Part shown: positions 1-64,000 of the stretch, piece by piece
How the letters are laid out: each line of letters starts with the position of its first letter
Numbering within the stretch: position 1 is the stretch's first letter
Source: Opitutaceae bacterium
GTDB taxonomy: Bacteria > Verrucomicrobiota > Verrucomicrobiia > Opitutales > Opitutaceae
DNA: 64,000 nt
Assembly: GCA_003151515.1 (NCBI GenBank)
Contig: PLXS01000002.1
Location: forward strand, 1 to 64,000
Direction: 5' to 3'
Made by a program: the position numbers and the translations under genes
Notes under the pieces: model-generated
Seen by the model: only the letters and a program-made list of their open reading frames with translations
What the model was told of the DNA's origin: nothing
Databases searched by the model: none

Positions 1-48
1 CCAGTAGCGGAAGTCGGGCTAGGGCAGCGGCCGCCCGGCTCGTGTTGC

Positions 49-270
49 ATGCGGCCGGTGGCTTTGATGCTGGGCTTGATGGCCGGGTGGGTCTGGGAGC
101 TTGCGGGCGGGATCCTCTCCCTGGCCGGCATCGGGCTGTTCTGCGCGGTCGTCGCGAGGCTGAGCCCCTCCAGGATGAACGGGTTCATCCTGAGCCTCTT
201 CGCGCCCGGCGCGCTCTACGTTGCAAGCTTCCTGCTGAGGCGCCCCGCCCGGCGCAGCGCCGGTACCTAG
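49..270 (+). CDS. possible small membrane protein (left-edge ORF)
   Basis: A 73-residue frame with two hydrophobic stretches (about residues 5-32 and 45-62) and an Arg-rich tail. The frame is open back to base 1, so the ATG at 49 may be internal and this may be the C-terminal end of a longer membrane protein. It ends 35 bp before the GNAT gene. I recognise no family. The high GC content makes chance open frames common here, so reality as a gene is uncertain. Confidence 0.3.
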   Translation: MRPVALMLGLMAGWVWELAGGILSLAGIGLFCAVVARLSPSRMNGFILSLFAPGALYVASFLLRRPARRSAGT

Positions 271-305
271 GGGCCGCGGTGCCGCCACACGAACCCCGAG
301 CACGA

Positions 306-728
306 ATGAAGCTGTCCTGGCGCAAGGCCACCCTTGAGGACGTCGCGCTCCTCGCCGAGTGGAACCACCAGCTGATCCGGGACGAGGGGCACCGCAACCC
401 CATGACGGTCGGCGAGCTCGAGCAGAGGATGGGCTCCTGGCTCGCCTGCGGGTACGAGGCCGTGATCTTCGCCGGGGACTCCCCGTCGGCCTTCGCCCTC
501 TTCAGGAGGGAGCAGGGCCTCGTGCACCTGCGCCAGCTCTTCGTTCGCCGCGACCAGCGCCGCCTCGGGATCGGCCGGTCGGCCGTCGGGATCCTTCGGG
601 CCGAGGTCTGGCCGCGATCGGTCCGCCTCACGGTGGACGCGCTCTGCGCCAAAAAGGCGGCGATCGCCTTTTGGCGCGCGGTCGGGTACCGGGACTACTG
701 CATCACCCTTGAGATCACGCCCCCATGA
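306..728 (+). CDS. GNAT-family N-acetyltransferase
   Basis: A 140-residue single-domain GNAT protein that would transfer an acetyl group from acetyl-CoA to an unknown amine. The frame stays open upstream of 306, but the fold begins at the ATG at 306 (MKLSWRKATLEDV, the usual first beta-strand/helix of GNATs). The acetyl-CoA-binding region is 'LFVRRDQRRLGIGRSAV' (motif A, R-x-x-G-I-G), followed by an 'AIAFWRAVGY' motif-B segment. The last 20 bp overlap the start of the acyltransferase-3 gene, so the two are probably co-transcribed. The substrate cannot be inferred from the sequence. Confidence 0.8.
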   Translation: MKLSWRKATLEDVALLAEWNHQLIRDEGHRNPMTVGELEQRMGSWLACGYEAVIFAGDSPSAFALFRREQGLVHLRQLFVRRDQRRLGIGRSAVGILRAEVWPRSVRLTVDALCAKKAAIAFWRAVGYRDYCITLEITPP

Positions 729-1887
729 CCCGACGCCGGGGCCCGAGTCGGGCCGGCAGCCAGCGCTGGACGGCCTGAGGGGCCTGGCGATCCTTTGGGT
801 GGTCTCCTACCACTACTTCGCGCTGCCCGCGAAGGCGGCGGGGATTCATGCGGTCCCGTTCCTTTTCGTCCTCGCCGACCACGGGTGGATCGGCGTCAAT
901 CTCTTCTTTGTCCTTTCGGGCTACCTGATCACGCGCGGGCTTGCGGGCAGGCCTGCGGGGCTCGCCACGCTGCGCGGCTTCTGGGTGAAGCGCGCCATGC
1001 GGATCGTGCCGGCCTACGCGCTCCTGCTTCTGTCGTTCTCCGCGGCGAGGGCTCTGTGGCCCGCCTCGGCGCCGGACGCCGCCAGGGTCTTCAACACGGC
1101 CGTCCCCCTCTGGAGCTACCTTGCGTTCGCCCAGAACTTCTACATCGCCCGGATAGGCTACCTCGGAAACGACTGGCTGAGGGTCCTCTGGTCGCTCGCG
1201 GTCGAGATGCAGTTCTACCTTTTCATAAGCGTCGCCCTGGTCCTCATCCCCCCCGCCCGGGCGGCGCGCAGCCTTGCGCTCTTCGCGGCCGCGGCCGTCG
1301 CCTTCCGCTTCGCCATCTACCTTACGGGCGAAAACGCGGACGCCGCGCTGGTCGTTCTCCTTCCCAGCAGGCTTGACGCGTTCCTCCTCGGCGGGCTGCT
1401 GTCGCTCGCCCCCGCCGGCGCCGGGGGAGCGGCGCGCACCGGCGCGGCGCTTGGCGTCGCGGCAGGGGCGGCGGCCTTCATGGCGGTCCTGTACCGGGGG
1501 GGATTCAGGTCCCTGTCGCTCTACATGGTGCCCCTCTACTACACGGTCATATCGGTCGGCTGCGCGGCGCTCCTTGACCTCTGCGCCCGGCCGGTGCGCG
1601 CGGTGGCGCTCATCCTGGGCAGCCGGCCCCTGGCCGAGGCGGGCCGCCTGAGCTACTTCATCTACCTCTTCCACATGCCGGTCGCCCTCGCCGTCTTCCA
1701 CTTCGGCCTGGGCGCGGCCCCGTCCCTGGGAGGCCGTCTGGGCGCGGCCGCGATGGCGGCCTCGTTCGCGGGCGTGTGGGCCCTGGCGTGGCTGTCCTTC
1801 GAGTACTTCGAGGGGCCGCTGATCGGCTGGTCCCACTCGCTGGCCGGGCGTGCGCGTCCCGGGGCCGCCGCGGCACCGGCGGGCTAG
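709..1887 (+). CDS. acyltransferase 3 family membrane protein (OafA/YrhL type)
   Basis: A 392-residue integral membrane O-acyltransferase, the family that acetylates or succinylates sugars of O-antigen, peptidoglycan or exopolysaccharide at the cytoplasmic membrane. Family motifs are in order: 'LDGLRGLAIL' near the N-terminus, the conserved His in 'VVSYHYFAL', 'FFVLSGYLITR', the Arg motif 'KRAMRIVPAY', and about ten hydrophobic helices. The start is a TTG at 709 because no in-frame ATG lies before the DGLRG motif; it overlaps the GNAT gene by 20 bp, which suggests translational coupling. Its stop shares a CTAG with the convergent mutY stop. With exopolysaccharide genes 8-14 kb downstream, polysaccharide decoration is plausible but unproven. 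Confidence 0.9.
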   Translation: MRSRPHDPTPGPESGRQPALDGLRGLAILWVVSYHYFALPAKAAGIHAVPFLFVLADHGWIGVNLFFVLSGYLITRGLAGRPAGLATLRGFWVKRAMRIVPAYALLLLSFSAARALWPASAPDAARVFNTAVPLWSYLAFAQNFYIARIGYLGNDWLRVLWSLAVEMQFYLFISVALVLIPPARAARSLALFAAAAVAFRFAIYLTGENADAALVVLLPSRLDAFLLGGLLSLAPAGAGGAARTGAALGVAAGAAAFMAVLYRGGFRSLSLYMVPLYYTVISVGCAALLDLCARPVRAVALILGSRPLAEAGRLSYFIYLFHMPVALAVFHFGLGAAPSLGGRLGAAAMAASFAGVWALAWLSFEYFEGPLIGWSHSLAGRARPGAAAAPAG

Positions 1888-2930
1888 GCCGGACGGACGC
1901 CGAGGATGCGGCCCGTCCAGCGCCTGTGGGGCCCGGACATCGCGACGGAGTCCAGGTCGGCGATCGGCACCCACACGAGACCGGGCATGGCCCGCAGGGG
2001 TGGCCGCGCGCGGTGTATCGACTCGGTGATCCGGTACCTTGTGATCCCGCGGGTCTCGCGGGCGACGAGCGGCCCCGCGCCGGCCCGGGCGTCGCCCAGG
2101 CCGGCCTGCTCCGCGGTCGGAAGCTCGTGGATCCCGGCCAGCCGGCGGGAGCCGGGAGGGTTCACGTGGAGCAGAAGGCGGCCGTCCCTCTCGCACCAGA
2201 CGCGCACGACGGAGCGCGACTCGGTCGTCTTCCTCTTAAGGCGGGGATAGCGCTCGGGGTCGCCGGCGGCGGCCGCCGCGCAGAATCGGCGCACCGGGCA
2301 CTGCGCGCAGCGCGGAGCGCGCCGCGCGCAGACGGTTGCGCCAAGCTCCATCATGGCCTGGTTGTGGTCGCCCGGTGCAGCGGCGTCGAGAAGGCCCCGG
2401 GCCAGCGCGGCATGCGACCTTGCCGCGCGGGCGCCGTCGGCATGGAGGACGCCGTCGCGGGTGAGCCGCGAGAGGATCCGCACGACGTTGCCGTCCACGC
2501 AGGCTTCCGGCCTGCCGAAGGCGATGCTCGCGATCGCGGCCGCCGTGTACGGGCCCACGCCGGGCAGCTGCTCCCAGCCTTCGGCTTCCCGCGGCGTGGC
2601 GCCCGCGACGACGGCCTTGGCGAGACGGTGCAGGTTGCGCGCCCGGCGGTAGTAGCCCAGGCCCTCCCAGAGCTTGAGCACCCTGGATTCGGGCGCGGCG
2701 GCGAGCTGCGCGAAGCCGGGGAGCGCCTCCATCCAGCGCAGGTAATAGGGTACGACCGTGGCGACCTGGGTCTGCTGAAGCATGAACTCACTCACGACCG
2801 TGCCGTAGGCCGAGGGGGACTCCCGCCATGGGAGCCTCCTGCGGGACGCCCGATACCACGCGAGCAGCGCCCTTCGGAACCGCTCCCGGCGCGCCAGCAG
2901 CCCCTGCCGGACGGAAGTTTTGCGTGTCAT
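1884..2930 (-). CDS. mutY: A/G-specific adenine DNA glycosylase
   Basis: A 348-residue MutY that removes adenine opposite 8-oxoguanine in base-excision repair. The catalytic Glu sits in 'SEFMLQQTQV' (E48). The helix-hairpin-helix is 'LPGVGPYTAAAI', followed by the catalytic Asp in 'VDGNVVRILSR' (D146). The iron-sulfur cluster ligands are C201, C208, C211 and C217, with the canonical 6-2-5 spacing. The C-terminal roughly 120 residues form a NUDIX-like 8-oxoG recognition domain. The reading frame extends far upstream on this strand across the RNase HIII gene, but homology starts at the ATG at 2930. It is divergent from rnhC with a 30-bp spacer, so the promoters must overlap. Confidence 0.93.
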   Translation of the reverse strand: MTRKTSVRQGLLARRERFRRALLAWYRASRRRLPWRESPSAYGTVVSEFMLQQTQVATVVPYYLRWMEALPGFAQLAAAPESRVLKLWEGLGYYRRARNLHRLAKAVVAGATPREAEGWEQLPGVGPYTAAAIASIAFGRPEACVDGNVVRILSRLTRDGVLHADGARAARSHAALARGLLDAAAPGDHNQAMMELGATVCARRAPRCAQCPVRRFCAAAAAGDPERYPRLKRKTTESRSVVRVWCERDGRLLLHVNPPGSRRLAGIHELPTAEQAGLGDARAGAGPLVARETRGITRYRITESIHRARPPLRAMPGLVWVPIADLDSVAMSGPHRRWTGRILGVRPA

Positions 2931-2960
2931 TGGCGGCAAATGTGTGACTATGGGTCCCTC

Positions 2961-3968
2961 ATGCCGAAGCGCGGCCAGGACGACGAGGAAAAACCCAAGA
3001 GGCTGAGCACGTACACCCTCAAGCTCGACGACGCGAACATGGAGAGCCTGCGCTCCATCCTGAAGCGTCGGGGATGGGAGGGCTTCGACGTCGAGTATGC
3101 GAGGTACGCGTTCCGGGGCCCCGACTGCAACGTGACGGCCTACGAGAGCGGCAAGCTGGTCGTCGCCGGCAGGGGCACCGAGGAGTTTGTGACGATGACG
3201 CTCGAGCCCGAGGTCACGATGGCCCCCAAACTCGGCTACGACGAGGTCCTGCACCCGGACTGGTTCGAGCTGCACGCGGGCCTCGACGAGAGCGGCAAGG
3301 GCGACTTCTTCGGACCGGTGGTCGCCGCCACCGTGGTCGCCGACAAGCCCGCGATCGAGGGCTGGATCAAGGCGGGCGTGAAGGACTCGAAGAGGATAGC
3401 GGACTCCGAGATCGTCAAGCTGGACAGGCTGATCAGGCACACCGAGGGAGCCGCCGCCTCGACCTGCCAGTGCGGGATGCAGAAGTACAACCTCATCATG
3501 CTGCGCCCGCACGCCAACCTGAACAAACTGCTCGCCTGGCAGCACGCGACCGCGCTCACCCAGGCCCTCGGCCGGCGCAGGGCGCCCCGCGGGCTCCTCG
3601 ACCAGTTCAGCAAGCAGCCGCTCGTTCAGCGCGAGCTCGCGAAGATGGGGGTGGCGGACTTCAAGCTGGAGATGCGCACCAAGGCAGAGGAGGACCCCGT
3701 GGTTGCCGCGGCCTCCGTAGTCGCGCGCGCCGAGTACGTGCGCCAGATGCACGCGCTCTCGCGCAAGTTCGGGGGCGCGCTGCAGAAGGGCGCGGGCCCC
3801 CTCGTCAAGGAGCAGGCTGCGCAGATCATCGAGCGCTTCGGGGCGCGCGCCCTGGGCGACTTCGCAAAGCTTCACTTCCGCACGGCCTACGAGGTCGTGA
3901 GCGCTGCGGGCCGGCTGGACGAGCTCCCTCTCCCCGTGCCCAGGGAGCGGACGGAATGGCACGGCTAG
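2961..3968 (+). CDS. rnhC: ribonuclease HIII
   Basis: A 335-residue RNase HIII that cleaves RNA in RNA/DNA hybrids. It has the N-terminal TBP-like substrate-binding domain (about residues 15-90, 'STYTLKLDD...') found in HIII but not HII. The catalytic domain starts with the family signature 'GLDESGKGDFFGPVV' (D109, E110), with further conserved segments 'VKDSKRI' and 'EEDPVVAAASVVARAEY'. An in-frame ATG at 2940 is an alternative start; I prefer 2961. It lies 22 bp upstream of rnhB, an unusual side-by-side pairing of the two type-2 RNases H. Confidence 0.9.
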   Translation: MPKRGQDDEEKPKRLSTYTLKLDDANMESLRSILKRRGWEGFDVEYARYAFRGPDCNVTAYESGKLVVAGRGTEEFVTMTLEPEVTMAPKLGYDEVLHPDWFELHAGLDESGKGDFFGPVVAATVVADKPAIEGWIKAGVKDSKRIADSEIVKLDRLIRHTEGAAASTCQCGMQKYNLIMLRPHANLNKLLAWQHATALTQALGRRRAPRGLLDQFSKQPLVQRELAKMGVADFKLEMRTKAEEDPVVAAASVVARAEYVRQMHALSRKFGGALQKGAGPLVKEQAAQIIERFGARALGDFAKLHFRTAYEVVSAAGRLDELPLPVPRERTEWHG

Positions 3969-3990
3969 GGACGCGGGCTCCAAGCGAAAG

Positions 3991-4752
3991 ATGCCGAAAC
4001 GCCGACAGCTGCGCAGTTTTGACCTGAAGAAGATCGAGGGGTTCGAGGGCCTGATCGGCGTCGACGAGGTGGGCCGGGGCGCGCTCGCGGGCCCCGTCGT
4101 GGCCGGGGCGGTCCTGGTGACGCGCGCGTTCCTCGAGGGCCGCTGGGCCGCGACGAAGGCCGGGCGCGTGAACGACTCGAAGCTCCTGAGCGCGGCCGAG
4201 AGGGAGGCGCTCTGGTCGGAGTTCGAGGCGCTGGCGGCCCAGGGGCAGATCCACGCGCACTACGGGAGCGCGAGCGTCGAGGAGATCGAGGAGCAGAACA
4301 TCCTGGGGGCGACGAAGCTGGCGATGCGCCGCGCCCTCGAGGGCATCTACCCGCCGTCGGCGTTCCACCGGCACGAGGAGCCGGACCTGTTCTCCTCCGT
4401 CGAGGAGAGGGAGTCCTTCGTCCCCGAGGTCTCGTGCCGCGTCCTCGTGGACGGGCTTCCGCTCAGGGGCTTCCCGTACCCGCACACGGCGATCGTCCAG
4501 GGCGACGCAAAGTCGCTCTGCGTCGCGATGGCCTCGATCATAGCCAAGGTGGCCAGGGACCGCATGATGGCCGAGCTCGACGCCAAGCACCCGGAGTACG
4601 GCTTCGCGCGGCACAAGGGCTACGGCACGGATGAGCACCGCGACGCCGTCGCGCGGCTGGGCCGCAGCCCCATCCACAGGGAGATGTTCCTGCGCAAGCT
4701 CCTCGCCCAGCGCGCGGACCCCGACCAGATGGATTTTCTTCCCGGCCGTTGA
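3991..4752 (+). CDS. rnhB: ribonuclease HII
   Basis: A 253-residue RNase HII, which removes ribonucleotides misincorporated in DNA. Signature 'LIGVDEVGRGALAGPVVAGAV' holds the first acidic pair (D25, E26). Later motifs are 'VLVDG', 'AMASIIAKVARDRMM' and the C-terminal 'HKGYGTDEH...SPIHREMF' block. It is longer than the usual roughly 200 residues because about 30 extra residues (from 'YPPSAFHRHEEPDLF', around 117-148) sit between 'AMRRALEG' and 'VLVDG'. Start is ATG 3991, 22 bp after rnhC, so the two are likely in one operon. Confidence 0.92.
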   Translation: MPKRRQLRSFDLKKIEGFEGLIGVDEVGRGALAGPVVAGAVLVTRAFLEGRWAATKAGRVNDSKLLSAAEREALWSEFEALAAQGQIHAHYGSASVEEIEEQNILGATKLAMRRALEGIYPPSAFHRHEEPDLFSSVEERESFVPEVSCRVLVDGLPLRGFPYPHTAIVQGDAKSLCVAMASIIAKVARDRMMAELDAKHPEYGFARHKGYGTDEHRDAVARLGRSPIHREMFLRKLLAQRADPDQMDFLPGR

Positions 4753-4787
4753 CCCGCGCGGGTGCCCCGGGTAAGAGGAGCCAGCAG

Positions 4788-5960
4788 ATGCCCGCAAAGA
4801 AGAACACATCCCTGGACCGGGTCTTGGGTAGGCTGGACAGCCTGGACGCGGTCAACCTGACCAACCTGGTCCAGCGCCTCGCCAAGGAGCGCGCCCTCTT
4901 CGAGAGGATATTCAACACGCTCCAGGAGGGCATCCTTGTCGTCGACTCCGACGGGGTGATCGAGTACGCGAACGACGCCTCCCGCCGGCTGATCGGCGTG
5001 GGCGGCGACGGCCTGGCGGGTCTCACGCTCTGGAGGCTGATACCGGGCCTGCGCTCCACGCTCGGCGACGCAAGCGGCGACGGCGCCGAAACCCACCTGG
5101 TGTCGAGGGAGTTCGAGCTGTCGTATCCGGAGCCTAGGACCGTGCGGCTCTATATGGTGCCCTTCCGGCCGGAGGGAGCGGACGGCCCGCGCCGCCAGGC
5201 GGTGATTCTCTCGGACGTGACGCGCGAGAAGAAGTCCGCCGAGCAGCGGATCGAGGACGAGCGCACCTCGTCCATCCTGCTCCTCGCCGGCGGGGTCGCG
5301 CACGAGCTCGGAAACCCCCTCAACTCGCTCACGATCCACCTGCAGCTGATCGCGAGGAAGCTGAAGAAGCTCAAGGCCTCGCGCGAGTCCGACTCGATTG
5401 CCGAGTCGGTCGACGTCTGCCGCGAGGAGGTCGCGAGGCTGGACGGGATAATCACGCACTTTCTCGACGCCGTTAGGCCGAGCCCGCCGGACCTCGCCGA
5501 GACCAGCCTTTCGGAGGTGCTTGCCGAGGTGCTCAAGTTCCAGAAGCGCGAATTCGCCGACCGGGGTATCGCCGTCGAGGCCGAGACGCCGGCCGCCCTG
5601 CCCACCGTCATGGCCGACCGGGGGCAGCTCAAGCAGGTGTTCTTCAACATCACGAAGAACGCGATGGAGGCGATGGAGCCGGGCGGGAAGCTCAAGATCA
5701 AGTCGCGCGCGGACGACGACTCGGTCTACCTGCTCTTTGGCGACAGCGGCTCCGGAATCCGCCAGGAGGACCTGGGCAGGCTGTTCCAGCCCTACCACAC
5801 CACCAAGCGCGGGGGTCACGGGCTTGGCCTGATGATCGTGCAGAGGATCATGCACGCCCACGGAGGGGACGTGAGCATCGAGAGCCGCACGGGCCTGGGA
5901 ACGATCGTCACCCTCCAGTTCCCGCGCAAGGACCGGCGGGTGCGGATGCTGCGCGGGTAG
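4788..5960 (+). CDS. PAS-domain sensor histidine kinase, NtrB-like
   Basis: A 390-residue soluble kinase. Residues about 25-150 form a PAS domain ('IFNTLQEGILVVDSDGVIEYAN'). The phosphoacceptor His is in 'GVAHELGNPLNSL', near residue 171. The ATPase domain has N-box 'VFFNITKNAMEAM', G1 'DSGSGI' and G2 'GGHGLGLMIV'. There are no membrane segments, so the signal is cytosolic. The start is the ATG at 4788, preceded by GAGGAG at 4775-4780; an in-frame TTG at 4749 overlapping rnhB is less likely. The kinase class matches the sigma-54 activator at 8289, a plausible partner although five genes intervene. Confidence 0.9.
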   Translation: MPAKKNTSLDRVLGRLDSLDAVNLTNLVQRLAKERALFERIFNTLQEGILVVDSDGVIEYANDASRRLIGVGGDGLAGLTLWRLIPGLRSTLGDASGDGAETHLVSREFELSYPEPRTVRLYMVPFRPEGADGPRRQAVILSDVTREKKSAEQRIEDERTSSILLLAGGVAHELGNPLNSLTIHLQLIARKLKKLKASRESDSIAESVDVCREEVARLDGIITHFLDAVRPSPPDLAETSLSEVLAEVLKFQKREFADRGIAVEAETPAALPTVMADRGQLKQVFFNITKNAMEAMEPGGKLKIKSRADDDSVYLLFGDSGSGIRQEDLGRLFQPYHTTKRGGHGLGLMIVQRIMHAHGGDVSIESRTGLGTIVTLQFPRKDRRVRMLRG

Positions 5961-5966
5961 GGGCCC

Positions 5967-6629
5967 CTATTGGCCCGCCTTGGGCCTGCCGTTCTCGTCT
6001 AGCAGGTTCCTCAGGGTGACGACGTGCGTCTCCTTCTCGCGGCCGAGCCTCACCGCCACCGTGACCGGTATCTCGTCCGAGCTTACCCCGAGCTGCGACA
6101 CCATGGCGGTCGGCTCGGCCGTCTGGCCGGCGGGCACGACGAGCGTGTCGGGATAGACAACGAAGTTGCCCAGGTCGGAATTGAAGTCGGTGACCGTGGC
6201 CGTGAGCGGCTGGTCCCCGGTGTTGATCAGTATGAGGTGCAGCGTGACCGGCGGAAGCGGCACGCCGATGTTGACCCTGGCGTGCGCGTAGTCCTCGTAT
6301 GCCGCCCTTGCCTCCTCCTCGTTCGCGCGGTCCTGCTCGGCCAGCTCGCGCGTGGCGTCGAAACCCTTGTTGCCCGTGGTGAGGGTGGCCTTCTGGCGCT
6401 TGTAGCCGTGGCCGATCCCGCGCGCCAGGGTAACCCTGACGACGATCTTTCCGCCGAAGTACGTCGCGCTGCCGGCCATGGCGACCGGCCTCTCGCCGGA
6501 CTCGACGGCCTGAGTCATGTGGTCCTCCTGCTTGTTGTGGGCGCAGCCCGGGCCCACGAGGGCCAGGACGCTGGCCGAGGCCGCGACGCTCAGGGCCCAA
6601 AGGCCGGCATGTTGTCTAGTATAAGGCAT
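5967..6629 (-). CDS. exported protein of unknown function
   Basis: A 220-residue protein with an N-terminal hydrophobic signal (residues about 10-27) ending 'LVGPGC', which may be a weak lipobox. The body looks like a beta-sandwich: 'VTLHLILINTGDQPLTATVTDFNSDLGNF' suggests an Ig-like domain that comments on itself as a DUF4352-like or transglutaminase-associated fold, but I cannot name the family. It is convergent with the sensor kinase (6-bp gap) and divergent from the ECF sigma gene (154-bp spacer). Confidence 0.6.
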   Translation of the reverse strand: MPYTRQHAGLWALSVAASASVLALVGPGCAHNKQEDHMTQAVESGERPVAMAGSATYFGGKIVVRVTLARGIGHGYKRQKATLTTGNKGFDATRELAEQDRANEEEARAAYEDYAHARVNIGVPLPPVTLHLILINTGDQPLTATVTDFNSDLGNFVVYPDTLVVPAGQTAEPTAMVSQLGVSSDEIPVTVAVRLGREKETHVVTLRNLLDENGRPKAGQ

Positions 6630-6783
6630 TTGCGACGGTGTATAGGGGATTGGGCGCGGCCCCCATGGTCAAGGGGCCCGGCCGTTGCTCTAAGGTTGCG
6701 TCCGGGACGCTCTTGCGCCAATTGAAAACCGCATCTTTCCGTCCTGGCAAGCGTCTGGTCGATGATCGTGCAATGTCAATCGA

Positions 6784-7329
6784 ATGGATGAAAGTTCTAC
6801 GTCCGCGCTCGACGAGAAGGTCAGGCGTGCCCAGCGAGGCGATGAGGAAGCGCTTCGCGAGCTCATTGTGGGCTACCAGCACCGCATTGCAGGCTTCACC
6901 TACGCCATCACCGGGCGCAGCGACTCCGTCGAGGACATCGTGCAGATGGTCTTCATCAAGATGGCCAGGGCCATTGACCGTCTCAAGGCGCCCGAGCAGT
7001 TTGAGTCGTGGCTGTTCAGGCTCGCCCGCAACACCTGCATCGACCATCTGCGCCGCCAGAGGCTCAGGAGGATCTTCACGCCCTTCGCCCCGGAGCATGA
7101 GAACGTCGCCGAGACCGACACCTCGGTCGACTCTGAGGAGCTCGACGCCCTGCGCCACGCCCTCGCCCAGCTCCGGCCCAAGGACCGCGCCCTCCTCGCC
7201 CTCGTCCAGGAGGGGCGCAGCCATGCCGAGATCGCAGAGACTTTCAACACAAGCGTCGCCGCTGTGAAGGCCCGCCTTCACCGCGCCCGCGAGCAATTGC
7301 GCCAACACTACAACACCGATGAAAACTGA
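6784..7329 (+). CDS. ECF RNA polymerase sigma factor
   Basis: A 181-residue extracytoplasmic-function sigma-70 factor. Region 2 runs from 'RGDEEALRELIVGYQHRI' to 'WLFRLARNTCIDHLRRQRLRR' (-10 recognition and core binding). Region 4 is 'LRPKDRALLALVQEGRSHAEIAETFNTSVAAVKARLHRAREQL' in spirit, with the helix-turn-helix near residues 140-165. It overlaps the next small membrane gene by 11 bp, which in turn overlaps the LTxxQ gene by 4 bp, so all three form a tight operon. The next two genes may supply the membrane sensor or anti-sigma function. Confidence 0.88.
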   Translation: MDESSTSALDEKVRRAQRGDEEALRELIVGYQHRIAGFTYAITGRSDSVEDIVQMVFIKMARAIDRLKAPEQFESWLFRLARNTCIDHLRRQRLRRIFTPFAPEHENVAETDTSVDSEELDALRHALAQLRPKDRALLALVQEGRSHAEIAETFNTSVAAVKARLHRAREQLRQHYNTDEN

Positions 7330-7591
7330 AGACAATGCATGGAGGCTCCTTCGGGAGCGTGGGGCGTCGATGATCTCCCCGGGGCTCCCCGACCGGGTGA
7401 TTCGGTCGGCCCGGGCCTACTCTTCGCCCATCTTGGTGAGCCATTTCGCGATGTGCGCGGCGACGGCCGCGATTTGCCTCGTGGCGGTCGCGCTCTATGA
7501 CGCGCGCTCCTCCGGGGACGACGACGCGCAGAGCCTCGCCGGCTGGAACGACATCGCGGCGCAGGCCGGGGAGCTCGAACCGGGCCTATGA
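7319..7591 (+). CDS. small single-pass membrane protein, possible anti-sigma factor
   Basis: A 90-residue protein with one transmembrane helix around residues 40-60 ('HFAMCAATAAICLVAVAL') and short soluble flanks. It has no zinc anti-sigma motif. Position is the main clue: the ATG at 7319 lies inside the sigma gene and the stop overlaps the next ATG (ATGA at 7588), so the product is made in step with the sigma factor. A role in tethering or inhibiting the sigma factor is inference. Confidence 0.6.
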   Translation: MKTEDNAWRLLRERGASMISPGLPDRVIRSARAYSSPILVSHFAMCAATAAICLVAVALYDARSSGDDDAQSLAGWNDIAAQAGELEPGL

Positions 7592-8235
7592 GGGAGAGGG
7601 CTCTCGCCGCACTCCTAACGCTGGCCGTCTTCGCAGCGGGATTTGGCGCGGGCATGTGGGTGGAGCGCCACCGCCCGCTCCCGCGCCCGCCGGGGCCGTT
7701 CTTCGGCGAATTCAACCCTGCCAGGCGGGACTTCGGCGCGCGCGCGTCGGCGCCCGTCAACAGGGCGCAGCTTCGCGAGCAGATCGACGCGATCCGCCCG
7801 CAGATGGAGGCCTTCAGGGAGCGGATCGTGGAGATTTACGGCCAGTTCGACCGCGACATGGAGACCGTCCTCACACCAGGCCAAAAAGAGGTCTACGAGA
7901 CGAGGTTCCGCTCGCAGCACATGTACGGCCCCCCCCCCGAGATGAGGGGCGACAAGCCGCTCTCCGACGAGCAGATCGAGCAGCTCCTCCAGAGACCCTT
8001 CCGCACGCTCTCGTTCTTCATCATCGTGCCGATGACCCTCGACCGCATGTCCACGGAGCTGAAGCTGGACGAGCCGCAGCGCGAGAAGGTCAGGGACTTC
8101 CTGCGGGTGCGCAGGGAGAAGTTCATCGAGCTGGTTGACAGCTCGCCTCCGCCCAGCCTCATGCTCAGCCGCCTCGCCCCTATCGCCCAGCGGCTTGCGG
8201 TTCCGGAGAAGCCCGCCGAGGCGCCCGCGCACTAG
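7588..8235 (+). CDS. membrane-anchored LTxxQ-type periplasmic stress/metal sensor-like protein
   Basis: A 215-residue protein anchored by an N-terminal helix (residues 4-24), with a mostly helical periplasmic domain. The segment 'YGQFDRDMETVLTPGQKEVYETRF' carries an LTxxQ motif, and 'LKLDEPQREKVRDFL' is a second degenerate one, as in the Spy/CpxP/CnrX group. This group senses metals or misfolded protein and often partners ECF sigma factors. The four-base overlap with the upstream gene and the sigma factor two genes back support a sigma/anti-sigma/sensor module. The actual signal is unknown. Confidence 0.65.
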   Translation: MRERALAALLTLAVFAAGFGAGMWVERHRPLPRPPGPFFGEFNPARRDFGARASAPVNRAQLREQIDAIRPQMEAFRERIVEIYGQFDRDMETVLTPGQKEVYETRFRSQHMYGPPPEMRGDKPLSDEQIEQLLQRPFRTLSFFIIVPMTLDRMSTELKLDEPQREKVRDFLRVRREKFIELVDSSPPPSLMLSRLAPIAQRLAVPEKPAEAPAH

Positions 8236-8288
8236 GGACCACGCCCGACCGGGCTTGACCGCAGGGGCGGCTCGCTTGGAATGGTCGC

Positions 8289-9665
8289 ATGGCGCCGAGC
8301 GTGCTCATCGTCGACGACGAAAAACACACTCGCGAGGGCCTGCAGCAGGCCCTCGCGGAGGGCTATGACGTGAGCGTGGCCGCGAGCGCCGACGAGGCGT
8401 TCAACCTGATGGACGCCCAGCCCTTCGACGTCGTCCTCACGGACTTGAGGATGCCCGGCAAGTCGGGCCTCAAGGTGATCGACCGCGCTCTCGCGATGCC
8501 GAACAAGCCGGCGGTGCTCATGATGACGGCCTACGGCAACATCGACACAGCGGTCGAGGCCATGAGGCGGGGCGCGGTCGACTTTCTCACCAAGCCCGTG
8601 AACATCGAGCGCCTGGACGTTCTCATCCGCCGGGCGCTCAAGGCGAAGACGCTCGAGGTGGAGGTTCAGCAGCTCCACGAGCGCCTCGACGAGAGGTTCA
8701 GCCTGGACTCGATCGTGGGCGAGTCGCCGCTCATCAAGGAGATCATCGAGCGCGTCAAGAAGGTCGCCCAGTCCAGGGCCACGATCCTCATCGAGGGCGA
8801 GTCGGGCACGGGCAAGGAGCAGGTGGCCCAGGCGATCCACCAGTCGAGCCCGCGAGCCCGCGGGCCTTTCATCGCCGTCCACTGCGCGGCCCTGACGGAG
8901 AGCCTTCTCGAGAGTGAGCTCTTCGGCCACGAGCGCGGCTCGTTCACCGGCGCCACCGAGAGGCGGATCGGCCGCTTCGAGTCCGCCGACGGAGGCACGC
9001 TGTTCCTTGACGAGATAGGGGAGATCTCCGGTGCGATCCAGGTGAAGCTCCTGAGGTTCCTCGAGACCAAGTCGATCGAGCGGGTGGGGGGCTCCAAGAC
9101 GATCGAGCTCAACGTGCGCCTCGTCGCGGCGACCAACCGCGGCCTCGAGCAGCTCGTGCGCGAGGGCAAATTCCGCGAGGACCTGTTCTTCCGCCTCGAC
9201 GTGGTGCGGTTCGTGATGCCGCCCCTGCGCGAGAGGAGGGAGGACATCCCGGCCCTGCTCAGTCACTTCATCAAGAGCCTCTCGGCCGAGAACGGCGTGC
9301 CGCCGATCGAGATCGAGCCCGGGGCCATGAGGACGCTGCAGGCGTACGCGTGGCCGGGGAACATCCGCGAGCTGCGCAATTTCTGCGAGAACGCGGTCGT
9401 CCTCCGCAAGGGCGGCAAGCTGACCGAGTTCGACCTGGACCCGAGGTTCCGCGGCGCGCCGGCGTCCGGGCCCGCGGCCGGGCAGCAGGGCGCGGCCTCC
9501 TCCTCGACGCTGTCCGTCGAGCAGAACGAGAAGCGGATCCTGCGCGAGGCCCTCATCAAGTCGCGCGGCAACCGCACCAAGGCCGCGCAGCTCATGGGAA
9601 TCAGCCGCAGGACCCTGCATCGCAAGATCGCCCAATGGCCTGAGCTCGACGTGATCGATAAATGA
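8289..9665 (+). CDS. sigma-54-dependent response regulator, NtrC family
   Basis: A 458-residue activator. The receiver domain (1-115) has the phospho-Asp D52 in 'VVLTDLRMPG' and K102 in 'FLTKP'. The AAA+ domain (about 138-370) has Walker A 'GESGTGKE' (170-177), Walker B 'GGTLFLDEIGE' (235-245) and the sigma-54 contact loop 'GSFTGA' (217-222), where Ser replaces the usual first Ala. A Fis-type helix-turn-helix closes the protein ('GNRTKAAQLMGISRRTLHRK'). The stop overlaps the glycosyltransferase start (ATGA), tying it to the exopolysaccharide genes downstream, and the kinase at 4788 is the best partner candidate. Confidence 0.95.
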   Translation: MAPSVLIVDDEKHTREGLQQALAEGYDVSVAASADEAFNLMDAQPFDVVLTDLRMPGKSGLKVIDRALAMPNKPAVLMMTAYGNIDTAVEAMRRGAVDFLTKPVNIERLDVLIRRALKAKTLEVEVQQLHERLDERFSLDSIVGESPLIKEIIERVKKVAQSRATILIEGESGTGKEQVAQAIHQSSPRARGPFIAVHCAALTESLLESELFGHERGSFTGATERRIGRFESADGGTLFLDEIGEISGAIQVKLLRFLETKSIERVGGSKTIELNVRLVAATNRGLEQLVREGKFREDLFFRLDVVRFVMPPLRERREDIPALLSHFIKSLSAENGVPPIEIEPGAMRTLQAYAWPGNIRELRNFCENAVVLRKGGKLTEFDLDPRFRGAPASGPAAGQQGAASSSTLSVEQNEKRILREALIKSRGNRTKAAQLMGISRRTLHRKIAQWPELDVIDK

Positions 9666-11446
9666 CCGGACGCCCGCGCACGACGCAGGAGCTGATCCAC
9701 TGGCTCGAGATGGGCGGGGGGGCGAAGTGGGTGCGCGTGGGTGCGCTGGTCGTCTGCGGCCTCGCTGTGTCGGTTCTCGTCAGCTGGAAGCAGTTCCACG
9801 GCGCGCCGAGCGAGGCTACCCTGGCCCAGGCCGACCTCGCCCGCCAGATCGCCCAGGGGCGCGGGTTCACGACGCAGGTCAACTATCCCCAGGTGGTCGC
9901 CTTCATGAAGGCGCGGGGCGTGCGCTTCGACGCCGGCCGGCCCTACCCGGAGGTCTACCAGGCCCCGATGTACCCTATCGTGATCGCAGCAGCGCTGCGC
10001 ATCCTTCCGCATGCGGCCAGGGACGCGCTCTTCGGACCGCAGGCGCCGCCGCCCTACGGGTTCGGCGCGGACTACCTCCTGCTGGCCCTGAACCTTGCGC
10101 TCTTCTGGCTGGCCATCTGGCTGGCGTTCACGCTCGCCCGCCGGCTGTTCGGCGCGCCGGCGGCCTGGCTCGCGGCGCTCGCTCTCTTTGTCTCGGTCCC
10201 GGCTTGGCAGCAGGTCGTGGCGGTGAACGGCTCGGCGCTCATGATGGTGCTCTCCCTGGGGGCGTTCCACGCCTGGTGGAGGGCGGAGGTGGCCGAGGAC
10301 CCCGCCCGGACAACCCGGCCGCTCGCCGCCCTGGGGGCCCTCTGCGGCGCGCTCTTCCTCTGCGAGTACTCGGCGGGTGTCATCGCGATCGTCGCGGCCT
10401 GGGCCTCGGCGCTGCGCTTCGCGGGCAGGGAGCGCCTGCGCGCGCCCGCGCTCGTCCTCGCAGGATTCGCGTTGGTCGCCGGCCCGTGGGTCGTGCGCAA
10501 CATGCTCGTCACGGGATTGCCGGTCGGGCTCGCGGTGCAGAACGTCGCGCTCAAGGCGGGCGACTCCACGGCCGAGCCCTCGGTGGTGCGCGCCACACTC
10601 TCGGCGACCCTCCCCCAGATAGACGTCAACAAGGTGGCCAACAAGGCCCTGACCTACGCCCAGGATTGCCTGAGGTCGCGCGTGTGGTCGGGCGGCGCCA
10701 TGTGGTTCACGGCTTTCTTCGCCGCCGGCTGGCTCTACGTTTTCAAGTCGAGGCCCGTCAACAGGCTGCGCTGGATCTTCGTGATCTCGCTCGCGGCGCT
10801 CATCGCCTCCCAGGCGGCCTTCAACTCCGGCGACAGCGAGAGGCAGGCCTCGGCGTGGCTCTGCCCCCTTATCATCGTCTTCGGGGCGGGCTTCTTCTTC
10901 GTGCTCCTTGGCAGCCATCCGCTCCTGTCGTCCTGGCCCAGGGCTTGCGCCTCGGCGCTGCTATTGCTGCAGGCGCTCCCGCTCATGCACGACGCGCTGG
11001 ATCCCCACTGGCTGCACTTCAGCTACCCGCCCTACTTTCCCCAGCTGCTCCAGGGCATGAGCCGGCAGCTGCGCGCCTCCGGGATGGAGGGCCGGTACGG
11101 CCTGATGGCGGACATCCCGGCCGGGCTCGCCTGGTACGGCAACAGCCGCACGTGGGCTCAGCCCGCCACCCTGCACGACTTCTACGCCGTCCAGGTCGAG
11201 CAGCCGACGGGCGAGCTGCTGCTGACGCCGAAGACCCTCGACCGCCCCTTCTTCTCCGACCTGAACGCCCGCTCGAAGGCCCCAGCCTTCCTCGTGCCAT
11301 ACGCCCCCAGGATCGGGGAATGGGGCGAGGTCTACGGGGGCCTCCTGACCGGGTCCCTGCCCAGGGAATTCCCGCTGTCCGTGCCGTCCAGGATATCCGA
11401 AAATCTCTACGTGCTCGTGAACCCGGCCCTGCCGGCGGTTCGCTAG
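9662..11446 (+). CDS. multi-pass membrane glycosyltransferase-like protein (GT-C/ArnT-PMT type)
   Basis: A 594-residue protein with about 10-11 transmembrane helices through residue 470 and a soluble C-terminal part (from 'MSRQLRASGMEGRYGLMADIP'). The arrangement and the N-terminal luminal loop after helix 1 resemble dolichyl/undecaprenyl-phosphate-sugar transferases of the GT39/GT83 class, which would glycosylate lipids or proteins on the outer face of the inner membrane. I did not find an unambiguous DE motif, so the enzyme class is inferred from topology. It is coupled by ATGA overlap to the sigma-54 activator and precedes the porin and autokinase genes. Confidence 0.7.
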   Translation: MTGRPRTTQELIHWLEMGGGAKWVRVGALVVCGLAVSVLVSWKQFHGAPSEATLAQADLARQIAQGRGFTTQVNYPQVVAFMKARGVRFDAGRPYPEVYQAPMYPIVIAAALRILPHAARDALFGPQAPPPYGFGADYLLLALNLALFWLAIWLAFTLARRLFGAPAAWLAALALFVSVPAWQQVVAVNGSALMMVLSLGAFHAWWRAEVAEDPARTTRPLAALGALCGALFLCEYSAGVIAIVAAWASALRFAGRERLRAPALVLAGFALVAGPWVVRNMLVTGLPVGLAVQNVALKAGDSTAEPSVVRATLSATLPQIDVNKVANKALTYAQDCLRSRVWSGGAMWFTAFFAAGWLYVFKSRPVNRLRWIFVISLAALIASQAAFNSGDSERQASAWLCPLIIVFGAGFFFVLLGSHPLLSSWPRACASALLLLQALPLMHDALDPHWLHFSYPPYFPQLLQGMSRQLRASGMEGRYGLMADIPAGLAWYGNSRTWAQPATLHDFYAVQVEQPTGELLLTPKTLDRPFFSDLNARSKAPAFLVPYAPRIGEWGEVYGGLLTGSLPREFPLSVPSRISENLYVLVNPALPAVR

Positions 11447-11535
11447 CAGCGGCGACCCTGCGCACGCACAAGGAATTGCTCTTGCCAGTACTTAGCGATA
11501 TGGCACGCTGCCCCGCGTACTCCGGCTTATTATCG

Positions 11536-12714
11536 ATGAGAGTCTTACCCATCGTCGCGGCAGCGTCGTCCCTAGGGCTTTGCGCCCTCGCGCGTGCCGT
11601 CTATGCGCCGATTCCGGAGCTCGAGCAGGGCAAGGATTTCTCCCTGTCGATCCAGAGCGGCATCAGCTATAACAACAACATATTCGGTGCGGCATCGGAC
11701 GCGATCGGCAGCTTCGACTTCATGGTGTCGCCGAGGCTCGCGTACAACGTGTCGGTGACGAACCAGACGTTCTTTTCGGCCTCTTACAGTCCAAGCCTCG
11801 ACTATTTCGACAACCGCCCCGGCACCAAGACCGTGTACAGCCATGCCCTTGAGGCGCGGGTTGCCCACTCCTTCTCGCAGTCGTCGGTCCTGGACGTGAC
11901 TGACCGCTATTCCTACAACCAGAACCCCGAGGCGCTCCTGAACGGCACGCCCGTAAACACGGACCAGACCCTCGAGAGCAACGAATTCGACGGCCGTTAC
12001 ACCTTCGCCCCGACGGAGCAGCTCGGCATGGTGCTCAAGGCGAGGAGCGTCTACTACGACTACACAAACCCGTTTCTCAGCGACCTGCTGAACCGCTTTG
12101 AGAACCTCTACGGTCTGGAGTTCGACTACACAATGGACCCGAGGCTCAAGCTGGCCGGCGAGTACCGGCACCAGGACGTCGACTACTCTAACGACCCGTC
12201 GCAGAACAACAAGCACTCGGATTTCCTGATGGCGGGCTTCGACTACGCGGTCGGGCCGCAGTTGACCTCGAGCATCCGGGTCGGCGGCGAGTACCGCCAG
12301 CGCGCCGGACTGTCGTCGGAGACGACCCCGTACGTCGAGATCTCGGGCAAGTACGACTACGCCAAGGGCTCCTTCGTGAGCGTCGGCTACACGTACAGCC
12401 TTGAGGAGACCTCGAACCCCGCGCTCTTTTCGGACGAGAAGCTCAACCGCATGTTCGTGAACGTCCAGCACGCCTTCAGCCCGCTGATAGTCGGATCGGC
12501 GTCCTTCGACTATGAGCCGGCGGCGCTCAACGGGCGCAACGGGCAGGCGGACATCAACGAGGATTCGACCCACACCGGGGCTGCGCTCACGTACCTGCCG
12601 GCGAAGAACTGGACTGTCACCGCGTCCTACGACTACGACTTTGTGGACTCGGGGATCAGCAACCGTGGCATGAACCGGTCCCGCGTGGGCATAAGCACCA
12701 AGGTGCAGTTCTGA
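11536..12714 (+). CDS. outer-membrane beta-barrel protein of an exopolysaccharide locus
   Basis: A 392-residue protein with a signal peptide (cleavage near 'LARAVYA') followed by repeated amphipathic strands such as 'FSLSIQSGISYNNNIFG', 'GEYRHQDVDYSND' and 'VSVGYTYSLEETS', ending in the aromatic C-terminal 'GISTKVQF' expected for BAM-inserted barrels. About 16-18 strands are apparent. It resembles the putative beta-barrel porin 2 family that accompanies EPS/Wzc genes. The frame runs on upstream through the glycosyltransferase gene in another register, but the signal peptide fixes the start at ATG 11536. It lies 31 bp before the autokinase gene. Confidence 0.85.
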   Translation: MRVLPIVAAASSLGLCALARAVYAPIPELEQGKDFSLSIQSGISYNNNIFGAASDAIGSFDFMVSPRLAYNVSVTNQTFFSASYSPSLDYFDNRPGTKTVYSHALEARVAHSFSQSSVLDVTDRYSYNQNPEALLNGTPVNTDQTLESNEFDGRYTFAPTEQLGMVLKARSVYYDYTNPFLSDLLNRFENLYGLEFDYTMDPRLKLAGEYRHQDVDYSNDPSQNNKHSDFLMAGFDYAVGPQLTSSIRVGGEYRQRAGLSSETTPYVEISGKYDYAKGSFVSVGYTYSLEETSNPALFSDEKLNRMFVNVQHAFSPLIVGSASFDYEPAALNGRNGQADINEDSTHTGAALTYLPAKNWTVTASYDYDFVDSGISNRGMNRSRVGISTKVQF

Positions 12715-12745
12715 GGGCCGCCCCAAGGCGGGCGCGCGACAGACC

Positions 12746-14890
12746 ATGGCATCGTCCTCCGGCTCGAAGGGAAGCGCGTCCCTCGCCGACCTCTTCAATG
12801 TCCTTCGGCTGCGGCGCTCGCTGATCGCCCTGATCGCGGGGGCCGTGCTCGTCACCACGCTCGTCTTCACGGCGTTGCTTCCCCGCTGGTACAGGGCCAC
12901 GACCAAGGTCCGCGTGGAGAAGCCCGAGAGCGACGTGAAGCTTTTCCAGGCGGCGGCAAGCGGCGCCTACGACCCGTACTTCCTGCAGGACCAGTGGAAG
13001 ATCATGCAGTCAGAGAAGATAATCTACCCGGTCATCGACAGGCTTAACCTCAACTCGAGGCTCGCGGCCTCAATCGGCGCCGTGGGCTCGACGCCCACAT
13101 CCGACATCACCTACCTCTACATCACGAGAAAGATGCTCGTCGTGGAGTCCCAGAGGAGCTCCTCCCTGATCGAGATCAACGTCCTTGCCCAGGAGCCGGC
13201 GCTCGCGGCGGACATCGCCAACGAGATCGCCCGGGTCTACTCGGACGACCGCATAGCGCTGGCGACGTCGCAGCAGAGGGAGGGCATGGCGCAGCTCAAG
13301 AAGGAGCTCGCCGACCAGGAGGGGGTCGTCAGGACGCAGCGCGACACCGTCGAGAAGCTGCGCAAGGACCTGAACATCTCCGGCGTCGACCTTAACGTTA
13401 AGTACTCGGACATGGAGATCGAGACGCTGCGCCAGATGCAGAACTCCCTCATCGCCCTGCGCGTCGACGCAATCGGAAGGAAGACGCGCTGGGAGCGATT
13501 CAGGAGCATACCGCTCGAGGACCGCATCGGCCTCGTCAATTCCGAGCTGATCCCCGACCAGAACATCGAGAACCTCCTGCAGGCCTACTTAGTCGCGGAC
13601 CAGAAGGTGACCCAGCTCAAGTCCCGGCTCGGGGAGGCGCACCCTGACCTAGTCGCCGCGATACAGAACCGCGCGAAGATCAGGGAGCAGCTGGAGTCGC
13701 TTCTGCGCGGCTACGAGAGCGGGCTCGAGTCGGCCTACAAGGAGGCCGAGGCCAGGGTGGACGAGCTGGAGACCCAGCTTGCGAAGGCCAAGGTCGACCA
13801 GATCCTCTCTGCGCGGGACCGCATGCGCCCGTTCGAGGAGGCGACCCAGCGGCTGGACGACGAGACGCGCCTGTACACGACGCTACGGCTCACGCTGCGC
13901 CAGCGCGAGATAGACTTCCAGGTGCCCAAGAGGACGATCGAGATCCTGAACACCGCCGAGCCTCCGAGGCGCCCCTACCGCCCGAGCTGGCTCCTCAACA
14001 TCGCGAGCGCCCTCGTGTTCGGCTGCCTCCTGGGCGTCGGCACCGCCCTCACGCTCGAGTACTTCGACACGAGCCTGCGCGACGTCGCCGACATCGAGGA
14101 CAAGCTCAAGATCCCCGTCCTGGGGGTCATCCCCCACAACCCGGACCCCATGGGCTCGGACCGGGACGAGCCCCAGGAGGCCGAGCCCTACCGCGTCCTG
14201 CACACGAATATCAACCTGACGCTCAAGGCCGGGCAGTGCGCGACTCTTGTGATCTTCTCCGCGGGCCCCGCCGAGGGCAAGAGCACGACCATCTGCAGGC
14301 TCGCGCACCTGATGGGGGCGTACGGGGAGCGCGTGCTCCTCGTGGACGGGGACCTGCGCCGGCCGGCGCAGCACCACCTCGCCGGGTGCCCGCGCTCCCC
14401 TGGCCTGAGCGACGTGCTCGCCGGGCGGTGCGAGATCGGCGCCGCGATACGCAAGGCCGTGGCCCCGAACGTCGACCTCCTGACAAGCGGTGGCATGCCC
14501 GGGTTCACGCTGAGCCTGCTCTACGCGAACCGCCTGCGCGAGCTCCTGGCCTCGCTCAGGGGCAGCTACGACAGGATCCTGCTCGACTCGCCGCCGATCA
14601 TCGGCGTCAGCGACTCGAGCCTGCTCGCCGGGCTCGCCGACGGGGTTATCCTCCTCATCCAGCACAGGCGAAACCCCGCGAGCATGGTTTTGCGCGCTCA
14701 GCAGACGATCGTGGGGCTCAAGACGCCGATTATCGGCGCGGTCCTCACCCAGGTGCCCAGGGGATCAGGGGAGGACTACGGCTACTACACCCAGGCCTAC
14801 TCGTATTACTCTGGGCGGCACAAGGATGGCTCCGGGCGCGGCAGGCGCAAGGATTCGCAGTCGGGCTCCGAGAGCATAGACCTCAAATGA
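12746..14890 (+). CDS. polysaccharide co-polymerase / BY-type tyrosine autokinase (Wzc-like)
   Basis: A 714-residue inner-membrane protein. A Wzz-type domain is held between helices at about 26-48 and 413-437, separated by long coiled coils (residues 160-390). The cytosolic BY-kinase domain has Walker A 'SAGPAEGKST' (about 507-516), Walker A' 'LLVDGDLRRP' and Walker B 'RILLDSPP'. The C-terminus carries the tyrosine cluster 'YGYYTQAYSYYSG', the usual autophosphorylation site that cycles polymer length and export. It controls chain length and export of capsule or EPS; the adjacent barrel likely forms the outer-membrane part. It is the last gene before tRNA-Gly and the mobile elements. Confidence 0.93.
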   Translation: MASSSGSKGSASLADLFNVLRLRRSLIALIAGAVLVTTLVFTALLPRWYRATTKVRVEKPESDVKLFQAAASGAYDPYFLQDQWKIMQSEKIIYPVIDRLNLNSRLAASIGAVGSTPTSDITYLYITRKMLVVESQRSSSLIEINVLAQEPALAADIANEIARVYSDDRIALATSQQREGMAQLKKELADQEGVVRTQRDTVEKLRKDLNISGVDLNVKYSDMEIETLRQMQNSLIALRVDAIGRKTRWERFRSIPLEDRIGLVNSELIPDQNIENLLQAYLVADQKVTQLKSRLGEAHPDLVAAIQNRAKIREQLESLLRGYESGLESAYKEAEARVDELETQLAKAKVDQILSARDRMRPFEEATQRLDDETRLYTTLRLTLRQREIDFQVPKRTIEILNTAEPPRRPYRPSWLLNIASALVFGCLLGVGTALTLEYFDTSLRDVADIEDKLKIPVLGVIPHNPDPMGSDRDEPQEAEPYRVLHTNINLTLKAGQCATLVIFSAGPAEGKSTTICRLAHLMGAYGERVLLVDGDLRRPAQHHLAGCPRSPGLSDVLAGRCEIGAAIRKAVAPNVDLLTSGGMPGFTLSLLYANRLRELLASLRGSYDRILLDSPPIIGVSDSSLLAGLADGVILLIQHRRNPASMVLRAQQTIVGLKTPIIGAVLTQVPRGSGEDYGYYTQAYSYYSGRHKDGSGRGRRKDSQSGSESIDLK

Positions 14891-14935
14891 TGTTGACGGC
14901 GGCTGGGGCGGGGAATCTCATGCAACCCCTGATTT

Positions 14936-14983
<48 letters not shown>

Positions 14984-15011
<28 letters not shown>

Positions 15012-15180
15012 TTTCTGAGAGGACCCCTGGCGGCGACGCCTGGGGTCTTCTTGCGTCTAAGCGCGACAGATGGATGGGGATGCGTTAAACTGGACTTCCA
15101 GTTCGTTGCGACTGGCTGCGACTGGCAAGGACCGGCTGCGACCCGAAGATGTGTGTGAATCTGTGTGTATGTGGCGTGGG
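14984..15180. repeat. attL core plus left terminal block of tandem element 1
   Basis: Bases 14984-15014 (31 bp, the tRNA-Gly 3' end plus TTT) recur exactly at 20490-20520 and 25391-25421. Identity with the second copy is perfect for 94 bp (to 15077), and the match continues to about 15180. Inside lies a run with a 10-bp period, unit TGCGACTGGC, with TGCGAC at 15107, 15117 and 15137 and a degenerate unit at 15127. Then comes 'tgtgtgtgaatctgtgtg' (within 15148-15168), 164 bp from the core start in both copies. These look like recombinase or accessory-protein arm sites. Confidence 0.9.
15022..15051 (+). terminator. element-borne terminator behind tRNA-Gly
   Basis: Stem GACCCC (15022-15027) pairs with GGGGTC (15042-15047). 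After a T-T mismatch, GGCG pairs with CGCC around a GCGA tetraloop, and TCTTCTT follows. It ends the tRNA transcript in place of the original chromosomal terminator, which now lies behind attR at 25425. An identical copy is at 20528-20557. Confidence 0.7.
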
Positions 15181-15219
15181 CTCTAAATGGGGTCTTTTCA
15201 CTAACCGCACTATCGCCTT

Positions 15220-16014
15220 TCATCCGAAAACACCGAATCCCCGGAGAAGGCTCCAGACGCCTACACCAGCAATTGGCAAGCCAGAGAAGCGTCCGCCCTG
15301 CGCGCCAAACGGGGCCAGTTTTTCGAGGAGAACGAATACGGTGAGCGCAGCGATCCACCACAAATTCATCACGCCGCCGACAAACAGAAGCATCATGAGC
15401 GCCCAGCAGCAGCCCAGGCAGAAAAGACCATGGGCAACGCCCAGATGAAAGCCGCCTGCCACCCCGGCTCTCCAATGCCTCGTGATGAACTCGGCGGGCG
15501 AGCGGCATGACTCAAGGCAGGCGCGCTTGAAGGGCGTAAATTGAAATATACCGGCCACGATGAGAAGAGCGCCGCCGAATTTGCTGTCCTGCGCATCCAT
15601 CATCGGCGACAGAAGCAGCCACCCTGCAAGCAAACGCTGCAGCACGGTCGCAACAAGGCTGAAGACCGTCCAGACTAGGAGATAGCCGCCGGCGAACGCA
15701 TAGACGTGGGCCGGCGTTCGGGCGCCTTCGGGGCTTTTCCGAATGACGCTTGCGTACAACAGAAACGCGGGCGCGGCAGAGGGAAGCATCATGCCCGCCA
15801 TCATCACCACCCACATAGCGAAGAGCAGCACAAGATGGCTTAAGTTCCACCTTGAGGTCATCATCCAGGCCGCCGAACCCGTCATAGGGCCGTACATGTC
15901 GAACGCCATCGGCACGATCCAGACCCAACACAGGACGATAGTAACGACGAGAGCCCCGCCGATTAGCCAGCGGTCGCGGCGCAGGAGGGATTCAACAGGA
16001 GTACGGTCGTTCAC
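15220..16014 (-). CDS. DUF2182 integral membrane protein (predicted metal-binding)
   Basis: A 264-residue protein with about six transmembrane helices. It carries the DUF2182 signature 'WVVMMAGMMLPSAAP', a cytosolic 'FKRACLESCRSP' loop and 'FCLGCCWALMML', giving several Met/Cys-rich helices suited to soft-metal binding. Family members are annotated as predicted metal-binding membrane proteins of unknown role. The upstream DUF1326 gene is only 15 bp away on the same strand, a pairing seen widely, so the two probably act together, perhaps in copper or mercury handling. That role is inference. Confidence 0.85.
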   Translation of the reverse strand: MNDRTPVESLLRRDRWLIGGALVVTIVLCWVWIVPMAFDMYGPMTGSAAWMMTSRWNLSHLVLLFAMWVVMMAGMMLPSAAPAFLLYASVIRKSPEGARTPAHVYAFAGGYLLVWTVFSLVATVLQRLLAGWLLLSPMMDAQDSKFGGALLIVAGIFQFTPFKRACLESCRSPAEFITRHWRAGVAGGFHLGVAHGLFCLGCCWALMMLLFVGGVMNLWWIAALTVFVLLEKLAPFGAQGGRFSGLPIAGVGVWSLLRGFGVFG

Positions 16015-16029
16015 TACCGCGCCAAGCCG

Positions 16030-16665
16030 TCAGCGAACAACGCCGTGCGTGCTCCAATGGATGCGCGCTAAGTGGGCGTGGGTTCCGTCAAAATCGATTT
16101 CAATCTGGCCCGATGCCTTTGCGGAACCGCTGACAAAATCGCTCTCGGTAAATTCAAAGCCGGTGGGAAGAATGACGCGAATCTGGTGTTCGGCCTTTGT
16201 CATCGGATTTCGAATCGACTCGGCGCTTCCGTCGATCAAGCCGGGCACGCTGACCTTCGCTGTGCGCGCCTTCAGATCGACCGTCAATTCGATGGGCTTG
16301 AAGACCGTCGTCAGAAGCTTCGTAACCGTCGTCGAGAACACCTGCCATATTAGTGTCCCAGGCTCCGTTTCGCGACCTTGCGACACGGCCTCGAGGGCGT
16401 CCCGCTGGCTGGCATTTGCCCTTTCGTCGATGATCGACTGGAAGATGCCGTTTCCAAGATGGATCGGTCCCGGCCACGCGGCGAGAATGCCCCAGCGCAG
16501 GCCGTCGAGAGGCACGTCCTTAAAATGCCCTTTGTCGATATGAACGAACGTGTAGGCGCGGCAGTTTCCGTGAGTGGGGGCTCCATTGAATTGACACGGG
16601 CAACCCCAGATGCAGTTGCAGTTGGAGAACTCCACGCCCTTCATGGACCATTCTGCGAGTTTCAT
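16030..16665 (-). CDS. DUF1326 domain protein
   Basis: A 211-residue cytosolic protein of the DUF1326 family. The diagnostic N-terminal cluster 'FSNCNCIWGCPCQFNG' has Cys in a CxC-x4-CxC pattern and likely binds metal. The start is ATG 16665 with AAGGA eight bases upstream; an in-frame start 30 bp earlier is possible but the family begins 'MKLAEWSMKG'. It is the first gene of a two-gene operon with DUF2182. It is cargo of element 1 and less GC-rich than the backbone. Confidence 0.85.
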   Translation of the reverse strand: MKLAEWSMKGVEFSNCNCIWGCPCQFNGAPTHGNCRAYTFVHIDKGHFKDVPLDGLRWGILAAWPGPIHLGNGIFQSIIDERANASQRDALEAVSQGRETEPGTLIWQVFSTTVTKLLTTVFKPIELTVDLKARTAKVSVPGLIDGSAESIRNPMTKAEHQIRVILPTGFEFTESDFVSGSAKASGQIEIDFDGTHAHLARIHWSTHGVVR

Positions 16666-17004
16666 AGGAGGTTCCTTTAGGTTTTCGCAGGGCAATTAGA
16701 CTTATAAATGGCCATCATTAGCAAGTGGTTTAGCCCGGCTATTTCCGGTTTGGCTTATTTTGCTTCTCGCTGTGATACTGCTTTCGATCTTCTCACCGAC
16801 AGAGACCGCAACAATTGCGACAACAAGGCGGCTCGAACATCCTTTGCCGCGCACCCTACCGCAAAAGACTCTTGACGGCATTTTGGCGAAGCAGGTCGAT
16901 CGGGCGCGGTTTGACATGCGTTTGCACAACGCGGAGTACAAAGCAAATCTGTTCCTAACCGATGAAGAGCACCGTCGCCTTGTCGACGATGTCCTCGAAT
17001 TCGA
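16666..17004. other. non-coding stretch in element 1
   Basis: About 340 bp between the DUF1326 start and an IS3 fragment. It should hold the leftward promoter of the DUF1326-DUF2182 pair. Open frames here have no recognisable content; the reverse frame continuing from the IS3 fragment beyond its stop no longer resembles a transposase. Confidence 0.5.
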
Positions 17005-17130
17005 TCATGTCCGGTGGAACGTCTGCTCCGAGATGTTTTTCTCTCGGCACAGCTCCACGATGTTCTTGCCGCCGCCGGCATCCCGCAAAATGCGGATCTT
17101 TTCCTCTGTCGTGTGGCGTTTGCCTTTCAT
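17005..17130 (-). pseudogene. IS3-family transposase OrfA fragment
   Basis: A 41-codon remnant starting 'MKGKRHTTEEKIRILRDAG' and continuing '...GKNIVELCREKNISEQTFHR', then a stop. This is the N-terminal helix-turn-helix of IS3-type OrfA ('KRxxxEEQI..IL..A..G..v.elcr.hgIs..TfyrW'). The YRW motif and leucine zipper are missing and no OrfB is present, so it is dead. Confidence 0.8.
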
Positions 17131-17189
17131 GCTCCAGGGTCCTTTCAGGTTCCCCTGGCTAACACCAGCTCCGGCTCCGTTTCAGGCGG

Positions 17190-17402
17190 TCACGTCAGGA
17201 TCAAGAGTCCCACCATACGTCGGATCGCTAGCGCCGGCCGACCTTCTTCGCTGTACAGCGAAGAGAACGACTGTTCAAACGCAGTCCAATCGATCCGATG
17301 GGCTAGTCGGCACAGTTCGTGGCGCGGATCCAACTGCGCCGATAAATCCGGAAGCAGGAAGGAGCTCTGTCGGTCGGTCTTTGCGGCTAGTCTTGGTTTC
17401 AT
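17190..17402 (-). pseudogene. IS5-family transposase N-terminal fragment
   Basis: Seventy codons whose second half, 'HELCRLAHRIDWTAFEQSFS' then 'SLYSEEGRPALAIRRMVGLLIL', matches the DUF772 N-terminal domain of IS5-type transposases. The frame stops right after 'LLILT', before the DDE catalytic core, and no terminal inverted repeats are obvious. It is a truncated relic, adjacent to the IS3 fragment. Confidence 0.75.
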
Positions 17403-17748
17403 GGCTTTGTGATTTTAGTCCAGCAGCACACGTGCCTATGTCGCCGATATTCTGTTACACGCTTGATAATTTGCTGCCAAGCCGACTGCCGACTCCAGAC
17501 TCTTTCACTCTGTCGAACAAGCCGCGGAATTTCTTGGGTTAAACCATGAACAATCGCTCACGCTATCCTCGCGCCTTTCCAGCCCGACACAAAAACCCAA
17601 TCCGCCCGCCAGAGCGGCAATCGACGATATCATGTGGAATCGCCTCTTCATAAGGAGCACGACCGATTCAAAACCTGATAGGAAATGGGATACCGGAGCG
17701 ACCATCGAATTACTCTGGGCTCACGGGAATGGGGATTTCAAAAGCGGA
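17403..17748. other. mostly non-coding; tiny signal-peptide-like ORF
   Basis: About 350 bp between the IS5 relic and the SGNH gene. On the minus strand, 17505-17651 encodes 48 residues starting 'MKRRFHMISSIAALAGGL', like a signal peptide, with no recognisable mature domain. Just upstream of it, 17684-17740 is an imperfect copy of the sequence upstream of the SGNH gene (19149-19205). This small ORF may therefore be the stub of a second exported gene with the same leader region. Confidence 0.4.
17684..17740. repeat. imperfect direct repeat flanking the SGNH gene (copy 1)
   Basis: Roughly 56 bp here and at 19149-19205 align in the same orientation, sharing 'taggaaa', 'ccgga', 'tcgaattactc' and 'ctcac'. 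I estimate about 70% identity by eye. One copy lies directly upstream of the leftward SGNH gene and the other directly downstream of its stop, so the gene sits between direct repeats. Confidence 0.6.
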
Positions 17749-19134
17749 TCAATACCCCTGAATATATCCCTTGAAGCTGACGGTTTGCTGATCCGGTTGC
17801 TGGTAGGAAATCGGTTTGGGATCGAGCCACGGCACCAGCTTGTCCTTGAGCGCGAATGCAAAAAAGTGATTCCCTGCCGGTTTGTAGTGTCCGATGAAGT
17901 ATTCCTTCAGGTAGTCCTCCCAGCTCAGGTTGAACTTTTTGTAGTCCTCTAAGTGGACTTTGTTCATGTCGAAATGGTCCACCTTCTCCCTTTCCAGGTA
18001 ATCCACGATTTCCTGGTCGTAGCGAGTGCCGCTGATCCGCAGTTGATTCATCGCGCGATAGGGATCGAACAACACCACCATGAGCTTTTTGCCGTTCTTC
18101 CCCGCAAAGGCCCTGGCCTTGTCCAAAATGAACTGGGTGGCCCGCAGGGAGTACCGGTCCAAAAGCGCGGCGGCTTGTGCCTGCATGGCTGTCTTTGGGG
18201 GCCATCCGGGCAATGAACCGGGCACTGCCACCGTACTGGACATTAGACTCCAATCGAATGGGAAGCCCAAAGCTTCCGCCAATCTGGCGATCTTATCCCG
18301 GTCCAAATCCTTGATATTACCATCGCTGTAGGCTGACAACTGCACAGCCAAATCATCCTTCAGAAGATCTACCATTGCCTGCGGCTCCATCATCCGATAA
18401 AGGGATTCGGGCGTAGGCAGAAGCTGTTCCTTCTCCACCAGACTACCCAGTTCCAAGTCCATTTCAACGTTCGACCAGAAATTGGAATGAAATCCGATGC
18501 CATGCGGGTCCATTAGCTTGGACTTTTCGGATAGGAACCACGGATAGATGGCCCCCCATCGAGCCCGGAATAGACTGCGAATATGATCGTCGCCCCAGAG
18601 GTAGAGGATCAGGTATTCCGCCTTCATCTGGGTTTTCTCCTCTCGCACCATGCGCCTGTAGGCTTGATAAACACCAAACCCCCCCATGCCGAAATTCCGG
18701 ATGGGTTCGCCGAAATGCGCGGCTAAATATTCCTGCCAGGTTTCGCCATCACTCACCTGATGGCATTGGGTGAAGCTGTTGCCGTAGGTGTTGATACGGC
18801 ACTTTCTGCCTGCATAAATGAAGGATGTGCGCGCACCGTTCGCCTGTACGGTGGAAAGAGTCGAAGAGCCATCGACGCCATCGTGCTGCAGACTGTTGCC
18901 CAAAATATAGCCGACCTCGGGATCGAACTGCGCCCAACCCGGACCTTTTATAAACTGATCGATCAATTCCCGCGAAACCGCGCTTTTCTTTAGGTATTCC
19001 TCATAGGATTGGGTTGCCACAGCAGGCTTTAGATCGGCCGACGATTGCTGTGCCGCTCCTGCGATTTTGCGTGTCACTATGGCGGCAAGACCGGCAGCAA
19101 CTGTCTTAGTCAAGAATTCACGGCGGGTAGGCAT
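17749..19134 (-). CDS. Tat-exported SGNH/GDSL-like protein
   Basis: A 461-residue protein with a twin-arginine signal peptide ('RREFLTK' then a hydrophobic stretch ending near 'IAGAAQ'). The mature part shows SGNH-hydrolase blocks: 'INTYGNSFTQ' (Ser block I, near residue 115), 'RNFGMGGFGVYQ' (Gly block II), and a late 'PAGNHFFAFALKD' holding a candidate catalytic His. Block III appears as 'YLWGDDHI', lacking the usual Asn. It probably acts on esters or acyl groups of an extracellular substrate. It is unaccompanied by sugar-processing genes and is cargo of element 1. Confidence 0.65.
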   Translation of the reverse strand: MPTRREFLTKTVAAGLAAIVTRKIAGAAQQSSADLKPAVATQSYEEYLKKSAVSRELIDQFIKGPGWAQFDPEVGYILGNSLQHDGVDGSSTLSTVQANGARTSFIYAGRKCRINTYGNSFTQCHQVSDGETWQEYLAAHFGEPIRNFGMGGFGVYQAYRRMVREEKTQMKAEYLILYLWGDDHIRSLFRARWGAIYPWFLSEKSKLMDPHGIGFHSNFWSNVEMDLELGSLVEKEQLLPTPESLYRMMEPQAMVDLLKDDLAVQLSAYSDGNIKDLDRDKIARLAEALGFPFDWSLMSSTVAVPGSLPGWPPKTAMQAQAAALLDRYSLRATQFILDKARAFAGKNGKKLMVVLFDPYRAMNQLRISGTRYDQEIVDYLEREKVDHFDMNKVHLEDYKKFNLSWEDYLKEYFIGHYKPAGNHFFAFALKDKLVPWLDPKPISYQQPDQQTVSFKGYIQGY

Positions 19135-19602
19135 AGGGCATCGGGGTTACTGGTAGGAAACTGGATTCCGGACGCATATTCGAATTACTCAGGCTCACAG
19201 GAACGATTTTTTGCTTATCAACCCCCCCGCCCATTTTTCGCTCGGATTGCAGGGAATAAAAGGCCAATCGCCTCATTTCCGGTAACTCGAACGCGCATTC
19301 TGTTTCAGATCTCGTTTCACACCACTGGCTTATCATATTTTTCAGTTCCGACTGGGGTAACGATCGCGGGTGTGGCGTTCGCTCATCTGCTCTGCCACTC
19401 GGTGCTCCCGTAGTCCAATTGGGAGTGGGCGACCCCATGCCTGTCCGAGTCGGTGCTTTCCCTTAGAAGCGGCCTCCAGAGTTCCCTCTGGGAGCTGCGC
19501 GGGGTGTCGCGGTTCGTTCGTGGCAGCTATTGTAGTCTATGAACATGCAACCGCCGCGAGTGACCGTTCACCTCACGGCGGTCATGATATACAAAAAGGG
19601 TA
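19135..19602. other. non-coding stretch in element 1
   Basis: About 470 bp. It contains the second copy of the direct repeat (19149-19205), directly upstream of the SGNH start, so the promoter of that gene probably lies here. The remainder shows no convincing coding content on either strand. Confidence 0.5.
19149..19205. repeat. imperfect direct repeat flanking the SGNH gene (copy 2)
   Basis: Partner of 17684-17740. It sits 15 bp upstream of the leftward ATG at 19134 and so overlaps the likely promoter and leader of the Tat-exported protein. Confidence 0.6.
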
Positions 19603-20001
19603 TTAGGCGTGCACCGCGTGTTCCTCGGGAGCCGTATGACTGTCCTTATGGCAATGTTCCGGGCCATCCGACGCGGCCTGCAGCTTCTGGCGCTGATCGG
19701 GTGTCAGGAGAGCAAGAATTTGCTCGTGGTTAGTCTTATGCTGTTTTTTCGCCTCGGTGCAACGGGCCGTTTGCGCCGTGGTTAATTGTGAAATTTTAGT
19801 CTTTTGATCGTTCGTCAGCTGCAGCGACTCAACGAGCTGCAGGGCCTCCTCGAGACGATGGACGAAGCAGGTGGGATCCGGACCGCCGGATGACGGCGTT
19901 GGGTGGGCTGCCACCACGGGCGGTGTGGTGCGCGTGGCGGGCTGGTTGGGCTTGGTGTTGGGTGAGGCGACTGGAGCGACGGGTTTTTGTGATGTGTCCA
20001 T
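19603..20001 (-). CDS. small LTxxQ-motif protein
   Basis: A 132-residue protein. A Pro/Thr-rich N-terminal third is followed by a helical region with two LTxxQ-like motifs, 'LTNDQKTKI' and 'LTPDQRQKL', and a His-rich end ('EHCHKDSHTAPEEHAVHA'). The motifs resemble the Spy/CpxP chaperone family, but no signal peptide is visible from this start; one could be encoded upstream in a frame I cannot join. The His-rich tail and the metal-type DUF1326/DUF2182 pair in the same element suggest a metal-related role, which is speculation. Confidence 0.55.
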   Translation of the reverse strand: MDTSQKPVAPVASPNTKPNQPATRTTPPVVAAHPTPSSGGPDPTCFVHRLEEALQLVESLQLTNDQKTKISQLTTAQTARCTEAKKQHKTNHEQILALLTPDQRQKLQAASDGPEHCHKDSHTAPEEHAVHA

Positions 20002-20383
20002 TTGTGGAGGATGGACCCTTCAACGCTCGCACGATATGGGGTCTTACCCGCCAACCATTCCCAGCCAGCGGAATCCGTTGTCCGAGCTGCCATGCGGCAC
20101 TTTCGCATCTGAAATGTCAGATGAGGCCAAGTTCTTTTGACTCCGCAGCGGCTCGCAGTCGAGTCGCTGCTCAACGACCCGAAGAACGACGCGCCGCTGT
20201 TTTGAGTCGGATTAGCGCGTCTCTTTAAGGACCCTGCTATGACACTCAGCCGGACCTTGCAGTCCCGGGTATCCTAGACCACCCCTTTCTGCCCACTTCT
20301 CCATAAGCTAGTCGCCTGCTTATTTTGTGCGAATTCGAGGTTCTTGGATGTGTCAATTGCCACGTGGTGGACGAATAACCTGT
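20002..20383. other. non-coding stretch before right end of element 1
   Basis: About 380 bp with no convincing gene on either strand, leading into the conserved right terminal block. It should include the promoter of the leftward LTxxQ gene. Confidence 0.5.
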
Positions 20384-20520
20384 TTGAAGTGTCTCCAGGA
20401 CCTAAAGCAGGATGTGTGTGAATCTGTGTGTTGGATGGACACAGGCTTTTCTTAGCCATTGGACTTGTTTCACTTGGAAATCCACGATGGAGAGTTCGAG
20501 CCTCTTCGCCCGCTCCATTT
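20384..20520. repeat. right terminal block of element 1 with internal att core
   Basis: These 137 bp match 25285-25421 at constant offset 4,901, with scattered differences. Shared features in order are 'aggacctaaagc', the 'tgtgtgtgaatctgtgtg' motif (within 20411-20431), 'ttggatgga', 'cttttcttag' and the exact 31-bp core (20490-20520). The motif starts 79 bp before the core in both right blocks. Confidence 0.88.
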
Positions 20521-20690
20521 CTGAGAGGACCCCTGGCGGCGACGCCTGGGGTCTTCTTGCGTCTAAGCGCGACAGATGGATGGAGATGCGTTAGCAGGGT
20601 TTTTCAGTTGGTTGCGACGGGCTGCGACTAGCAGGGACCGTCTGCGACCCAAAGATGTGTGTGAATCTGTGTGTATGTGACGTGGCGGCT
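20490..20690. repeat. left terminal block of element 2
   Basis: Copy of 14984-15180 at offset 5,506: exact for 94 bp, then high similarity to about 20686. It repeats the terminator hairpin, TGCGAC at 20613, 20623 and 20643 (10- and 20-bp spacing) and the 'tgtgtgtgaatctgtgtg' motif at 20654-20674. Its 5' part shares the core with the right block of element 1. Confidence 0.9.
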
Positions 20691-21064
20691 TTGTCGTGTG
20701 GAGCGTAAATCTACGCGATAATTCGCCTGTTCGCCGGGGCGTTTTCTCGGTCAGATGCCATACGTACAGCCGCAGGCAAAGCTATCGCGCAGGCGCGTCA
20801 GCCAGTAGTCAAAGATTGCCATGAACCACGAACAAGTAGCACTTTCAGAAACTCCGGCAGTATCGAATCCTCGGGTTTTCAAGAGAGCGGGCTCGAGGGG
20901 TCTAGTCTAGATCAACCGACCCATACGGCCTATTTGCCATGAGAAACCTCTTCATTCGAGAAATCTCCATCGACCCAGCAAAAAATCGCCCCCTAGAAAT
21001 CGCATCATAAAGCTTCCGGGTTGGTCCGGCCTGCGCATCAACCTGTTACGCCAAATGCTACGCC
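20691..21064. other. non-coding stretch upstream of sensor kinase
   Basis: About 370 bp with no credible coding frame. It presumably contains the promoter for the kinase at 21065, but I could not single out -35/-10 boxes with confidence. Confidence 0.5.
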
Positions 21065-22528
21065 ATGCGCCGACATTTTACCCAATATCTTGATCGACTG
21101 AATTATGTCTATCGGGATCGCTCGTTTTTTGTGGGCCTTAAGGCCCGGCTCCTCGCTGCCATTGCGCTTTTGTTGTTGGTGTTCATCCCGTTCAATATTG
21201 CCAAGATCATCTGGCTTCAGGGGCCCGTGATCTTCCCAAGGATAGCAGTCAGCCTGATCGTTGGAATCGCCGGTATGATCTGCCTGCGGTCCGTAATGAA
21301 GGGAAAACTAGAGAGCGCGGGCAACGGGCTCGCACTCGCGATGGTGCTAGTCGTCCAAGGGACTGTGCTGCTCGTCGGCGCCACGACCAAGGCTTTGCAG
21401 CCACTCAGTGTCGGCATTCAGGTCTTCGCATTCAATCTCGTTATCCTCCTGGTCGCGATCCTGTTCGCCTCGCGCCGTGTGGCGACGGTCGTGTTCGGCC
21501 TAATAGTGACGGGGCACGTTGGTTATTATCTGTTCATGCTCCGAAATGCCGATCTCGGCCCAACCGTTCAATATTCTGCCGACACGTTGCTGCGGGAGGG
21601 TTTGCTTGCGATGGGCTTGATTTTCTTACTTGGGATTACCCTGGTCCAAATGATAGAAGCGGCGCACGAGCGCAGCGAGGAAACGCTCCACCAATCAAAC
21701 AGCGTGAATATTAACTTAGAGCGGCTGGGACATGAAACTCATATCTTAGCGGAGCAGCGCCGCGAGCTCTTAGAGACACAGCGTGAATTCGTCTCCATGG
21801 TATCGCATGAATTTCGCACGCCACTGACGGCGATCCAAGGCGCTCAATTTCATTTGGAGAAACTGTTTCACGGGTCGGAAAGCCTGCGCGGATTTGTTGC
21901 TGAGAATGCGGAGAAGTGGCTCAATTTGCAGGCCTCTGAGCTAAAGAGGCTCAACAAAATGGTGGATCAGGTCCTCATGTTGAACCGAATCGAGCACATG
22001 ACGAGCAACGCGCCGTTGGAACTACTTTCGCCAGCCGACATTCTCGCGGAGACGGTCGCTCGATTCAATGATTCCATGGACAGCCCGCGGGTTGTGTTGC
22101 GTAACGATGTGCCGTCCGGGTTCGCGGCATCCATGGACTCAGGATTAGTGAAGGCGGCTGCCGAAAACTTGATTTCAAATGGGCTGAAATACTCCGGGTT
22201 GGATAAGCCCGTGCAGGTTCGCGTGTATACGGAACCGAATGGCTGGGCGGTCGCGGTAGTGGATCAAGGCAGGGGTATTCCACGCGAGGATCAGGCTAAG
22301 CTGTTTCAGCCCTTCTTCCGTGCCGGTAATGTCGGCGCCATACCTGGCACGGGGCTTGGACTGGCCATAGTCCAGCGTGCGGTAGACTTTCACATGGGAC
22401 ACATTGAGTTTGAGAGCAGAGAAAATGAGGGCACAAGCTTCAATCTCCACTTCCGGAGCGTTGTTGCCCAACCGCCCGTTGACGACACAGCACTTGGGCA
22501 TGGGCCTCTTATCCGCAGGGACTCATAA
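21065..22528 (+). CDS. membrane sensor histidine kinase
   Basis: A 487-residue kinase. Residues about 25-205 hold six hydrophobic helices (a membrane-embedded sensor without a large periplasmic loop), followed by a short coiled coil. The phosphoacceptor is in 'MVSHEFRTPLTAIQGAQFH' (H near 248). The ATPase domain shows N-box 'ENLISNGLKYSG', G1 'VVDQGRGI', F-box 'LFQPFFRAG' and G2 'GTGLGLAIV'. There is no response-regulator gene in the element, so it is an orphan here. Base composition is lower in GC than chromosomal kinases in the window, consistent with acquired cargo. Confidence 0.9.
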   Translation: MRRHFTQYLDRLNYVYRDRSFFVGLKARLLAAIALLLLVFIPFNIAKIIWLQGPVIFPRIAVSLIVGIAGMICLRSVMKGKLESAGNGLALAMVLVVQGTVLLVGATTKALQPLSVGIQVFAFNLVILLVAILFASRRVATVVFGLIVTGHVGYYLFMLRNADLGPTVQYSADTLLREGLLAMGLIFLLGITLVQMIEAAHERSEETLHQSNSVNINLERLGHETHILAEQRRELLETQREFVSMVSHEFRTPLTAIQGAQFHLEKLFHGSESLRGFVAENAEKWLNLQASELKRLNKMVDQVLMLNRIEHMTSNAPLELLSPADILAETVARFNDSMDSPRVVLRNDVPSGFAASMDSGLVKAAAENLISNGLKYSGLDKPVQVRVYTEPNGWAVAVVDQGRGIPREDQAKLFQPFFRAGNVGAIPGTGLGLAIVQRAVDFHMGHIEFESRENEGTSFNLHFRSVVAQPPVDDTALGHGPLIRRDS

Positions 22529-22746
22529 GGCTGTCTGCGGTTATCACTATAACCATATGCGTTCAATTCCCGCAGGATGACAGGACTGACGGCACCTGAT
22601 AATCTGTCGGGATGAACCCGACGATTACCGCGAAAGAGCCTAGGACGAAGAGAATAGCGAGAGGACTCGGTGGGGTAAAGAGGTGGTCAATGCGGCCGGA
22701 CCCGACGTAGCTGCGATAGGGTGCACTGGCGTAGCAGCCGGTCTAG

Positions 22747-23529
22747 AACCGGCGATCTGGGCTTAGACAGGTCAAGTATACCAGTCCTATTCCGTGCAGG
22801 CTTCGGTGCCTCGTTAATTCCGGCATTCTTCCCAACCTGGACTTTCACGGCCGTAAACTCAGCCACAAGCGGGCGCTTGCTGTCCACGCCATCCACAACC
22901 TCGCTGTCGCTGGTCGGGTTGGCGGCGTCGTTTCCGACAGCCGGAACACGCACGAGAACGGAGTTCGCCTTAGAAATGAAGTGTGGGATGCATTAATCAC
23001 GGCACAGTTTGCCCGAAAATGCGCGGGCAGCGAGAAGTCCCGAAAGACCACACGCTATCGGGCGACGAATCGCCTTCTTGATTTGATTCGCGATTTCAAG
23101 ACAAGGGATCTGCTCGACCGTAACCTGCCGAGAAACACAAAGCGCGAGAAGCCGACAGAGCACGCTCTCGTTCACGCACACGATGAAGCCGAAGTGCTAC
23201 CTCTTCCTGAATCTCTGAAGGAGCGGCAAGAGATTCGGAAATTGGAGAAGAGGATGGCTTTGGTAAACGAAGAGAACCTGCGGCATGAGTGGCGCGCATT
23301 TGTAATCGATTCGGACAGCGGGAAGATTGCGGAGCATTTTGAACCTAATGTCTGTTTTCGCATCGTCTACTCAAAGGAGTTGGGACGGGGCGGGCGGATG
23401 TACTCGTGGAGCGCCCTTTCCGCCCAGCAAATCCCCAAGGCAGCCGTTCGGCTTCACGCAGACGGGGCTATGGCTTCTGGTACCAATCGGGCTTCAGATT
23501 TGCGCTTCGGGACGCTTGTGGTCATCTAA
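22747..23529 (+). pseudogene. remnant of a mobile-element (replication-type) gene
   Basis: A 260-codon frame open from just after a TAG at 22744, with no ATG in its first half. Text such as 'HGRKLSHKRALAVHAIHNLA', 'VSDSRNTHENGVRLRNEVWD', 'TTRYRATNRLLDLIRDF' and 'CFRIVYSKELGRGGRMYSWS' is protein-like and recalls phage/plasmid-associated hypothetical proteins that carry an 'R(I/F).YS..(L/F)..GGR.Y' motif. After 'QQIPKA' the sequence loses this character, as after a frameshift or deletion, and stops. I read it as a truncated gene; a GTG at 22981 is the only candidate late start. The family identification is from memory and moderate at best. Confidence 0.45.
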
Positions 23530-23533
23530 GAGC

Positions 23534-23992
23534 ATGTCCATCGTTCCCGGTTTGAGAAGCCCCTATGCCAAGGTTGACCGGCTGGTCTATTTCGGCCGGA
23601 TGCTCGACAAGATCCGTTTACATGGCGCCGGAAAATTGCCGGCTGACGAGTATGTTGCCAACTTGGGCAAGGGCTTCGACAAACGCTGCTGCGGCTTCTT
23701 GAGGATCAGCTATGATGAGCTAAAGGCTCGTGTCATGGCGGGGACCGACTCAGACGTGTCGCTACTAGCCTGGGTCGAAGAGCGGGGCGGACGCAGATTG
23801 GACGAGGACTGCGAATTGTGGAATTCGTTCATGATGAAACGCGGTTTCCGCGACGAGGCGTCGTCAACACTCGCGAAGCGCATCCATGAGAGCGGCTTTG
23901 AGGGGAAACCTATCTTGACCATGTTCGATTACATCGACTTTGACGAAGGCCGCGATCCGGTAAGCGCTAGATCCTGGGAAGGGCAGCGGTAG
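23534..23992 (+). CDS. DUF5069 domain protein
   Basis: A 152-residue protein matching DUF5069 along its length: 'VPGLRSPYAKVDRLVYFGRM' at the N-terminus, 'GKGFDKRCCGFLRISYDELK' in the middle and 'TMFDYIDFDEGRDP' at the end. The family is common in Verrucomicrobiota and of unknown function; the 'LDKIRLH' and paired-Cys segments are typical. The ATG at 23534 begins the homologous region. It lies 4 bp after the decayed mobile gene and has no close downstream neighbour. Confidence 0.85.
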   Translation: MSIVPGLRSPYAKVDRLVYFGRMLDKIRLHGAGKLPADEYVANLGKGFDKRCCGFLRISYDELKARVMAGTDSDVSLLAWVEERGGRRLDEDCELWNSFMMKRGFRDEASSTLAKRIHESGFEGKPILTMFDYIDFDEGRDPVSARSWEGQR

Positions 23993-24409
23993 CGCCCGAT
24001 CGCAGGGCTGGGGCGCGGACGTGTCCCAAACCGCACCAAATTCGGCGTAACGGTGCGTCGGACCCGGTGTCCCAATTGAGGTGCAACGCGGCATCGGGGC
24101 GACGCACCGAAATTGGTATTATAGTGCATGAGCGCCCGGCCGCCCGCATTCACGCTCAAAGGGTTGTGAATGGAGCAGCTTCTTTGAAAAAAGACCTAAA
24201 CCCTGGCGGCGCTACATGGAATTAGGCGGTTTTTGGGGTAGCGACACCCCGTGGGCTTGAAATACCTTGAGGCATGCACGGAGCAGTGTTGAAGCCGGCC
24301 GTTGGGCTTCTTCGCTGCGTTCTATTGTAAGCTTCTCAGGCGGACGCACGAAATTTGCCCAGCAGATCGGCTAAAAAGATCGTGGCTCAATAATCCGCAC
24401 TCTCTTCGG
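23993..24409. other. non-coding stretch with an imperfect hairpin
   Basis: About 415 bp between DUF5069 and the S26-like gene. CGGTGCGTCG (24051-24060) and CGACGCACCG (24100-24109) are perfect inverted copies. They are extended outward by 'accaaattcgg' (from 24035) and 'aaattggt' (to about 24117). This could be a DUF5069 terminator-like structure or an IS end. No coding potential is evident. Confidence 0.5.
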
Positions 24410-24958
24410 ATGAACACTGCGATCCTCCTCACCCTCCGCCGTTGGGCTCCATCCGCGACAATGGCCCTGTCGACCGTTTTCTGGTCGGGATGCGCCAGCG
24501 ATCGTGTGGCCTATTCGCCCGCGGCCGTCGCGGCCAATTCTCCTGCGGCCCAAATTGTCGGGCCCCTAGAGTTATACCCCGTTGCGACCAAATACGTGGC
24601 TGAACACCCAGGCACCGATTTCATGGTCGGCAGCGGCGACTCGATGCGACCCCTTTACAAGGATCATACAGTGATAATCACTGAACAGTTGCCGATTTCA
24701 GGATTGAGGCCAGGAATGACGGTCGTATTCGTGGGAGACAGCGGATTCCCGGTGGCGCATGTTCTGATAAGGAAGACGACAGACGGTTGGATGGCCAAGG
24801 GAGTCAGCAATCTAAAGTGTGACGCCCGGCGGGTGAACGATGACAATTACATGACTGTCGTTGTCAGAGCCTACGAGCCCACCAGCAGCCCGTTGCTGGC
24901 CCTGATCCGGAACCAAGCGATTCACTCGAAGGACGTGGCCTTTGCCTTTAATCCTTGA
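24410..24958 (+). CDS. lipoprotein-like S24/S26-type peptidase homologue
   Basis: A 182-residue protein with an N-terminal hydrophobic segment ending 'FWSGCAS', a plausible but imperfect lipobox. The core 'MVGSGDSMRPLYKDHTVII' carries the catalytic Ser motif (GDSM) of the LexA/signal-peptidase fold. 'VAHVLIRKTTDGWMAKGVSN', followed by 'CDARRV', resembles the His-type (ER/SipW-like) signal peptidase blocks, suggesting Ser-His-Asp rather than Ser-Lys chemistry. Small size and membrane attachment fit a specialised processing protease, or a regulatory homologue. Its substrate is unknown; no obvious partner is adjacent. Confidence 0.65.
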   Translation: MNTAILLTLRRWAPSATMALSTVFWSGCASDRVAYSPAAVAANSPAAQIVGPLELYPVATKYVAEHPGTDFMVGSGDSMRPLYKDHTVIITEQLPISGLRPGMTVVFVGDSGFPVAHVLIRKTTDGWMAKGVSNLKCDARRVNDDNYMTVVVRAYEPTSSPLLALIRNQAIHSKDVAFAFNP

Positions 24959-25284
24959 CCGAAGTAGCTTACCGGAATTGACCCGGATTCATCCACAAAG
25001 AGCAGCAGCAAAAAGGTCCTCGCCCACGAAGGCGCCAATGTGAGCCTCGTCAGACAAGGAATTGAAGTCCGATTGAGGTGTTGCCGATCCTCTGACCTGA
25101 CCCCCGCCAGCTGAAGTGGTTTGAGTGGGAATCGCGGGTGGAATAGACCCCCACCCGGAGATGAAGAAGCACCACACTGAAGAGCAGATCCTAGGGATCC
25201 TGCGCGAGTCTGAATAGGGCAAGCCACTCCTGATCTGTTGCGCCAGAACAGCATCACGCTGAACACCGACTACCGATGGAAGAC
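24959..25284. other. non-coding stretch with an IS3 relic
   Basis: About 325 bp up to the conserved right block. Apart from the IS3-type orfA relic at 25161-25272 and the short 'tgacctgaccccc' segment before it, which looks like an IS3-type left end, nothing is recognisable. Confidence 0.5.
25161..25272 (+). pseudogene. IS3-family orfA relic
   Basis: ATG at 25161 encodes 'MKKHHTEEQILGILRESE' and then TAG, the classic IS3 OrfA N-terminus. After a frame change, 25226-25271 encodes 'LRQNSITLNTDYRWK', matching the 'CRxHGISxxTxYRWK' helix-turn-helix end. The middle is deleted. It is a second IS3-type relic, different from that in element 1. Confidence 0.75.
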
Positions 25285-25421
25285 TTGAAGTGCCACCAGG
25301 ACCTAAAGCCGGATGTGTGTGAATCTATGTGTTGGATGGAGAAGAGCTTTTCTTAGTCATTGAATTCTTGGTGGTTGAAAAGCCATGAGGGAGAGTTCGA
25401 GCCTCTTCGCCCGCTCCATTT
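25285..25421. repeat. right terminal block of element 2 with attR
   Basis: Counterpart of 20384-20520 at offset 4,901. The 'tgtgtgtgaatct' motif starts within 25312-25332, with one change from the others. The final 31 bp (25391-25421) are the exact tRNA-Gly core, after which all similarity to the other copies ends, defining the chromosome junction. Confidence 0.9.
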
Positions 25422-25424
25422 TGG

Positions 25425-25450
25425 AACCCCCTCTTAGAGAGGGGGGTTTT
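25425..25450 (+). terminator. probable original tRNA-Gly terminator
   Basis: AACCCCCTCT and AGAGGGGGGTT form a strong stem with a very short loop, followed by TTTT. It is immediately outside attR, where the native 3' flank of tRNA-Gly should lie. Confidence 0.75.
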
Positions 25451-25527
25451 CCTTTCCGGCAATGGCGCTTCCCCGGGTTGATCCGGGTCGCGGCGCGGGC
25501 TCCCGAGGCCGCATGGCGGCGGGTTCC

Positions 25528-27816
25528 CTAGAACTCGTCGAACGCGACCTGACCCTCGCTTACCCCGATCTCCGCAAGCATCCGCGTGCACGCCCTAATC
25601 ATCATCGGCGGCCCGCAGAGGTAGTACTCGACGGCGTTCGGATGGGCATGCCCGCGCAGGTAATTGTCGAGCACCACCTCGTGTATGAATCCCTGGGGGC
25701 CGGTCCAGTCGTCAGAGGACAGCGGCGCGGAGAGCGCCAGGTGGAACGTGAAGTTGGGGTGCTGCACGGCGAGGCCGCGGAAGTACTCGCCGTAGAAGAT
25801 CTCCTGCCTCGAGCGCGCGCCGTACCAGAAGCTGACCTTGCGTGCCGTTCGCCCGCTCTCAAAGAGGCTCGAGATCTGGGCGCGCAGCGGGGCCATCCCG
25901 GCGCCGCCTCCGATCATGACGATCTCGCGTTGGGTGGGCTTGACGTGGAAATCCCCGAACGGCCCGATGGCCGTGACCGTGTCGCCAGGCTTTAGGCTGA
26001 ACATGTAGGGGGAGCCGACGCCGGGCGGGCAGTCCTGGCCGGGCGGCGGCGTGGCGATCCTGACGTTGAAGCGCAGGGTGCGCTCGAGCTGCTGGTTGCT
26101 GGCGATCGAGTAGTTGTTGCGCCGGCCCTGCCCAGGGTTGCGCGCCACAAGGTCGAACACATGCTGGGCCTCCCAGACGGACGCGAAGGGGGCCGGGATC
26201 TCGAAGTCCCTGAAGCGGATCTCCCCGTATGACGGAATGTCGACCTGGATGTAGTCCCCGGGCGTGAACGCGATCCTTTCCGACGCGTCCGCCGGCTCGA
26301 GAACCAGCTCCTTGATGAAGGTGGCCACGCTCTGGTTGCTGACGACCCGCAGGGTGTACGTCCTCTGCGCGCGCGCGCCGAGGCCGCCAGCGCGCGCGAC
26401 GTTCAGGTGAAGCCGGCCGCGCCGCTCCTCGAGCGGGTAGGTGGCGAGGCCCCGGCAGACGGGGGCGCGCGCTGGCGAGCCGTCCAGAAGGCTGAAGCGC
26501 CCGTTGTGCTTGGGGCACTCGATCTCGGTGCCGATCACGAGGCCGTCGCCGAGGTGCGTGTTGCCATGCGTGCACATGCCGTCGGTCGCGTACAGCCGCC
26601 CGTCCGCATCGCGGCACAGCGCGTATGCCCTGCGGCCGTGGCTGAAGCGGATCGCCTCCGCCGGGCCGAGGTCGGCGCCGGCACAGACCTCGATCCAGCC
26701 CTCGGCGTCGGGCCTTGCGTCCGAGGCGCACGCGCCCTCCTTGATGCGGGGCTTGGGGGCCGGCAGGGCCCGTTTCACGTGATAGGCCGGGTCCGTGACC
26801 TGCCTGAGGAGCGACGGGGCGATCTCCCTCCAGGCATTGATCAGGCCCGGGTAGGGCGTCGGGCAGTCGTCCTTCACCAAGGCGTGCAGCCTGGGAAGCG
26901 CGTGGTAGGGCACCAGGGGGAACATGTGGTGTTCCACGTGGTAGTTCATATTCCAATAGAGGTACCTGTGGATCGGCCCCAGGTACACCGTCCTGCAGTT
27001 GAGGCGGTGATCGAGGACATTCTCGGCTAGGCCCGCGTGCTGGGTGAGCCCATACACGACCATGAGCCAGGTGCCGAAGAAGTTGGTGAAGCCCACGAAG
27101 AAGAGGGGCAGGAGGCTGCGGGTGTAGATCGAGAGGCCGATCACCGCCAGGTAGATGAGCACGTAGATCCGGGCGTTGCGGTAGACCTTGGCAAACTCGA
27201 TCTCGGGGACGTAGGTCTTCTCCTCCGGCAGCATTTTGCCCAGGGCATGCACGCAGATCTTCCTGAAGTAGGTCCGGTAGACCCCGATGTTGAAGAAGCT
27301 CATCACGACCGCCTTGACGTCCGGGGGGCGCGGCACGGCGATCTCCGGGTCCCGTCCCACGATGATCGTGTCGCTGTGGTGGCGCGTGTGGCTCCAGCGC
27401 CAGATCGTGGACTCGCGCATCACCATGAACGAGGCGACCTCGTAGAGGGCGTTGTTCATCCAGTCGGCCCGGAACGCGGTGCCATGGCCCGCCTCGTGCC
27501 AGCGGGAGTCCGAGGTCGAGGCGTACAGCATGGCGTAGACCGCATAGGGAAGGGCCGCCCACCAGGAGCCCCAGAGGGCGTAGGTCGCGTAGCCGAACCC
27601 CAGGATGAGCGCGAACCAGACGATCGAGTCCCGGACCGCGGGGCCGTTGCGCCGCTCAAGGAGCTTGCGCAGGGTCTCGCGCGGAACGGGGCATTGGTAC
27701 CAGTCGGCCTCGGCGAGTCCCTTCTCGATGGCCCGGGCGGCGTTGAGGCCGATCAGGCTGTAATCCAACGAGGCGGGGGGCCTGGCGAGGGCGGCTGTCG
27801 CGTTGTCGTCGCTCAT
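25528..27816 (-). CDS. single-chain fatty-acid-desaturase-type oxygenase, Rieske ferredoxin and NqrF-like reductase fusion
   Basis: A 762-residue, three-module protein. Residues 1-345 are a membrane di-iron desaturase/hydroxylase with four hydrophobic helices and His boxes HEAGH (107-111), HTRHH (143-147) and HVEHH (293-297). Residues about 372-475 are a MocE-like Rieske domain with ligands C415, H417, C434 and H437 ('CTHGNTHLGDG...CPKHNGRF'). Residues about 485-762 are an FAD/NAD(P)H reductase very like the NqrF C-terminus: 'RNNYSIAS' (FAD), 'VRIATPPPG', 'GGGAGMAPLR' (nucleotide) and 'CGPPMM'. Electrons would flow NAD(P)H-FAD-Rieske-di-iron in one chain. It is coupled (ATGA) behind an aldose 1-epimerase gene. 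Separate homologues are MocD, MocE and MocF of rhizopine demethylation; hydroxylation, desaturation or O-demethylation are all possible. The true start is ATG 27816. Confidence 0.88.
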   Translation of the reverse strand: MSDDNATAALARPPASLDYSLIGLNAARAIEKGLAEADWYQCPVPRETLRKLLERRNGPAVRDSIVWFALILGFGYATYALWGSWWAALPYAVYAMLYASTSDSRWHEAGHGTAFRADWMNNALYEVASFMVMRESTIWRWSHTRHHSDTIIVGRDPEIAVPRPPDVKAVVMSFFNIGVYRTYFRKICVHALGKMLPEEKTYVPEIEFAKVYRNARIYVLIYLAVIGLSIYTRSLLPLFFVGFTNFFGTWLMVVYGLTQHAGLAENVLDHRLNCRTVYLGPIHRYLYWNMNYHVEHHMFPLVPYHALPRLHALVKDDCPTPYPGLINAWREIAPSLLRQVTDPAYHVKRALPAPKPRIKEGACASDARPDAEGWIEVCAGADLGPAEAIRFSHGRRAYALCRDADGRLYATDGMCTHGNTHLGDGLVIGTEIECPKHNGRFSLLDGSPARAPVCRGLATYPLEERRGRLHLNVARAGGLGARAQRTYTLRVVSNQSVATFIKELVLEPADASERIAFTPGDYIQVDIPSYGEIRFRDFEIPAPFASVWEAQHVFDLVARNPGQGRRNNYSIASNQQLERTLRFNVRIATPPPGQDCPPGVGSPYMFSLKPGDTVTAIGPFGDFHVKPTQREIVMIGGGAGMAPLRAQISSLFESGRTARKVSFWYGARSRQEIFYGEYFRGLAVQHPNFTFHLALSAPLSSDDWTGPQGFIHEVVLDNYLRGHAHPNAVEYYLCGPPMMIRACTRMLAEIGVSEGQVAFDEF

Positions 27817-28889
27817 GCCGGTTGGGGGGAATGCACCTTCCTGTCGGTTGCAAACGCATAAACGGTGCGCCTGCTCTGCGGGAGGCCGGGCCTGACAAGG
27901 ATGTCGCCGAAGGCGTCCGTGCGGCCCGCATGGGGGTAGCCCTCGCATTCGAGGCAGAGCCCGGCATGGGGTCCGTAGGGCACGCCCGACTTCCCCGCAC
28001 GCGTCCCCTTGAGCTCCACGCCCGTGTAGACCTGCAGGCACGCCTCGTTCGTCGACACCAGGAGCACGCGGCCCGAGGCGGGATCGGAGACGCTTGCGGC
28101 GGGGGTGGGCGCCGCCGGCAGGGGCTCGCCAGCGGCGCGCAGCAGGTACAGGTCTCCGTGGGCCCCGTCGATATCGGGCAGCGCGTCGCCCAGCCTGCGC
28201 GGCCTCCTCAGGTCCGCCCCCCGGCCCTCCACGCTCTCGCGTCGGTCCGACGGCGCCATGCTATCGTCGGCCGGCACATAGGCTTCGGCGTTCACCGAGA
28301 GCTCGTGGTCCAGGACGGTGCCCGAGCCCTCTCCGGCCAGGTTGAAGTATCCGTGATGCGTGAGGCTGACCGGCGTCGGCCGGTCCGAAGCCGCCTCGGT
28401 CTCCACGACAAGCGCGTTCGCCGCCGTCAACGTGTACGTCACCGTGATGGACACGCAGCCTGGGTAGCCCTGTTCGCCGTTCTTGCTCACGTAGGAGAGG
28501 CGAAGCGACGATGCTCCCGGAGGCGCCGCCGTGGGAAGGGCGGACCACACACGCCGGTCGAGCCCGCGCCGGCCACCGTGCATGTGGTTGGGCCCGTCGT
28601 TCAGGGGGAGGCGCAGCTCATGGCCGTCGACGAGGAGCCTTCCTGCTCCCACGCGCCCGGCTATGCGGCCCACGACCGCGCCGTGATAGGCCCTTCCCTC
28701 AACGTAGGCCTGGAGGCTGTCGAAGCCGAGCGCGACGTCCGAAAGCCGGCCCTCCCGGTCGGGCACTCGGAGCGACCTGACGATGCACCCGTAGGTGAGG
28801 ACCTCGGCGGAAGCGCCCGAGGCGTTGGCAACGGTGTACAGCTCGACGGCTTCACCGGTGGGAAGCACTCCAAAGTGGCGCGGGGTCAT
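27813..28889 (-). CDS. galM: aldose 1-epimerase (mutarotase)
   Basis: A 358-residue GalM-type protein that interconverts alpha and beta anomers of free aldoses. Conserved blocks are 'GPNHMHGGRRGLDRRVW', the catalytic-His block 'TPVSLTHHGYFNLAG' and the general-base Glu block 'GLCLECEGYPHA'. There is no signal peptide, so it acts in the cytosol. Its stop overlaps the start of the oxygenase fusion (ATGA), and it is first in that operon. This suggests that the oxygenase works on, or releases, a sugar. It is divergent from an AraC regulator across an 88-bp spacer. Confidence 0.9.
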   Translation of the reverse strand: MTPRHFGVLPTGEAVELYTVANASGASAEVLTYGCIVRSLRVPDREGRLSDVALGFDSLQAYVEGRAYHGAVVGRIAGRVGAGRLLVDGHELRLPLNDGPNHMHGGRRGLDRRVWSALPTAAPPGASSLRLSYVSKNGEQGYPGCVSITVTYTLTAANALVVETEAASDRPTPVSLTHHGYFNLAGEGSGTVLDHELSVNAEAYVPADDSMAPSDRRESVEGRGADLRRPRRLGDALPDIDGAHGDLYLLRAAGEPLPAAPTPAASVSDPASGRVLLVSTNEACLQVYTGVELKGTRAGKSGVPYGPHAGLCLECEGYPHAGRTDAFGDILVRPGLPQSRRTVYAFATDRKVHSPQPA

Positions 28890-28977
28890 GGGGCTGCGGG
28901 GGCGATGGGGGTACAGTAGCCCAAGAGTCGCCGCCGGTCATCTCGCCTTCTGATAAAAACCTCTCATAATTTGATCC

Positions 28978-29865
28978 ATGTTGGAGGACCTCAAGCTGGG
29001 GCGCAGGTACGACGGGCTCATCTACCTCGTGGAATCTGCGCGGAACCCTCCGACCATAAAGAGCCACCACCATGTCGAGCTGGAGCTGAACCTCGTGGTG
29101 CGGGGATGGATCAGCTATGTGGTCGGGGGCCGGCGCTTCACGTTCGGCAGGCGCACGCTGCTCTGGCTGTTCCCGTCCCAGGAGCACCAACTCGTGGGGC
29201 GCTCGAGCGACGCGGAGACCTATGTGGCGGCGTTCAAGCCGGGACTCATCCGGCGCTCGTGCCGCAGCCGGGCCTACGAGGGCCTCAGGCGGGACGCCCC
29301 GGAGGGCGAAGGCGTGCTGCACACGGTGCTGCCGCCCGAGACCTTCGATCTCGTGAGGAAGACCATGGACGGCCTCATGGAGGCGGCGCCCGACCCGGAC
29401 ATCCTCAACCGCGAGGCCGGCTTCGGCGTCAACCCGGGCTTCCGCTACGGCCACGGCGATCCCGATGGCCTCAACGCAGGGCTGCATCACCTGCTCCTGC
29501 TGTGTTGGCGCTGCCAGAGCGCGGGGACGTCCCCGCAGGGGGCGGTGGCGCTGCACTCCGCGGTCATGAGGGCCCTGGAGGTCTTGAGCGAGGGCAACGA
29601 GAAGGTGAGGCTGGGCGCGCTCGCGCGGGAGTGCGGCGCGAGCGGGGCGCACCTGAGCCGGATGTTCACGCGCCAGGTCGGCCTCCCCATGAACCGGTAC
29701 CGCAACTCGGTGCGGCTGCGCCGCTTCCTCGAGCTCTACCGTGCGCCCGGGCACCGGACGATAACGGAGGCGGTCTACGGCGCCGGCTTCGGCAGCTACG
29801 CCCAGTTCCACCGGGTGTTCACGCGGGCCTACGGCCGCGGGCCCCGGGAATGCCTCGCGCGCTGA
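28978..29865 (+). CDS. AraC-family transcriptional regulator
   Basis: A 295-residue regulator with an N-terminal cupin effector domain ('HHHVELELNLVVRGWISYVVGG', residues about 20-90) and two C-terminal helix-turn-helix motifs ('VRLGALARECGASGAHLSRMF' and 'ITEAVYGAGFGSYAQFHRVF'). It is divergent from the galM-oxygenase operon and ends 9 bp before the convergent aldehyde dehydrogenase gene. The 88-bp divergent spacer, with CATAAT near 28961-28966 as a possible -10 box, is its likely target. The effector is probably the sugar metabolised by that operon. Confidence 0.88.
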   Translation: MLEDLKLGRRYDGLIYLVESARNPPTIKSHHHVELELNLVVRGWISYVVGGRRFTFGRRTLLWLFPSQEHQLVGRSSDAETYVAAFKPGLIRRSCRSRAYEGLRRDAPEGEGVLHTVLPPETFDLVRKTMDGLMEAAPDPDILNREAGFGVNPGFRYGHGDPDGLNAGLHHLLLLCWRCQSAGTSPQGAVALHSAVMRALEVLSEGNEKVRLGALARECGASGAHLSRMFTRQVGLPMNRYRNSVRLRRFLELYRAPGHRTITEAVYGAGFGSYAQFHRVFTRAYGRGPRECLAR

Positions 29866-29874
29866 GGGCGCAGG

Positions 29875-31368
29875 CTAGAGGCCCCCCAGGGAAGGGGTGG
29901 GTGTCGCCACGACCTTCATGTCGCAGAACTCCCTGATCCCCTCCTCGCCGCCCTCGCGGCCCAGGCCGCTGTACTTTACGCCGCCGAATGGGATCTCCGC
30001 CCTCAGCGGGCGCCATTCGTTGACGCCCACGATGCCCACCTCCAGCTCGTCCGCCACGGCGTTCGCCAGCGAGAGGTCCCTTCCATAGACGTAACCCGCG
30101 AGGCCGAAGGGCGTGGAATTTGCCCGGCGGACCGCCTCGGGCACATCGCCGTAGGAGAGGAGCGCCATCACGGGGCCGAAGATCTCCTCGCGGGCTATCG
30201 GCATCTCGTCGCGCACCCCGCCCAGGATCGTCGGCGGGAAGAAGCTCCCCGCGGCCAGGGCGGGATTTCCCTCGTGGCAGCGGTTTTCCGAGACGAGCTC
30301 GGCGCCCGCGTCCAGGGCCTGGCGCACGAGGCCGCGCACCCGCCCGCGGGCCTGGGCATGGATCAGGGGGCCGACCACGGTTCCCTCTGCCAGTCCGTCG
30401 CCGACGCGCAGCGCATGCCACAGCGGGAGCAGCCTCTTGAGCAGGGGCTCCTCAAGCGCGGCGGGAACGAAAACGCGGTTCGCCGTCACGCACACCTGGC
30501 CGGCGCAGAGCAGCTTCAACGTGACCAGGTCCGCGGCGACCGCGTCCAGGTTCGCATCCGGCAAAATGATGAAGGGAGCGTTGCCCCCGAGCTCGAATGA
30601 GACGCGCTGCAGGTGCCTGGCGGCGCCCTCCATGAGGGCGCGCCCCGTATTCGTCGAGCCCGTCAGGGAAATGCACCGGACCCGGGGGTCGGACGTGAAT
30701 GCGGCGCCGGCGACCGGCCCGCGGGCGGGCAGGATCTGGAGCACACCGTCAGGCAGCCCCGCCGCCTTTAGGAGCGGGCCCATCACCAAAGCCACCAGGG
30801 GCGTGAACTCCGACGGCTTCCAGACGGCCGTGCATCCCGCGGCGAGCGCGGCGGCGACCTTCTTGGCGCCCTGCGCCAGCGGGAAGTTCCACGGGGTAAC
30901 AAGGCCGGCCACGCCCACCGGCACCGGGCGCACGCGGTATTCGCGTCCGCGCTGGGGATGGGGCTGCAGCCGCCCCGAAAGGCGCCTGGCCTCCTCGCCG
31001 AACCACTGGAAGAAGCTCGCTGCGTAGTCGACCTCGGCCAGCGCCTGGGAGATGGGTTTTCCCTGCTCGCGCGTGAGGAGCTCGGCAAGTTCCTGGCGGC
31101 GGGCCGCCATGAGGGCCGCCGCGCGCTTCAGGACTTCACCCCGGGCGGCGTTGGGCTCGCTTCGCCACCGGCCGAAGGCCTGATGCGCCCCGTCAAGCGC
31201 CAGCCGGAAGTCCGCTTCGCCCGCCAGCTGCGCCTGCGCGATCGCCGCTCCCGTAGCGGGGTTCGCGACCTGGATCGTCTCCGCGCCGCCCGCCCTGTAG
31301 CGGCCCTCGATCCAGAGGCCTTGGGAGAATCCAAGGCCCGACAGCAGCTCGGCGTGGCGGTCAGCCAT
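29875..31368 (-). CDS. NAD(P)-dependent aldehyde dehydrogenase (succinate-semialdehyde-type)
   Basis: A 497-residue ALDH oxidising an aldehyde to a carboxylate. It has the oxyanion-hole Asn in 'TPWNFP' (N161), the nucleotide-binding 'KPSEFTP' and 'LTGST' segments, general-base E259 in 'FELGGNAP' and nucleophile C293 in 'CAGQVCVTANR'. Overall it is closest to the GabD/succinate-semialdehyde class. ATG 31368 overlaps the stop of the alcohol dehydrogenase gene, so alcohol-to-aldehyde-to-acid oxidation by the pair is likely. The frame runs 14 codons further upstream, but the coupling favours ATG 31368. Confidence 0.92.
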   Translation of the reverse strand: MADRHAELLSGLGFSQGLWIEGRYRAGGAETIQVANPATGAAIAQAQLAGEADFRLALDGAHQAFGRWRSEPNAARGEVLKRAAALMAARRQELAELLTREQGKPISQALAEVDYAASFFQWFGEEARRLSGRLQPHPQRGREYRVRPVPVGVAGLVTPWNFPLAQGAKKVAAALAAGCTAVWKPSEFTPLVALVMGPLLKAAGLPDGVLQILPARGPVAGAAFTSDPRVRCISLTGSTNTGRALMEGAARHLQRVSFELGGNAPFIILPDANLDAVAADLVTLKLLCAGQVCVTANRVFVPAALEEPLLKRLLPLWHALRVGDGLAEGTVVGPLIHAQARGRVRGLVRQALDAGAELVSENRCHEGNPALAAGSFFPPTILGGVRDEMPIAREEIFGPVMALLSYGDVPEAVRRANSTPFGLAGYVYGRDLSLANAVADELEVGIVGVNEWRPLRAEIPFGGVKYSGLGREGGEEGIREFCDMKVVATPTPSLGGL

Positions 31369-32518
31369 GGGCCAGGAGGGTCCTGCGCAGAATGCCGACG
31401 GCATCCTCATGCGTGATCGGGCGCGGGTTCGGATCCATGAGCCGGCGGTTGGCGACGGCGTCGCGCGCCAAGCCGTCGATCGCGTCGTCCGGCACCCTGA
31501 CCGAGCGGAGCTGCCCCAGGAGGCCTATCTCGCGAGCAAGGGCGGCCAGCCGGCCCGGGAACTCCTCCGGCGGGCAGGCGCCCATGCCCAGGGCCTCAGC
31601 GAAACGGCCGAAGTCGGCCCCGCAGGAGGGAAGGTTGTGGCGCATGGTCTCGGCCACGAGGCTGCCCGTCACGACGCCGTGCGCGATGTGGAAACGCCCG
31701 CCCAGGGGGAGGGCGAGCGCGTGGACGCCGCAGCACGAGGAATTCGCGAAGGCGAGGCCCGCGAGGTTGGCCCCAAGGAGCATCGCATCGCGCGAGCCGC
31801 GGTCGCCGCCGTCCCGGCACACGGCGGGGAGCGCCGGGCCCAGCAGGCGGGCGGCCTCGATCGCGAGGCCGCGGGCGACGGGCGTCGCCACCCTGGCGAT
31901 GTAGGCCTCGAGCGCATGGACCAGCGCGTCCATGCCCGCCGCCGCCGTGGGCAGCGGCGGGAGCCCGTCCGTCAGCTCGGGGTCCAGGAGCACCGCGTCG
32001 GGCACGAGGCACGCGTCGACGACCCCCACCTTTAGGCCCGTGGACGGGTCGGTGAAGATGGCGACGGGCGTGGCCTCGGAGCCCGTGCCGGCCGTCGTCG
32101 GGATGCAGAGGAGCGGCAGCGGCCGCCGTCCGACCTTGCCGATTCCCGCCAGAGAGGGGGCGTCGCGGCCGTCGGTGAGCGTCGCGGCGACAAGCTTCGC
32201 TGTGTCCATCACGCTTCCGCCGCCCAGGGCCACGACGCAGTCGGCGTCGAGGCCGGCCCGGCGCGCGGCGTCGGCCGCCGCGGCGACGCAGGCGAACGGA
32301 GGCTCGGGCTCCGTGCCGTCGAAGACGCAGCACGCGAGGCCGTCGCGGCCCAGGGGCGCCGCAACGCGGTCCAGGAGGCCTGAGGACCTCACCCCCCGGT
32401 CGGTCACGATGAGGGGGCGCGAGCGCCCCAGGCGCCCAAGCTCGGCGGCCAGCTGGGCGCTGACTCCGCGGCCGAAGCGGATGCGGCGGGGCAGGTTGTT
32501 CTCAAAGGTCGTCAGCAC
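31361..32518 (-). CDS. iron-containing alcohol dehydrogenase
   Basis: A 385-residue group III (Fe-ADH/DhaT-MedhF type) dehydrogenase. It has the NAD motif 'GGGSVMDTAK' (99-108), the 'PTTAGTGSEAT' loop, and metal ligands D197 and H201 in 'AGMDALVHALEAY', plus H266 and H280 in 'CCGVHALALPLGGRFHIAHG'. It is upstream of and overlapping the aldehyde dehydrogenase gene by 8 bp. Behind it, 155 bp away, is the TonB receptor gene on the same strand, so all three may be one operon. The substrate class (methanol, diols, lactaldehyde and others) cannot be read from the sequence. Confidence 0.92.
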   Translation of the reverse strand: MLTTFENNLPRRIRFGRGVSAQLAAELGRLGRSRPLIVTDRGVRSSGLLDRVAAPLGRDGLACCVFDGTEPEPPFACVAAAADAARRAGLDADCVVALGGGSVMDTAKLVAATLTDGRDAPSLAGIGKVGRRPLPLLCIPTTAGTGSEATPVAIFTDPSTGLKVGVVDACLVPDAVLLDPELTDGLPPLPTAAAGMDALVHALEAYIARVATPVARGLAIEAARLLGPALPAVCRDGGDRGSRDAMLLGANLAGLAFANSSCCGVHALALPLGGRFHIAHGVVTGSLVAETMRHNLPSCGADFGRFAEALGMGACPPEEFPGRLAALAREIGLLGQLRSVRVPDDAIDGLARDAVANRRLMDPNPRPITHEDAVGILRRTLLAHG

Positions 32519-32673
32519 GGTGGGGGGTCCGGGCTACTGGGATAAGGGGGGTCTAGTCTTGGGTTCGGCCCCGCGCAACGCGGATCGCCGGCACGGGAGG
32601 GGACTGGCACTGGGGGCAGGCAAGGGAGGAGCTCCCGGGGGGCGCCCCTCCGCCTCGCGCAATCCGGGCCAGC

Positions 32674-35256
32674 CTAGTACCGCAGGCGCAGCGTCAGCGA
32701 CACCGAGATCGGCGGGCGCACGTAGATCAGGCTGTTGCCCGCGTAGCTCACGTCGATCGGGTCGAGCAGGCGGGCGTTGAGCGCGTTCTTGATGTTCAGG
32801 CGCAGGTTCCAGTGGCCCTGCCCATAGAACACGAAGCCGTCCACCTCCGTCTCGGGCGGGATGTACAGCGTGTCCTCGTCGTTCGCGTACTGCTTGCCGA
32901 TGAACTGGGGGCCGGCGCCGACGCCCCAGCCCATGGGGCTCGTGTACTCGACGAACGCGTTGGCCTCGAGCTGCGGGATGCCGGGGGCGCGCATCCGCCC
33001 CGCGGGCGGGTAGTAGAGCTGGAAGTTGGGCGTGCCGTAGCCCGTCCCGTAGGTCCCGTCGACGGGGGTCGTCGTGGCGAACGTGTCCAGGTAGTTGCCG
33101 GCCGACTGGTAGAAGACGCCGAACGCGGTGGCGTCCTGGTAGGTGAGGTTCGCGTTCAGGTTCCAGGAGCGGTTGGGCTGGTACACGGCCTCAAGCTCAA
33201 GGCCGTTGTCCTTAATCGGGTACTTGCCGCCGGTTATCTCGGTGCCGTACTTGAGCTGCTGGAACAGGGCGGCCGAGAGATAGAGCGTGTTATTGAGCAT
33301 GCTCTGCTTGTAGCCCGCCTCGTAGAGCGTGCTCTTGGTGCTGAGCACCTGATCCAGATACACCGCATCCACGCCGCCGAAGTTCGACGAGCCCAGGATG
33401 CCATCGACGTGGTCGTAGGTGATGTAGATGGTCGAGTTCTCGGTGGGCTTGAAGGACAGGCTGGTGAAGAAGGACTGGTCGTTGACGGTCCGGCTGTTGT
33501 TGTAGCCGGCGACGGTCGAGGTCGACCCGCCCTCGGGGATGTAGACCGGGGCCGCAAGGGGCACGTACTGGAAGGCGCTGTTATAGTACCCGTACTCCTC
33601 GTACGCCGGGCTTTCGCCGTGGACGTCGATGTTGTCGATCCGGTAGCCGGCGGTGAGCGTGAGCCGCTTCGTCAGGCTGACGTCGTCCTGCACGAAGTAG
33701 GCGGTGTCGTACATGGTCTCCTCCACGTTGGCGACGTCGGCCGGATCGGCGCTGTAGCCCGTGGTCCCGGGGACCCGCAGGCCGCCGCCCCAGGTGTTGT
33801 TCTCGTAGGCGTACCCCGGATAGACGATCTGGTTCAGGGGCTGGGACAGGTCGAAAGTGCCGACCGGCTCCGTCGCGTAGTCCTGGTAGGCCGTCATCTC
33901 CAGGAACTTGAAGTCGATGCCGGTGATGAGGCTGTTGTCGATGCCCTTGACGTCGAACTTGTCGTGGTACTCCAGGCGGTCCTGGATGTAGACATCCTGC
34001 GGCACGTACTCGCTGTAGCCCACCTCCTCGGACTTGTTGGAGTGGCCGGTGCTGAAGAAGGTGCGGTTCACAAGGGAGGAATCGGGCGTCAGGTCCACCG
34101 TCTCCTTGAGCTGCCCCTGGGCGACGAAGGCCCGCGCCGTGTCGGAGGGGGCGATGAGCGCGTCGTATGCGGGCAGCTTGACCGTGTGCGCCGTCGCCGG
34201 GTCGACGATCGAGTAGGAGCCGTCCGTCTGGCTGCCATAGGTGTAGGGCGGCGGGTTCGGGAACGTGATGATGTCGTAGCCGTAGTAGGCGAAGGGGCCG
34301 GAGGTCGCCGGGCTTGCGGGGCCCGCGATGTAGTTGCCGTTCTTGATGAAGTCCTCGGTGACGCGGTTCACGCCCGCGATCTCGTTCATACGGTCCTCGT
34401 AGACCTGGATCCACTCCTCGACCTTGACCTTCGAGTTGGGGAGCCAGGTCAGGGCCTCGTAGACATCCTGGCTTTGGTCGTGGTCGTTGATGTAATAGCC
34501 GTCGCCGTAGCGGCTCATGTAGCTGATGCGGTAGGCGAGCCCGTCGTTGATGGGTCCGCCGACGTCGATCGTCACCTGCTCGTTTGAGTAGTCGCGGCCG
34601 CTCGTGAGCGACCCGATCGTCGTGGTCAGCTCGGAGTGGTTCGCGTCGAAGAAGGGCTGCTTCATGATCAAGTCCACGTAGCCGCCCGAGCCCTCGAGCT
34701 GCGGGCCGTAGACGGCGGAGCCCGGGCCCTTCACGATGTCAAACCCGTCCACGCCGTTGAAGCTGGGGGGCGTCGAATTGCGCGAGAACGGGATCTGCTG
34801 GCCCCCCATGTAGATCTGCGAAAGGTCGCCGCGGATGTAGGGCACCGCGGGGATGCCGTACTGCGCCGCGGCGTAGACGCCCGAGGAAAACTGTTGGAGG
34901 TCCATGGCGTCGCGCACCAGGCGGTCTTCCATGAGCGCCGGGTCGACCGCCGTCAGCGAGCGCGGGATGTCGAGGATGTTGCGGTCGTCGCCCATGACGT
35001 CGCCCACGGGGCGCACGGTGGGCAGGACCTGCTCGTTCAGGGGCACGTCGCTCACCGTGTACTGGGCGAGCTTGGTCACCTGCGAGGAGGCGGCTGCGGT
35101 TGCCGTGGACGGAGCCTGGTTGGGCGTGGGCGTCGGCGTGGGCGTGGAGGCCGCCGGGGCGGCGGGCGTCGTGGTCTGCGCGCGGAGGTCCAGGGCGAGG
35201 CATCCGAGCGCGCAGGCCGTCGCGGAACTAACCCGTACAACCTTGGTGATGGTCAT
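32674..35256 (-). CDS. TonB-dependent outer-membrane receptor
   Basis: An 860-residue receptor with a signal peptide ending near 'LDLRAQ', a Pro/Thr-rich linker, and a plug domain ('NILDIPRSLTAVDPALMEDR', '...YIRGDLSQIYMGG', 'DGFDIVKGPGSAVYGP'). The 22-stranded barrel closes with 'PPISVSLTLRLRY'. A TonB-box-like 'KLAQYTVSDV' precedes the plug. It imports a ligand too large or scarce for porins, probably a saccharide given the neighbours; there is no SusD partner. The frame extends upstream, but the signal peptide fixes ATG 35256. It is divergent from the AraC gene at 35612. Confidence 0.92.
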   Translation of the reverse strand: MTITKVVRVSSATACALGCLALDLRAQTTTPAAPAASTPTPTPTPNQAPSTATAAASSQVTKLAQYTVSDVPLNEQVLPTVRPVGDVMGDDRNILDIPRSLTAVDPALMEDRLVRDAMDLQQFSSGVYAAAQYGIPAVPYIRGDLSQIYMGGQQIPFSRNSTPPSFNGVDGFDIVKGPGSAVYGPQLEGSGGYVDLIMKQPFFDANHSELTTTIGSLTSGRDYSNEQVTIDVGGPINDGLAYRISYMSRYGDGYYINDHDQSQDVYEALTWLPNSKVKVEEWIQVYEDRMNEIAGVNRVTEDFIKNGNYIAGPASPATSGPFAYYGYDIITFPNPPPYTYGSQTDGSYSIVDPATAHTVKLPAYDALIAPSDTARAFVAQGQLKETVDLTPDSSLVNRTFFSTGHSNKSEEVGYSEYVPQDVYIQDRLEYHDKFDVKGIDNSLITGIDFKFLEMTAYQDYATEPVGTFDLSQPLNQIVYPGYAYENNTWGGGLRVPGTTGYSADPADVANVEETMYDTAYFVQDDVSLTKRLTLTAGYRIDNIDVHGESPAYEEYGYYNSAFQYVPLAAPVYIPEGGSTSTVAGYNNSRTVNDQSFFTSLSFKPTENSTIYITYDHVDGILGSSNFGGVDAVYLDQVLSTKSTLYEAGYKQSMLNNTLYLSAALFQQLKYGTEITGGKYPIKDNGLELEAVYQPNRSWNLNANLTYQDATAFGVFYQSAGNYLDTFATTTPVDGTYGTGYGTPNFQLYYPPAGRMRAPGIPQLEANAFVEYTSPMGWGVGAGPQFIGKQYANDEDTLYIPPETEVDGFVFYGQGHWNLRLNIKNALNARLLDPIDVSYAGNSLIYVRPPISVSLTLRLRY

Positions 35257-35611
35257 GTTTGATGGTGTGGTTGGATCAGCTTCGAGGGGCACCGTGCCCG
35301 GGGACACGATGACGGGGTTCCAAAAGGGATGGCTCCACCTGCGCGATGAGTCCTGCACCAACAGTGCCTACCTGGGCGGAGTTCATGGATCGTGCACACC
35401 GCGGGAGCGCGGAGTTTCGTGACGACTATAGGCCCATTGCGGCCCGCATGCCTCCTGCCCCGTGGGAAAGCGTTCCTGAAAAATAATGTTGGGAGCCCAG
35501 CGCCGCATGGGCCGGGGCTGCGACGCGCGGGCCGCGCAGGAGGCCCCGCGGCCCGGGATTTGAGGTTTGATTCGCGGGACCAGCGGGGCATGGTTCCGGA
35601 TTAATAAGGGT
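35257..35611. promoter_or_regulatory. divergent control region between the TonB receptor and AraC regulator
   Basis: A 355-bp spacer with no coding frame of note, holding both divergent promoters. The sequence before the AraC start is AT-rich ('gattaataagggtatg'), and 'cctgaaaaataatgttggg' near 35470-35490 is an island of low GC. I could not define operator half-sites. Confidence 0.5.
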
Positions 35612-36436
35612 ATGACCGATGTTCACTTCCAAACGTTCGGCCTTGATGCCCGACTGCTTAAGCTTCCGAAGCCGATGGGGGTCATTCATCTCCACCACGA
35701 GGTGGAGATGAACTACGTGTTCCGCGGGGGAATCACGTACCTGCACCGGGGCACGATGCGCCGGCTGGACTCGGAGCGCCTCGCGCTCTTCTGGGGCTCG
35801 ACGCCGCACAGCCTGGTCGGCGTGGACCCCGGGACCGAGATGGCGTGGATCACCGTTCCGCTCGCGTGGGTGTGGGCGTGGGGGCTTCCCCAGCGCTTCA
35901 TGCGGGAGCTCATGGAGGGCAACTGGTGGTTCGCGCCGCCCAGCTTCGGGAGCCGCTTCCAGGTGCGCGCCTGGGTCGACGAGCTCTACAACCCGACGCG
36001 GGCGCAGCAGCGGCGCCTGCTCCTCGAGCTTGAGGCGAGCTTCCTTTGGCTCGCGGACCAGGCCCTCCTTCCCGACACCGCTTCGCGCTGGGGCGAGGGG
36101 GAGTCGACAGTCGGCCTGCAGCGAGTCGAGAAGATGGCGCGTTGCATGGCCGAGCGCTTCCAGGAGAACCTGACGGTGGCCGACATCGCGAAGGCCGCCA
36201 ACGTGCACCCGAACTACGCCATGCCGCTCTTCCGCAGGCACTGCGGCGTGACGATCCGCGACTACCTGCTGCAGTACAGGATCACGCACGCCCAGAGGCT
36301 CCTCCTCACGACTGACGACAAGATCATCAACGTGGCGCTCGCGAGCGGCTTCAGCTCTCAGAGCTCGTTTTACGCGGCGTTCGTGAAGCTGATGCGCGAC
36401 ACCCCGCAGGGATTCCGCCGAAGGATGGAGTCCTAG
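35612..36436 (+). CDS. AraC-family transcriptional regulator (MelR-like)
   Basis: A 274-residue regulator with an N-terminal cupin ('GVIHLHHEVEMNYVFRGGITYLHRG', 'LALFWGSTPHSLVGV') and C-terminal AraC helix-turn-helix pair ('LTVADIAKAANVHPNYAMPLF', 'IINVALASGFSSQSSFYAAF'). Sequence flavour is that of MelR-type melibiose regulators. The start at ATG 35612 opens the homologous region; the frame extends upstream without content. It probably controls the divergent TonB receptor-ADH-ALDH genes. Its stop overlaps that of the convergent deaminase gene by 4 bp. Confidence 0.88.
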   Translation: MTDVHFQTFGLDARLLKLPKPMGVIHLHHEVEMNYVFRGGITYLHRGTMRRLDSERLALFWGSTPHSLVGVDPGTEMAWITVPLAWVWAWGLPQRFMRELMEGNWWFAPPSFGSRFQVRAWVDELYNPTRAQQRRLLLELEASFLWLADQALLPDTASRWGEGESTVGLQRVEKMARCMAERFQENLTVADIAKAANVHPNYAMPLFRRHCGVTIRDYLLQYRITHAQRLLLTTDDKIINVALASGFSSQSSFYAAFVKLMRDTPQGFRRRMES

Positions 36437-37764
36437 GGCCCGGGCCAGCCCGCCTGCTCGTCAAAGTCCGGGAGCTTGGCCTCGCGGAACTCCTCCCCGT
36501 GGATCAGCCGACGGGGCGTCGACGGCCGCGCCAGGAGCGAGTAGAGCCTGCGGACCGAGAAGACGATCATGTCGGCGGGGGAGCCCGGCGCGACCCTGCC
36601 GTGGACAGGCAGCCCCATGATGGCGGCCGGGCCGGTCGTGACAACCGAGGGCGAGAAAGCGAGGCGCGAGTCCAGGTGGGCCAGCCGGACGCTCTCGACG
36701 TAGACCTCGATGGGGTCGAAGTCCCCCCAGCCGATGAAGGCGTCGCGGACATTGTCCCCGCCGCAGGCGACCGTGACCCCGGCGTCGATGAACTCATGGA
36801 TGAGGGTCAGCCCGCGCCACTGCGGCGTGCGCGGCGTCCCGAATGTCCCCGGTGGCGCCGGGGCCCGGGTGCGCCCCTGCAGGTGAATGTTCGCGAGGGG
36901 GAGCGAGATGATCCCGATCCCCGCCTCCTTCACGAGGGCGATTGTCTCCCGCGCGCGCTCCGGCGGCTGCACCGAAAGGGAGCAGTTGTGGCCGCAGGCG
37001 ACGGGATACGGGAACTCGTTGCGGAGCACCGCCTCGGCAGTGGCCCTCAGGCACTCCGCCTCGGCAAGCCCGCTTTCGTCGACATGCAGGTCGAGGCCGA
37101 CTCCGATCTCCTTGGCAGCGGCCATGATGCTGTCCAGCTGCCGGGGCAGGTCGGGATTGGGCTGCGGGAACCCTCCGATCGCCGTGGCCCCGTGCTCCGC
37201 CGTGAGGTTCAGGATATGGTCGGCGCCGCCGCCGAAGAAGTCGGCGAAGGCGAAGAGGCTCACGGTCTGGATGTGGATCCGGCCGGCCCACTCCCTGCGC
37301 AGGCGCGAGAGCGCGGCGTGCGCCCCCGCGCCGGTGCGGAGGTTCGTGTCAAGGTGGGTGCGCAGGGCGCACGTCCCGTGGGCCCAGGCGCTTCGCAGCC
37401 CGAAGTCGGCTCGTCGGTAGACGTCCTCCTCGTCCCAGTGCACGCTGTCGGCCCGCAGGACTGCGTTCGACTCCCAGAAATCGCCGTGGATGCCCGGGGC
37501 GCGGTCCCAGGTGTGGCACTTGTCGAGGTGCGTGTGGACCTCGAGGACCCCAGGGAAGACAAGGAGCCCGCCGAGGTCGGTCACGCGGGTTCCCGCCGGG
37601 GCGCCCGCGGGCTCCGCGGAGTCGCGCACCTGCGCGATGAGGCTTCCGTCCACCAGCACGTCGCACTCGCGCCAGGGCTCGATGGGGCTGTCGCCGGAGC
37701 CGGGCCTGTCGAGCGGGGAGGGCAGGCAGGCGATCGGGATGCGAGCGCGGCGGAAGAGGTGCAT
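36433..37764 (-). CDS. cytosine-deaminase-like amidohydrolase
   Basis: A 443-residue metal-dependent amidohydrolase of the CodA group. Metal and catalytic segments are 'VHTHLDKCHT', 'LDLHVDESG' (His and general-base Glu), 'VACGHNCSL' and 'ACGGDNVRDAFIGWGDFDP', which parallel CodA's HxH, HCDE, SHTT and GHDDVFDPW. 'LANIHLQGR' is close to the CodA 'NPLVNIHLQGR'. It would hydrolyse an amino-pyrimidine, creatinine-like or related cyclic amidine in the cytosol. Where CodA has GHDDV this protein has GGDNV, so the substrate is likely altered. It is divergent from an NMT1-type binding protein gene. Confidence 0.82.
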   Translation of the reverse strand: MHLFRRARIPIACLPSPLDRPGSGDSPIEPWRECDVLVDGSLIAQVRDSAEPAGAPAGTRVTDLGGLLVFPGVLEVHTHLDKCHTWDRAPGIHGDFWESNAVLRADSVHWDEEDVYRRADFGLRSAWAHGTCALRTHLDTNLRTGAGAHAALSRLRREWAGRIHIQTVSLFAFADFFGGGADHILNLTAEHGATAIGGFPQPNPDLPRQLDSIMAAAKEIGVGLDLHVDESGLAEAECLRATAEAVLRNEFPYPVACGHNCSLSVQPPERARETIALVKEAGIGIISLPLANIHLQGRTRAPAPPGTFGTPRTPQWRGLTLIHEFIDAGVTVACGGDNVRDAFIGWGDFDPIEVYVESVRLAHLDSRLAFSPSVVTTGPAAIMGLPVHGRVAPGSPADMIVFSVRRLYSLLARPSTPRRLIHGEEFREAKLPDFDEQAGWPGP

Positions 37765-37954
37765 GGAGGGTCGTGCTCCGGGTCTCCTGAGCTTGTTTCC
37801 GGGTAGACCCTCGCGAGGACGCGCCGCGGCGCAAGCAAGTTCCTAGGCCCGCGCCGGGCGCATCCATGCGGCGTGGATTTTGTTGCAACCTTTGCCCCAA
37901 TCCAATTCGAGTCACGGCCGCCCGCTCCCCGGGAGCCGAGGCACCTCCTCTCCG

Positions 37955-38989
37955 ATGGCCCAAAGAAACCACGCGTCCGCGCTGTTCTGCGCCCTGCTCG
38001 CGGCCGCCGCGTCGCTTGCCGGATGCGGCAGGCCGGCGCAGACCGCCGCCCCCGGCGCGCAAGCCACGGGGGGGGCCGGGCTGCTCAAGGTCAGCCTCAA
38101 GCTCGACTGGTACCCGACCGCCGAGCATGGGGGGTTCTTCCAGGCCCTTGCGAAGGGCTACTACAGGGATGCGGGCCTCGACGTGACGATACTCCCCGGC
38201 GGGCCCGGTGCGTTCCCGCTCCCGTTCGTCGCCACGGGCAGGGCGGACTTCGGCATCGGGCGCTTCGACGACGTCATCCTCGCGGTGAAGCAGGGCCTGC
38301 CGCTCCTGGTGGTCTGCGCCCAGATGCAGCACGACCCCCAGGCGATCATGGTGCACGAGGACGGTCCCGTGAGGACCTTCAGGGACCTGGACGGACGCTC
38401 GGTGATGAGCAACCCGGGGTCCAACTGGGTCGCGTTTGTGCAGATGCGCTACGGCGTGAAGTTCAACCTCATCCCCATGGACTACGGCCTGGGGCGGTTC
38501 ATGGCGGACAGGGATTTCATCCAGCAGTGCTTCGTTTCGAGCGAACCGTTCTTCGCCGAGCAGAACGGGGTGAAGACGCGTGTCCTTCTCATCGCGAGCG
38601 GGGGCTACGACCCGTACCGTGTGGTTCTGACGAACCGCACGTTCGCCAAAAGCCACCCCGACGCCGTCCGGGCCTTCGTCGCCGCAACGATCCGCGGCTA
38701 CCGGGAGTTCATGGAGGGCAACGGCGCCGAGGCCAGGGCCCGGATCCAGTCCGAGAATCCGTCGCAGTCCCCCCAGCTCATGGACTACTCCGTCGCCACC
38801 CTCAGGCGCTACAAGCTCGTGGAGGGGGATGCGGCGAAGGGCGAGCGAATGGGGCTGCTCACGCCGGAGCGCGCGAAGGCCATGGTCCAGACGCTTGTGG
38901 ATCTCAAGGCCCTAGACGCGCCGATGCCGCTCGGGGACTTCGTCAGCTTTGATTTCCTGCCGCCGGCGAGCGCCGATGCCGCCAGGTAG
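37955..38989 (+). CDS. NMT1/THI5-type ABC substrate-binding lipoprotein
   Basis: A 344-residue lipoprotein: signal peptide with lipobox L21-A-G-C24, then the NMT1-like fold ('LKLDWYPTAEHGGFFQALAKGYY', 'VATGRADFGIGRFDDVILA', 'DLDGRSVMSNPGSNW'). Family members bind thiamine or riboflavin pyrimidine precursors, nitrate/sulfonate analogues and similar small molecules. No permease or ATPase gene is next to it, so it is an orphan here. Divergence from the deaminase (190-bp spacer) suggests a pyrimidine-type ligand. An upstream in-frame start at 37880 exists, but the lipoprotein signal fixes ATG 37955. Confidence 0.85.
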   Translation: MAQRNHASALFCALLAAAASLAGCGRPAQTAAPGAQATGGAGLLKVSLKLDWYPTAEHGGFFQALAKGYYRDAGLDVTILPGGPGAFPLPFVATGRADFGIGRFDDVILAVKQGLPLLVVCAQMQHDPQAIMVHEDGPVRTFRDLDGRSVMSNPGSNWVAFVQMRYGVKFNLIPMDYGLGRFMADRDFIQQCFVSSEPFFAEQNGVKTRVLLIASGGYDPYRVVLTNRTFAKSHPDAVRAFVAATIRGYREFMEGNGAEARARIQSENPSQSPQLMDYSVATLRRYKLVEGDAAKGERMGLLTPERAKAMVQTLVDLKALDAPMPLGDFVSFDFLPPASADAAR

Positions 38990-39142
38990 CCCGGGGCGGC
39001 CCTGGTCGCGGCCCACGACCCCGGCATGGGATAGCGGGCCTTATTTTTCGGGAGGGGTTCCATAGGGCAAAGGAGGCGACCGGAGCGGCTTCAACCTATA
39101 CTGGAGGTTCCGCGGCAAGCTCCCGGGCTTGAAACCCCAACC

Positions 39143-40438
39143 ATGAAACCCATCAAAGTAGGCATCCTAGGCGCTGGAAGCTTCGCGCGCGCATTCGTGC
39201 CCCTCTTCAAGGCGCATCCGCTCGTCCGCGGCGTCAGCATCGCGGAGAGGATCCCGGAGCGCCTCAGGGAGGAGGCCGCGAGGGCGGGGGTCACGGAGGC
39301 CTACGGCTCTCTCGAGGAGCTGCTGGAGAGCGACTGCGATGCCGTGGGCATCTTCACGCAGCGCTGGATGCATGCGCCGCAGGCGATCGCGGCGCTCAAG
39401 GCCGGAAAGCATGTGTACTCCTGCGTGCCCGCGGGGTTCACGCTGGATGAGCTGGGCGAGCTGGTGGAGACCGTGAGGCGCACCGGGCTCACGTACATGC
39501 TCGGCGAGACCAGCTACTACTATCCCTCGGCGATCTTCTGCCGCGAGATGTGGCGTCGGGGCAGGTTCGGCCGGTTCGTCTACGGCGAGGGCGAGTACAT
39601 TCACGACATGTCGCACGGCTTCTACCAGGCCTACGAGTACAGCGGCGGACCCGACTGGAAGCGGACGGCGGGGGTTCCCCCTATGCTCTACCCGACGCAC
39701 ACGATGAGCATGATCGTAAGCGTGACCGGGGCCCGCATGACGCGGGTCTCCTGCCTGGGCCAGGTGGATCAGAGCGGCGACGGCATCTTCGGCAAGGGGC
39801 TCAACCTCTGGGACAACGCCTTCAGCAACGAGACCGCCCTGTTCCGCACGAGCGACGGGGGCAGCGCGCGCATAAACGAGCTTCGGCGCGTGGGCCACTG
39901 GGGCGGGCGCTCGGTGCGCCTGAGCATCTTCGGCACCGAGGGGTGCTTCGAGGAGCAGCCCGACGGCGAGGTGTGGGTCAACCATGCGCGCGAGGTGACG
40001 CCCCTGGGCGACCTGCTGCGCTGCAGCCCCGGCGTGCCGGACGGCGCCGGCGCCGTGGCCGAGATTGCGGACGGCACGCAATACGACTTTCATTCGGGGA
40101 TGGCGCCTGTGCACCCGAAGTGGCGGCTGCCGGCTGAGCTCGTGAACCTTCCCACGGGGCACTACGGCTCGCACCTCTTCCTGGTCGACGACTTTGTGCG
40201 CGCATGCACGTCCGGCGCGCTCCCGCCCAACCACGCGTGGGCGGCGGCCCGCTACAACATCCCGGGCATAATTGCGCACGAGTCCGCGAAGCGCGACGGC
40301 GAGCTCATCGCCGTTCCCGACCTGGGTGATCCGCCGTCGTCCATGGCCCGCCTTGACGACCAGCTCTCGAAGCTGGCTCCGGCCGTTCCCGCCTGGACCC
40401 TCCCCAAGCCGGCCTATGTCGGCGCGTCCTGGTGGTAG
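39143..40438 (+). CDS. Gfo/Idh/MocA-family oxidoreductase
   Basis: A 431-residue NAD(P)-dependent dehydrogenase of sugars or cyclitols. The Rossmann motif is 'VGILGAGSFARAF', then 'DCDAVGIFTQRWMHAPQAIAALKAGKHVYSCVP' region with 'AGKHV' (the family's EKP site is here 'VPA', a departure). The C-terminal substrate domain includes 'GGPDWKRTAGVPPMLYPTHTM', with the usual His. It is followed 11 bp later by the sugar-porter gene, beginning a five-gene sugar set. The missing EKP Lys makes the catalytic role uncertain. Confidence 0.87.
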   Translation: MKPIKVGILGAGSFARAFVPLFKAHPLVRGVSIAERIPERLREEAARAGVTEAYGSLEELLESDCDAVGIFTQRWMHAPQAIAALKAGKHVYSCVPAGFTLDELGELVETVRRTGLTYMLGETSYYYPSAIFCREMWRRGRFGRFVYGEGEYIHDMSHGFYQAYEYSGGPDWKRTAGVPPMLYPTHTMSMIVSVTGARMTRVSCLGQVDQSGDGIFGKGLNLWDNAFSNETALFRTSDGGSARINELRRVGHWGGRSVRLSIFGTEGCFEEQPDGEVWVNHAREVTPLGDLLRCSPGVPDGAGAVAEIADGTQYDFHSGMAPVHPKWRLPAELVNLPTGHYGSHLFLVDDFVRACTSGALPPNHAWAAARYNIPGIIAHESAKRDGELIAVPDLGDPPSSMARLDDQLSKLAPAVPAWTLPKPAYVGASWW

Positions 40439-40449
40439 GCGGGGTCCCC

Positions 40450-41847
40450 ATGGACGCGCCCCCCACCGCGGTGAACTTCCGGTACCTGGTGCCGGTCTGC
40501 CTGGTCGCCGCGTTGGGCGGCCTTCTCTTCGGCTATGACACCGGCGTCATCTCGGGCGCGATCGAGCCGCTGACCGCGCGGTTCGCCCTGGGCGACTTCA
40601 TGAAGGGCTGGGTGTCGGGCTGCGTGCTTCTGGGCTGCGCCGCGGGGGTGCTCTGCTTCGGGCCGCTTTCCGACCGCTTCGGCCGCAGGCTCCCCTTGTT
40701 CCTGTCAGCCGTCCTGTTCCTCGCGTCGGCCGTGGGCACGGCCCTTCCGAGCCAAGTGTGGGTCTTCATCGCCTTCCGGTTCCTCGGCGGGGTCGGCATC
40801 GGCGTCGCGTCGATCGCGACGCCCATATATATCGCCGAAATCGCCCCGGCGCGGGTGCGGGGCCGGCTGGTTGCCGTCAATCAGATCGCGATCGTCCTCG
40901 GGATCGCGGCGACATCCTGTGTCAACTACGTGATCGCCGGCTGGGGCGACCAGGCGTGGCTCATCTCCACGGGGTGGCGTTGCATGTTTGCCACGGGAAT
41001 CGTGCCCTCGGTGTTCTTCGGGTTGATGCTTTTGCGCATACCCGAGAGCCCCCGCTGGCTCGTCGAGATGAGGCGGGAGGGCGAGGCCAGGAGCATCATG
41101 GAGCGGGTCAGGGGGGCGGGGTCCTGCGAGGCGGAGCTCGACGAGATCCGGAACGCGATCCTGGCCGAGGAGGCCTCCCGCGTCTCGCTGTTCTCGAGCA
41201 AGCTGCGTTACCCGCTTGTCCTGGGCATCGCGCTCGCAATCCTCCAGCAGGTCACGGGCATCAACGTCTTCATGTACTTCGGGGCGACCATCTTCCGGAG
41301 CCTGAGCGCGTCGACGGGTGTCGACGCGGGCCTCCTTCAGCAGGTGATCATCAACGGCTCCTGCGTCATCTTCACCGTGATCGCAATCGCCTCGGTGGAC
41401 CAGTGGGGGAGGAGGCCGCTCATGATTCTCGGCACCGCCGGGATGGGGCTCGCACTTCTCGCGATGGGGGGGATGGCGCAGTTGGTGGCGGACCCGGCCG
41501 CGGCGGGCGGATGGATGCTCCTCGTGATCGTGGCCTACATCGCGTCGTTCGGCCTTTCCGTCGGGCCGGTCACCTGGGTCATCTTGGCGGAGATATTCCC
41601 GACCACCGTGCGCGGGAGGGCCATGGGCCTTGCGACCTTCTTCCTCTGGACGGCCGACTATGTGGTGACGCAGACCTTCCCTCTCATGGACGCCAAGGGT
41701 TCCTGGTTCGTGCGGCACTTCAGCCACGCGTTCCCGTTCTACGCGTACGCGGCCTTCTGCGCGGTGCTGATCGCGGTTGTCTTGAAGTTCGTCCCGGAGA
41801 CCAAGGGCCGGTCCCTGGAGGGGATCGAGCGCGCGTGGATTGGCTGA
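40450..41847 (+). CDS. MFS sugar/inositol porter
   Basis: A 465-residue 12-helix transporter of the sugar-porter family (XylE/GLUT/IolT). Motifs are 'GGLLFGYDTGVISGA' in helix 1, 'DRFGRR' after helix 2, 'PESPRWL' after helix 6, 'QQVTGINVFMYFG' in helix 7, 'DQWGRRPL' and the terminal 'PETKGRSLE'. It would bring a hexose, pentose or inositol across the inner membrane with protons. ATG 40450 is preferred over a GTG at 40432 that overlaps the upstream gene. It lies between the MocA-type dehydrogenase and the GH127 gene. Confidence 0.94.
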   Translation: MDAPPTAVNFRYLVPVCLVAALGGLLFGYDTGVISGAIEPLTARFALGDFMKGWVSGCVLLGCAAGVLCFGPLSDRFGRRLPLFLSAVLFLASAVGTALPSQVWVFIAFRFLGGVGIGVASIATPIYIAEIAPARVRGRLVAVNQIAIVLGIAATSCVNYVIAGWGDQAWLISTGWRCMFATGIVPSVFFGLMLLRIPESPRWLVEMRREGEARSIMERVRGAGSCEAELDEIRNAILAEEASRVSLFSSKLRYPLVLGIALAILQQVTGINVFMYFGATIFRSLSASTGVDAGLLQQVIINGSCVIFTVIAIASVDQWGRRPLMILGTAGMGLALLAMGGMAQLVADPAAAGGWMLLVIVAYIASFGLSVGPVTWVILAEIFPTTVRGRAMGLATFFLWTADYVVTQTFPLMDAKGSWFVRHFSHAFPFYAYAAFCAVLIAVVLKFVPETKGRSLEGIERAWIG

Positions 41848-41909
41848 CCCCGCGATGAACCTCGTCCTGCGTGCGCTTTCCCGTTAAGCGGTCCCCGACA
41901 GGTGCTCCC

Positions 41910-43901
41910 ATGAAGACGCCCCAATCATCCGTCCGCCCAGGTCCGCTCACGATGCTCTGTGTCCTCGCATGCGCCGCCCTTCAGGCGCCCTGGACGCGGG
42001 CCGAGTCAGCTACGTATGCGGTCGAGCCGCAGTTCAGGCTGCTGCGCTTCGGCGAGGTCATGCCGACCGGATGGATCCACGAGCAGATAGTGCGCGACCT
42101 AAGGGACGGATTCGCCGGGCATATGCCGGAGGTCGCGCCCATGACCTGCGGGGCGGACATCTTCGGAGACGGCCGAAACCTGCCCGACCGGATCCAGAAC
42201 GCCGGCGGCGGCAGCTGGGGCGGCGCCGAGGGCGCGTGGTGGAAGGGCGAGACGGAGGGCAACTGGCGCAGCGGCAACACGATGCTCTCAATCCTGAGCG
42301 GGGAGCCGGAACTGCGCGCGTTGGCTGACGAACGGGTGGCGCACCTCCTCAAGACCCAGGATCAGGACGGCTACATGGGCATCTACGGGCCGACCCTGCG
42401 CTGGTCGTCCGGTGCCGTCGACAACGGGGAACTGTGGACGCAGACCACCATCTTCCGGGGCCTCATCGCATACTACGAGGCCACCGGGCGCGAGGACGTG
42501 CTCAGGGCGGTCGAGCGCGCGGTGCAGCTCACGATGAGCCATTACAGGGAGGGCGTGAGCGACCCGTTCGGCGTGGGCACCCAAAGCCACAACCTGATGT
42601 TCGTGGACGTGATGGAGCGCCTCTACGACCTCACGGGCAATCCGGCCTACCGGGATTTCGGCGTGTTCCTCTACCGGGACTATTCCCGGGACACGTCGAC
42701 GGACATCTCGCTCCAAAACCTGCTGCGCAGCGATCGCCCCCTGATGGGCCACGGGGCCACGACCTACGAGCACCTACGCGTGCCGATCTGGGCAGCCTAC
42801 GTGACGGCTGATCCGGTGCTGATGGCCGCCAGCGCTGAGGGCTTCGAGAAGGCATGGCCCCACGTGTCGCCCACGGGCGGCCCGGTGTCCAATGAGTTCA
42901 TCGCGAACAAGCCGACGGATCCCGACACGGGCGGATATGAAGGCTGCGGGGAGAAGGAATGGATGACCTCGCTTTTGAGCGCCGCCCAGAAGACCGGCCA
43001 GGCCAACTTTGCCGAGCGGGCGGAGACCACCTTTTACAACTCGGTCCAGGGCTCGCGCCTCTCCGACGGCAAGGGCGTGGACTACGTGACGACGGACAAC
43101 ATCTACAGGATCGACGGCGCCATCATGAACCGGTGCATCTTCTCGCCGGCGCACGAGGACGTTGCGAACTGCTGCGCGCCAAACTTCACGCAGATCGGCG
43201 CGATTTTCGTGCGAAACATGTGGATGCGCGCGCCGGACGGGCTCGCGATGGTCCTCTACGGCCCGTGCACGGTCCGCACCGCCGTCAACAGCGTGGGGGT
43301 CCGGCTCACGGAGGAGACAAGCTACCCCTTCTCGGACAAGGTCGTTGTCCGCGTGGATCCGGAGGCGCCGGTGCCATTCTCGCTCCATGTGCGGGTCCCG
43401 ACGTGGGCCACCCGGGTCGAAACGAACTGCCCGGGCGCGGAGATCCTCCGCTCCGGCGGTTGGCTGCTCGTGACCAAGCGGTGGGCGGCAGGGGACGCCC
43501 TGAGCCTCGCGCTCGATTCGGACGCGCGGCCGGTCCCATGCAACAACGGCGAGTTCTACGTGAGGCGAGGGCCGCTCCTTTACGCCATGCCGATCCCGGC
43601 GATCAGGAGGGCGGCCAAGGATTACCCGCTGGCGGGCTTCCACGATTACTTCTTTTTCCCGGTGGAGTGGGCGCCGGCACGCTTCGCCCTGCCCAAGCTC
43701 GCAGAGAATCCGAATGCGCTCTCCTACGAGCTTGCCCCCAAACCGAAGAGCGACCCCAGGTATCCATGGGACGTGGCGCCCGAGGATTTGAAGATAAGGA
43801 TGCTGAACCTCGACACGAACAAGCTTGAGTCGGTCGCACTCGTGCCAATGGGGAGCAGCGAGGCCATCCTTCGGCGGATGACATTTCCACCGGCGCCATA
43901 G
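41910..43901 (+). CDS. secreted glycoside hydrolase family 127 (DUF1680), beta-L-arabinofuranosidase type
   Basis: A 663-residue protein with a signal peptide (to about 'TRAE'). The (alpha/alpha)6 barrel is followed by beta-sandwich domains. GH127 hallmarks are the metal/catalytic Cys block 'ANCCAPNFTQ' (near 420) and 'GGYEGCGEKEW' (near 345), equivalent to the E-x-C block holding the acid/base Glu. Characterised GH127 enzymes remove terminal beta-L-arabinofuranose; other DUF1680 members differ, so specificity is open. It is placed between the porter and the isomerase, matching a role in releasing the imported sugar in the periplasm. Confidence 0.87.
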   Translation: MKTPQSSVRPGPLTMLCVLACAALQAPWTRAESATYAVEPQFRLLRFGEVMPTGWIHEQIVRDLRDGFAGHMPEVAPMTCGADIFGDGRNLPDRIQNAGGGSWGGAEGAWWKGETEGNWRSGNTMLSILSGEPELRALADERVAHLLKTQDQDGYMGIYGPTLRWSSGAVDNGELWTQTTIFRGLIAYYEATGREDVLRAVERAVQLTMSHYREGVSDPFGVGTQSHNLMFVDVMERLYDLTGNPAYRDFGVFLYRDYSRDTSTDISLQNLLRSDRPLMGHGATTYEHLRVPIWAAYVTADPVLMAASAEGFEKAWPHVSPTGGPVSNEFIANKPTDPDTGGYEGCGEKEWMTSLLSAAQKTGQANFAERAETTFYNSVQGSRLSDGKGVDYVTTDNIYRIDGAIMNRCIFSPAHEDVANCCAPNFTQIGAIFVRNMWMRAPDGLAMVLYGPCTVRTAVNSVGVRLTEETSYPFSDKVVVRVDPEAPVPFSLHVRVPTWATRVETNCPGAEILRSGGWLLVTKRWAAGDALSLALDSDARPVPCNNGEFYVRRGPLLYAMPIPAIRRAAKDYPLAGFHDYFFFPVEWAPARFALPKLAENPNALSYELAPKPKSDPRYPWDVAPEDLKIRMLNLDTNKLESVALVPMGSSEAILRRMTFPPAP

Positions 43902-43957
43902 GCCTTCATCCCCAAAGGCATGATGGCCTTCAAACCCGACCCCCCACCGGAGAATCC

Positions 43958-44818
43958 ATGGCCCCAAACGCGACTCCGCCCCGCCTGCGCCTGATTGCCA
44001 ATTTATGGACGCTTTGGGACCACCCTAGCGCGAGGCGGGAGTGGTCCTTGGAGAGAAAGATCGTGGCGATCAAGGATGCCGGTTTTGACGGCTTCTCATA
44101 CGCCATCGACAAGGAGCACGGCCGCCTTGCCATCAAACACGACCTTTGCACGGTGGGCTACGTCTCGTCGGCGAATCCCGCGGAGTTTCGCGACCTGATT
44201 AAACGCAACATTGAAGGCGGGGCCCTGCGCATCAATGTTCAGCTGGGCAACCACGACACGCCGGTCGGCGAGGCCGTGCGCATGGCGGTGCGGATCATAA
44301 GTGCAGGCGACGAACTGGGGGTTCCTTGCGACATCGAAGTCCACCGCGATACCTGCACCGAGACTCCGGAGAAGACTTACGCCATCGCGGGCGCCTACCA
44401 ACGGGCCACCGGCCGGCTCCTGCCGATGACCTGGGATTTCTCGCATATCGCCGTGGTCAAACACCTCGCTCCGCCCTATTGGGAGCGCCTCATCGAAAAT
44501 CCCGCCCTAATCCAGCATGCCCGCCAGTTCCATTTCCGCCCCTTCAACGGCCATCATTGCCAGGTCCCCGTCACTGACGGTTCCAACAGGCTTTCCACCG
44601 AGTTCATCCAGTGGCTGCCGGTTCTTGAGAAGACCATCCAGACGTGGTTGGCCATCGATCAGCAGGGTCACGAGATATTCGCGTGCCCGGAGTTGGGTCC
44701 GGTCCGCGGCGGCTATAATCTTGCTCAGCTCCCGGACAGCTGGGGGGACGCAAAGGCGCTGCGCGGCATCATAGAGAGGACCTGGAAGAAGGCCCTGCGC
44801 ACCTGCGCTTCGAAATAG
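43958..44818 (+). CDS. TIM-barrel sugar isomerase/epimerase-like protein
   Basis: A 286-residue xylose-isomerase-like (AP-endonuclease-2-type) TIM barrel. The start reads 'LRLIANLWTLWDHPS'; metal-binding segments are likely 'CDIEVHRDTCTETPE' (Glu), 'PMTWDFSHIAVV' (Asp/His) and 'FACPELGPV' (Glu). Relatives isomerise or dehydrate ketoses or inosose (IolE/IolI) in the cytosol. In the sugar set it probably follows the dehydrogenase step. GC content is somewhat lower than in GH127 just upstream. Confidence 0.78.
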   Translation: MAPNATPPRLRLIANLWTLWDHPSARREWSLERKIVAIKDAGFDGFSYAIDKEHGRLAIKHDLCTVGYVSSANPAEFRDLIKRNIEGGALRINVQLGNHDTPVGEAVRMAVRIISAGDELGVPCDIEVHRDTCTETPEKTYAIAGAYQRATGRLLPMTWDFSHIAVVKHLAPPYWERLIENPALIQHARQFHFRPFNGHHCQVPVTDGSNRLSTEFIQWLPVLEKTIQTWLAIDQQGHEIFACPELGPVRGGYNLAQLPDSWGDAKALRGIIERTWKKALRTCASK

Positions 44819-44861
44819 GATCCAATCAAGCCAACCCCTCAACCTGACCACATCCGATCCA

Positions 44862-45782
44862 GTGAACCCCAAAATCGCATTTGTCGGCGTCGGGCGCATG
44901 GGCGCCAACATGGCCCGTTGCCTGAAGGACCGCGGCTATCCTGTCGCCGCAGTCTTTGACCGCGATGCGCCGACTGCCCAAACAATCGCGGGCGAGCTCG
45001 GCGCCGTCGCCTGCAGGAGCCTGTCGTCCGTCACGGCCGCCGCCGATGTGATCTTCACGGTCGTCACCGACGACAATGCCCAGCGCGCGGTCTTTGCCGC
45101 CTCGGGCGACAGCCTTCTCATCGGCGCCGCGGGCAAGACTTTTGTCAATTGCGCCACGATAAGCCCTGCGGTCCACGTTGAGATCGAGGCTGCCGCAGAA
45201 AGGGCCGGGGCCTCGTCGCTCGAAGCCTGCATGGCGTCGAGCATACCCCAGGCCCGCAACGGCACCCTTTACCTCATGTGCAGCGGCAGAAAACCCGTGT
45301 TTGACGGGCTCAAGCCCATTCTCTCGGAGCTCAGCGACCACGGAAGGCTGCTTCGCTACCTCGGACCGGCCGGAACGGCCGCGCAGGTGAAGGCCCTGGT
45401 CAACATGGTCATGAACATTAACACCGCGGCGCTGGCCGAGGGGCTCGGCCTGGGCGCCGCCCTTGGCCTCGACCTGCATGCGCTTATCGAGGTCTTCTCT
45501 CAAACAGGCGCCGCCTCCCGCATTGTCACCACGGACGGGGAGGACATGGTCAACCGCGACCATGCCTGCTTCTTTTCGGCCGCGCACGCGGCCAAGGACA
45601 GCGGCATCGCCCTCGCGCTTGCCGAAGGCGCGGGGCTCAACCTGCCGCTGGCGGCCGCAACAAAGGCCCAGTACGACCGCCTCGTCGCCCTGGGCCTTGG
45701 GAACATCGACAAGAGTGGAATTGCTGAACTCACCTTCCCCGGCCGGACGGCGACGCCGAGACGAACCGGCGATCCCGCGTGA
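44862..45782 (+). CDS. 3-hydroxyisobutyrate-dehydrogenase-type oxidoreductase
   Basis: A 306-residue beta-hydroxyacid dehydrogenase: 'IAFVGVGRMGANMA' Rossmann motif, 'FVNCATISPA' in place of the family 'DxST.sP', 'EACMASSIPQARNGTL' substrate loop and the catalytic-Lys helix 'VKALVNMVMNIN'. It would oxidise a hydroxyacid or reduce a semialdehyde with NAD(P). The start codon is GTG at 44862. It closes the sugar set that starts at 39143; tartronate-semialdehyde or a deoxy-aldonate derivative could be its substrate. Confidence 0.85.
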   Translation: MNPKIAFVGVGRMGANMARCLKDRGYPVAAVFDRDAPTAQTIAGELGAVACRSLSSVTAAADVIFTVVTDDNAQRAVFAASGDSLLIGAAGKTFVNCATISPAVHVEIEAAAERAGASSLEACMASSIPQARNGTLYLMCSGRKPVFDGLKPILSELSDHGRLLRYLGPAGTAAQVKALVNMVMNINTAALAEGLGLGAALGLDLHALIEVFSQTGAASRIVTTDGEDMVNRDHACFFSAAHAAKDSGIALALAEGAGLNLPLAAATKAQYDRLVALGLGNIDKSGIAELTFPGRTATPRRTGDPA

Positions 45783-45924
45783 ATCCATCCGCCGCGACCC
45801 GGGTTCACCTGCCTGGAGGAATCCGCCCGCTCCCATCTTAAACGGAGCCCTGACCGTGATTGCCGGGAGCTCTGTACGTTTGGATTCGGAGGAAGCTTGG
45901 CATCCTTAATGCGGCCGTAGCACC

Positions 45925-46521
45925 ATGCGCCACTCGCTGCTTCCCGTCCTTGCGCTGATGCCGCTTCTCCTCGCGGCCGCGCCCAGCCTCAGGTCCGCCG
46001 ACCGGGCCGCCTCGATCGACGACCCCGCGTGCACCGCCGAGGACAGGAAGTTCATGGCCCGGGCGTACGAGCTTGCGGAATATGCGACGACTCACGGGGG
46101 CGGCCCGTTCGGGGCGCTGCTGGTGAAGGACCACAAGATCATCGCCGAGTTCTCCAACTGCGTTCACTCGACCGGCAACATCACCAAGCACGCCGAGATG
46201 GGGATCATCTCCGGATTCAGCCCCAGGATCGACCGCAAAACGTTCTCGCAGTCGACGCTGTACACGAGCACCGAGCCGTGCGCCATGTGCTGCGGGGCGA
46301 TCTGTTTCGCGGGCATCGGCCGCGTGGTCTACGGCGTCTCCGAGATACCCTTTGAGCGCACCATGGGCGTGACTCCCCAGCCCAATCCACTGACCAGCCG
46401 TGAGATAATCAGCCGCATATCCCCCTCCATCAAGGTCCTCGGGCCGCTCATGGAGGAGGAGGGTTTGAAGCTGCACGCGGAATACTGGACGAAGCACCCG
46501 GAGGATGTGGGCAAGTCTTAA
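45925..46521 (+). CDS. exported nucleobase deaminase of the guanine/cytidine deaminase family
   Basis: A 198-residue zinc deaminase with H89-A-E91 ('TKHAEM') and P118-C119-A-M-C122 ('TEPCAMCCGAI'), the full HAE/PCxxC catalytic set, plus 'GGPFGALLVKDHKII', closest to guanine deaminase/tRNA-adenosine-deaminase relatives. Unusually, it begins with a clear signal peptide ('MRHSLLPVLALMPLLLAAAP'), so it should act in the periplasm or outside. It is unlikely to act on tRNA there; a free base or nucleoside is likelier. It lies alone after the sugar set, and the cytosine-deaminase-like gene is 8 kb upstream. Confidence 0.85.
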   Translation: MRHSLLPVLALMPLLLAAAPSLRSADRAASIDDPACTAEDRKFMARAYELAEYATTHGGGPFGALLVKDHKIIAEFSNCVHSTGNITKHAEMGIISGFSPRIDRKTFSQSTLYTSTEPCAMCCGAICFAGIGRVVYGVSEIPFERTMGVTPQPNPLTSREIISRISPSIKVLGPLMEEEGLKLHAEYWTKHPEDVGKS

Positions 46522-46580
46522 GCTGGAGCGGCGGGCCCCGGCTTGCGCCATAGTGGCGCACGGGCCAATCTCCAGCCCGC

Positions 46581-47138
46581 ATGCGAGGCCAGGTGACAAT
46601 CGTGCCCATCTTGGCGGCCCACGCCGAGAGCTTCCGCGAATGCATCGATGCCGTCGCGCGCGAGAGGAGGTACATCGCCATGACCGAGGCGCCTCCCCTG
46701 GAAAGCGTCACTGCGTACGTCCTGGGCAACGTGCAGAGCGACGTGGCGCAGTTCGTGGCGCTGGACGGGGAGCGCGTCGTGGGCTGGGCTGACGTCGCCC
46801 CCTCCATCGCGCAGGCCGTCTCACACTGCGGCAAGCTCGGCATGGGCGTCCTTGCCGGGTACCGGGGGCAGGGGATCGGGGCCACGCTCCTGGACGCCTG
46901 CATAGAGAAGGCCAGGGCGAAGGGAATCACCCGGATAGAGCTCGACGTGCGGGCCGACAACGAGCGCGCGCTTCGGCTCTACGCGCGCGCGGGCTTCACC
47001 CGGGAGGCGCTCAAGCGGAACGCGATGCGCTTCGACGGCGTGTATTTCGACACGGTGCAGATGAGCCTGATCCTCGCGGAGTGCGAACGGCCCGCGGCCG
47101 GCGACGATCCCGGGCGGATACGGGGACGCGGGGGATGA
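46581..47138 (+). CDS. GNAT-family N-acetyltransferase
   Basis: A 185-residue GNAT enzyme. Acetyl-CoA motif is 'LGMGVLAGYRGQGIGATLLD' (R-G-x-G-I-G); motif B is 'RIELDVRADNERALRLYARAGF', and the C-terminal strand includes 'FDTVQMSLI'. The pattern resembles RimI/phosphinothricin-acetyltransferase-like members. Substrate unknown. It stands alone between the deaminase and the DUF3300 gene. Confidence 0.85.
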   Translation: MRGQVTIVPILAAHAESFRECIDAVARERRYIAMTEAPPLESVTAYVLGNVQSDVAQFVALDGERVVGWADVAPSIAQAVSHCGKLGMGVLAGYRGQGIGATLLDACIEKARAKGITRIELDVRADNERALRLYARAGFTREALKRNAMRFDGVYFDTVQMSLILAECERPAAGDDPGRIRGRGG

Positions 47139-47223
47139 TTCTCGCCATTCCTGTCAAGAATAGTGAAGATGGCACGCAACCAAAGGACCCCCGGGACTGT
47201 CTTTCATATTATACCGGCAACTC

Positions 47224-48306
47224 ATGAAAACCTCCTTCTGCACGCTGCTCGCCCTCTGCCTCGCGGCGTCCCTGGGCGCGCAGGCGCCGAGCACGCAGTA
47301 CACCCCGGAGCAGCTTGACCAGCTCGTTGGGCCGATCGCGCTCTACCCCGACCCGCTCGTCGCTCTCATTCTGCCTGCATCGACCTTTCCCTCGGACATC
47401 AGCCTTGCCGCGCAGTACCTCGCCACGGGCGGGGACCCGGCGGGGATCGATTCACAGACCTGGGACCCGAGCGTGAAGGGGCTCGCGCATTATCCCGGCG
47501 TCCTGAAGTGGATGAACGACAACCTGGACTGGACGCAGACGCTTGGCGCCGCCTTCGCGATGCAGCCAGCCGACGTGATGAAGTCGGTGCAGCAGCAGCG
47601 GGCCAAGGCCAGGGCGGCGGGCACACTGGTGGACACGCCCCAGCAGCAGGTCGTCATGGAGGGCGACGACATCCGCATCGTCCCCACGGATCCGAACATG
47701 ATCTATGTGCCCGAGTACGACGCCGACGATGTCTACGACGCCCCGGCGGGCGACGAGGGCCCTTTCCTAACCTTTGGAGTCGGATACCCCGTTGGCCCTT
47801 GGCTCGGCTTCGAGTGCGACTGGGACGACTTCGGGATTTGGATGGGCCCGTGGCAGCGCGGTTGGGCCTACCGCAGGGAGTGGGCGGGCGCGGGCGGCGG
47901 CGGACGGCGCTGGCATCCCGACGCCGTTCGGGGCCGCGAGCTCGTGCGCAACTATTACCGGCCGACCGTGACCGCCGCCGGGCCAAGACCGATTGCCGGC
48001 GCGAGGCCCGAGCCCACCCGCAGAGTGGCGGCTCCGCGCGGGGCGGCCCCGGTGTCCCGCCCGGCCCAGGTCGAGCGCTCCACCCCGGACTACCGCGGGT
48101 ACAGCACACCGTCCCCGAGGACACCCGCGCCGCAAGGATCGCTTTTCGGCGGGTACAGCCGCGGAACGCAGACGCGCGACTACAGCACGCGCGGGCAGAC
48201 GAGCCGCAAGGCACCGGTCGCCCCTGCTAGGGCCGCGGCCCCGGCAAGGGCGGAACCCTCGTCGCGCTCGTCGACGCCAGCGCCGGCCGGCAGGGACCGC
48301 CGCTAG
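47224..48306 (+). CDS. DUF3300 secreted protein
   Basis: A 360-residue protein with a signal peptide (cleavage near 'SLGAQA'). The DUF3300 domain spans residues about 25-190: 'YTPEQLDQLVGPIALYPDPL', 'ILPASTFP', 'WDPSVKGLAHYPGVLKWMND' and 'PNMIYVPEYD'. The rest is a low-complexity Arg/Ala/Pro/Ser-rich tail. Function is unknown. It is followed 19 bp later by DUF2950, the usual partner in many genomes, so the pair is an operon. Confidence 0.9.
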   Translation: MKTSFCTLLALCLAASLGAQAPSTQYTPEQLDQLVGPIALYPDPLVALILPASTFPSDISLAAQYLATGGDPAGIDSQTWDPSVKGLAHYPGVLKWMNDNLDWTQTLGAAFAMQPADVMKSVQQQRAKARAAGTLVDTPQQQVVMEGDDIRIVPTDPNMIYVPEYDADDVYDAPAGDEGPFLTFGVGYPVGPWLGFECDWDDFGIWMGPWQRGWAYRREWAGAGGGGRRWHPDAVRGRELVRNYYRPTVTAAGPRPIAGARPEPTRRVAAPRGAAPVSRPAQVERSTPDYRGYSTPSPRTPAPQGSLFGGYSRGTQTRDYSTRGQTSRKAPVAPARAAAPARAEPSSRSSTPAPAGRDRR

Positions 48307-48325
48307 CAAGCCCAACCCCGGAACC

Positions 48326-49276
48326 ATGAAACCCACACTCTTCCTCGTCCGCGCCCTGACACGCGCCGCGGCCGCCCTTGCCCTCCTCTTCGCACCCGCG
48401 TCCGGCCTTCGCGCCGACGCGACAAACCAGATTGCGCAGCGCCGTTTCAGCACGCCTGAGGAGGCAGCCCAGGCCCTGGCCGCCGCGGCCAAGTCGGGCG
48501 ACCGCGCCGCGCTCGACGCGCTCTTCGGCCCCGAGGTGAAGGGGCTCCTGTCGGGAGACGCCAGGCAGGACGACATCGAGTTTGCCGCCTTCGCGAAGGC
48601 GATCGGCCAGTTCTCGCACATGGTGCGCAAGGCGGATGACTGCTACATCCTCGACGTCGGAGCAAAGAACTGGCCGATGCCGATCCCGATCGTCAAGAAG
48701 GACGGGGCGTGGCTCTTCGACACGCTTGCGGGCAAGGAGGAGATTCTCAACCGGAGGATAGGCGAGGGCGAGGCGACCGCGATAGGCGTCTGCCGCGCCT
48801 ACGTGCTGGCCCAGAGGGAGTACGCTTCCGAGGACAGGGACGGGAGCGGCGTCCTCAAGTTCGCGCAGCGGTTGAAGAGCACGCCCGGCAAGAAGGACGG
48901 CCTTTGCTGGCCGGCCGGGCCCGGCGAGGTCCAGAGCCCCCTCGGGCCTCTCGTGGCGGAAGCCCGCGCCGAGGGCTACGGCGGAAAGACCGCCGAGGGC
49001 GAGCCGCAGCCGTTCCACGGGTACCGTTTCAAGCTCCTGACGGCGCAGGGACCCGCTGCGCCCGGCGGTGCCTACAATTACGTCATAAACGGCAACCTAA
49101 TCGCGGGCTTCGCCCTCGTGGCTTATCCCGCGCACTGGGGAGAGTCCGGCGTCATGACCTTCATCGTGAACCAGTGGGGAAGGGTCTACCAGTGTAACCT
49201 CGGCGAGGGCAGTGCGAAGGAAGCCTCCGAGATGACCCTTTTCGACCCGGATGCGAGCTGGAAGCCGGTCCCGTAG
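48326..49276 (+). CDS. DUF2950 secreted protein
   Basis: A 316-residue protein with a signal peptide (to about 'GLRADA'). The DUF2950 domain starts 'RRFSTPEEAAQALAAAAKSG' and includes 'DGLCWPAGPGEVQSPLGPLV', 'FHGYRFKLLTAQGPAAPGGA' and the C-terminal 'VMTFIVNQWGRVYQCNLG'. It probably acts in the envelope with DUF3300; no reaction is known. A clear terminator follows at 49290-49322. Confidence 0.9.
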   Translation: MKPTLFLVRALTRAAAALALLFAPASGLRADATNQIAQRRFSTPEEAAQALAAAAKSGDRAALDALFGPEVKGLLSGDARQDDIEFAAFAKAIGQFSHMVRKADDCYILDVGAKNWPMPIPIVKKDGAWLFDTLAGKEEILNRRIGEGEATAIGVCRAYVLAQREYASEDRDGSGVLKFAQRLKSTPGKKDGLCWPAGPGEVQSPLGPLVAEARAEGYGGKTAEGEPQPFHGYRFKLLTAQGPAAPGGAYNYVINGNLIAGFALVAYPAHWGESGVMTFIVNQWGRVYQCNLGEGSAKEASEMTLFDPDASWKPVP

Positions 49277-49289
49277 GGCCCGCCGCGTC

Positions 49290-49322
49290 AAAAAAAACCC
49301 GCTGTCAACCGGCGGGTTTTTT
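49290..49322. terminator. bidirectional-looking intrinsic terminator
   Basis: AAAACCCGC (49294-49302) pairs with GCGGGTTTT (49312-49320), flanked by an A-run and a T-run. It ends the DUF3300-DUF2950 operon, only 19 bp before the next gene. Confidence 0.85.
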
Positions 49323-49340
49323 GTCCACGCTCGATGTCCC

Positions 49341-50021
49341 TTGAAGGCTTCCGACTATTTCACGCTCCCGGAGTCCCTAGCGCACTTCCGGCCGTTCTTC
49401 CTGCCGGACGCGCTACCTTGGGAATGGGTGAGGCAGATCGGGCCGGCGCTGGCGGCGCACCGGTTCGGGCCGGCGCTGCGGCATTCGTCCGCGGGGGTCA
49501 CCATCGAGGGCCCCGTCCACATCGACCCCTCGGTAAAGCTTCCGGGCCACGCGACCATCATCGGACCGGTGTGGATCGGGGCCGGCACGCAGATCCGGCC
49601 GGGGGCGTTCATCCGCGGCAACGTGATCGCCGGCGAGGGATGCATCCTCGGCAACTCCAGCGAGTTCAAGAACTGCCTGCTGATGGACGGGGTGCAGGCG
49701 GCGCACTTCAACTACGTCGGCGACTCGGTGCTTGGAAACCGCGCCCACCTGGGCGCCGGTGCCATCTGCTCGAACCTTCGCCTGGACCAGAAGGAGGTCG
49801 TCGTGCACCTGCCGCAAGGGCCGGTGGCCACTGGACTTAGGAAGCTGGGAGCCATCCTGGGCGACGGGGCGGAGGTGGGCTGCAACGCGGTCCTGAACCC
49901 GGGCGCCATCTTGGGGCCCAGGTCGCTCGTCATGCCGGCCATCGCCTTTGGGGGCGTCCTTGCGCCGGCGACCATCGCGCGGTTCCGCCAGGCCGTGAGC
50001 TTCGTCTCCCGCAGATTCTGA
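49341..50021 (+). CDS. left-handed beta-helix (LpxA/GlmU-C-type) transferase-like protein
   Basis: A 226-residue protein. After about 50 residues of helix ('LPESLAHFRPFFLP'), hexapeptide-repeat turns run from 'VTIEGPVHIDPSVKLPGHATIIG' to 'NPGAILGPRSLVMP'. These repeats build the left-handed beta-helix of acyl/acetyltransferases such as LpxA, DapH and the GlmU C-domain. Likely trimeric; donor and acceptor unknown. The start is TTG 49341, since no ATG is available before the fold. It is followed 1 bp later by trpS. Confidence 0.82.
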   Translation: MKASDYFTLPESLAHFRPFFLPDALPWEWVRQIGPALAAHRFGPALRHSSAGVTIEGPVHIDPSVKLPGHATIIGPVWIGAGTQIRPGAFIRGNVIAGEGCILGNSSEFKNCLLMDGVQAAHFNYVGDSVLGNRAHLGAGAICSNLRLDQKEVVVHLPQGPVATGLRKLGAILGDGAEVGCNAVLNPGAILGPRSLVMPAIAFGGVLAPATIARFRQAVSFVSRRF

Positions 50022-50022
50022 C

Positions 50023-50988
50023 ATGCGAACGCTGACCGGCATAACGCCATCGGGCGCCCTCCACATCGGCAACTACTTCGGCGCCATGAAGCCCGCCATC
50101 GAGGCGCAGGCGCAGGGCGACTGCTACTACTTCATCGCGGACTACCACTCGATGACCACGGTCACCGACCCGGCCGAGCGCCGCGCCCTCACGCGCGGGA
50201 TCGCAATAGACTGGCTCGCCTGCGGTCTTGACCCGGCAAAATCGGTGTTCTGGCGCCAGAGCGACGTCCACGAGGTGTGTGAGCTCACCTGGATGCTCGG
50301 TAGCCTCACCCCGATGGGCCTGCTGGAGAGGGCGCACAGCTACAAGGACAAGACGGCGAAGGGAATCTCGCCCAACTTCGGCCTTTTCGCGTACCCGGTC
50401 CTCATGGCCGCGGACATCCTGCTTTACGACACGAACGCCGTCCCAGTGGGTCAGGACCAGAGGCAGCACCTCGAGATGACCCGCGACATCGCGATCAAGT
50501 TCAACCAGGCCTACGGCGAGACGCTCGTGGTGCCGGAGGCCGTGATCCGGGCCGACGTCGCGACGGTCCCGGGCCTCGACGGCCAGAAGATGAGCAAGAG
50601 CTACGGTAACACGATCGAGATATTCGGGGAGGAGAAGGCCCTGCGCAAGAAGGTGATGTCGATCGTCATGGACAGCCGCACCCCGGCCGAGCCGAAGCCG
50701 GACGCCGACAGGAATCTCTGCATCCAGCTCCTGAAGCTCGTCGCGCCGGCGGGGGTGGCCGCCGACTTTGAGGGGCGGCTGAGGGCCGGCGGACTCGGAT
50801 ACGGCGACTTGAAGAAGGTGCTCTTTGAGCACTACTGGAACTACTTTGCGGCCGCCCGCGCCAGGCGCGGGGAGCTTGTCGCGGACCCCGGCTACGTCGA
50901 CAGGGTGCTCGCGGACGGCGCCGTTCGCGCGAGGAAGGTGGCCTCGCAGGTCATCGCTCGGGCGCGCAAGGCGGCGGGCCTGGATTAG
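50023..50988 (+). CDS. trpS: tryptophanyl-tRNA synthetase
   Basis: A 321-residue class I synthetase that charges tRNA-Trp. The HIGH-type motif is 'TPSGALHIGNYFGA' (about 7-20), the ATP/Trp pocket is in 'VPVGQDQRQHLEMTRDIA', and the KMSKS loop is intact in 'DGQKMSKSYGN'. Length is typical (about 320-340). It begins one base after the beta-helix gene stop and is convergent with plsC. Confidence 0.96.
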   Translation: MRTLTGITPSGALHIGNYFGAMKPAIEAQAQGDCYYFIADYHSMTTVTDPAERRALTRGIAIDWLACGLDPAKSVFWRQSDVHEVCELTWMLGSLTPMGLLERAHSYKDKTAKGISPNFGLFAYPVLMAADILLYDTNAVPVGQDQRQHLEMTRDIAIKFNQAYGETLVVPEAVIRADVATVPGLDGQKMSKSYGNTIEIFGEEKALRKKVMSIVMDSRTPAEPKPDADRNLCIQLLKLVAPAGVAADFEGRLRAGGLGYGDLKKVLFEHYWNYFAAARARRGELVADPGYVDRVLADGAVRARKVASQVIARARKAAGLD

Positions 50989-50992
50989 GGCC

Positions 50993-51652
50993 TTAGACGA
51001 CCGCCACGCTCGGCGGCCCGATTCGCGTGATGGCCGCCATGATCCGCTTTGCGGCGTTCGCATAGCGCTCCTTGCCGTCGGCAGGGTTGTCGAACTCGGC
51101 GGGCCCGAGCGGCCGACCGAAGGTGACGGAGACCGGGGTGCCGAGGTGCAGGGACCCCTTCTTGCCGTAGGCCTCGAACGAACCGAACACCCTTGCCGGT
51201 ACGACCGGGACCTGGGCCCTGCAGGCGAGAAGCCCGATTCCGGGCTTCGGCGTCTGGGGCCTGCCGTCGAGCGAGCGCGTCCCCTCGGGGAACATGATGA
51301 CGACCCTTCCCGCGGAGAGCGCCTGGAGAACCCGCCTGACGGCGTCCAGGCTCACGCCGCCGTCGCGGTCGACGGGGATCGTGCCCACCTTGTCGAGCCA
51401 CCACGCGGCGAGCCCGGGCTTCCACAGCGTCTTGCGGGCGAAGAAGGCGACCTGGCGCGGCAGGAACTGCCCGACGATCGGGGGGTCGAGGTGGCTCGCG
51501 TGGTTCGCCGCCACGATGTAGCCGCCGGTGCGCGGAAGGTTCCCGATGCCCGCGACGTCCCCGCGGAAGAACATCTGGTGCGCGAGCTGGCAGAGGGTGT
51601 GGAAGAAGCCGTACACCGGCTCCATCTCGAGCTGGGCGTGGCTGGCGTTCAT
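50993..51652 (-). CDS. plsC: 1-acyl-sn-glycerol-3-phosphate acyltransferase
   Basis: A 219-residue PlsC/LPLAT-family enzyme that makes phosphatidic acid at the membrane. The catalytic motif H-x4-D is in 'AANHASHLDPPIV', and the glycerol-3-phosphate motif is 'FPEGTRS'. Its ATG overlaps the cmk stop (ATGA), making it the last gene of tyrA-aroA-cmk-plsC. It is convergent with trpS (4-bp gap). Confidence 0.9.
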   Translation of the reverse strand: MNASHAQLEMEPVYGFFHTLCQLAHQMFFRGDVAGIGNLPRTGGYIVAANHASHLDPPIVGQFLPRQVAFFARKTLWKPGLAAWWLDKVGTIPVDRDGGVSLDAVRRVLQALSAGRVVIMFPEGTRSLDGRPQTPKPGIGLLACRAQVPVVPARVFGSFEAYGKKGSLHLGTPVSVTFGRPLGPAEFDNPADGKERYANAAKRIMAAITRIGPPSVAVV

Positions 51653-52320
51653 GAGGCCCCGAAGGCGCGGTCGACGACCGCGGCCATCGCATCGGTCACC
51701 TCCGCGATGGAGAGGCGGGTGGTGTCAATCGAGATTGCGCCCTCGGAGCAGGACAGGGGGGCCGTTTTGCGCGACGAGTCGATCCGGTCCCTCTCGGCGA
51801 CCCGGTCGTGCTGGCCCTGCCTCACGCGCCGGCGCTCGCGCTCCTTCGGGTCGGCGTGGAGGAAGAAGCGCACGTCGGCGTCCGGGAAGATGACCGAGCC
51901 GATGTCGCGCCCCTCCATGACTAGGCCCCGGAACCCGCCCTTCCTCGCGACGTCCGCCTGGCCGCGCTGAAACTCGAGAAGTGCGGTCCTCAGCTCCGGG
52001 ATCGCGGCAAAATGGGATACCGCGTCGTTCACCTCGCGGCTTCGGATCTCCCCGCCGGGCTGCCTCCCGGATATCTCGATTCGGGCGGAGCGATCCACGA
52101 CGCGGGTGCCGAGCCTCAGGCCGCCGAGCGCCGCCCTGACGGCGGCGAGGTCGTCCGGCGACACCCCCAGCCGCATCATCTCGGCGGTCAGCGCCCGGTA
52201 GTACGAGCCCGTGTCCGAATGCAGCAGGTGGAAGCGCTCGCCGAGCGCTAGCGACGTTGAGGACTTGCCGGAGGCCGCGCCGCCGTCGATCGCGACGATG
52301 ATAAAGGGCTTCTTGACCAT
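51649..52320 (-). CDS. cmk: cytidylate kinase
   Basis: A 223-residue (d)CMP kinase that supplies CDP for DNA and lipid synthesis. P-loop 'IDGGAASGKSSTS', CMP-binding 'LHSDTGSYYRAL', 'VMEGRDIGSVIFPDA' and LID 'KERERRRVRQGQ' follow in order. ATG 52320 is 3 bp after the aroA stop; a TTG three bases earlier is possible but less likely. aroA-cmk adjacency is common in bacteria. Confidence 0.94.
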   Translation of the reverse strand: MVKKPFIIVAIDGGAASGKSSTSLALGERFHLLHSDTGSYYRALTAEMMRLGVSPDDLAAVRAALGGLRLGTRVVDRSARIEISGRQPGGEIRSREVNDAVSHFAAIPELRTALLEFQRGQADVARKGGFRGLVMEGRDIGSVIFPDADVRFFLHADPKERERRRVRQGQHDRVAERDRIDSSRKTAPLSCSEGAISIDTTRLSIAEVTDAMAAVVDRAFGAS

Positions 52321-52323
52321 CAA

Positions 52324-53661
52324 TTAGGACGATCTCGCGCGGAGCTCGTCCAGCAATGTGAAAAATCCCGGGAAGGTCTTTGCGCAGACGCCGGGGTTGG
52401 CGATCGCGAGCCAGGGCGTGCCGTCCCCTTTCGTGTCCCGGCAGCCGAGGACGGCGAAGCTCATCGCGAAGCGGTGGTCGCCGTGGGTCTCGACGGTCAC
52501 GCCCTTGCGGAACGGGGCCGGGTGGATCTCGAGCGCGTCGTCGGTCTCCGTGACGCCCTGGCCCAGGCGGCGAAGCTCGACGGCCATCGACGCGACGCGG
52601 TCCGTCTCCTGCTTCCGAGTGTGGGCTATCCCGGAGATCCGGGTCGGCCCGTCCAGCAGCGGCGCGATCGCGGCCAGCGTGAGGAAAGTGTCCGAGAACT
52701 CGGAGAAGTCGTAGGAGACACCGCGGCGTTTGCCGAAGGGCCCGAAGGAGACCGTGATGCCGTCGCGCTCGCCGGCGACGACTGCCCCGCAGTGGGTGAG
52801 GACGTCAAGGAAGCGGATGTCGCCCTGGAGGCTCTCGGCGGCCGGGCGCAGGGCGTCGAGCGTGACCGAGCCCCCGACGACAAGGGGCAGGGCGGCGAGG
52901 TAGCTTGCGCTCGTGGCGTCCGGCTCGACGCTGTACTCGCCGGGTGAGAGGTAGGAGCCCTGGGGCACCTCTATCGTGTCCCCATCCCCGGCGGGGTCGC
53001 CCCTGATTCCGAACTGCGCCATCTGGCGAACCGTCATCCGCACGAACGGCCGGCGCACCCCGCCCACCGGCGTCGCGACGACGGCTCTCTCGGCGAGCGG
53101 GGCCACCATGAGGAGCGCCGAGAGCATCTGGGTGCTCTCGCGTGCGTCAATGGAGACGGGCCCACCGCGCAGGCCGCGGGCGTGGATCTCGACCGGCAGG
53201 AACCCCTCGGCGCCAAGGCAGCGGATGTCGGCCCCGAGGGCCCTGAGGGCGTCGATCAGCCCCCGCATGGGCCGCCTGCGCATCTGCGGGACACCGTCGA
53301 TCTTGTAGGTGCCGCGCTTCGAAGACGCGCAGAGCGCGGTCAGGAAACGCGCGGCGGTGCCGGCCAGGCCGGTGAACAGCTCGGCCTGCGCGACCGGGAC
53401 GGCGCCGCCACGGCCGTCGATGCGGATCCTGCGCGAGGACTCGTCGGCCTCCACGGTGAAGCCGAGGAGCCGGAGGGCCTCCGCCATGATCGCCGTGTCC
53501 TCGCTGAAGAGCGCCCCCGTGAGGGTCACCGGGCCGTCGCAGAGGGCCGACAGCAGCATGGCGCGGTTCGTGAGGCTCTTCGAGCCGGGGACGCTCGCGC
53601 CGCCGCGCACGGGCATCACGAACGGCTTGACGGCGAGGATGTCGGGCAGCTGCTGGCTCAC
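52324..53661 (-). CDS. aroA: 3-phosphoshikimate 1-carboxyvinyltransferase (EPSP synthase)
   Basis: A 445-residue shikimate-pathway enzyme that joins PEP and shikimate-3-phosphate. Motifs are 'VPGSKSLTNRAMLLSAL', the PEP-site loop 'TGLAGTAARFLTAL', 'RRRPMRGLIDALRALGA', 'DATSASYLAA', 'DTFLTLAAIAP', 'KQETDR' and 'HGDHRFAMSFAV'. In the PEP-site loop the residue equivalent to E. coli Pro101 is Phe ('AARF' instead of 'AMRP'), while Gly96 and Thr97 are kept. Its ATG overlaps the tyrA stop. Confidence 0.95.
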   Translation of the reverse strand: MSQQLPDILAVKPFVMPVRGGASVPGSKSLTNRAMLLSALCDGPVTLTGALFSEDTAIMAEALRLLGFTVEADESSRRIRIDGRGGAVPVAQAELFTGLAGTAARFLTALCASSKRGTYKIDGVPQMRRRPMRGLIDALRALGADIRCLGAEGFLPVEIHARGLRGGPVSIDARESTQMLSALLMVAPLAERAVVATPVGGVRRPFVRMTVRQMAQFGIRGDPAGDGDTIEVPQGSYLSPGEYSVEPDATSASYLAALPLVVGGSVTLDALRPAAESLQGDIRFLDVLTHCGAVVAGERDGITVSFGPFGKRRGVSYDFSEFSDTFLTLAAIAPLLDGPTRISGIAHTRKQETDRVASMAVELRRLGQGVTETDDALEIHPAPFRKGVTVETHGDHRFAMSFAVLGCRDTKGDGTPWLAIANPGVCAKTFPGFFTLLDELRARSS

Positions 53662-54512
53662 GGGGATGGGCGGAACCTGTTCCGGTACTCCCGGCCGCGC
53701 TCCAGCCTCGCTGCCACCTCGACGTAGTCGCGGTTGGACAGCGCGGACTTGAGCGCGTGAAGCTCGTCCTCAAAGTGCCGGAGGGCCCGCAGGACCTCGT
53801 CGCGGTTCTCCTCGAGAATGCCCCTCCAGAGCTTGGGGTCGGAGGCGGCAATGCGCGTCGTGTCCCGCAGGCCCGCGCCGGCGTAGTTGCGCCAGGAGTG
53901 GTCCTTGGTCGAGAGGAAGGCGCATAGCGATGACGCGAGCACCTGGGGAAGGTGGCTGATGTGGGCCACGATCTCGTCGTGCTTGTCGGGGTCCACCGTG
54001 ACCACCTCGGCGCCGAGGTCGCGCCAGAACCGCACCACCTTGGCGGCGGCCTCCTCGGGCGACGCGACGGCGGGCGTCACGAAGCAAGTCCGGCCCTCGA
54101 AAAGGTCGGCCCTGCCGTGCTCCCAGCCGGTCTTCTCCGAGCCGGCCATGGGGTGGGAGCCGACGAAGCGGGCCTTCGCCCCCACGGCCTGCGGGCCCTC
54201 CCGGCAGATGGTGCCCTTCACGCTGCCGACGTCGGTCACGATGGCGCCGTCCTTCAGGAAGAGGGCGACCTCATGGGCGAGGGGCACGATCCGGTCGACC
54301 GGGGCGGCGATGACGACCAGGTCCGACCCCTTCACCGCCTCCTGGGGAGTTTCGCATGTCGCGCTGCACCAAGGCTGTTCGCCGATCGCAAGCCGCGTCT
54401 CCGGGCGCCTCGCCCAGACCACGACCCTGCGCGCCGCCCCCCGTGACTTGGCCGCGCGCGCCACGGAACCCCCGATGAGGCCGGGGGCTAGGATTGTGAT
54501 CTGTTCCAGCAT
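53658..54512 (-). CDS. tyrA: prephenate dehydrogenase
   Basis: A 284-residue TyrA that converts prephenate to 4-hydroxyphenylpyruvate with NAD+ in tyrosine synthesis. The nucleotide motif is 'ILAPGLIGGSVARA', where Ala replaces the first Gly of GxGxxG. The catalytic His is in 'GSHPMAGSEKTGWEH', with 'VDPDKHDEIVAHISHLPQ' downstream. There is no ACT domain. The start is ATG 54512 (a TTG lies 12 bp further upstream). It is the first gene of the tyrA-aroA-cmk-plsC operon. Confidence 0.93.
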   Translation of the reverse strand: MLEQITILAPGLIGGSVARAAKSRGAARRVVVWARRPETRLAIGEQPWCSATCETPQEAVKGSDLVVIAAPVDRIVPLAHEVALFLKDGAIVTDVGSVKGTICREGPQAVGAKARFVGSHPMAGSEKTGWEHGRADLFEGRTCFVTPAVASPEEAAAKVVRFWRDLGAEVVTVDPDKHDEIVAHISHLPQVLASSLCAFLSTKDHSWRNYAGAGLRDTTRIAASDPKLWRGILEENRDEVLRALRHFEDELHALKSALSNRDYVEVAARLERGREYRNRFRPSP

Positions 54513-54607
54513 GGCCTCCCGCAAACACGCAAATTACCCCCCCGCTGTCGAGCCGTTCGTGGGATTGCGTTTTGTCGGGCGGTCGGGTTGCCTCTAGGGC
54601 AATCGAG

Positions 54608-54754
54608 ATGGATCCGCTAACCCCAGAGGACGCCAGGATCGACGCACGGGCCCGCCGCACGCGTGCCATCATCCTTTGGGTGATGGCGGCGTTCATCGCG
54701 GCCCCGATCGTAGCCTTCCTGATCTTTGGAAGGGGCTCCGCGCCAAGGCCATGA
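54608..54754 (+). CDS. small single-pass membrane protein
   Basis: Forty-eight residues: an acidic/basic N-terminus ('MDPLTPEDARIDARARRTR') and one transmembrane helix ('AIILWVMAAFIAAPIVAFLIF'). The stop overlaps the next ATG (ATGA at 54751), so it is translationally coupled to the PIN-TRAM protein. No family is recognised. Positive-inside flanks predict the N-terminus in the cytosol. It is divergent from tyrA across a 95-bp spacer. Confidence 0.6.
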   Translation: MDPLTPEDARIDARARRTRAIILWVMAAFIAAPIVAFLIFGRGSAPRP

Positions 54755-55773
54755 ACAAGACGCTCCTGCCCATACGCATCGTGTTCATCCTGCTGTGCAC
54801 GGCGGCCGGCTGGCTCGTCTGCTACACGATCCGGGAATGGGACGCCTACCGGGTGACCGCGGCCTCGGTCGGCTTCTTCATAGGCACGCTAGTCGTGCTG
54901 GTCGACGTGATGCTCAAGGGCTTCTCGCTCAGGGGCCTCTCCGCGCTCACCTTCGGCATAGCGGTCGGCTCGTTGATCGCCTACATGGTCGCCACCTCCC
55001 CCCTCTTCTCCGAGGGCGACCCTGAGATGCTATACCTCGCCAGGCTCGCGCTGTTCCTCGTCTGCGCGTACCTGGGCACCGTCATCGCGCTCAGGGGAAA
55101 GGACGAGTTCAACCTCGTCATACCCTACGTGCGGTTCGTCCCTCACGAGGTGGACGTTCCCCTGGTCGTCGTGGACACGAGCGTCCTCATCGACGGGAGG
55201 ATTGCGCGCGTCTGCGAGACGGGCTTCCTAAGCGCCGCCCTCGTGATTCCGCGCTTCGTCCTCAATGAGCTCCAGTCGATCGCGGATTCGACGGACCCGC
55301 TGCGGCAGGCCCGGGGCAGGCGAGGGCTGGACGTCCTGAACGCCCTGCGCGCGATCAAGACGCTCGACATCCGGATCACGGAGAGCGAGGTGACGAAGAG
55401 GGAGGATGTCGACGCGAAGCTCGTGTTTCTGGCCCAGTCGATGAGGGCCAAGCTCCTCACAACGGACTACAACCTGGCGAAGATGGCCGAATTTCAGGGG
55501 ATTCCCTGGCTAAACCTGAACAAGCTCGCAAAATCGCTCCAGCCGGAGCTGATGATCGGCGAGAGGCTTGAGGTCGAGCTCGTGAAGCCCGGCAAGGAGG
55601 ACGGCCAGGCCATTGGCTATCTTTCCGACGGCTCCATGGTCGTCGTCACCGGCGGGCGCCCGCACATCGGCCAGCATGTCGCCGTCGAGATCATCAGCCT
55701 CCTGCCCACCGGCGCCGGGAAGATGATCTTTGCACGCATGGGGGGCGAGGGCGACCATGCGAGGGTTTCATAG
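54751..55773 (+). CDS. membrane PIN-TRAM domain protein (YacL-like)
   Basis: A 340-residue protein: four N-terminal transmembrane helices (about 8-120), a PIN nuclease-like domain ('VVVDTSVLIDGRIARVCETG', '...KLLTTDYNLAKMAEFQGI' with the acidic residues kept) and a C-terminal TRAM domain ('GKEDGQAIGYLSDGSMVVV' then 'GAGKMIFARM'). This is the architecture of Bacillus YacL, a putative membrane-tethered RNase. It is coupled to the 48-residue membrane protein upstream and followed by tRNA-Ala. Confidence 0.92.
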   Translation: MNKTLLPIRIVFILLCTAAGWLVCYTIREWDAYRVTAASVGFFIGTLVVLVDVMLKGFSLRGLSALTFGIAVGSLIAYMVATSPLFSEGDPEMLYLARLALFLVCAYLGTVIALRGKDEFNLVIPYVRFVPHEVDVPLVVVDTSVLIDGRIARVCETGFLSAALVIPRFVLNELQSIADSTDPLRQARGRRGLDVLNALRAIKTLDIRITESEVTKREDVDAKLVFLAQSMRAKLLTTDYNLAKMAEFQGIPWLNLNKLAKSLQPELMIGERLEVELVKPGKEDGQAIGYLSDGSMVVVTGGRPHIGQHVAVEIISLLPTGAGKMIFARMGGEGDHARVS

Positions 55774-55836
55774 GGGCCGCCCCAAGATTGGTGTGGACTT
55801 GCAGGCTCTGGTTTCTAGATAAGTTCCCTTCCTCAC

Positions 55837-55912
55837 GGGGCAGTAGCTCAGTTGATAGAGCGCGTCGTTCGCAACGACGAGGTCGTCGGTTTGATCCCGA
55901 TCTGCTCCACCA
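55837..55912 (+). tRNA. tRNA-Ala (anticodon CGC)
   Basis: A 76-nt cloverleaf with encoded CCA. The acceptor stem GGGGCAG pairs with CTGCTCC, including the G3-U70 wobble that marks alanine tRNAs. The discriminator is A. The anticodon stem is CGTCG/CGACG with loop TTCGCAA (anticodon CGC), and the T-arm is GTCGG-TTTGATC-CCGAT. The 3' end 'tgctccacca' and following bases resemble repeats at 58302 and 60080, suggesting an integration site. Confidence 0.95.
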
Positions 55913-58329
55913 TCCAAGACTCGAACGGCCGAAAGCCCAAATTTGGCGCAAGGGCTGCTAAACGACCTCGGATTTCAAGCGCACCGCTAAACGGGTTTGT
56001 AGGTGAATACCTGTCCCATGATGGGTGGATTGGGACAGCCGATGACACCGGGACCTGGCTAAAGCTTCGTCTGCAATCGGCCGGTCGGCTGCCAGGCTGG
56101 GGTGCCGTCCTCCCATTGGTTGTCGGTCAATTGCTGAACATCAGTGCCGTCATATCGCATCACGAAAATCTCCCCGTAGGGCTGCGGGGCATCGGTATAC
56201 GTCCCCTCGTCCTTGTAACCCATTCGCGACGACGCAAACGCGATATACTCGCCATCCGGCGACCAAGTCATGTGGGCGTCATTTCCCCGCGTAAACGTAA
56301 GCTGCTTAACGTCTGTTCCATCTGGTCGTATCGTAAAGACCTCGTAGCTGCCATGGGCCTGCCGCGAAAACATGATCAAATCTCCCTTCGGAGACCAAAG
56401 AGGAAAATTGTCATAACCTTCGGTTAGCGTAATGACCCCTTTCGTTTCAAGGTTCATGATCCGAAGTCCGTCACCGTTGGGCCCGAAGGTTCGGTAGACG
56501 AAGCGCTTGCCGTCGGGCGCCATCGACGGAAATCCATTGTTGTTGGGTCCTGTTGTAACTTCTCGAAACCCAGTGCCATCTGGCCGGATTGACGCTACCT
56601 GGGCGCCGCCCTCGACACGGTCCTCATGCTTCAAAAATTTCCCGTGGAAGCCATTGAAGAATGCGTCGAAATCACCGATTCCGAACATGATCGTCTCGCC
56701 ATCTGGCGACCACTGGGGGCCCAAGACGTTACGCTTTGGATCCCGAAAGATCACCTCGGATGTGTCACTTCCAGCGGAAGAGATCGCTATGCCCGCGCCG
56801 ATAACTCCATCGGTGGGAAATGCGGCCGTAACAAAGCGATCCCCGGAAGGACTGAACGACGGTAATGCTCCAGTGAGGGTGAGCTCATATCCAGATAGGC
56901 GGCTGAAGGCCGTTCGCCATTTTGTTGGTGGCGCAGTCACCCTCCTGTGAAACACTACCCTCGAACCATCTGGAGACCAGGAAGCGGCCCTTATATCTCC
57001 CTTGGGTCCGCTCTTGCCATCGGCATAGTAGACGCCCGGTCCCGGTCCTTCGTTGTCCTTTCTAATGAAGCCTATCGTGCTGCCGACAAAAGATGGGTTA
57101 AATTTCACGCCGGGCCCAGCTGCTACATCGGTTGTCTTTCCAGTCGCAACCTCGATCAAGACCAGACGCGTGTCGTTCCCGGAGTCAGGATGGAAGCGCC
57201 TGTTCGCCAGGGTCTGCTCCGCCGTCATTGCATAGGCCAGCAGGTGTTGACTGTCAGCAGCCCACTTCGGACTTCCCGTAAAATTTCCGTGCTCCGTGAT
57301 CCGCCTCAATCCCGTGCCGTCCGTGCGGACCACATAGAGGTCGACGACCTGCAATCGCTCCCAGCGACCGTCCGCGAACGGCAAGGTGCTTTCCCGGTCG
57401 GACGAAAAGGCGATCCATTCTCCGTCGGGTGACCACGCCGGTCGAAAGTCACCGCCGACTCCCGAAGTCAGCATTCGTGTGCGTCTTGTTGCGAGGTCCA
57501 TTATCCATAGATGGGCAAAGCCGCCATTCCGGGAACTGACGAATACCAGTTGCCGGCTGTCTGGCGAGAACGCCGCCTGATCGTCGTAAGCAGGATCGTC
57601 AGTCAATCGCTCCAGCCCCGTCCCGTCGGGCTTTACACGAAAAAGATCCGCCGATCCTTCCCGCTCGGAGGTAAACACAATCGTTGCGCCGTCCGGTGAC
57701 CACGCGGCATCATAGTCCATATCCTGGCTGCCTAACAATGGGCGCTCGCCGCTGCCATCGGCTGAGGCGATACATAATCCAATCTGCCCGGCGTTAGGGA
57801 ATACACGCGTAAATGATATTTTTTGCGGCTCCGCAGCCGCCGTCAGCGCGCAGAACGTCAGGGCCAACGTGAGGGGTAAACGCATGCCGGACCTATAAAT
57901 CCGGCCGAGGTTGTGCTGTCGAGGAGACAAAAACGTTGGTTCGATGCGATCCCAAGCTTTTCCGTGTTTAGAATAGATGGTGGTGAGCCCTGTTGATCTG
58001 GACCGCTTAAGTATTTGGCGACGGGCCTTTGCGCAGCCCGTCAAGACATGGAAAAGAGGCGCTGCTGCGATCGGACCGCAGCTATGTCCGGCAAAGGTCA
58101 AACTGGCAGGGCTTGCACCCCAAGAATTCTCGCGCATCCATTTAGAAACCCACGGGGTTTGTGTGGGTTTAGCAGCCGAACCATAAACTAAACAATGAGA
58201 TGCATTCTGATTGGGCCTTGTTGTTCTAGTACGGTTTAGCACCCCAAATTATTGTCCGCAGAAAAAGTTTAGCACCCCTTCGTCCGTGCTAAACCCCAAG
58301 GTGCTCCACCAAACAGGATTCGAACGGCT
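55903..58329. mobile_element. candidate tRNA-Ala element 3 (period 2,399 bp)
   Basis: The tRNA-Ala 3' end and flank (55903 'tgctccacca', then 'gactcgaacggc') resemble 58302 onwards ('tgctccacca', then 'gattcgaacggc'). GCTAAAC sites lie just inside the left end (55957, 55986) and at the right end. Cargo is one leftward exported TolB-like propeller gene, less GC-rich than the backbone. No recombinase is present. The core match is shorter and less exact than at tRNA-Gly, so this is a weaker case. Confidence 0.5.
56059..57885 (-). CDS. exported TolB/WD40-like beta-propeller protein
   Basis: A 608-residue protein with a signal peptide ('MRLPLTLALTFCALTAAAE') and many PD40-type repeats of the form 'xAxWSPDGxxIxFxSxR.G...L..M..DGT': 'DAAWSPDGATIVFTSEREGS', 'RPAWSPDGEWIAFSSDRES', 'PQWSPDGETIMFGIG', 'HMTWSPDGEYIAFASSRMG'. 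These form one or two beta-propellers in the periplasm or outside. It resembles TolB but has no partner Tol-Pal genes here. The frame extends further upstream; the signal peptide fixes ATG 57885. Confidence 0.85.
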   Translation of the reverse strand: MRLPLTLALTFCALTAAAEPQKISFTRVFPNAGQIGLCIASADGSGERPLLGSQDMDYDAAWSPDGATIVFTSEREGSADLFRVKPDGTGLERLTDDPAYDDQAAFSPDSRQLVFVSSRNGGFAHLWIMDLATRRTRMLTSGVGGDFRPAWSPDGEWIAFSSDRESTLPFADGRWERLQVVDLYVVRTDGTGLRRITEHGNFTGSPKWAADSQHLLAYAMTAEQTLANRRFHPDSGNDTRLVLIEVATGKTTDVAAGPGVKFNPSFVGSTIGFIRKDNEGPGPGVYYADGKSGPKGDIRAASWSPDGSRVVFHRRVTAPPTKWRTAFSRLSGYELTLTGALPSFSPSGDRFVTAAFPTDGVIGAGIAISSAGSDTSEVIFRDPKRNVLGPQWSPDGETIMFGIGDFDAFFNGFHGKFLKHEDRVEGGAQVASIRPDGTGFREVTTGPNNNGFPSMAPDGKRFVYRTFGPNGDGLRIMNLETKGVITLTEGYDNFPLWSPKGDLIMFSRQAHGSYEVFTIRPDGTDVKQLTFTRGNDAHMTWSPDGEYIAFASSRMGYKDEGTYTDAPQPYGEIFVMRYDGTDVQQLTDNQWEDGTPAWQPTGRLQTKL

Positions 58330-58521
58330 TTTGGCCTGAATTGTGCAGGTGCCAGAGAGGGTGGAGGTTGAAGAACCGTATTTTTTCAGCGGTCCACGGC
58401 CTGTCGTTTAACGGCTACAACGGAGGTTATGGGCCTCTCCCTAGTGAGATGCCACTGTGACATGAGACCGATGCGGCCAACAATTGTGCAGAAAAGGCGT
58501 TGACTTCCATCAAAGTGTACT
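57886..58521. other. non-coding region with tRNA-Ala-related repeat
   Basis: About 640 bp between the propeller gene and the GntR gene. It contains the promoter of the leftward propeller gene and the 58229-58330 repeat block. TTGACT at 58500-58505, about 17 bp before 58523, is the best -35 candidate for the GntR gene. No credible coding frame is present. Confidence 0.55.
58229..58330. repeat. approx. 100-bp repeat with GTTTAGCAC motifs (copy 1)
   Basis: Aligns with 60007-60108 at constant offset 1,778. Shared elements are GTTTAGCAC at 58234 and 58267 (33-bp spacing), its inverse GTGCTAAAC at 58286 forming a 9-bp perfect stem, then 'tgctccac' at 58302, similar to the tRNA-Ala 3' end. It is likely an end or attachment site of neighbouring elements. 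Confidence 0.8.
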
Positions 58522-58537
58522 AATGTACTAGTACATT
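58522..58537. promoter_or_regulatory. 16-bp palindromic operator abutting the gntR start
   Basis: AATGTACTAGTACATT is a perfect palindrome whose last base touches the ATG at 58538. There is no Shine-Dalgarno sequence between. TTGACT at 58500-58505 could be the -35 box. A dimeric GntR protein bound here would block its own promoter, start and translation region. Confidence 0.7.
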
Positions 58538-58933
58538 ATGAATTTGGCCAATGCTCCTTGGACAGTCGAATTCCACTCCGGCGTCCCCGTCTATAAGCAA
58601 ATCATCCATCAAGTTCAGGCTGCGATTGCAGACGGTCGGTTGCGCTCGGAGGACCAGTTGCCGACCGTTCGTGCGCTCCACCAACAGCTCAACGTCAACC
58701 CGAACACAGTGGCGAAGGCGTATCGCGAGCTGGAACTCGCTGGTCTCATAACTACCCAGCGCGGCAGCGGCTGCTTCGTGGCGCCTTCAGCCGAGCCCCC
58801 TAAGCTTTCTGCCAAGGACCGCAAAACCAAGGCGGATCAGCTTGGTTCGCGATTCATGGCCGAGGCCCGCAGCCACGGCCTTTCCATCGACGATCTAATC
58901 CAGAATCTAATCCACAGGAAATCCCATGTCTGA
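58538..58933 (+). CDS. GntR-family regulator, YtrA type
   Basis: A 131-residue repressor with an N-terminal winged helix-turn-helix ('VPVYKQIIHQVQAAIADGRL', 'LPTVRALHQQLNVNPNTVAKAYRELELAGLI', '...RGSGCFV') and only a short C-terminal dimerisation helix, as in the YtrA subfamily. These usually repress a small operon for membrane or transport proteins, and the gene overlaps the DUF6159-like membrane gene by 8 bp. The palindrome at 58522-58537 is its likely operator. The ligand is unknown. Confidence 0.9.
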   Translation: MNLANAPWTVEFHSGVPVYKQIIHQVQAAIADGRLRSEDQLPTVRALHQQLNVNPNTVAKAYRELELAGLITTQRGSGCFVAPSAEPPKLSAKDRKTKADQLGSRFMAEARSHGLSIDDLIQNLIHRKSHV

Positions 58934-59855
58934 TCTAAGCGGCAAATTCTCTCGGAGTTGGCGACTGTTCGTAAGCTCCATTCAGGTCATCGGCCGGCAG
59001 CCGAAGTTGCTGCTCTTCCCGGCAATGGCATTCGCATCCACCATCGTGGTCATACTCTGCTTTCTTTCGCCCATTGTGCTGTTGCCGACTGGACATGCCT
59101 GGGGCCAGTTAGAGCACTGGAAAGCGGTAGCGCATCGGTTGTTCGAGTTGACGCCATCGGTCGGTTCAACCAGGCACGCGATTCCCACGGCAACCGCGGA
59201 TATCTATCTCGTGGTCCTGTACCTGGCTTCGATGTTCTGCGCGACGTTCTTCAACGTCGCATCCTACCACGAGATCATCAAGGCGTTGGCGGGCGATGAA
59301 GTGTCGATTGGAAAAGGCCTACGCTTCGCCAATAGCCGTCTTCGGGCGATCCTCATTTGGAGTATGTTCGCTGGAGTGGTTGGACTGAACATCATGGCGC
59401 TTGAAAAACGCCTCGGCTGGGTTGGTCGGTGGATAATGAGATTTGTCGGCATGGCCTGGAGTGTGGCGTCAGTTTTTGTCATCCCTGTCATTGTCAGGGA
59501 AGAATGCGCCAACCCATTCGCCCTCCTTCGCACGTCCGCCTCCGCGCTGAAGAGGACCTGGGGTGAATCGTTGATAGGATACGTCGGCATCGCGATCGGA
59601 AGCTGGATCATGCTGCTGGGTTCGCTTGCCTTCATTATCGGGGCGGGATTGATATTCGCATTGTTGCACCATCCAGTGCTCGTCTTGATGACTGCCGTCC
59701 TGTGGATCTTGGCACTGGTGGCATTCGGCTACCTGCTCAGCGTCGCCAGCAACATCTTCAAGGGTGCCCTTTTCGTCTACGCTTCAGAGGGAGCGGTCCC
59801 CGCGCCCTATTCGGCCGAACTACTAGACGCCGCATGGAAGGTGAGAAAGGGCTGA
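58926..59855 (+). CDS. DUF6159-like polytopic membrane protein
   Basis: A 309-residue protein starting 'LSGKFSRSWRLFVSSIQVIG', with about six transmembrane helices in two clusters (residues 30-60, 95-115, 155-180, 215-270). The N-terminal RSWxLF motif and overall pattern fit the DUF6159 group, whose function is unknown. It overlaps the GntR gene by 8 bp (ATGTCTGA), so expression must be tied to that repressor. Confidence 0.72.
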   Translation: MSDLSGKFSRSWRLFVSSIQVIGRQPKLLLFPAMAFASTIVVILCFLSPIVLLPTGHAWGQLEHWKAVAHRLFELTPSVGSTRHAIPTATADIYLVVLYLASMFCATFFNVASYHEIIKALAGDEVSIGKGLRFANSRLRAILIWSMFAGVVGLNIMALEKRLGWVGRWIMRFVGMAWSVASVFVIPVIVREECANPFALLRTSASALKRTWGESLIGYVGIAIGSWIMLLGSLAFIIGAGLIFALLHHPVLVLMTAVLWILALVAFGYLLSVASNIFKGALFVYASEGAVPAPYSAELLDAAWKVRKG

Positions 59856-60284
59856 ACCCATTGGATCTCGGTGATTTCGGCTGAATGCTTCGGTAGCAAA
59901 CGGCCGAGCGCATAATAGCCTAAGACTTTATAGGGTAACGAGAAGGGATTGGCTCGGGTGAGAATTGAACGCGGGAAATCCGACGATGTTTAGCAGTGAA
60001 ACCAAGCAGTTGTTTAGCACTCCATTTCTACGTTCGTAGAAAAAGTTTAGCACCGCTTCGTTCGTGCTAAACCAACAAGTGCTCCACTAAACCGGCATTG
60101 AAACGCTGAATGGCTTGGTGTCGGTGGATGGCCTTGGCCCAACGCGTAGTGATGGGATTATGTAAAGCCGACTTATGACGCGGGGTCTTCCGGCGGCAAA
60201 TCTCGACGCTCCGCTGCATCTGGCGAATTCTCACCGTCCGCCAAGGTCGAATCCTTGTGCGGGAAACTTCGCCACTACGGAGCC
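59856..60284. other. non-coding region with repeat copy 2
   Basis: About 430 bp after the membrane gene. It holds the second GTTTAGCAC block (60007-60108). The stretch to the isoaspartyl peptidase stop (60285) shows nothing coding on either strand. Confidence 0.5.
60007..60108. repeat. approx. 100-bp repeat with GTTTAGCAC motifs (copy 2)
   Basis: Counterpart of 58229-58330: GTTTAGCAC at 60012 and 60045, inverse GTGCTAAAC at 60064, and 'tgctccac' at 60080, all at offset 1,778. Several substitutions distinguish the copies, so they are not a recent duplication. Confidence 0.8.
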
Positions 60285-61304
60285 TCAGTCCTCACTGGAG
60301 TATATCTTAACGGAACCGCTTCCATCCGATAGCCGGAAACCGCGGAACATCCCGGGCGTATTGAAAATCATCACGGTGTCTCCGGAGGAGTTGATCGCTA
60401 TGAATCCGCCGTTACCGCCTGCCTTCGCGATTTTCGCAAGCGTGTAGGAAGCGGCTTCCCGGAGCGGGACTCCCCTATACTCGACCTGCGCGGCGATGTC
60501 GTGCGCTGCAACCTGGCGGATGAAGAACTCGCCAACCCCGGTTGCGCTCACCGCGCATGTGGCATTGTTCGCATAGGTGCCAGCACCAATGATTGGAGAG
60601 TCGCCGACGCGGCCGAATCTCTTGAGGTTGGTGCCGCCCGTCGATGTCCCGGCCGCCAGGTTTCCATTCCTGTCCAACGCGACGCAGCCGACCGTTCCGT
60701 GAGGCTTCTCCGAGCTGGATCCGGCGCCTGCGGAATGCGCTTTTTGCCACTGAAGTTTCCGCTCCGCGCTTTGGAAGTATTCGTTTGGCACCAGCTCGCG
60801 GCCAAGCGATTTTTCAAATTCCTCGGCTCCGGAACCGATAAGCATTACATGCGGCGAGCGCTCCATCACGTCGCGCGCAAGCGCGATCGGGCTCTTCACG
60901 TGCTGCAGTCCGGCGACCGCTCCGGCTCCCAGGGTCCTGCCGTCCATAACGGCGGCATCGAGTTCGCAAACTCCCTCCGCGTTCAGGTATGAGCCGCGGC
61001 CGGCGTCGAACATGGCTGATTCCTCCATGATTTGGATCGACACGAGCACCGCGTCGGTTGCCGAGCCGCCGCGGTCCAAGACCGCATATCCAGCATCTAA
61101 GGCCTCCTTGAGCTTGTTTCGGTGAAGAGACTCATCGCCACCAACCATGCTCGATGTACTGATGTTGCCTGCGCCCCCGTGGATCACCAGTCCATAACGG
61201 CGGGGCGTGGCCAACCCTCCAACAGCCGAAGGTTGAGCGTGCAGGGTGGCTGCGGTCATTAAAACGATGGATATGATGATTCTGCCGGGCTTGTTGGATC
61301 TCAT
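60285..61304 (-). CDS. exported isoaspartyl peptidase / type-2 L-asparaginase
   Basis: A 339-residue Ntn-hydrolase with a signal peptide ('IIISIVLMTAATLHAQ'). It has N-terminal 'LVIHGGAGNIS', 'DAGRGSYLNAEGVCELDAAVMDG' region motifs and the autocleavage site before T204 in 'KPHGTVGCVALD', with 'AAGTSTGG' and 'GRVGDSPIIGAGTYA' completing the pocket. After self-processing, Thr204 becomes the nucleophile of the beta-subunit, hydrolysing isoaspartyl dipeptides or asparagine in the periplasm. It is read leftward from an ATG at 61304. Confidence 0.93.
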   Translation of the reverse strand: MRSNKPGRIIISIVLMTAATLHAQPSAVGGLATPRRYGLVIHGGAGNISTSSMVGGDESLHRNKLKEALDAGYAVLDRGGSATDAVLVSIQIMEESAMFDAGRGSYLNAEGVCELDAAVMDGRTLGAGAVAGLQHVKSPIALARDVMERSPHVMLIGSGAEEFEKSLGRELVPNEYFQSAERKLQWQKAHSAGAGSSSEKPHGTVGCVALDRNGNLAAGTSTGGTNLKRFGRVGDSPIIGAGTYANNATCAVSATGVGEFFIRQVAAHDIAAQVEYRGVPLREAASYTLAKIAKAGGNGGFIAINSSGDTVMIFNTPGMFRGFRLSDGSGSVKIYSSED

Positions 61305-61570
61305 GGTATCTCGTGAGTGTGTCGCCTGGTCAACGGCGGGCAACGACCGATGTCCATCGATTCCGCGGGGATTCGACGAGAACCTCGGTAGGGGGGCAAT
61401 GCACAGACGAGGCGGACCAACCGCCGCCATGGGGCATAACTATTTTAGGCCTTCCATCGCTGGCAATGTGGGGGCTGGCATAGGGAGTTCCGAGTCAAGG
61501 CGCGTTGAGGGCGCTTGTCCACCGACCTGGGACCGGAATAAGCCGATCCGAGGTGACGCCTGTTCAGACC

Positions 61571-64000
61571 CTACTGGACGTCATAGATCTCCAGGAGCGC
61601 GACTCCGGTGTCGCCGCTGGCCCCTGCGATCTGAGCAGTGTAGCCGCCGGGGGGAAGCGTGACCAGGAGCGCGGAATCGGCGGTCGCAGTGCTGCCCCAG
61701 GAGAACGCGCCCACCGATGCCGCCACCGCGGCGATCTGCGCGCTGACGCCCCAGCCCGTGTTCGAGCCAAGGAGCGTCGACGTTCCGTCGCTGTTGCTCT
61801 GGTAAAGCTCGAGCCGGGGGTCGGGCAACGTCCCGGGGACACTGAATGCGCTGAGCGCGGGCCCGGAGGAGCGGATCAGCACCGTCTTCGACGTCGAACC
61901 CCCGATCACGAATCCCCCGATCAGGATGCCTCCGCCCGTGCCGACCTGATCGCGCACGGAGAGGTTGGTCAGCTGCTGGGAGGTGGGCATGTAGGAACCG
62001 GCCGGGGTGGCGTCGTAGACCTCCGCAAGGGCGATGCCGGTGTCTCCCGACGCCCCGACTATCTGGGCCGTGTAAGCGCCTGCCGAAAGCGTGCTCACCA
62101 GAGCGGAGTCCAGGCTGCTGGAGGAGGGCCAGGCGAAGGCTCCGACCACTGCGGCTGTCGAGACCACCTGGGTGTTTCCCGCCCACCCCGCGTTCGTGCT
62201 GAGGACGGTGGAGGAGCCGTTGGCATTGCTTTGGTTTAGGATGAGCTTCGGATCAGGCAGGACACCGCTGACCCCGAACGCTGACAGCGCCGGTCCGGAC
62301 GCGCGGATGAGGACGGACTGGGTGCCCGAAGTTCCTGTGCCTGCCGAGTAGAACCCGAGGATCATTTGGCTGGCCCCCGTTCCCACCGTCCCCCGGCACG
62401 AGACATTGATGAGGCGTCCGATGTCCGGCGTCGCGTCGAGCATGAGTTGCTCCGTAGAGCTGAGCACCGAGCTTGACGCATTCGAGACTAGGCACGCGTA
62501 GTCGCCCGCACGGGTGCCGGATCCGCTCAGGAGCAGGGTGGATGCGGCCGAGCCGCTGATTCCCGTGCCGTCACTCAGGGGATTCCCGTCAAAATACCAC
62601 TGGAAGGTGAGCGGGCCCGTGCCGGTAGCGGCGACGCCTAGGGTCGCCGCCTGACCGGGTGCGACCACGAGGCTTGCGGGCAGCGTGTTGATGGCGACTG
62701 CCGACGGGGTCGTCACCCAGACGGTCTGACGCGCGCCCGAGAACCCAGCGGCGCTATTGGTAAGAACGCGGACGGCGTAGGCTATGCCTGGCTGCACGGC
62801 GAGCGCGGCGGTGGTGGCGCCCGGACCCGTTGTCGCCCCGACGCTGAAATTCGTGCCGTCCGTCGAAAATTCGACCACGAAGCCGGATTCGAAGTTGGAG
62901 CGCGTGGTCCAGCTGACGTCGATCTGGGTGCCGGAGGTGGCGACGGCTACCACGTTGTCCGGGGGCGGCGCGGTGAACCCGGCGCGTTGGAGGCCGCGTT
63001 GAATGACCGGACTTCCCAGAATCCGGGCCCACAGGTCTCCGCTGAGGTAATTGTCGATCATCAGGATGCTTGGGCCGGCGTCGATGCCGACGACATCGGG
63101 GTCGAACCAGCTTCCCGCAGTGATATTGAAAGCATCGCAGAAACCGTAGTCGGACCATATGCTCGCCAAATAGCTATCGTACAGATGGTGCGCTGCCGGG
63201 ATACAGATTTCCGGAGAAAAGGGGATGGAACCGAGCACGGCGGAAGGGGCGAGCGTTCCGTCGTCCAGTGTGGTCGGGGGGCCGGGTGGGGCGCCGCGGC
63301 CGGCATAGTCAAGGTAACTCACGCCGCCGACAGTCGCATTGGGGCCGTCGCAGGCGGTGATGCCAAACTCTGTGCTCCCGTAGTTGCGGAAAGGCTGGGT
63401 GATGGCGTACGCCTGTTGCGCATAGGTGGCACGGCGGGAGTTTTCGAAATAATCGATGCCGCCGCCGTTGGAGCGCAGATAGGCGTCGGTGATGCCCCGG
63501 AAATCCACGAAGCAGTGCGAGTACTGGTCGGTGAAGAGCGAGCCGGTGGTCGTCCACAGGTAGCTCTGGTCGAAGAAGGTGCGCCACTGATAGGAGCTGG
63601 CCCACGCATCCCAGGAGGCCGCCGGCAGCGGATTGTTAGCAGCTCCCAAGCCCAGCAGGTAGAGGGCCATCGCCTCGTTGTAGCCGGACCAGCCATCGGC
63701 ATTGAAGCCGGAGACCGGGTCCCATGACATCGTGATCCGGTTGTCAGGGCGCAGCACGAAGGTCCAGTCAAGCCCGTTGAGCAGACCTTGGGATAGCTGG
63801 CGGATCAAAGCCTCGCTTGGATCGGTCGGGTCGTCGAAGAAAAGCCCGCAGTCAAGAACCCCAAGCATGAGCCAGGCGGTGTCGACTGTGGACAGCTCGC
63901 TGGTCCCCGAGCGAAGGCCGGAGGTAGAGTCTAGGAAATGATAGAACCAACCCCGATCGCCGGCAACGCCAGAGGGGGCGCTGCCCTGGGGAAGGCTGGC
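61571..64000 (-). CDS. large secreted glucoamylase-like (PF10091-type) protein, N-terminus beyond window
   Basis: At least 809 residues, open at the right edge, so the start and signal peptide are outside. The N-terminal visible half is an (alpha/alpha)6 glycoamylase-like domain ('GWFYHFLD', 'ELSTVDTAWLMLGVL', 'WSGYNEAMALYLLGLG', 'FGITACDGPNA'), as in GH144-type beta-1,2-glucanase relatives. Then come a fibronectin-III-like domain ('PDNVVAVATSGTQIDVSWTT'), an Ig-like domain ('QPGQAATLGV' region) and two tandem repeats of about 130 residues sharing 'VLIR(A/S)SGPALSAF', 'LPDP(K/R)L' and 'YTAQI(V/A)GASGDTG'. It is probably cell-surface or secreted and degrades a glucan. Confidence 0.85.
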   Translation of the reverse strand, partial: ASLPQGSAPSGVAGDRGWFYHFLDSTSGLRSGTSELSTVDTAWLMLGVLDCGLFFDDPTDPSEALIRQLSQGLLNGLDWTFVLRPDNRITMSWDPVSGFNADGWSGYNEAMALYLLGLGAANNPLPAASWDAWASSYQWRTFFDQSYLWTTTGSLFTDQYSHCFVDFRGITDAYLRSNGGGIDYFENSRRATYAQQAYAITQPFRNYGSTEFGITACDGPNATVGGVSYLDYAGRGAPPGPPTTLDDGTLAPSAVLGSIPFSPEICIPAAHHLYDSYLASIWSDYGFCDAFNITAGSWFDPDVVGIDAGPSILMIDNYLSGDLWARILGSPVIQRGLQRAGFTAPPPDNVVAVATSGTQIDVSWTTRSNFESGFVVEFSTDGTNFSVGATTGPGATTAALAVQPGIAYAVRVLTNSAAGFSGARQTVWVTTPSAVAINTLPASLVVAPGQAATLGVAATGTGPLTFQWYFDGNPLSDGTGISGSAASTLLLSGSGTRAGDYACLVSNASSSVLSSTEQLMLDATPDIGRLINVSCRGTVGTGASQMILGFYSAGTGTSGTQSVLIRASGPALSAFGVSGVLPDPKLILNQSNANGSSTVLSTNAGWAGNTQVVSTAAVVGAFAWPSSSSLDSALVSTLSAGAYTAQIVGASGDTGIALAEVYDATPAGSYMPTSQQLTNLSVRDQVGTGGGILIGGFVIGGSTSKTVLIRSSGPALSAFSVPGTLPDPRLELYQSNSDGTSTLLGSNTGWGVSAQIAAVAASVGAFSWGSTATADSALLVTLPPGGYTAQIAGASGDTGVALLEIYDVQ

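Follow-up and report, generated by a model that had tools for sequence, protein, structure and literature searches.

Two tandem integrase-less islands at a tRNA-Gly gene of an Opitutaceae bacterium carry ends of a tRNA-targeting tyrosine integrase family

Introduction

The pseudo-SCC elements of staphylococci lack ccr and consist of att-flanked cargo islands stacked at a single site, in a system of serine recombinases with orfX as the target, and the tycheposons of Prochlorococcus are cargo elements at tRNA genes, with hallmark genes that include a deep-branching tyrosine recombinase of their own. Here, we describe two small gene islands, A and B, which lie in tandem at one tRNA-Gly(GCC) gene of an uncultured Opitutaceae bacterium, within a 64,000-nucleotide stretch of contig PLXS01000002.1 (hereafter, the window). 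Like pseudo-SCC, A and B are stacked and free of recombinases, but their ends are of the tyrosine integrase type, the target is a tRNA gene, and the host belongs to another phylum. Like tycheposons, they bring cargo to a tRNA gene, but have no tyrosine recombinase of their own.

CIMEs, in the published account of elements derived from ICEs and IMEs of Streptococcus, retain attL and attR but no genes for integration or transfer, and are presented there as products of ICE or IME decay that accrete with a further element (PMC5704250). A and B resemble CIMEs so described in keeping ends and core repeats, in lacking integration and transfer genes, and in being stacked at one site. However, their autonomous kin, about 2-6 kb in size, encode an integrase and, sometimes, a Rep, no conjugation genes being noticed in these under a non-systematic inspection, and in one clade no integrase was seen. 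As for decay from an ICE or IME, A and B contain no integrase relic, such relics occur at other loci of the wider set, and a non-systematic look revealed no related ICE or IME; an autonomous neighbor for A or B was not found in this genome. Set against the autonomous elements of the integrase family, the two islands have the left-end architecture but not the encoded integrase. MITEs and CALINs are described as hitchers on IS transposases and integron integrases, respectively (PMC11389934). On that description, A and B are similar in that they would only carry sites, the enzyme coming from a relative, but differ in being tied to a tRNA-targeting tyrosine integrase and in bearing multi-gene cargo.

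Recombinase-less genomic islands are easily dismissed as dead. In titles and abstract beginnings, mostly from open journals and with a single query on the family itself, we met no such elements in Opitutaceae. What is new here is what the ends are, namely, judging from sequence, the predicted attachment site of an identified integrase family. The ends being tied to an identified family, carriage in trans becomes directly testable; if it occurs, tRNA sites in Opitutaceae would be shared docking points at which one set of enzymes moves many cargoes.

Results

Islands A (about 5.5 kb) and B (about 4.9 kb) are delimited by three copies of the 31-bp tRNA-Gly 3' end, which, as the first-pass annotation had reported, are exact repeats (0 mismatches; a 30-bp recheck agrees):

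14936..15011, + strand: tRNA-Gly (anticodon GCC), the integration target, with its 3' end supplied by element A (ARAGORN; Rfam tRNA 67 bits)
14984..15014, + strand: att core copy 1, 31 bp, tRNA 3' end (repeat search and mismatch count)
20490..20520, + strand: att core copy 2, at the A/B junction (same methods)
25391..25421, + strand: att core copy 3 (same methods)

Both islands have a G+C content of 55.5%, and the flanks have 68.1% and 66.2%. In our judgment, rather than by a statistic, the exact triple repeat at a tRNA 3' end together with two families of extended blocks is far beyond chance. After the third core comes another terminator-like hairpin, which may be the displaced native tRNA terminator. 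In a 65-bp comparison that takes in the 31-bp core, the stretch at this core is 83% similar to that at the tRNA-Gly end of one relative (G007). The proposed comparison with a strain lacking the insertion came to nothing: among 20 tRNA-Gly loci from relatives, there was no empty site with both flanks, and the wider right flank (to 40000) was unmatched at the thresholds used. The first core scan of relatives relied on a fuzzy pattern and may have missed copies, a later fuzzy search having overlooked the internal core of G005 C19; plain mismatch counts were used thereafter.

The blocks shared by the two islands were likewise recovered by repeat search. The left blocks (14984-15179 and 20490-20685; 196 nt) are 92% alike and identical over their first 94 positions, and the right blocks (20384-20520 and 25285-25421; 137 nt) are 84% alike. 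They contain the following features:

15012..15179, + strand: left end of A, including an arm pair (integrase-adjacent-end model, 55.9 bits, E 9.4e-15)
about 15021-15052, + strand: terminator-like hairpin, element-borne, left end of A
about 15053-15068, + strand: conserved box, left end of A
15110, 15120, 15130, 15140, + strand: GAC motifs at 10-bp pitch, left end of A
15148..15168, + strand: arm-type site GATGTGTGTGAATCTGTGTGT, left end of A, a putative binding site
20384..20489, + strand: right end of A, with arm GTGTGTGAATCTGTGTG at 20414-20430, 74-76 bp before the core
20518..20685, + strand: left end of B, architecture as in A, arm at 20657-20673 (independent model, 53.3 bits, E 5.9e-14)
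25285..25390, + strand: right end of B, with arm GTGTGTGAATCTATGTG at 25315-25331

Arms are retained at both ends of A and of B. A GTG-n9-GTG arm precedes the core by 73-78 bp in 10 of the 18 right ends, five with and five without an integrase, the strict pair being missing from the other eight; the background is 206 of 4400 random 120-bp windows.

Between the ends, the islands carry unrelated cargo, as had been claimed, because blastn of A against B finds only the two ends and a short arm motif:

15220..16014, - strand: cargo A, PF09948 (PpoB2; copper chaperone in the Pfam description), E 6e-65
16030..16695, - strand: cargo A, PF07040 (DUF1326), E 4.6e-49
17011..17130, - strand: IS transposase fragment in A, 40 aa, HTH_Tnp_1 PF01527, E 2.5e-6
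17749..19134, - strand: cargo A, 461-aa protein with no Pfam, NCBIfam or PHROGs family
19603..20001, - strand: cargo A, 132-aa LTXXQ/Spy-like protein, below cut-offs
21065..22528, + strand: cargo B, sensor histidine kinase, PF00512 and PF02518
22981..23529, + strand: cargo B, 182-aa open frame, no family found
23327..23992, + strand: cargo B, DUF5069, PF16798, E 2.1e-34
24302..24958, + strand: cargo B, signal-peptidase-I-like protein, below cut-off (TIGR02228, E 3.6e-6)

The PF01527 fragment, a broken passenger, aside, Pfam detected no integration or transfer families in the 19 frames of A and B. The idea of a satellite in the phage sense drew no support from the five window proteins tried, none of which has a PHROGs family, and the 10.4-kb DNA had no megablast-level match among plasmid records.

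A recombinase hidden in either island was rejected, in keeping with the original reading: searches with PF00589, PF00239 and the integrase-family profile (described below) with all filters off were empty there. Neither island contains accessory-gene relics or a significant Rep relic, one frame of B matching Rep at a non-significant E of 0.056. The whole genome has nine PF00589 matches, none on the window's contig, and a single sub-threshold match to PF00239, the profile used in the genome-wide search for serine recombinases, on another contig. The matching integrase family was not detected in the host genome at E<=1e-20 (assembly 92% complete). Scored with the family profile, none of the host PF00589 proteins exceeds 41 bits, so far below two true members (639-661 bits) that no helper is in sight in this 92% complete assembly.

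That family, of the sort the first reading had suggested looking for, occurs elsewhere beside left blocks of the same kind. It comprises tyrosine integrases of 400-450 aa, which the query from G005 C19 detects (E<=1e-20) in 74 of 252 genomes belonging to the host's family. Its targets are tRNA-Gly, -Pro, -Ala, -Ser and -Met, and a rolling-circle Rep accompanies some members. Six residues, R209, K238, H302, R305, H328 and Y338, which we take to be catalytic, are invariant across 13 aligned members. The left block is, by homology, the predicted attachment site of these integrases. The left ends of five integrase-less and 17 integrase-adjacent loci align over 164 columns with few gaps, and a model built from the 17 integrase-adjacent ends alone recovers A (55.9 bits) and B (53.3 bits) with E about 1e-14, the runner-up in the same genome having E 0.025. 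This model also recovers the other integrase-less ends supplied to it. The models leave out five integrase loci whose left ends have diverged; three of these escape the first model at E<=1.

The search for the blocks in relatives uncovered, in another species of the genus (G005), an element at the same tRNA that shares these ends but has other cargo and no integrase. Its left end is 81% and its right end 76-81% similar to those in the window; this element was joined from two contigs, and its core copy has diverged. In the tree, A, B, G005 and G008 group together with support of 99/93, and adding G119 gives 97/94. The window ends, thus, sit in a supported clade of five rows from two genera, with no integrase seen and with different known cargoes, G008 being readable for only 3.1 kb from the end and G119 for only 1.2 kb. 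With filters off, no integrase relics were detected in A, B, G005 or the first 3.1 kb of G008.

Left ends without an integrase are common across the wider set. Clear integrase relics persist at seven loci without a nearby integrase (G141 twice, G021, G130, G066, G189a and G129, the last placed just outside the five-row clade), and G076 has a borderline trace. Because pieces of the integrase are kept at these other ends, part of the wider set represents ordinary CIME-like decay. Starred tree branches force at least six changes of integrase state. A general clustering of integrase-less ends over the whole tree was not significant, with 89 of 500 shuffles as low, which weakens that notion. Constraint on integrase-conserved columns within the clade is modest (p 0.046 with four members, 0.0026 with five; terminator excluded, 0.13 and 0.012) and not significant for A against B alone.

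Discussion

We favor, with some confidence, the view that A and B are non-autonomous integrative elements with the ends of a tRNA-targeting tyrosine integrase family, mobilized by an integrase acting in trans. The family would use the 3' ends of tRNA-Gly and other tRNA genes of Opitutaceae as insertion sites for elements about 2-6 kb long. If the same cell contained an autonomous element, its integrase would recognize the GTG-n9-GTG arms at each end of A or B and, perhaps, also the left-hand GAC array with its 10-bp phasing; by strand exchange within the tRNA 3' end, the cargo would then be inserted or excised. An inserted element would restore the tRNA 3' end and bring a new terminator; A and B could stack because every insertion recreates the att core. 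A and B, then, probably move, or once moved, by enzymes from other elements. The family mobilized in trans that the first-pass annotation envisaged stands as far as stacked, end-sharing, recombinase-free elements are concerned; what speaks against it is that the genome has no matching integrase and that decayed integrase-less ends exist elsewhere.

We consider it unlikely, but a serious contender, that A, B and the elements of G005 and G008 are immobile remnants, that is, CIMEs formed by deletion, whose autonomous ancestors lost the integrase after insertion and left the ends as fossils. The seven clear relics and the borderline one, the repeated changes of integrase state, the broken transposase piece within A and the lack of a visible helper in the host all fit such decay. 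Against it, these four elements are relic-free as far as searched, the five-row clade shows no integrase as far as it was read, the known cargoes differ among A, B, G005 and G008, and A and B keep arms at both ends between three identical cores. Mobilization by another tyrosine recombinase of this genome, outside the family found here, could draw on the nine PF00589 matches, but none of these is on the contig, the best reaches only 41 bits with the family profile, the genome holds no further left end of the A/B type, and the left-end architecture fits the family already found; we regard this as very improbable. Hardly more credible is a single composite island or assembly product, with repeats arising from homologous duplication of the tRNA end: the identity of the left blocks over 94 positions would suit it, but the blocks reach lengths of 196 and 137 bp and show a graded divergence, the motifs are conserved across genera, and stacked copies occur also in G036, G005 C19 and G189.

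Within the favored reading of mobilization in trans, a lasting lineage is best hinted at by the clade of the window ends, whose members in different species apparently did without an integrase as their cargoes were exchanged. Such a lineage at tRNA-Gly in Opitutaceae would keep only the paired arms, swap cargo freely and rely for its spread on small autonomous elements, using their integrases and perhaps also their rolling-circle Rep. It would be the tyrosine-integrase equivalent of MITEs, but with cargo. This is a tentative proposal, and we lean slightly against it. IMG/VR gave no support to the idea that the integrase family is of viral descent (23 pattern matches, 0 confirmed), and the Rep of G036 had no match in phage records; the Rep of G005 matches very small plasmids.

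The tRNA-Gly locus

The window covers bases 1-64000 of contig 12 in a host genome of 3.6 Mb (42 contigs, listed as 92.4% complete). All that the first-pass annotation had described here, namely, an exact 31-bp tRNA-Gly 3' end present three times, left and right blocks common to two intervals with unrelated cargo, and the lack of a recombinase in either interval, held on reanalysis. The 31-bp cores lie at 14984, 20490 and 25391 with 0 mismatches, the left blocks (196 nt) of elements A and B are 92% identical, and the right blocks (137 nt) 84% identical; blastn matches between A and B are restricted to the ends and a short arm motif (GTG-n9-GTG, a putative integrase-binding site), and Pfam searches of 19 frames detected no recombinase family. 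The locus comprises the following features.

14936-15011, tRNA-Gly(GCC)
14984-20489, element A; cargo: PF09948 (PpoB2) adjoining PF07040 (DUF1326), a 461-aa protein without a family, a short LTXXQ/Spy-like protein (score below cut-off), and a broken IS transposase piece (PF01527)
17190-17402, minus strand, short frame without a Pfam match that reads like an N-terminal piece of an IS transposase
20490-25421, element B; cargo: a sensor histidine kinase, a 182-aa frame without a family, DUF5069, and a signal-peptidase-I-like protein (score below cut-off)
25161-25214, plus strand, very short frame that we take to resemble an N-terminal piece of an IS transposase

The G+C content is 55.5% in both A and B, and 68.1% and 66.2% in the flanks. 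Searches of the host genome with PF00589 yielded nine matches, none of them on the window's contig, and PF00239 yielded one sub-threshold match, on a different contig.

The tRNA-Gly site is a hotspot. The left block together with the tRNA end, used as a query, matched 38 of 57 genomes, mostly within the tRNA end, and in three relatives from the window's genus, G005, G008 and G002, the match extends far past it (81, 75 and 73%, respectively). The G005 left-end and right-end contigs overlap by 55 bp, and this join is supported because the proteins past the right end have similar counterparts, as judged by reading translations, after the G002 tRNA-Gly region; the joined element, of about 4.65 kb, carries a response regulator and a sugar transferase, and no integrase was found in it. 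In G008, the left end is followed by cargo of yet another kind, up to the contig end. At tRNA-Gly of G129 (L161, G129:C3:378800-394000), we observed an integrase-less 5.2-kb element whose proteins, on reading, are nucleotidyltransferase-, HD-type hydrolase- and ATP-grasp-like, with a second left-end-like stretch beyond the distal core. Two tRNA-Gly end copies 18.8 kb apart in G013 (L048 and L049, G013:C12:74000-94461), with a PF00589 match near the far end, bound another, larger kind of island at this tRNA.

A matching integrase family

The window's right block, used as a query, also retrieved contig 19 of G005, where tRNA-Pro precedes a roughly 4-kb element encoding a 445-aa integrase, a Rep (weak PF23343 match) and a 102-aa protein; next come an internal core and an outer unit with a DUF418 gene; the right end of the outer unit is 78-80% like the window's, and the unit has no left end of this type. 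Kin of this integrase at E<=1e-20 occur in 74 of the 252 family genomes, and the window's genome has none at that threshold. The proposed search for a tyrosine recombinase adjoining the same kind of block elsewhere was productive: this integrase family was found beside such left ends. A tRNA gene (Gly, Pro, Ala, Ser or Met) lies within the fetched stretch at 24 of 30 integrase loci inspected, and the named hosts are Opitutaceae, Opitutae, Opitutia or other Verrucomicrobiota assemblies at 24 of 25 loci, the remaining one being a distant Oscillospiraceae match. Integrase-bearing elements with both bounds span 2.0-5.6 kb, or up to 6.3 kb if one G189 unit is counted. In a stacked array at tRNA-Pro(GGG) in G189 (L156, G189:C1:3104400-3119000), the core recurs at +6260 and +9424 after the tRNA, and of the three integrase-family genes present, the last is broken into pieces.

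Architecture of the element ends

Left ends of 19 of the 24 tRNA-associated integrase loci were aligned, with L105, L108, L109, L112 and L114 omitted as diverged-looking; the first model recovers L108, and L114 weakly, and does not recover the other three at E<=1. Over 164 columns, 22 left ends, including 5 with no integrase next to them, could be aligned with few gaps. Common to them are a hairpin resembling a terminator, a box near GCGTCTAA..GCGACA, GAC-like motifs repeating every 10 bp, and a pair of GTG motifs at a distance of 12 bp. In the GAC-like motifs, G and C are conserved at five places (at least 20 of 23 integrase-adjacent ends), four of which the window keeps (15110, 15120, 15130 and 15140), the fifth, 15100, being different. 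A second model, made from 17 integrase-adjacent ends only as a guard against circularity, was run on the whole host genome and gave A 55.9 bits (E 9.4e-15) and B 53.3 bits (E 5.9e-14), the next match having E 0.025. Judged by their sequences, then, the ends of A and B and the integrase-adjacent ends are of the same kind.

At the right end, a strict GTG-n9-GTG pair precedes the core by 73-78 bp in 10 of 18 cases examined, five integrase-bearing and five without (A, B, G005, the outer unit of G005 contig 19, and G129); among 4400 random 120-bp windows, 206 contain such a pair. Some of the eight right ends that lack it have a related pair at another spacing or a GGACAC repeat, and no arm is visible at that of G202. 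The same arm is found at the left and right ends of A, in B too, bar one base, and as GTGCAGTCAGTTGTG at both G036 ends; such matching within one element fits one enzyme reading both.

Loss and absence of the integrase

With A and B among its sequences, the first model matched 88 of the 252 family genomes in a scan with stricter filters. From 62 rows at E<=1.2e-11, removal of three partial ones left 59 left ends in 45 genomes, 31 with a family integrase within 1.3 kb and 28 with none that near; among the latter, in one (G189) an integrase lies 3.8 kb further inward, and five reach a contig end within 1.3 kb, leaving 22. A second core bounds five integrase-less elements: A, B, those of G129 (5.2 kb) and G202 (5.4 kb), and that of G005 (via the contig join). 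With filters off, the family profile detects a 20-aa integrase relic and nothing more in G129, and no integrase trace in G202; the PF00589 positions listed for G129 and G202 account for all but one and two weak matches, respectively. Relics are clear in seven integrase-less loci and borderline in G076, so that loss of the integrase by deletion is a genuine, repeated event in the wider set; no relic was detected in A, B, G005 or G008 (the last read 3.1 kb in).

In a tree of the 48 left ends available as sequence, A, B, G005 and G008 group together (99/93), joined by G119 from another genus (97/94) and by G203 and G129 (95/89). None of these seven has an adjoining family integrase (G119 was read 1.2 kb in, and G129 has the relic). 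Lack of the integrase does not cluster across the whole tree, 89 of 500 shuffles being as low, and the tree forces six or more changes of integrase state. Columns that are conserved near integrases are less variable within the clade than the remaining columns (p 0.046 with four members, 0.0026 with five; 0.13 and 0.012, respectively, without terminator columns); the test is not significant for A versus B alone. This is a modest sign that selection maintained the arms in a lineage from which the integrase was already gone, or in which it had never been present.

Probable mobilization in trans

Most likely, A and B are moved by a family integrase supplied from another element. This enzyme would bind the matched arms at both element ends and recombine the core inside the tRNA 3' end; the incoming element would restore the tRNA and supply a terminator, and the next one would insert at one of the recreated cores, hence the stacking. 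The anatomy of A and B agrees with the site part of the definition of cis-mobilizable elements (CIMEs; PMC5704250), and they may or may not also fit its "decayed ICE or IME" part; MITEs and CALINs (PMC11389934), like A and B in the proposed mechanism, rely on a relative's enzyme. New here are the link between a recombinase-free island family and the attachment-site layout of an integrase family that could be identified, and the clade without the integrase.

Rep proteins of the autonomous elements

A Rep was seen at 5 of 20 integrase loci fetched at greater length, some of which ended at contig ends. PF23343-type Reps lie at 2498-3499 of L077 (G005:C19), just below the cut-off, and at 5940-7100 of L038 (G036:C114), above it. 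The G005 Rep has counterparts in 26 small-plasmid records (Pasteurella, Klebsiella, Aeromonas, Escherichia and others); the eight listed, from plasmids of 0.7-1.8 kb, share 42-48% identity with it across roughly half of its length, and one carries the annotation "phasyl DNA replicon protein arp". Phasyl has been associated with filamentous phages; a literature search listed no paper naming it. A study of tRNA-integrating relatives of these minimal replicons may be worthwhile.
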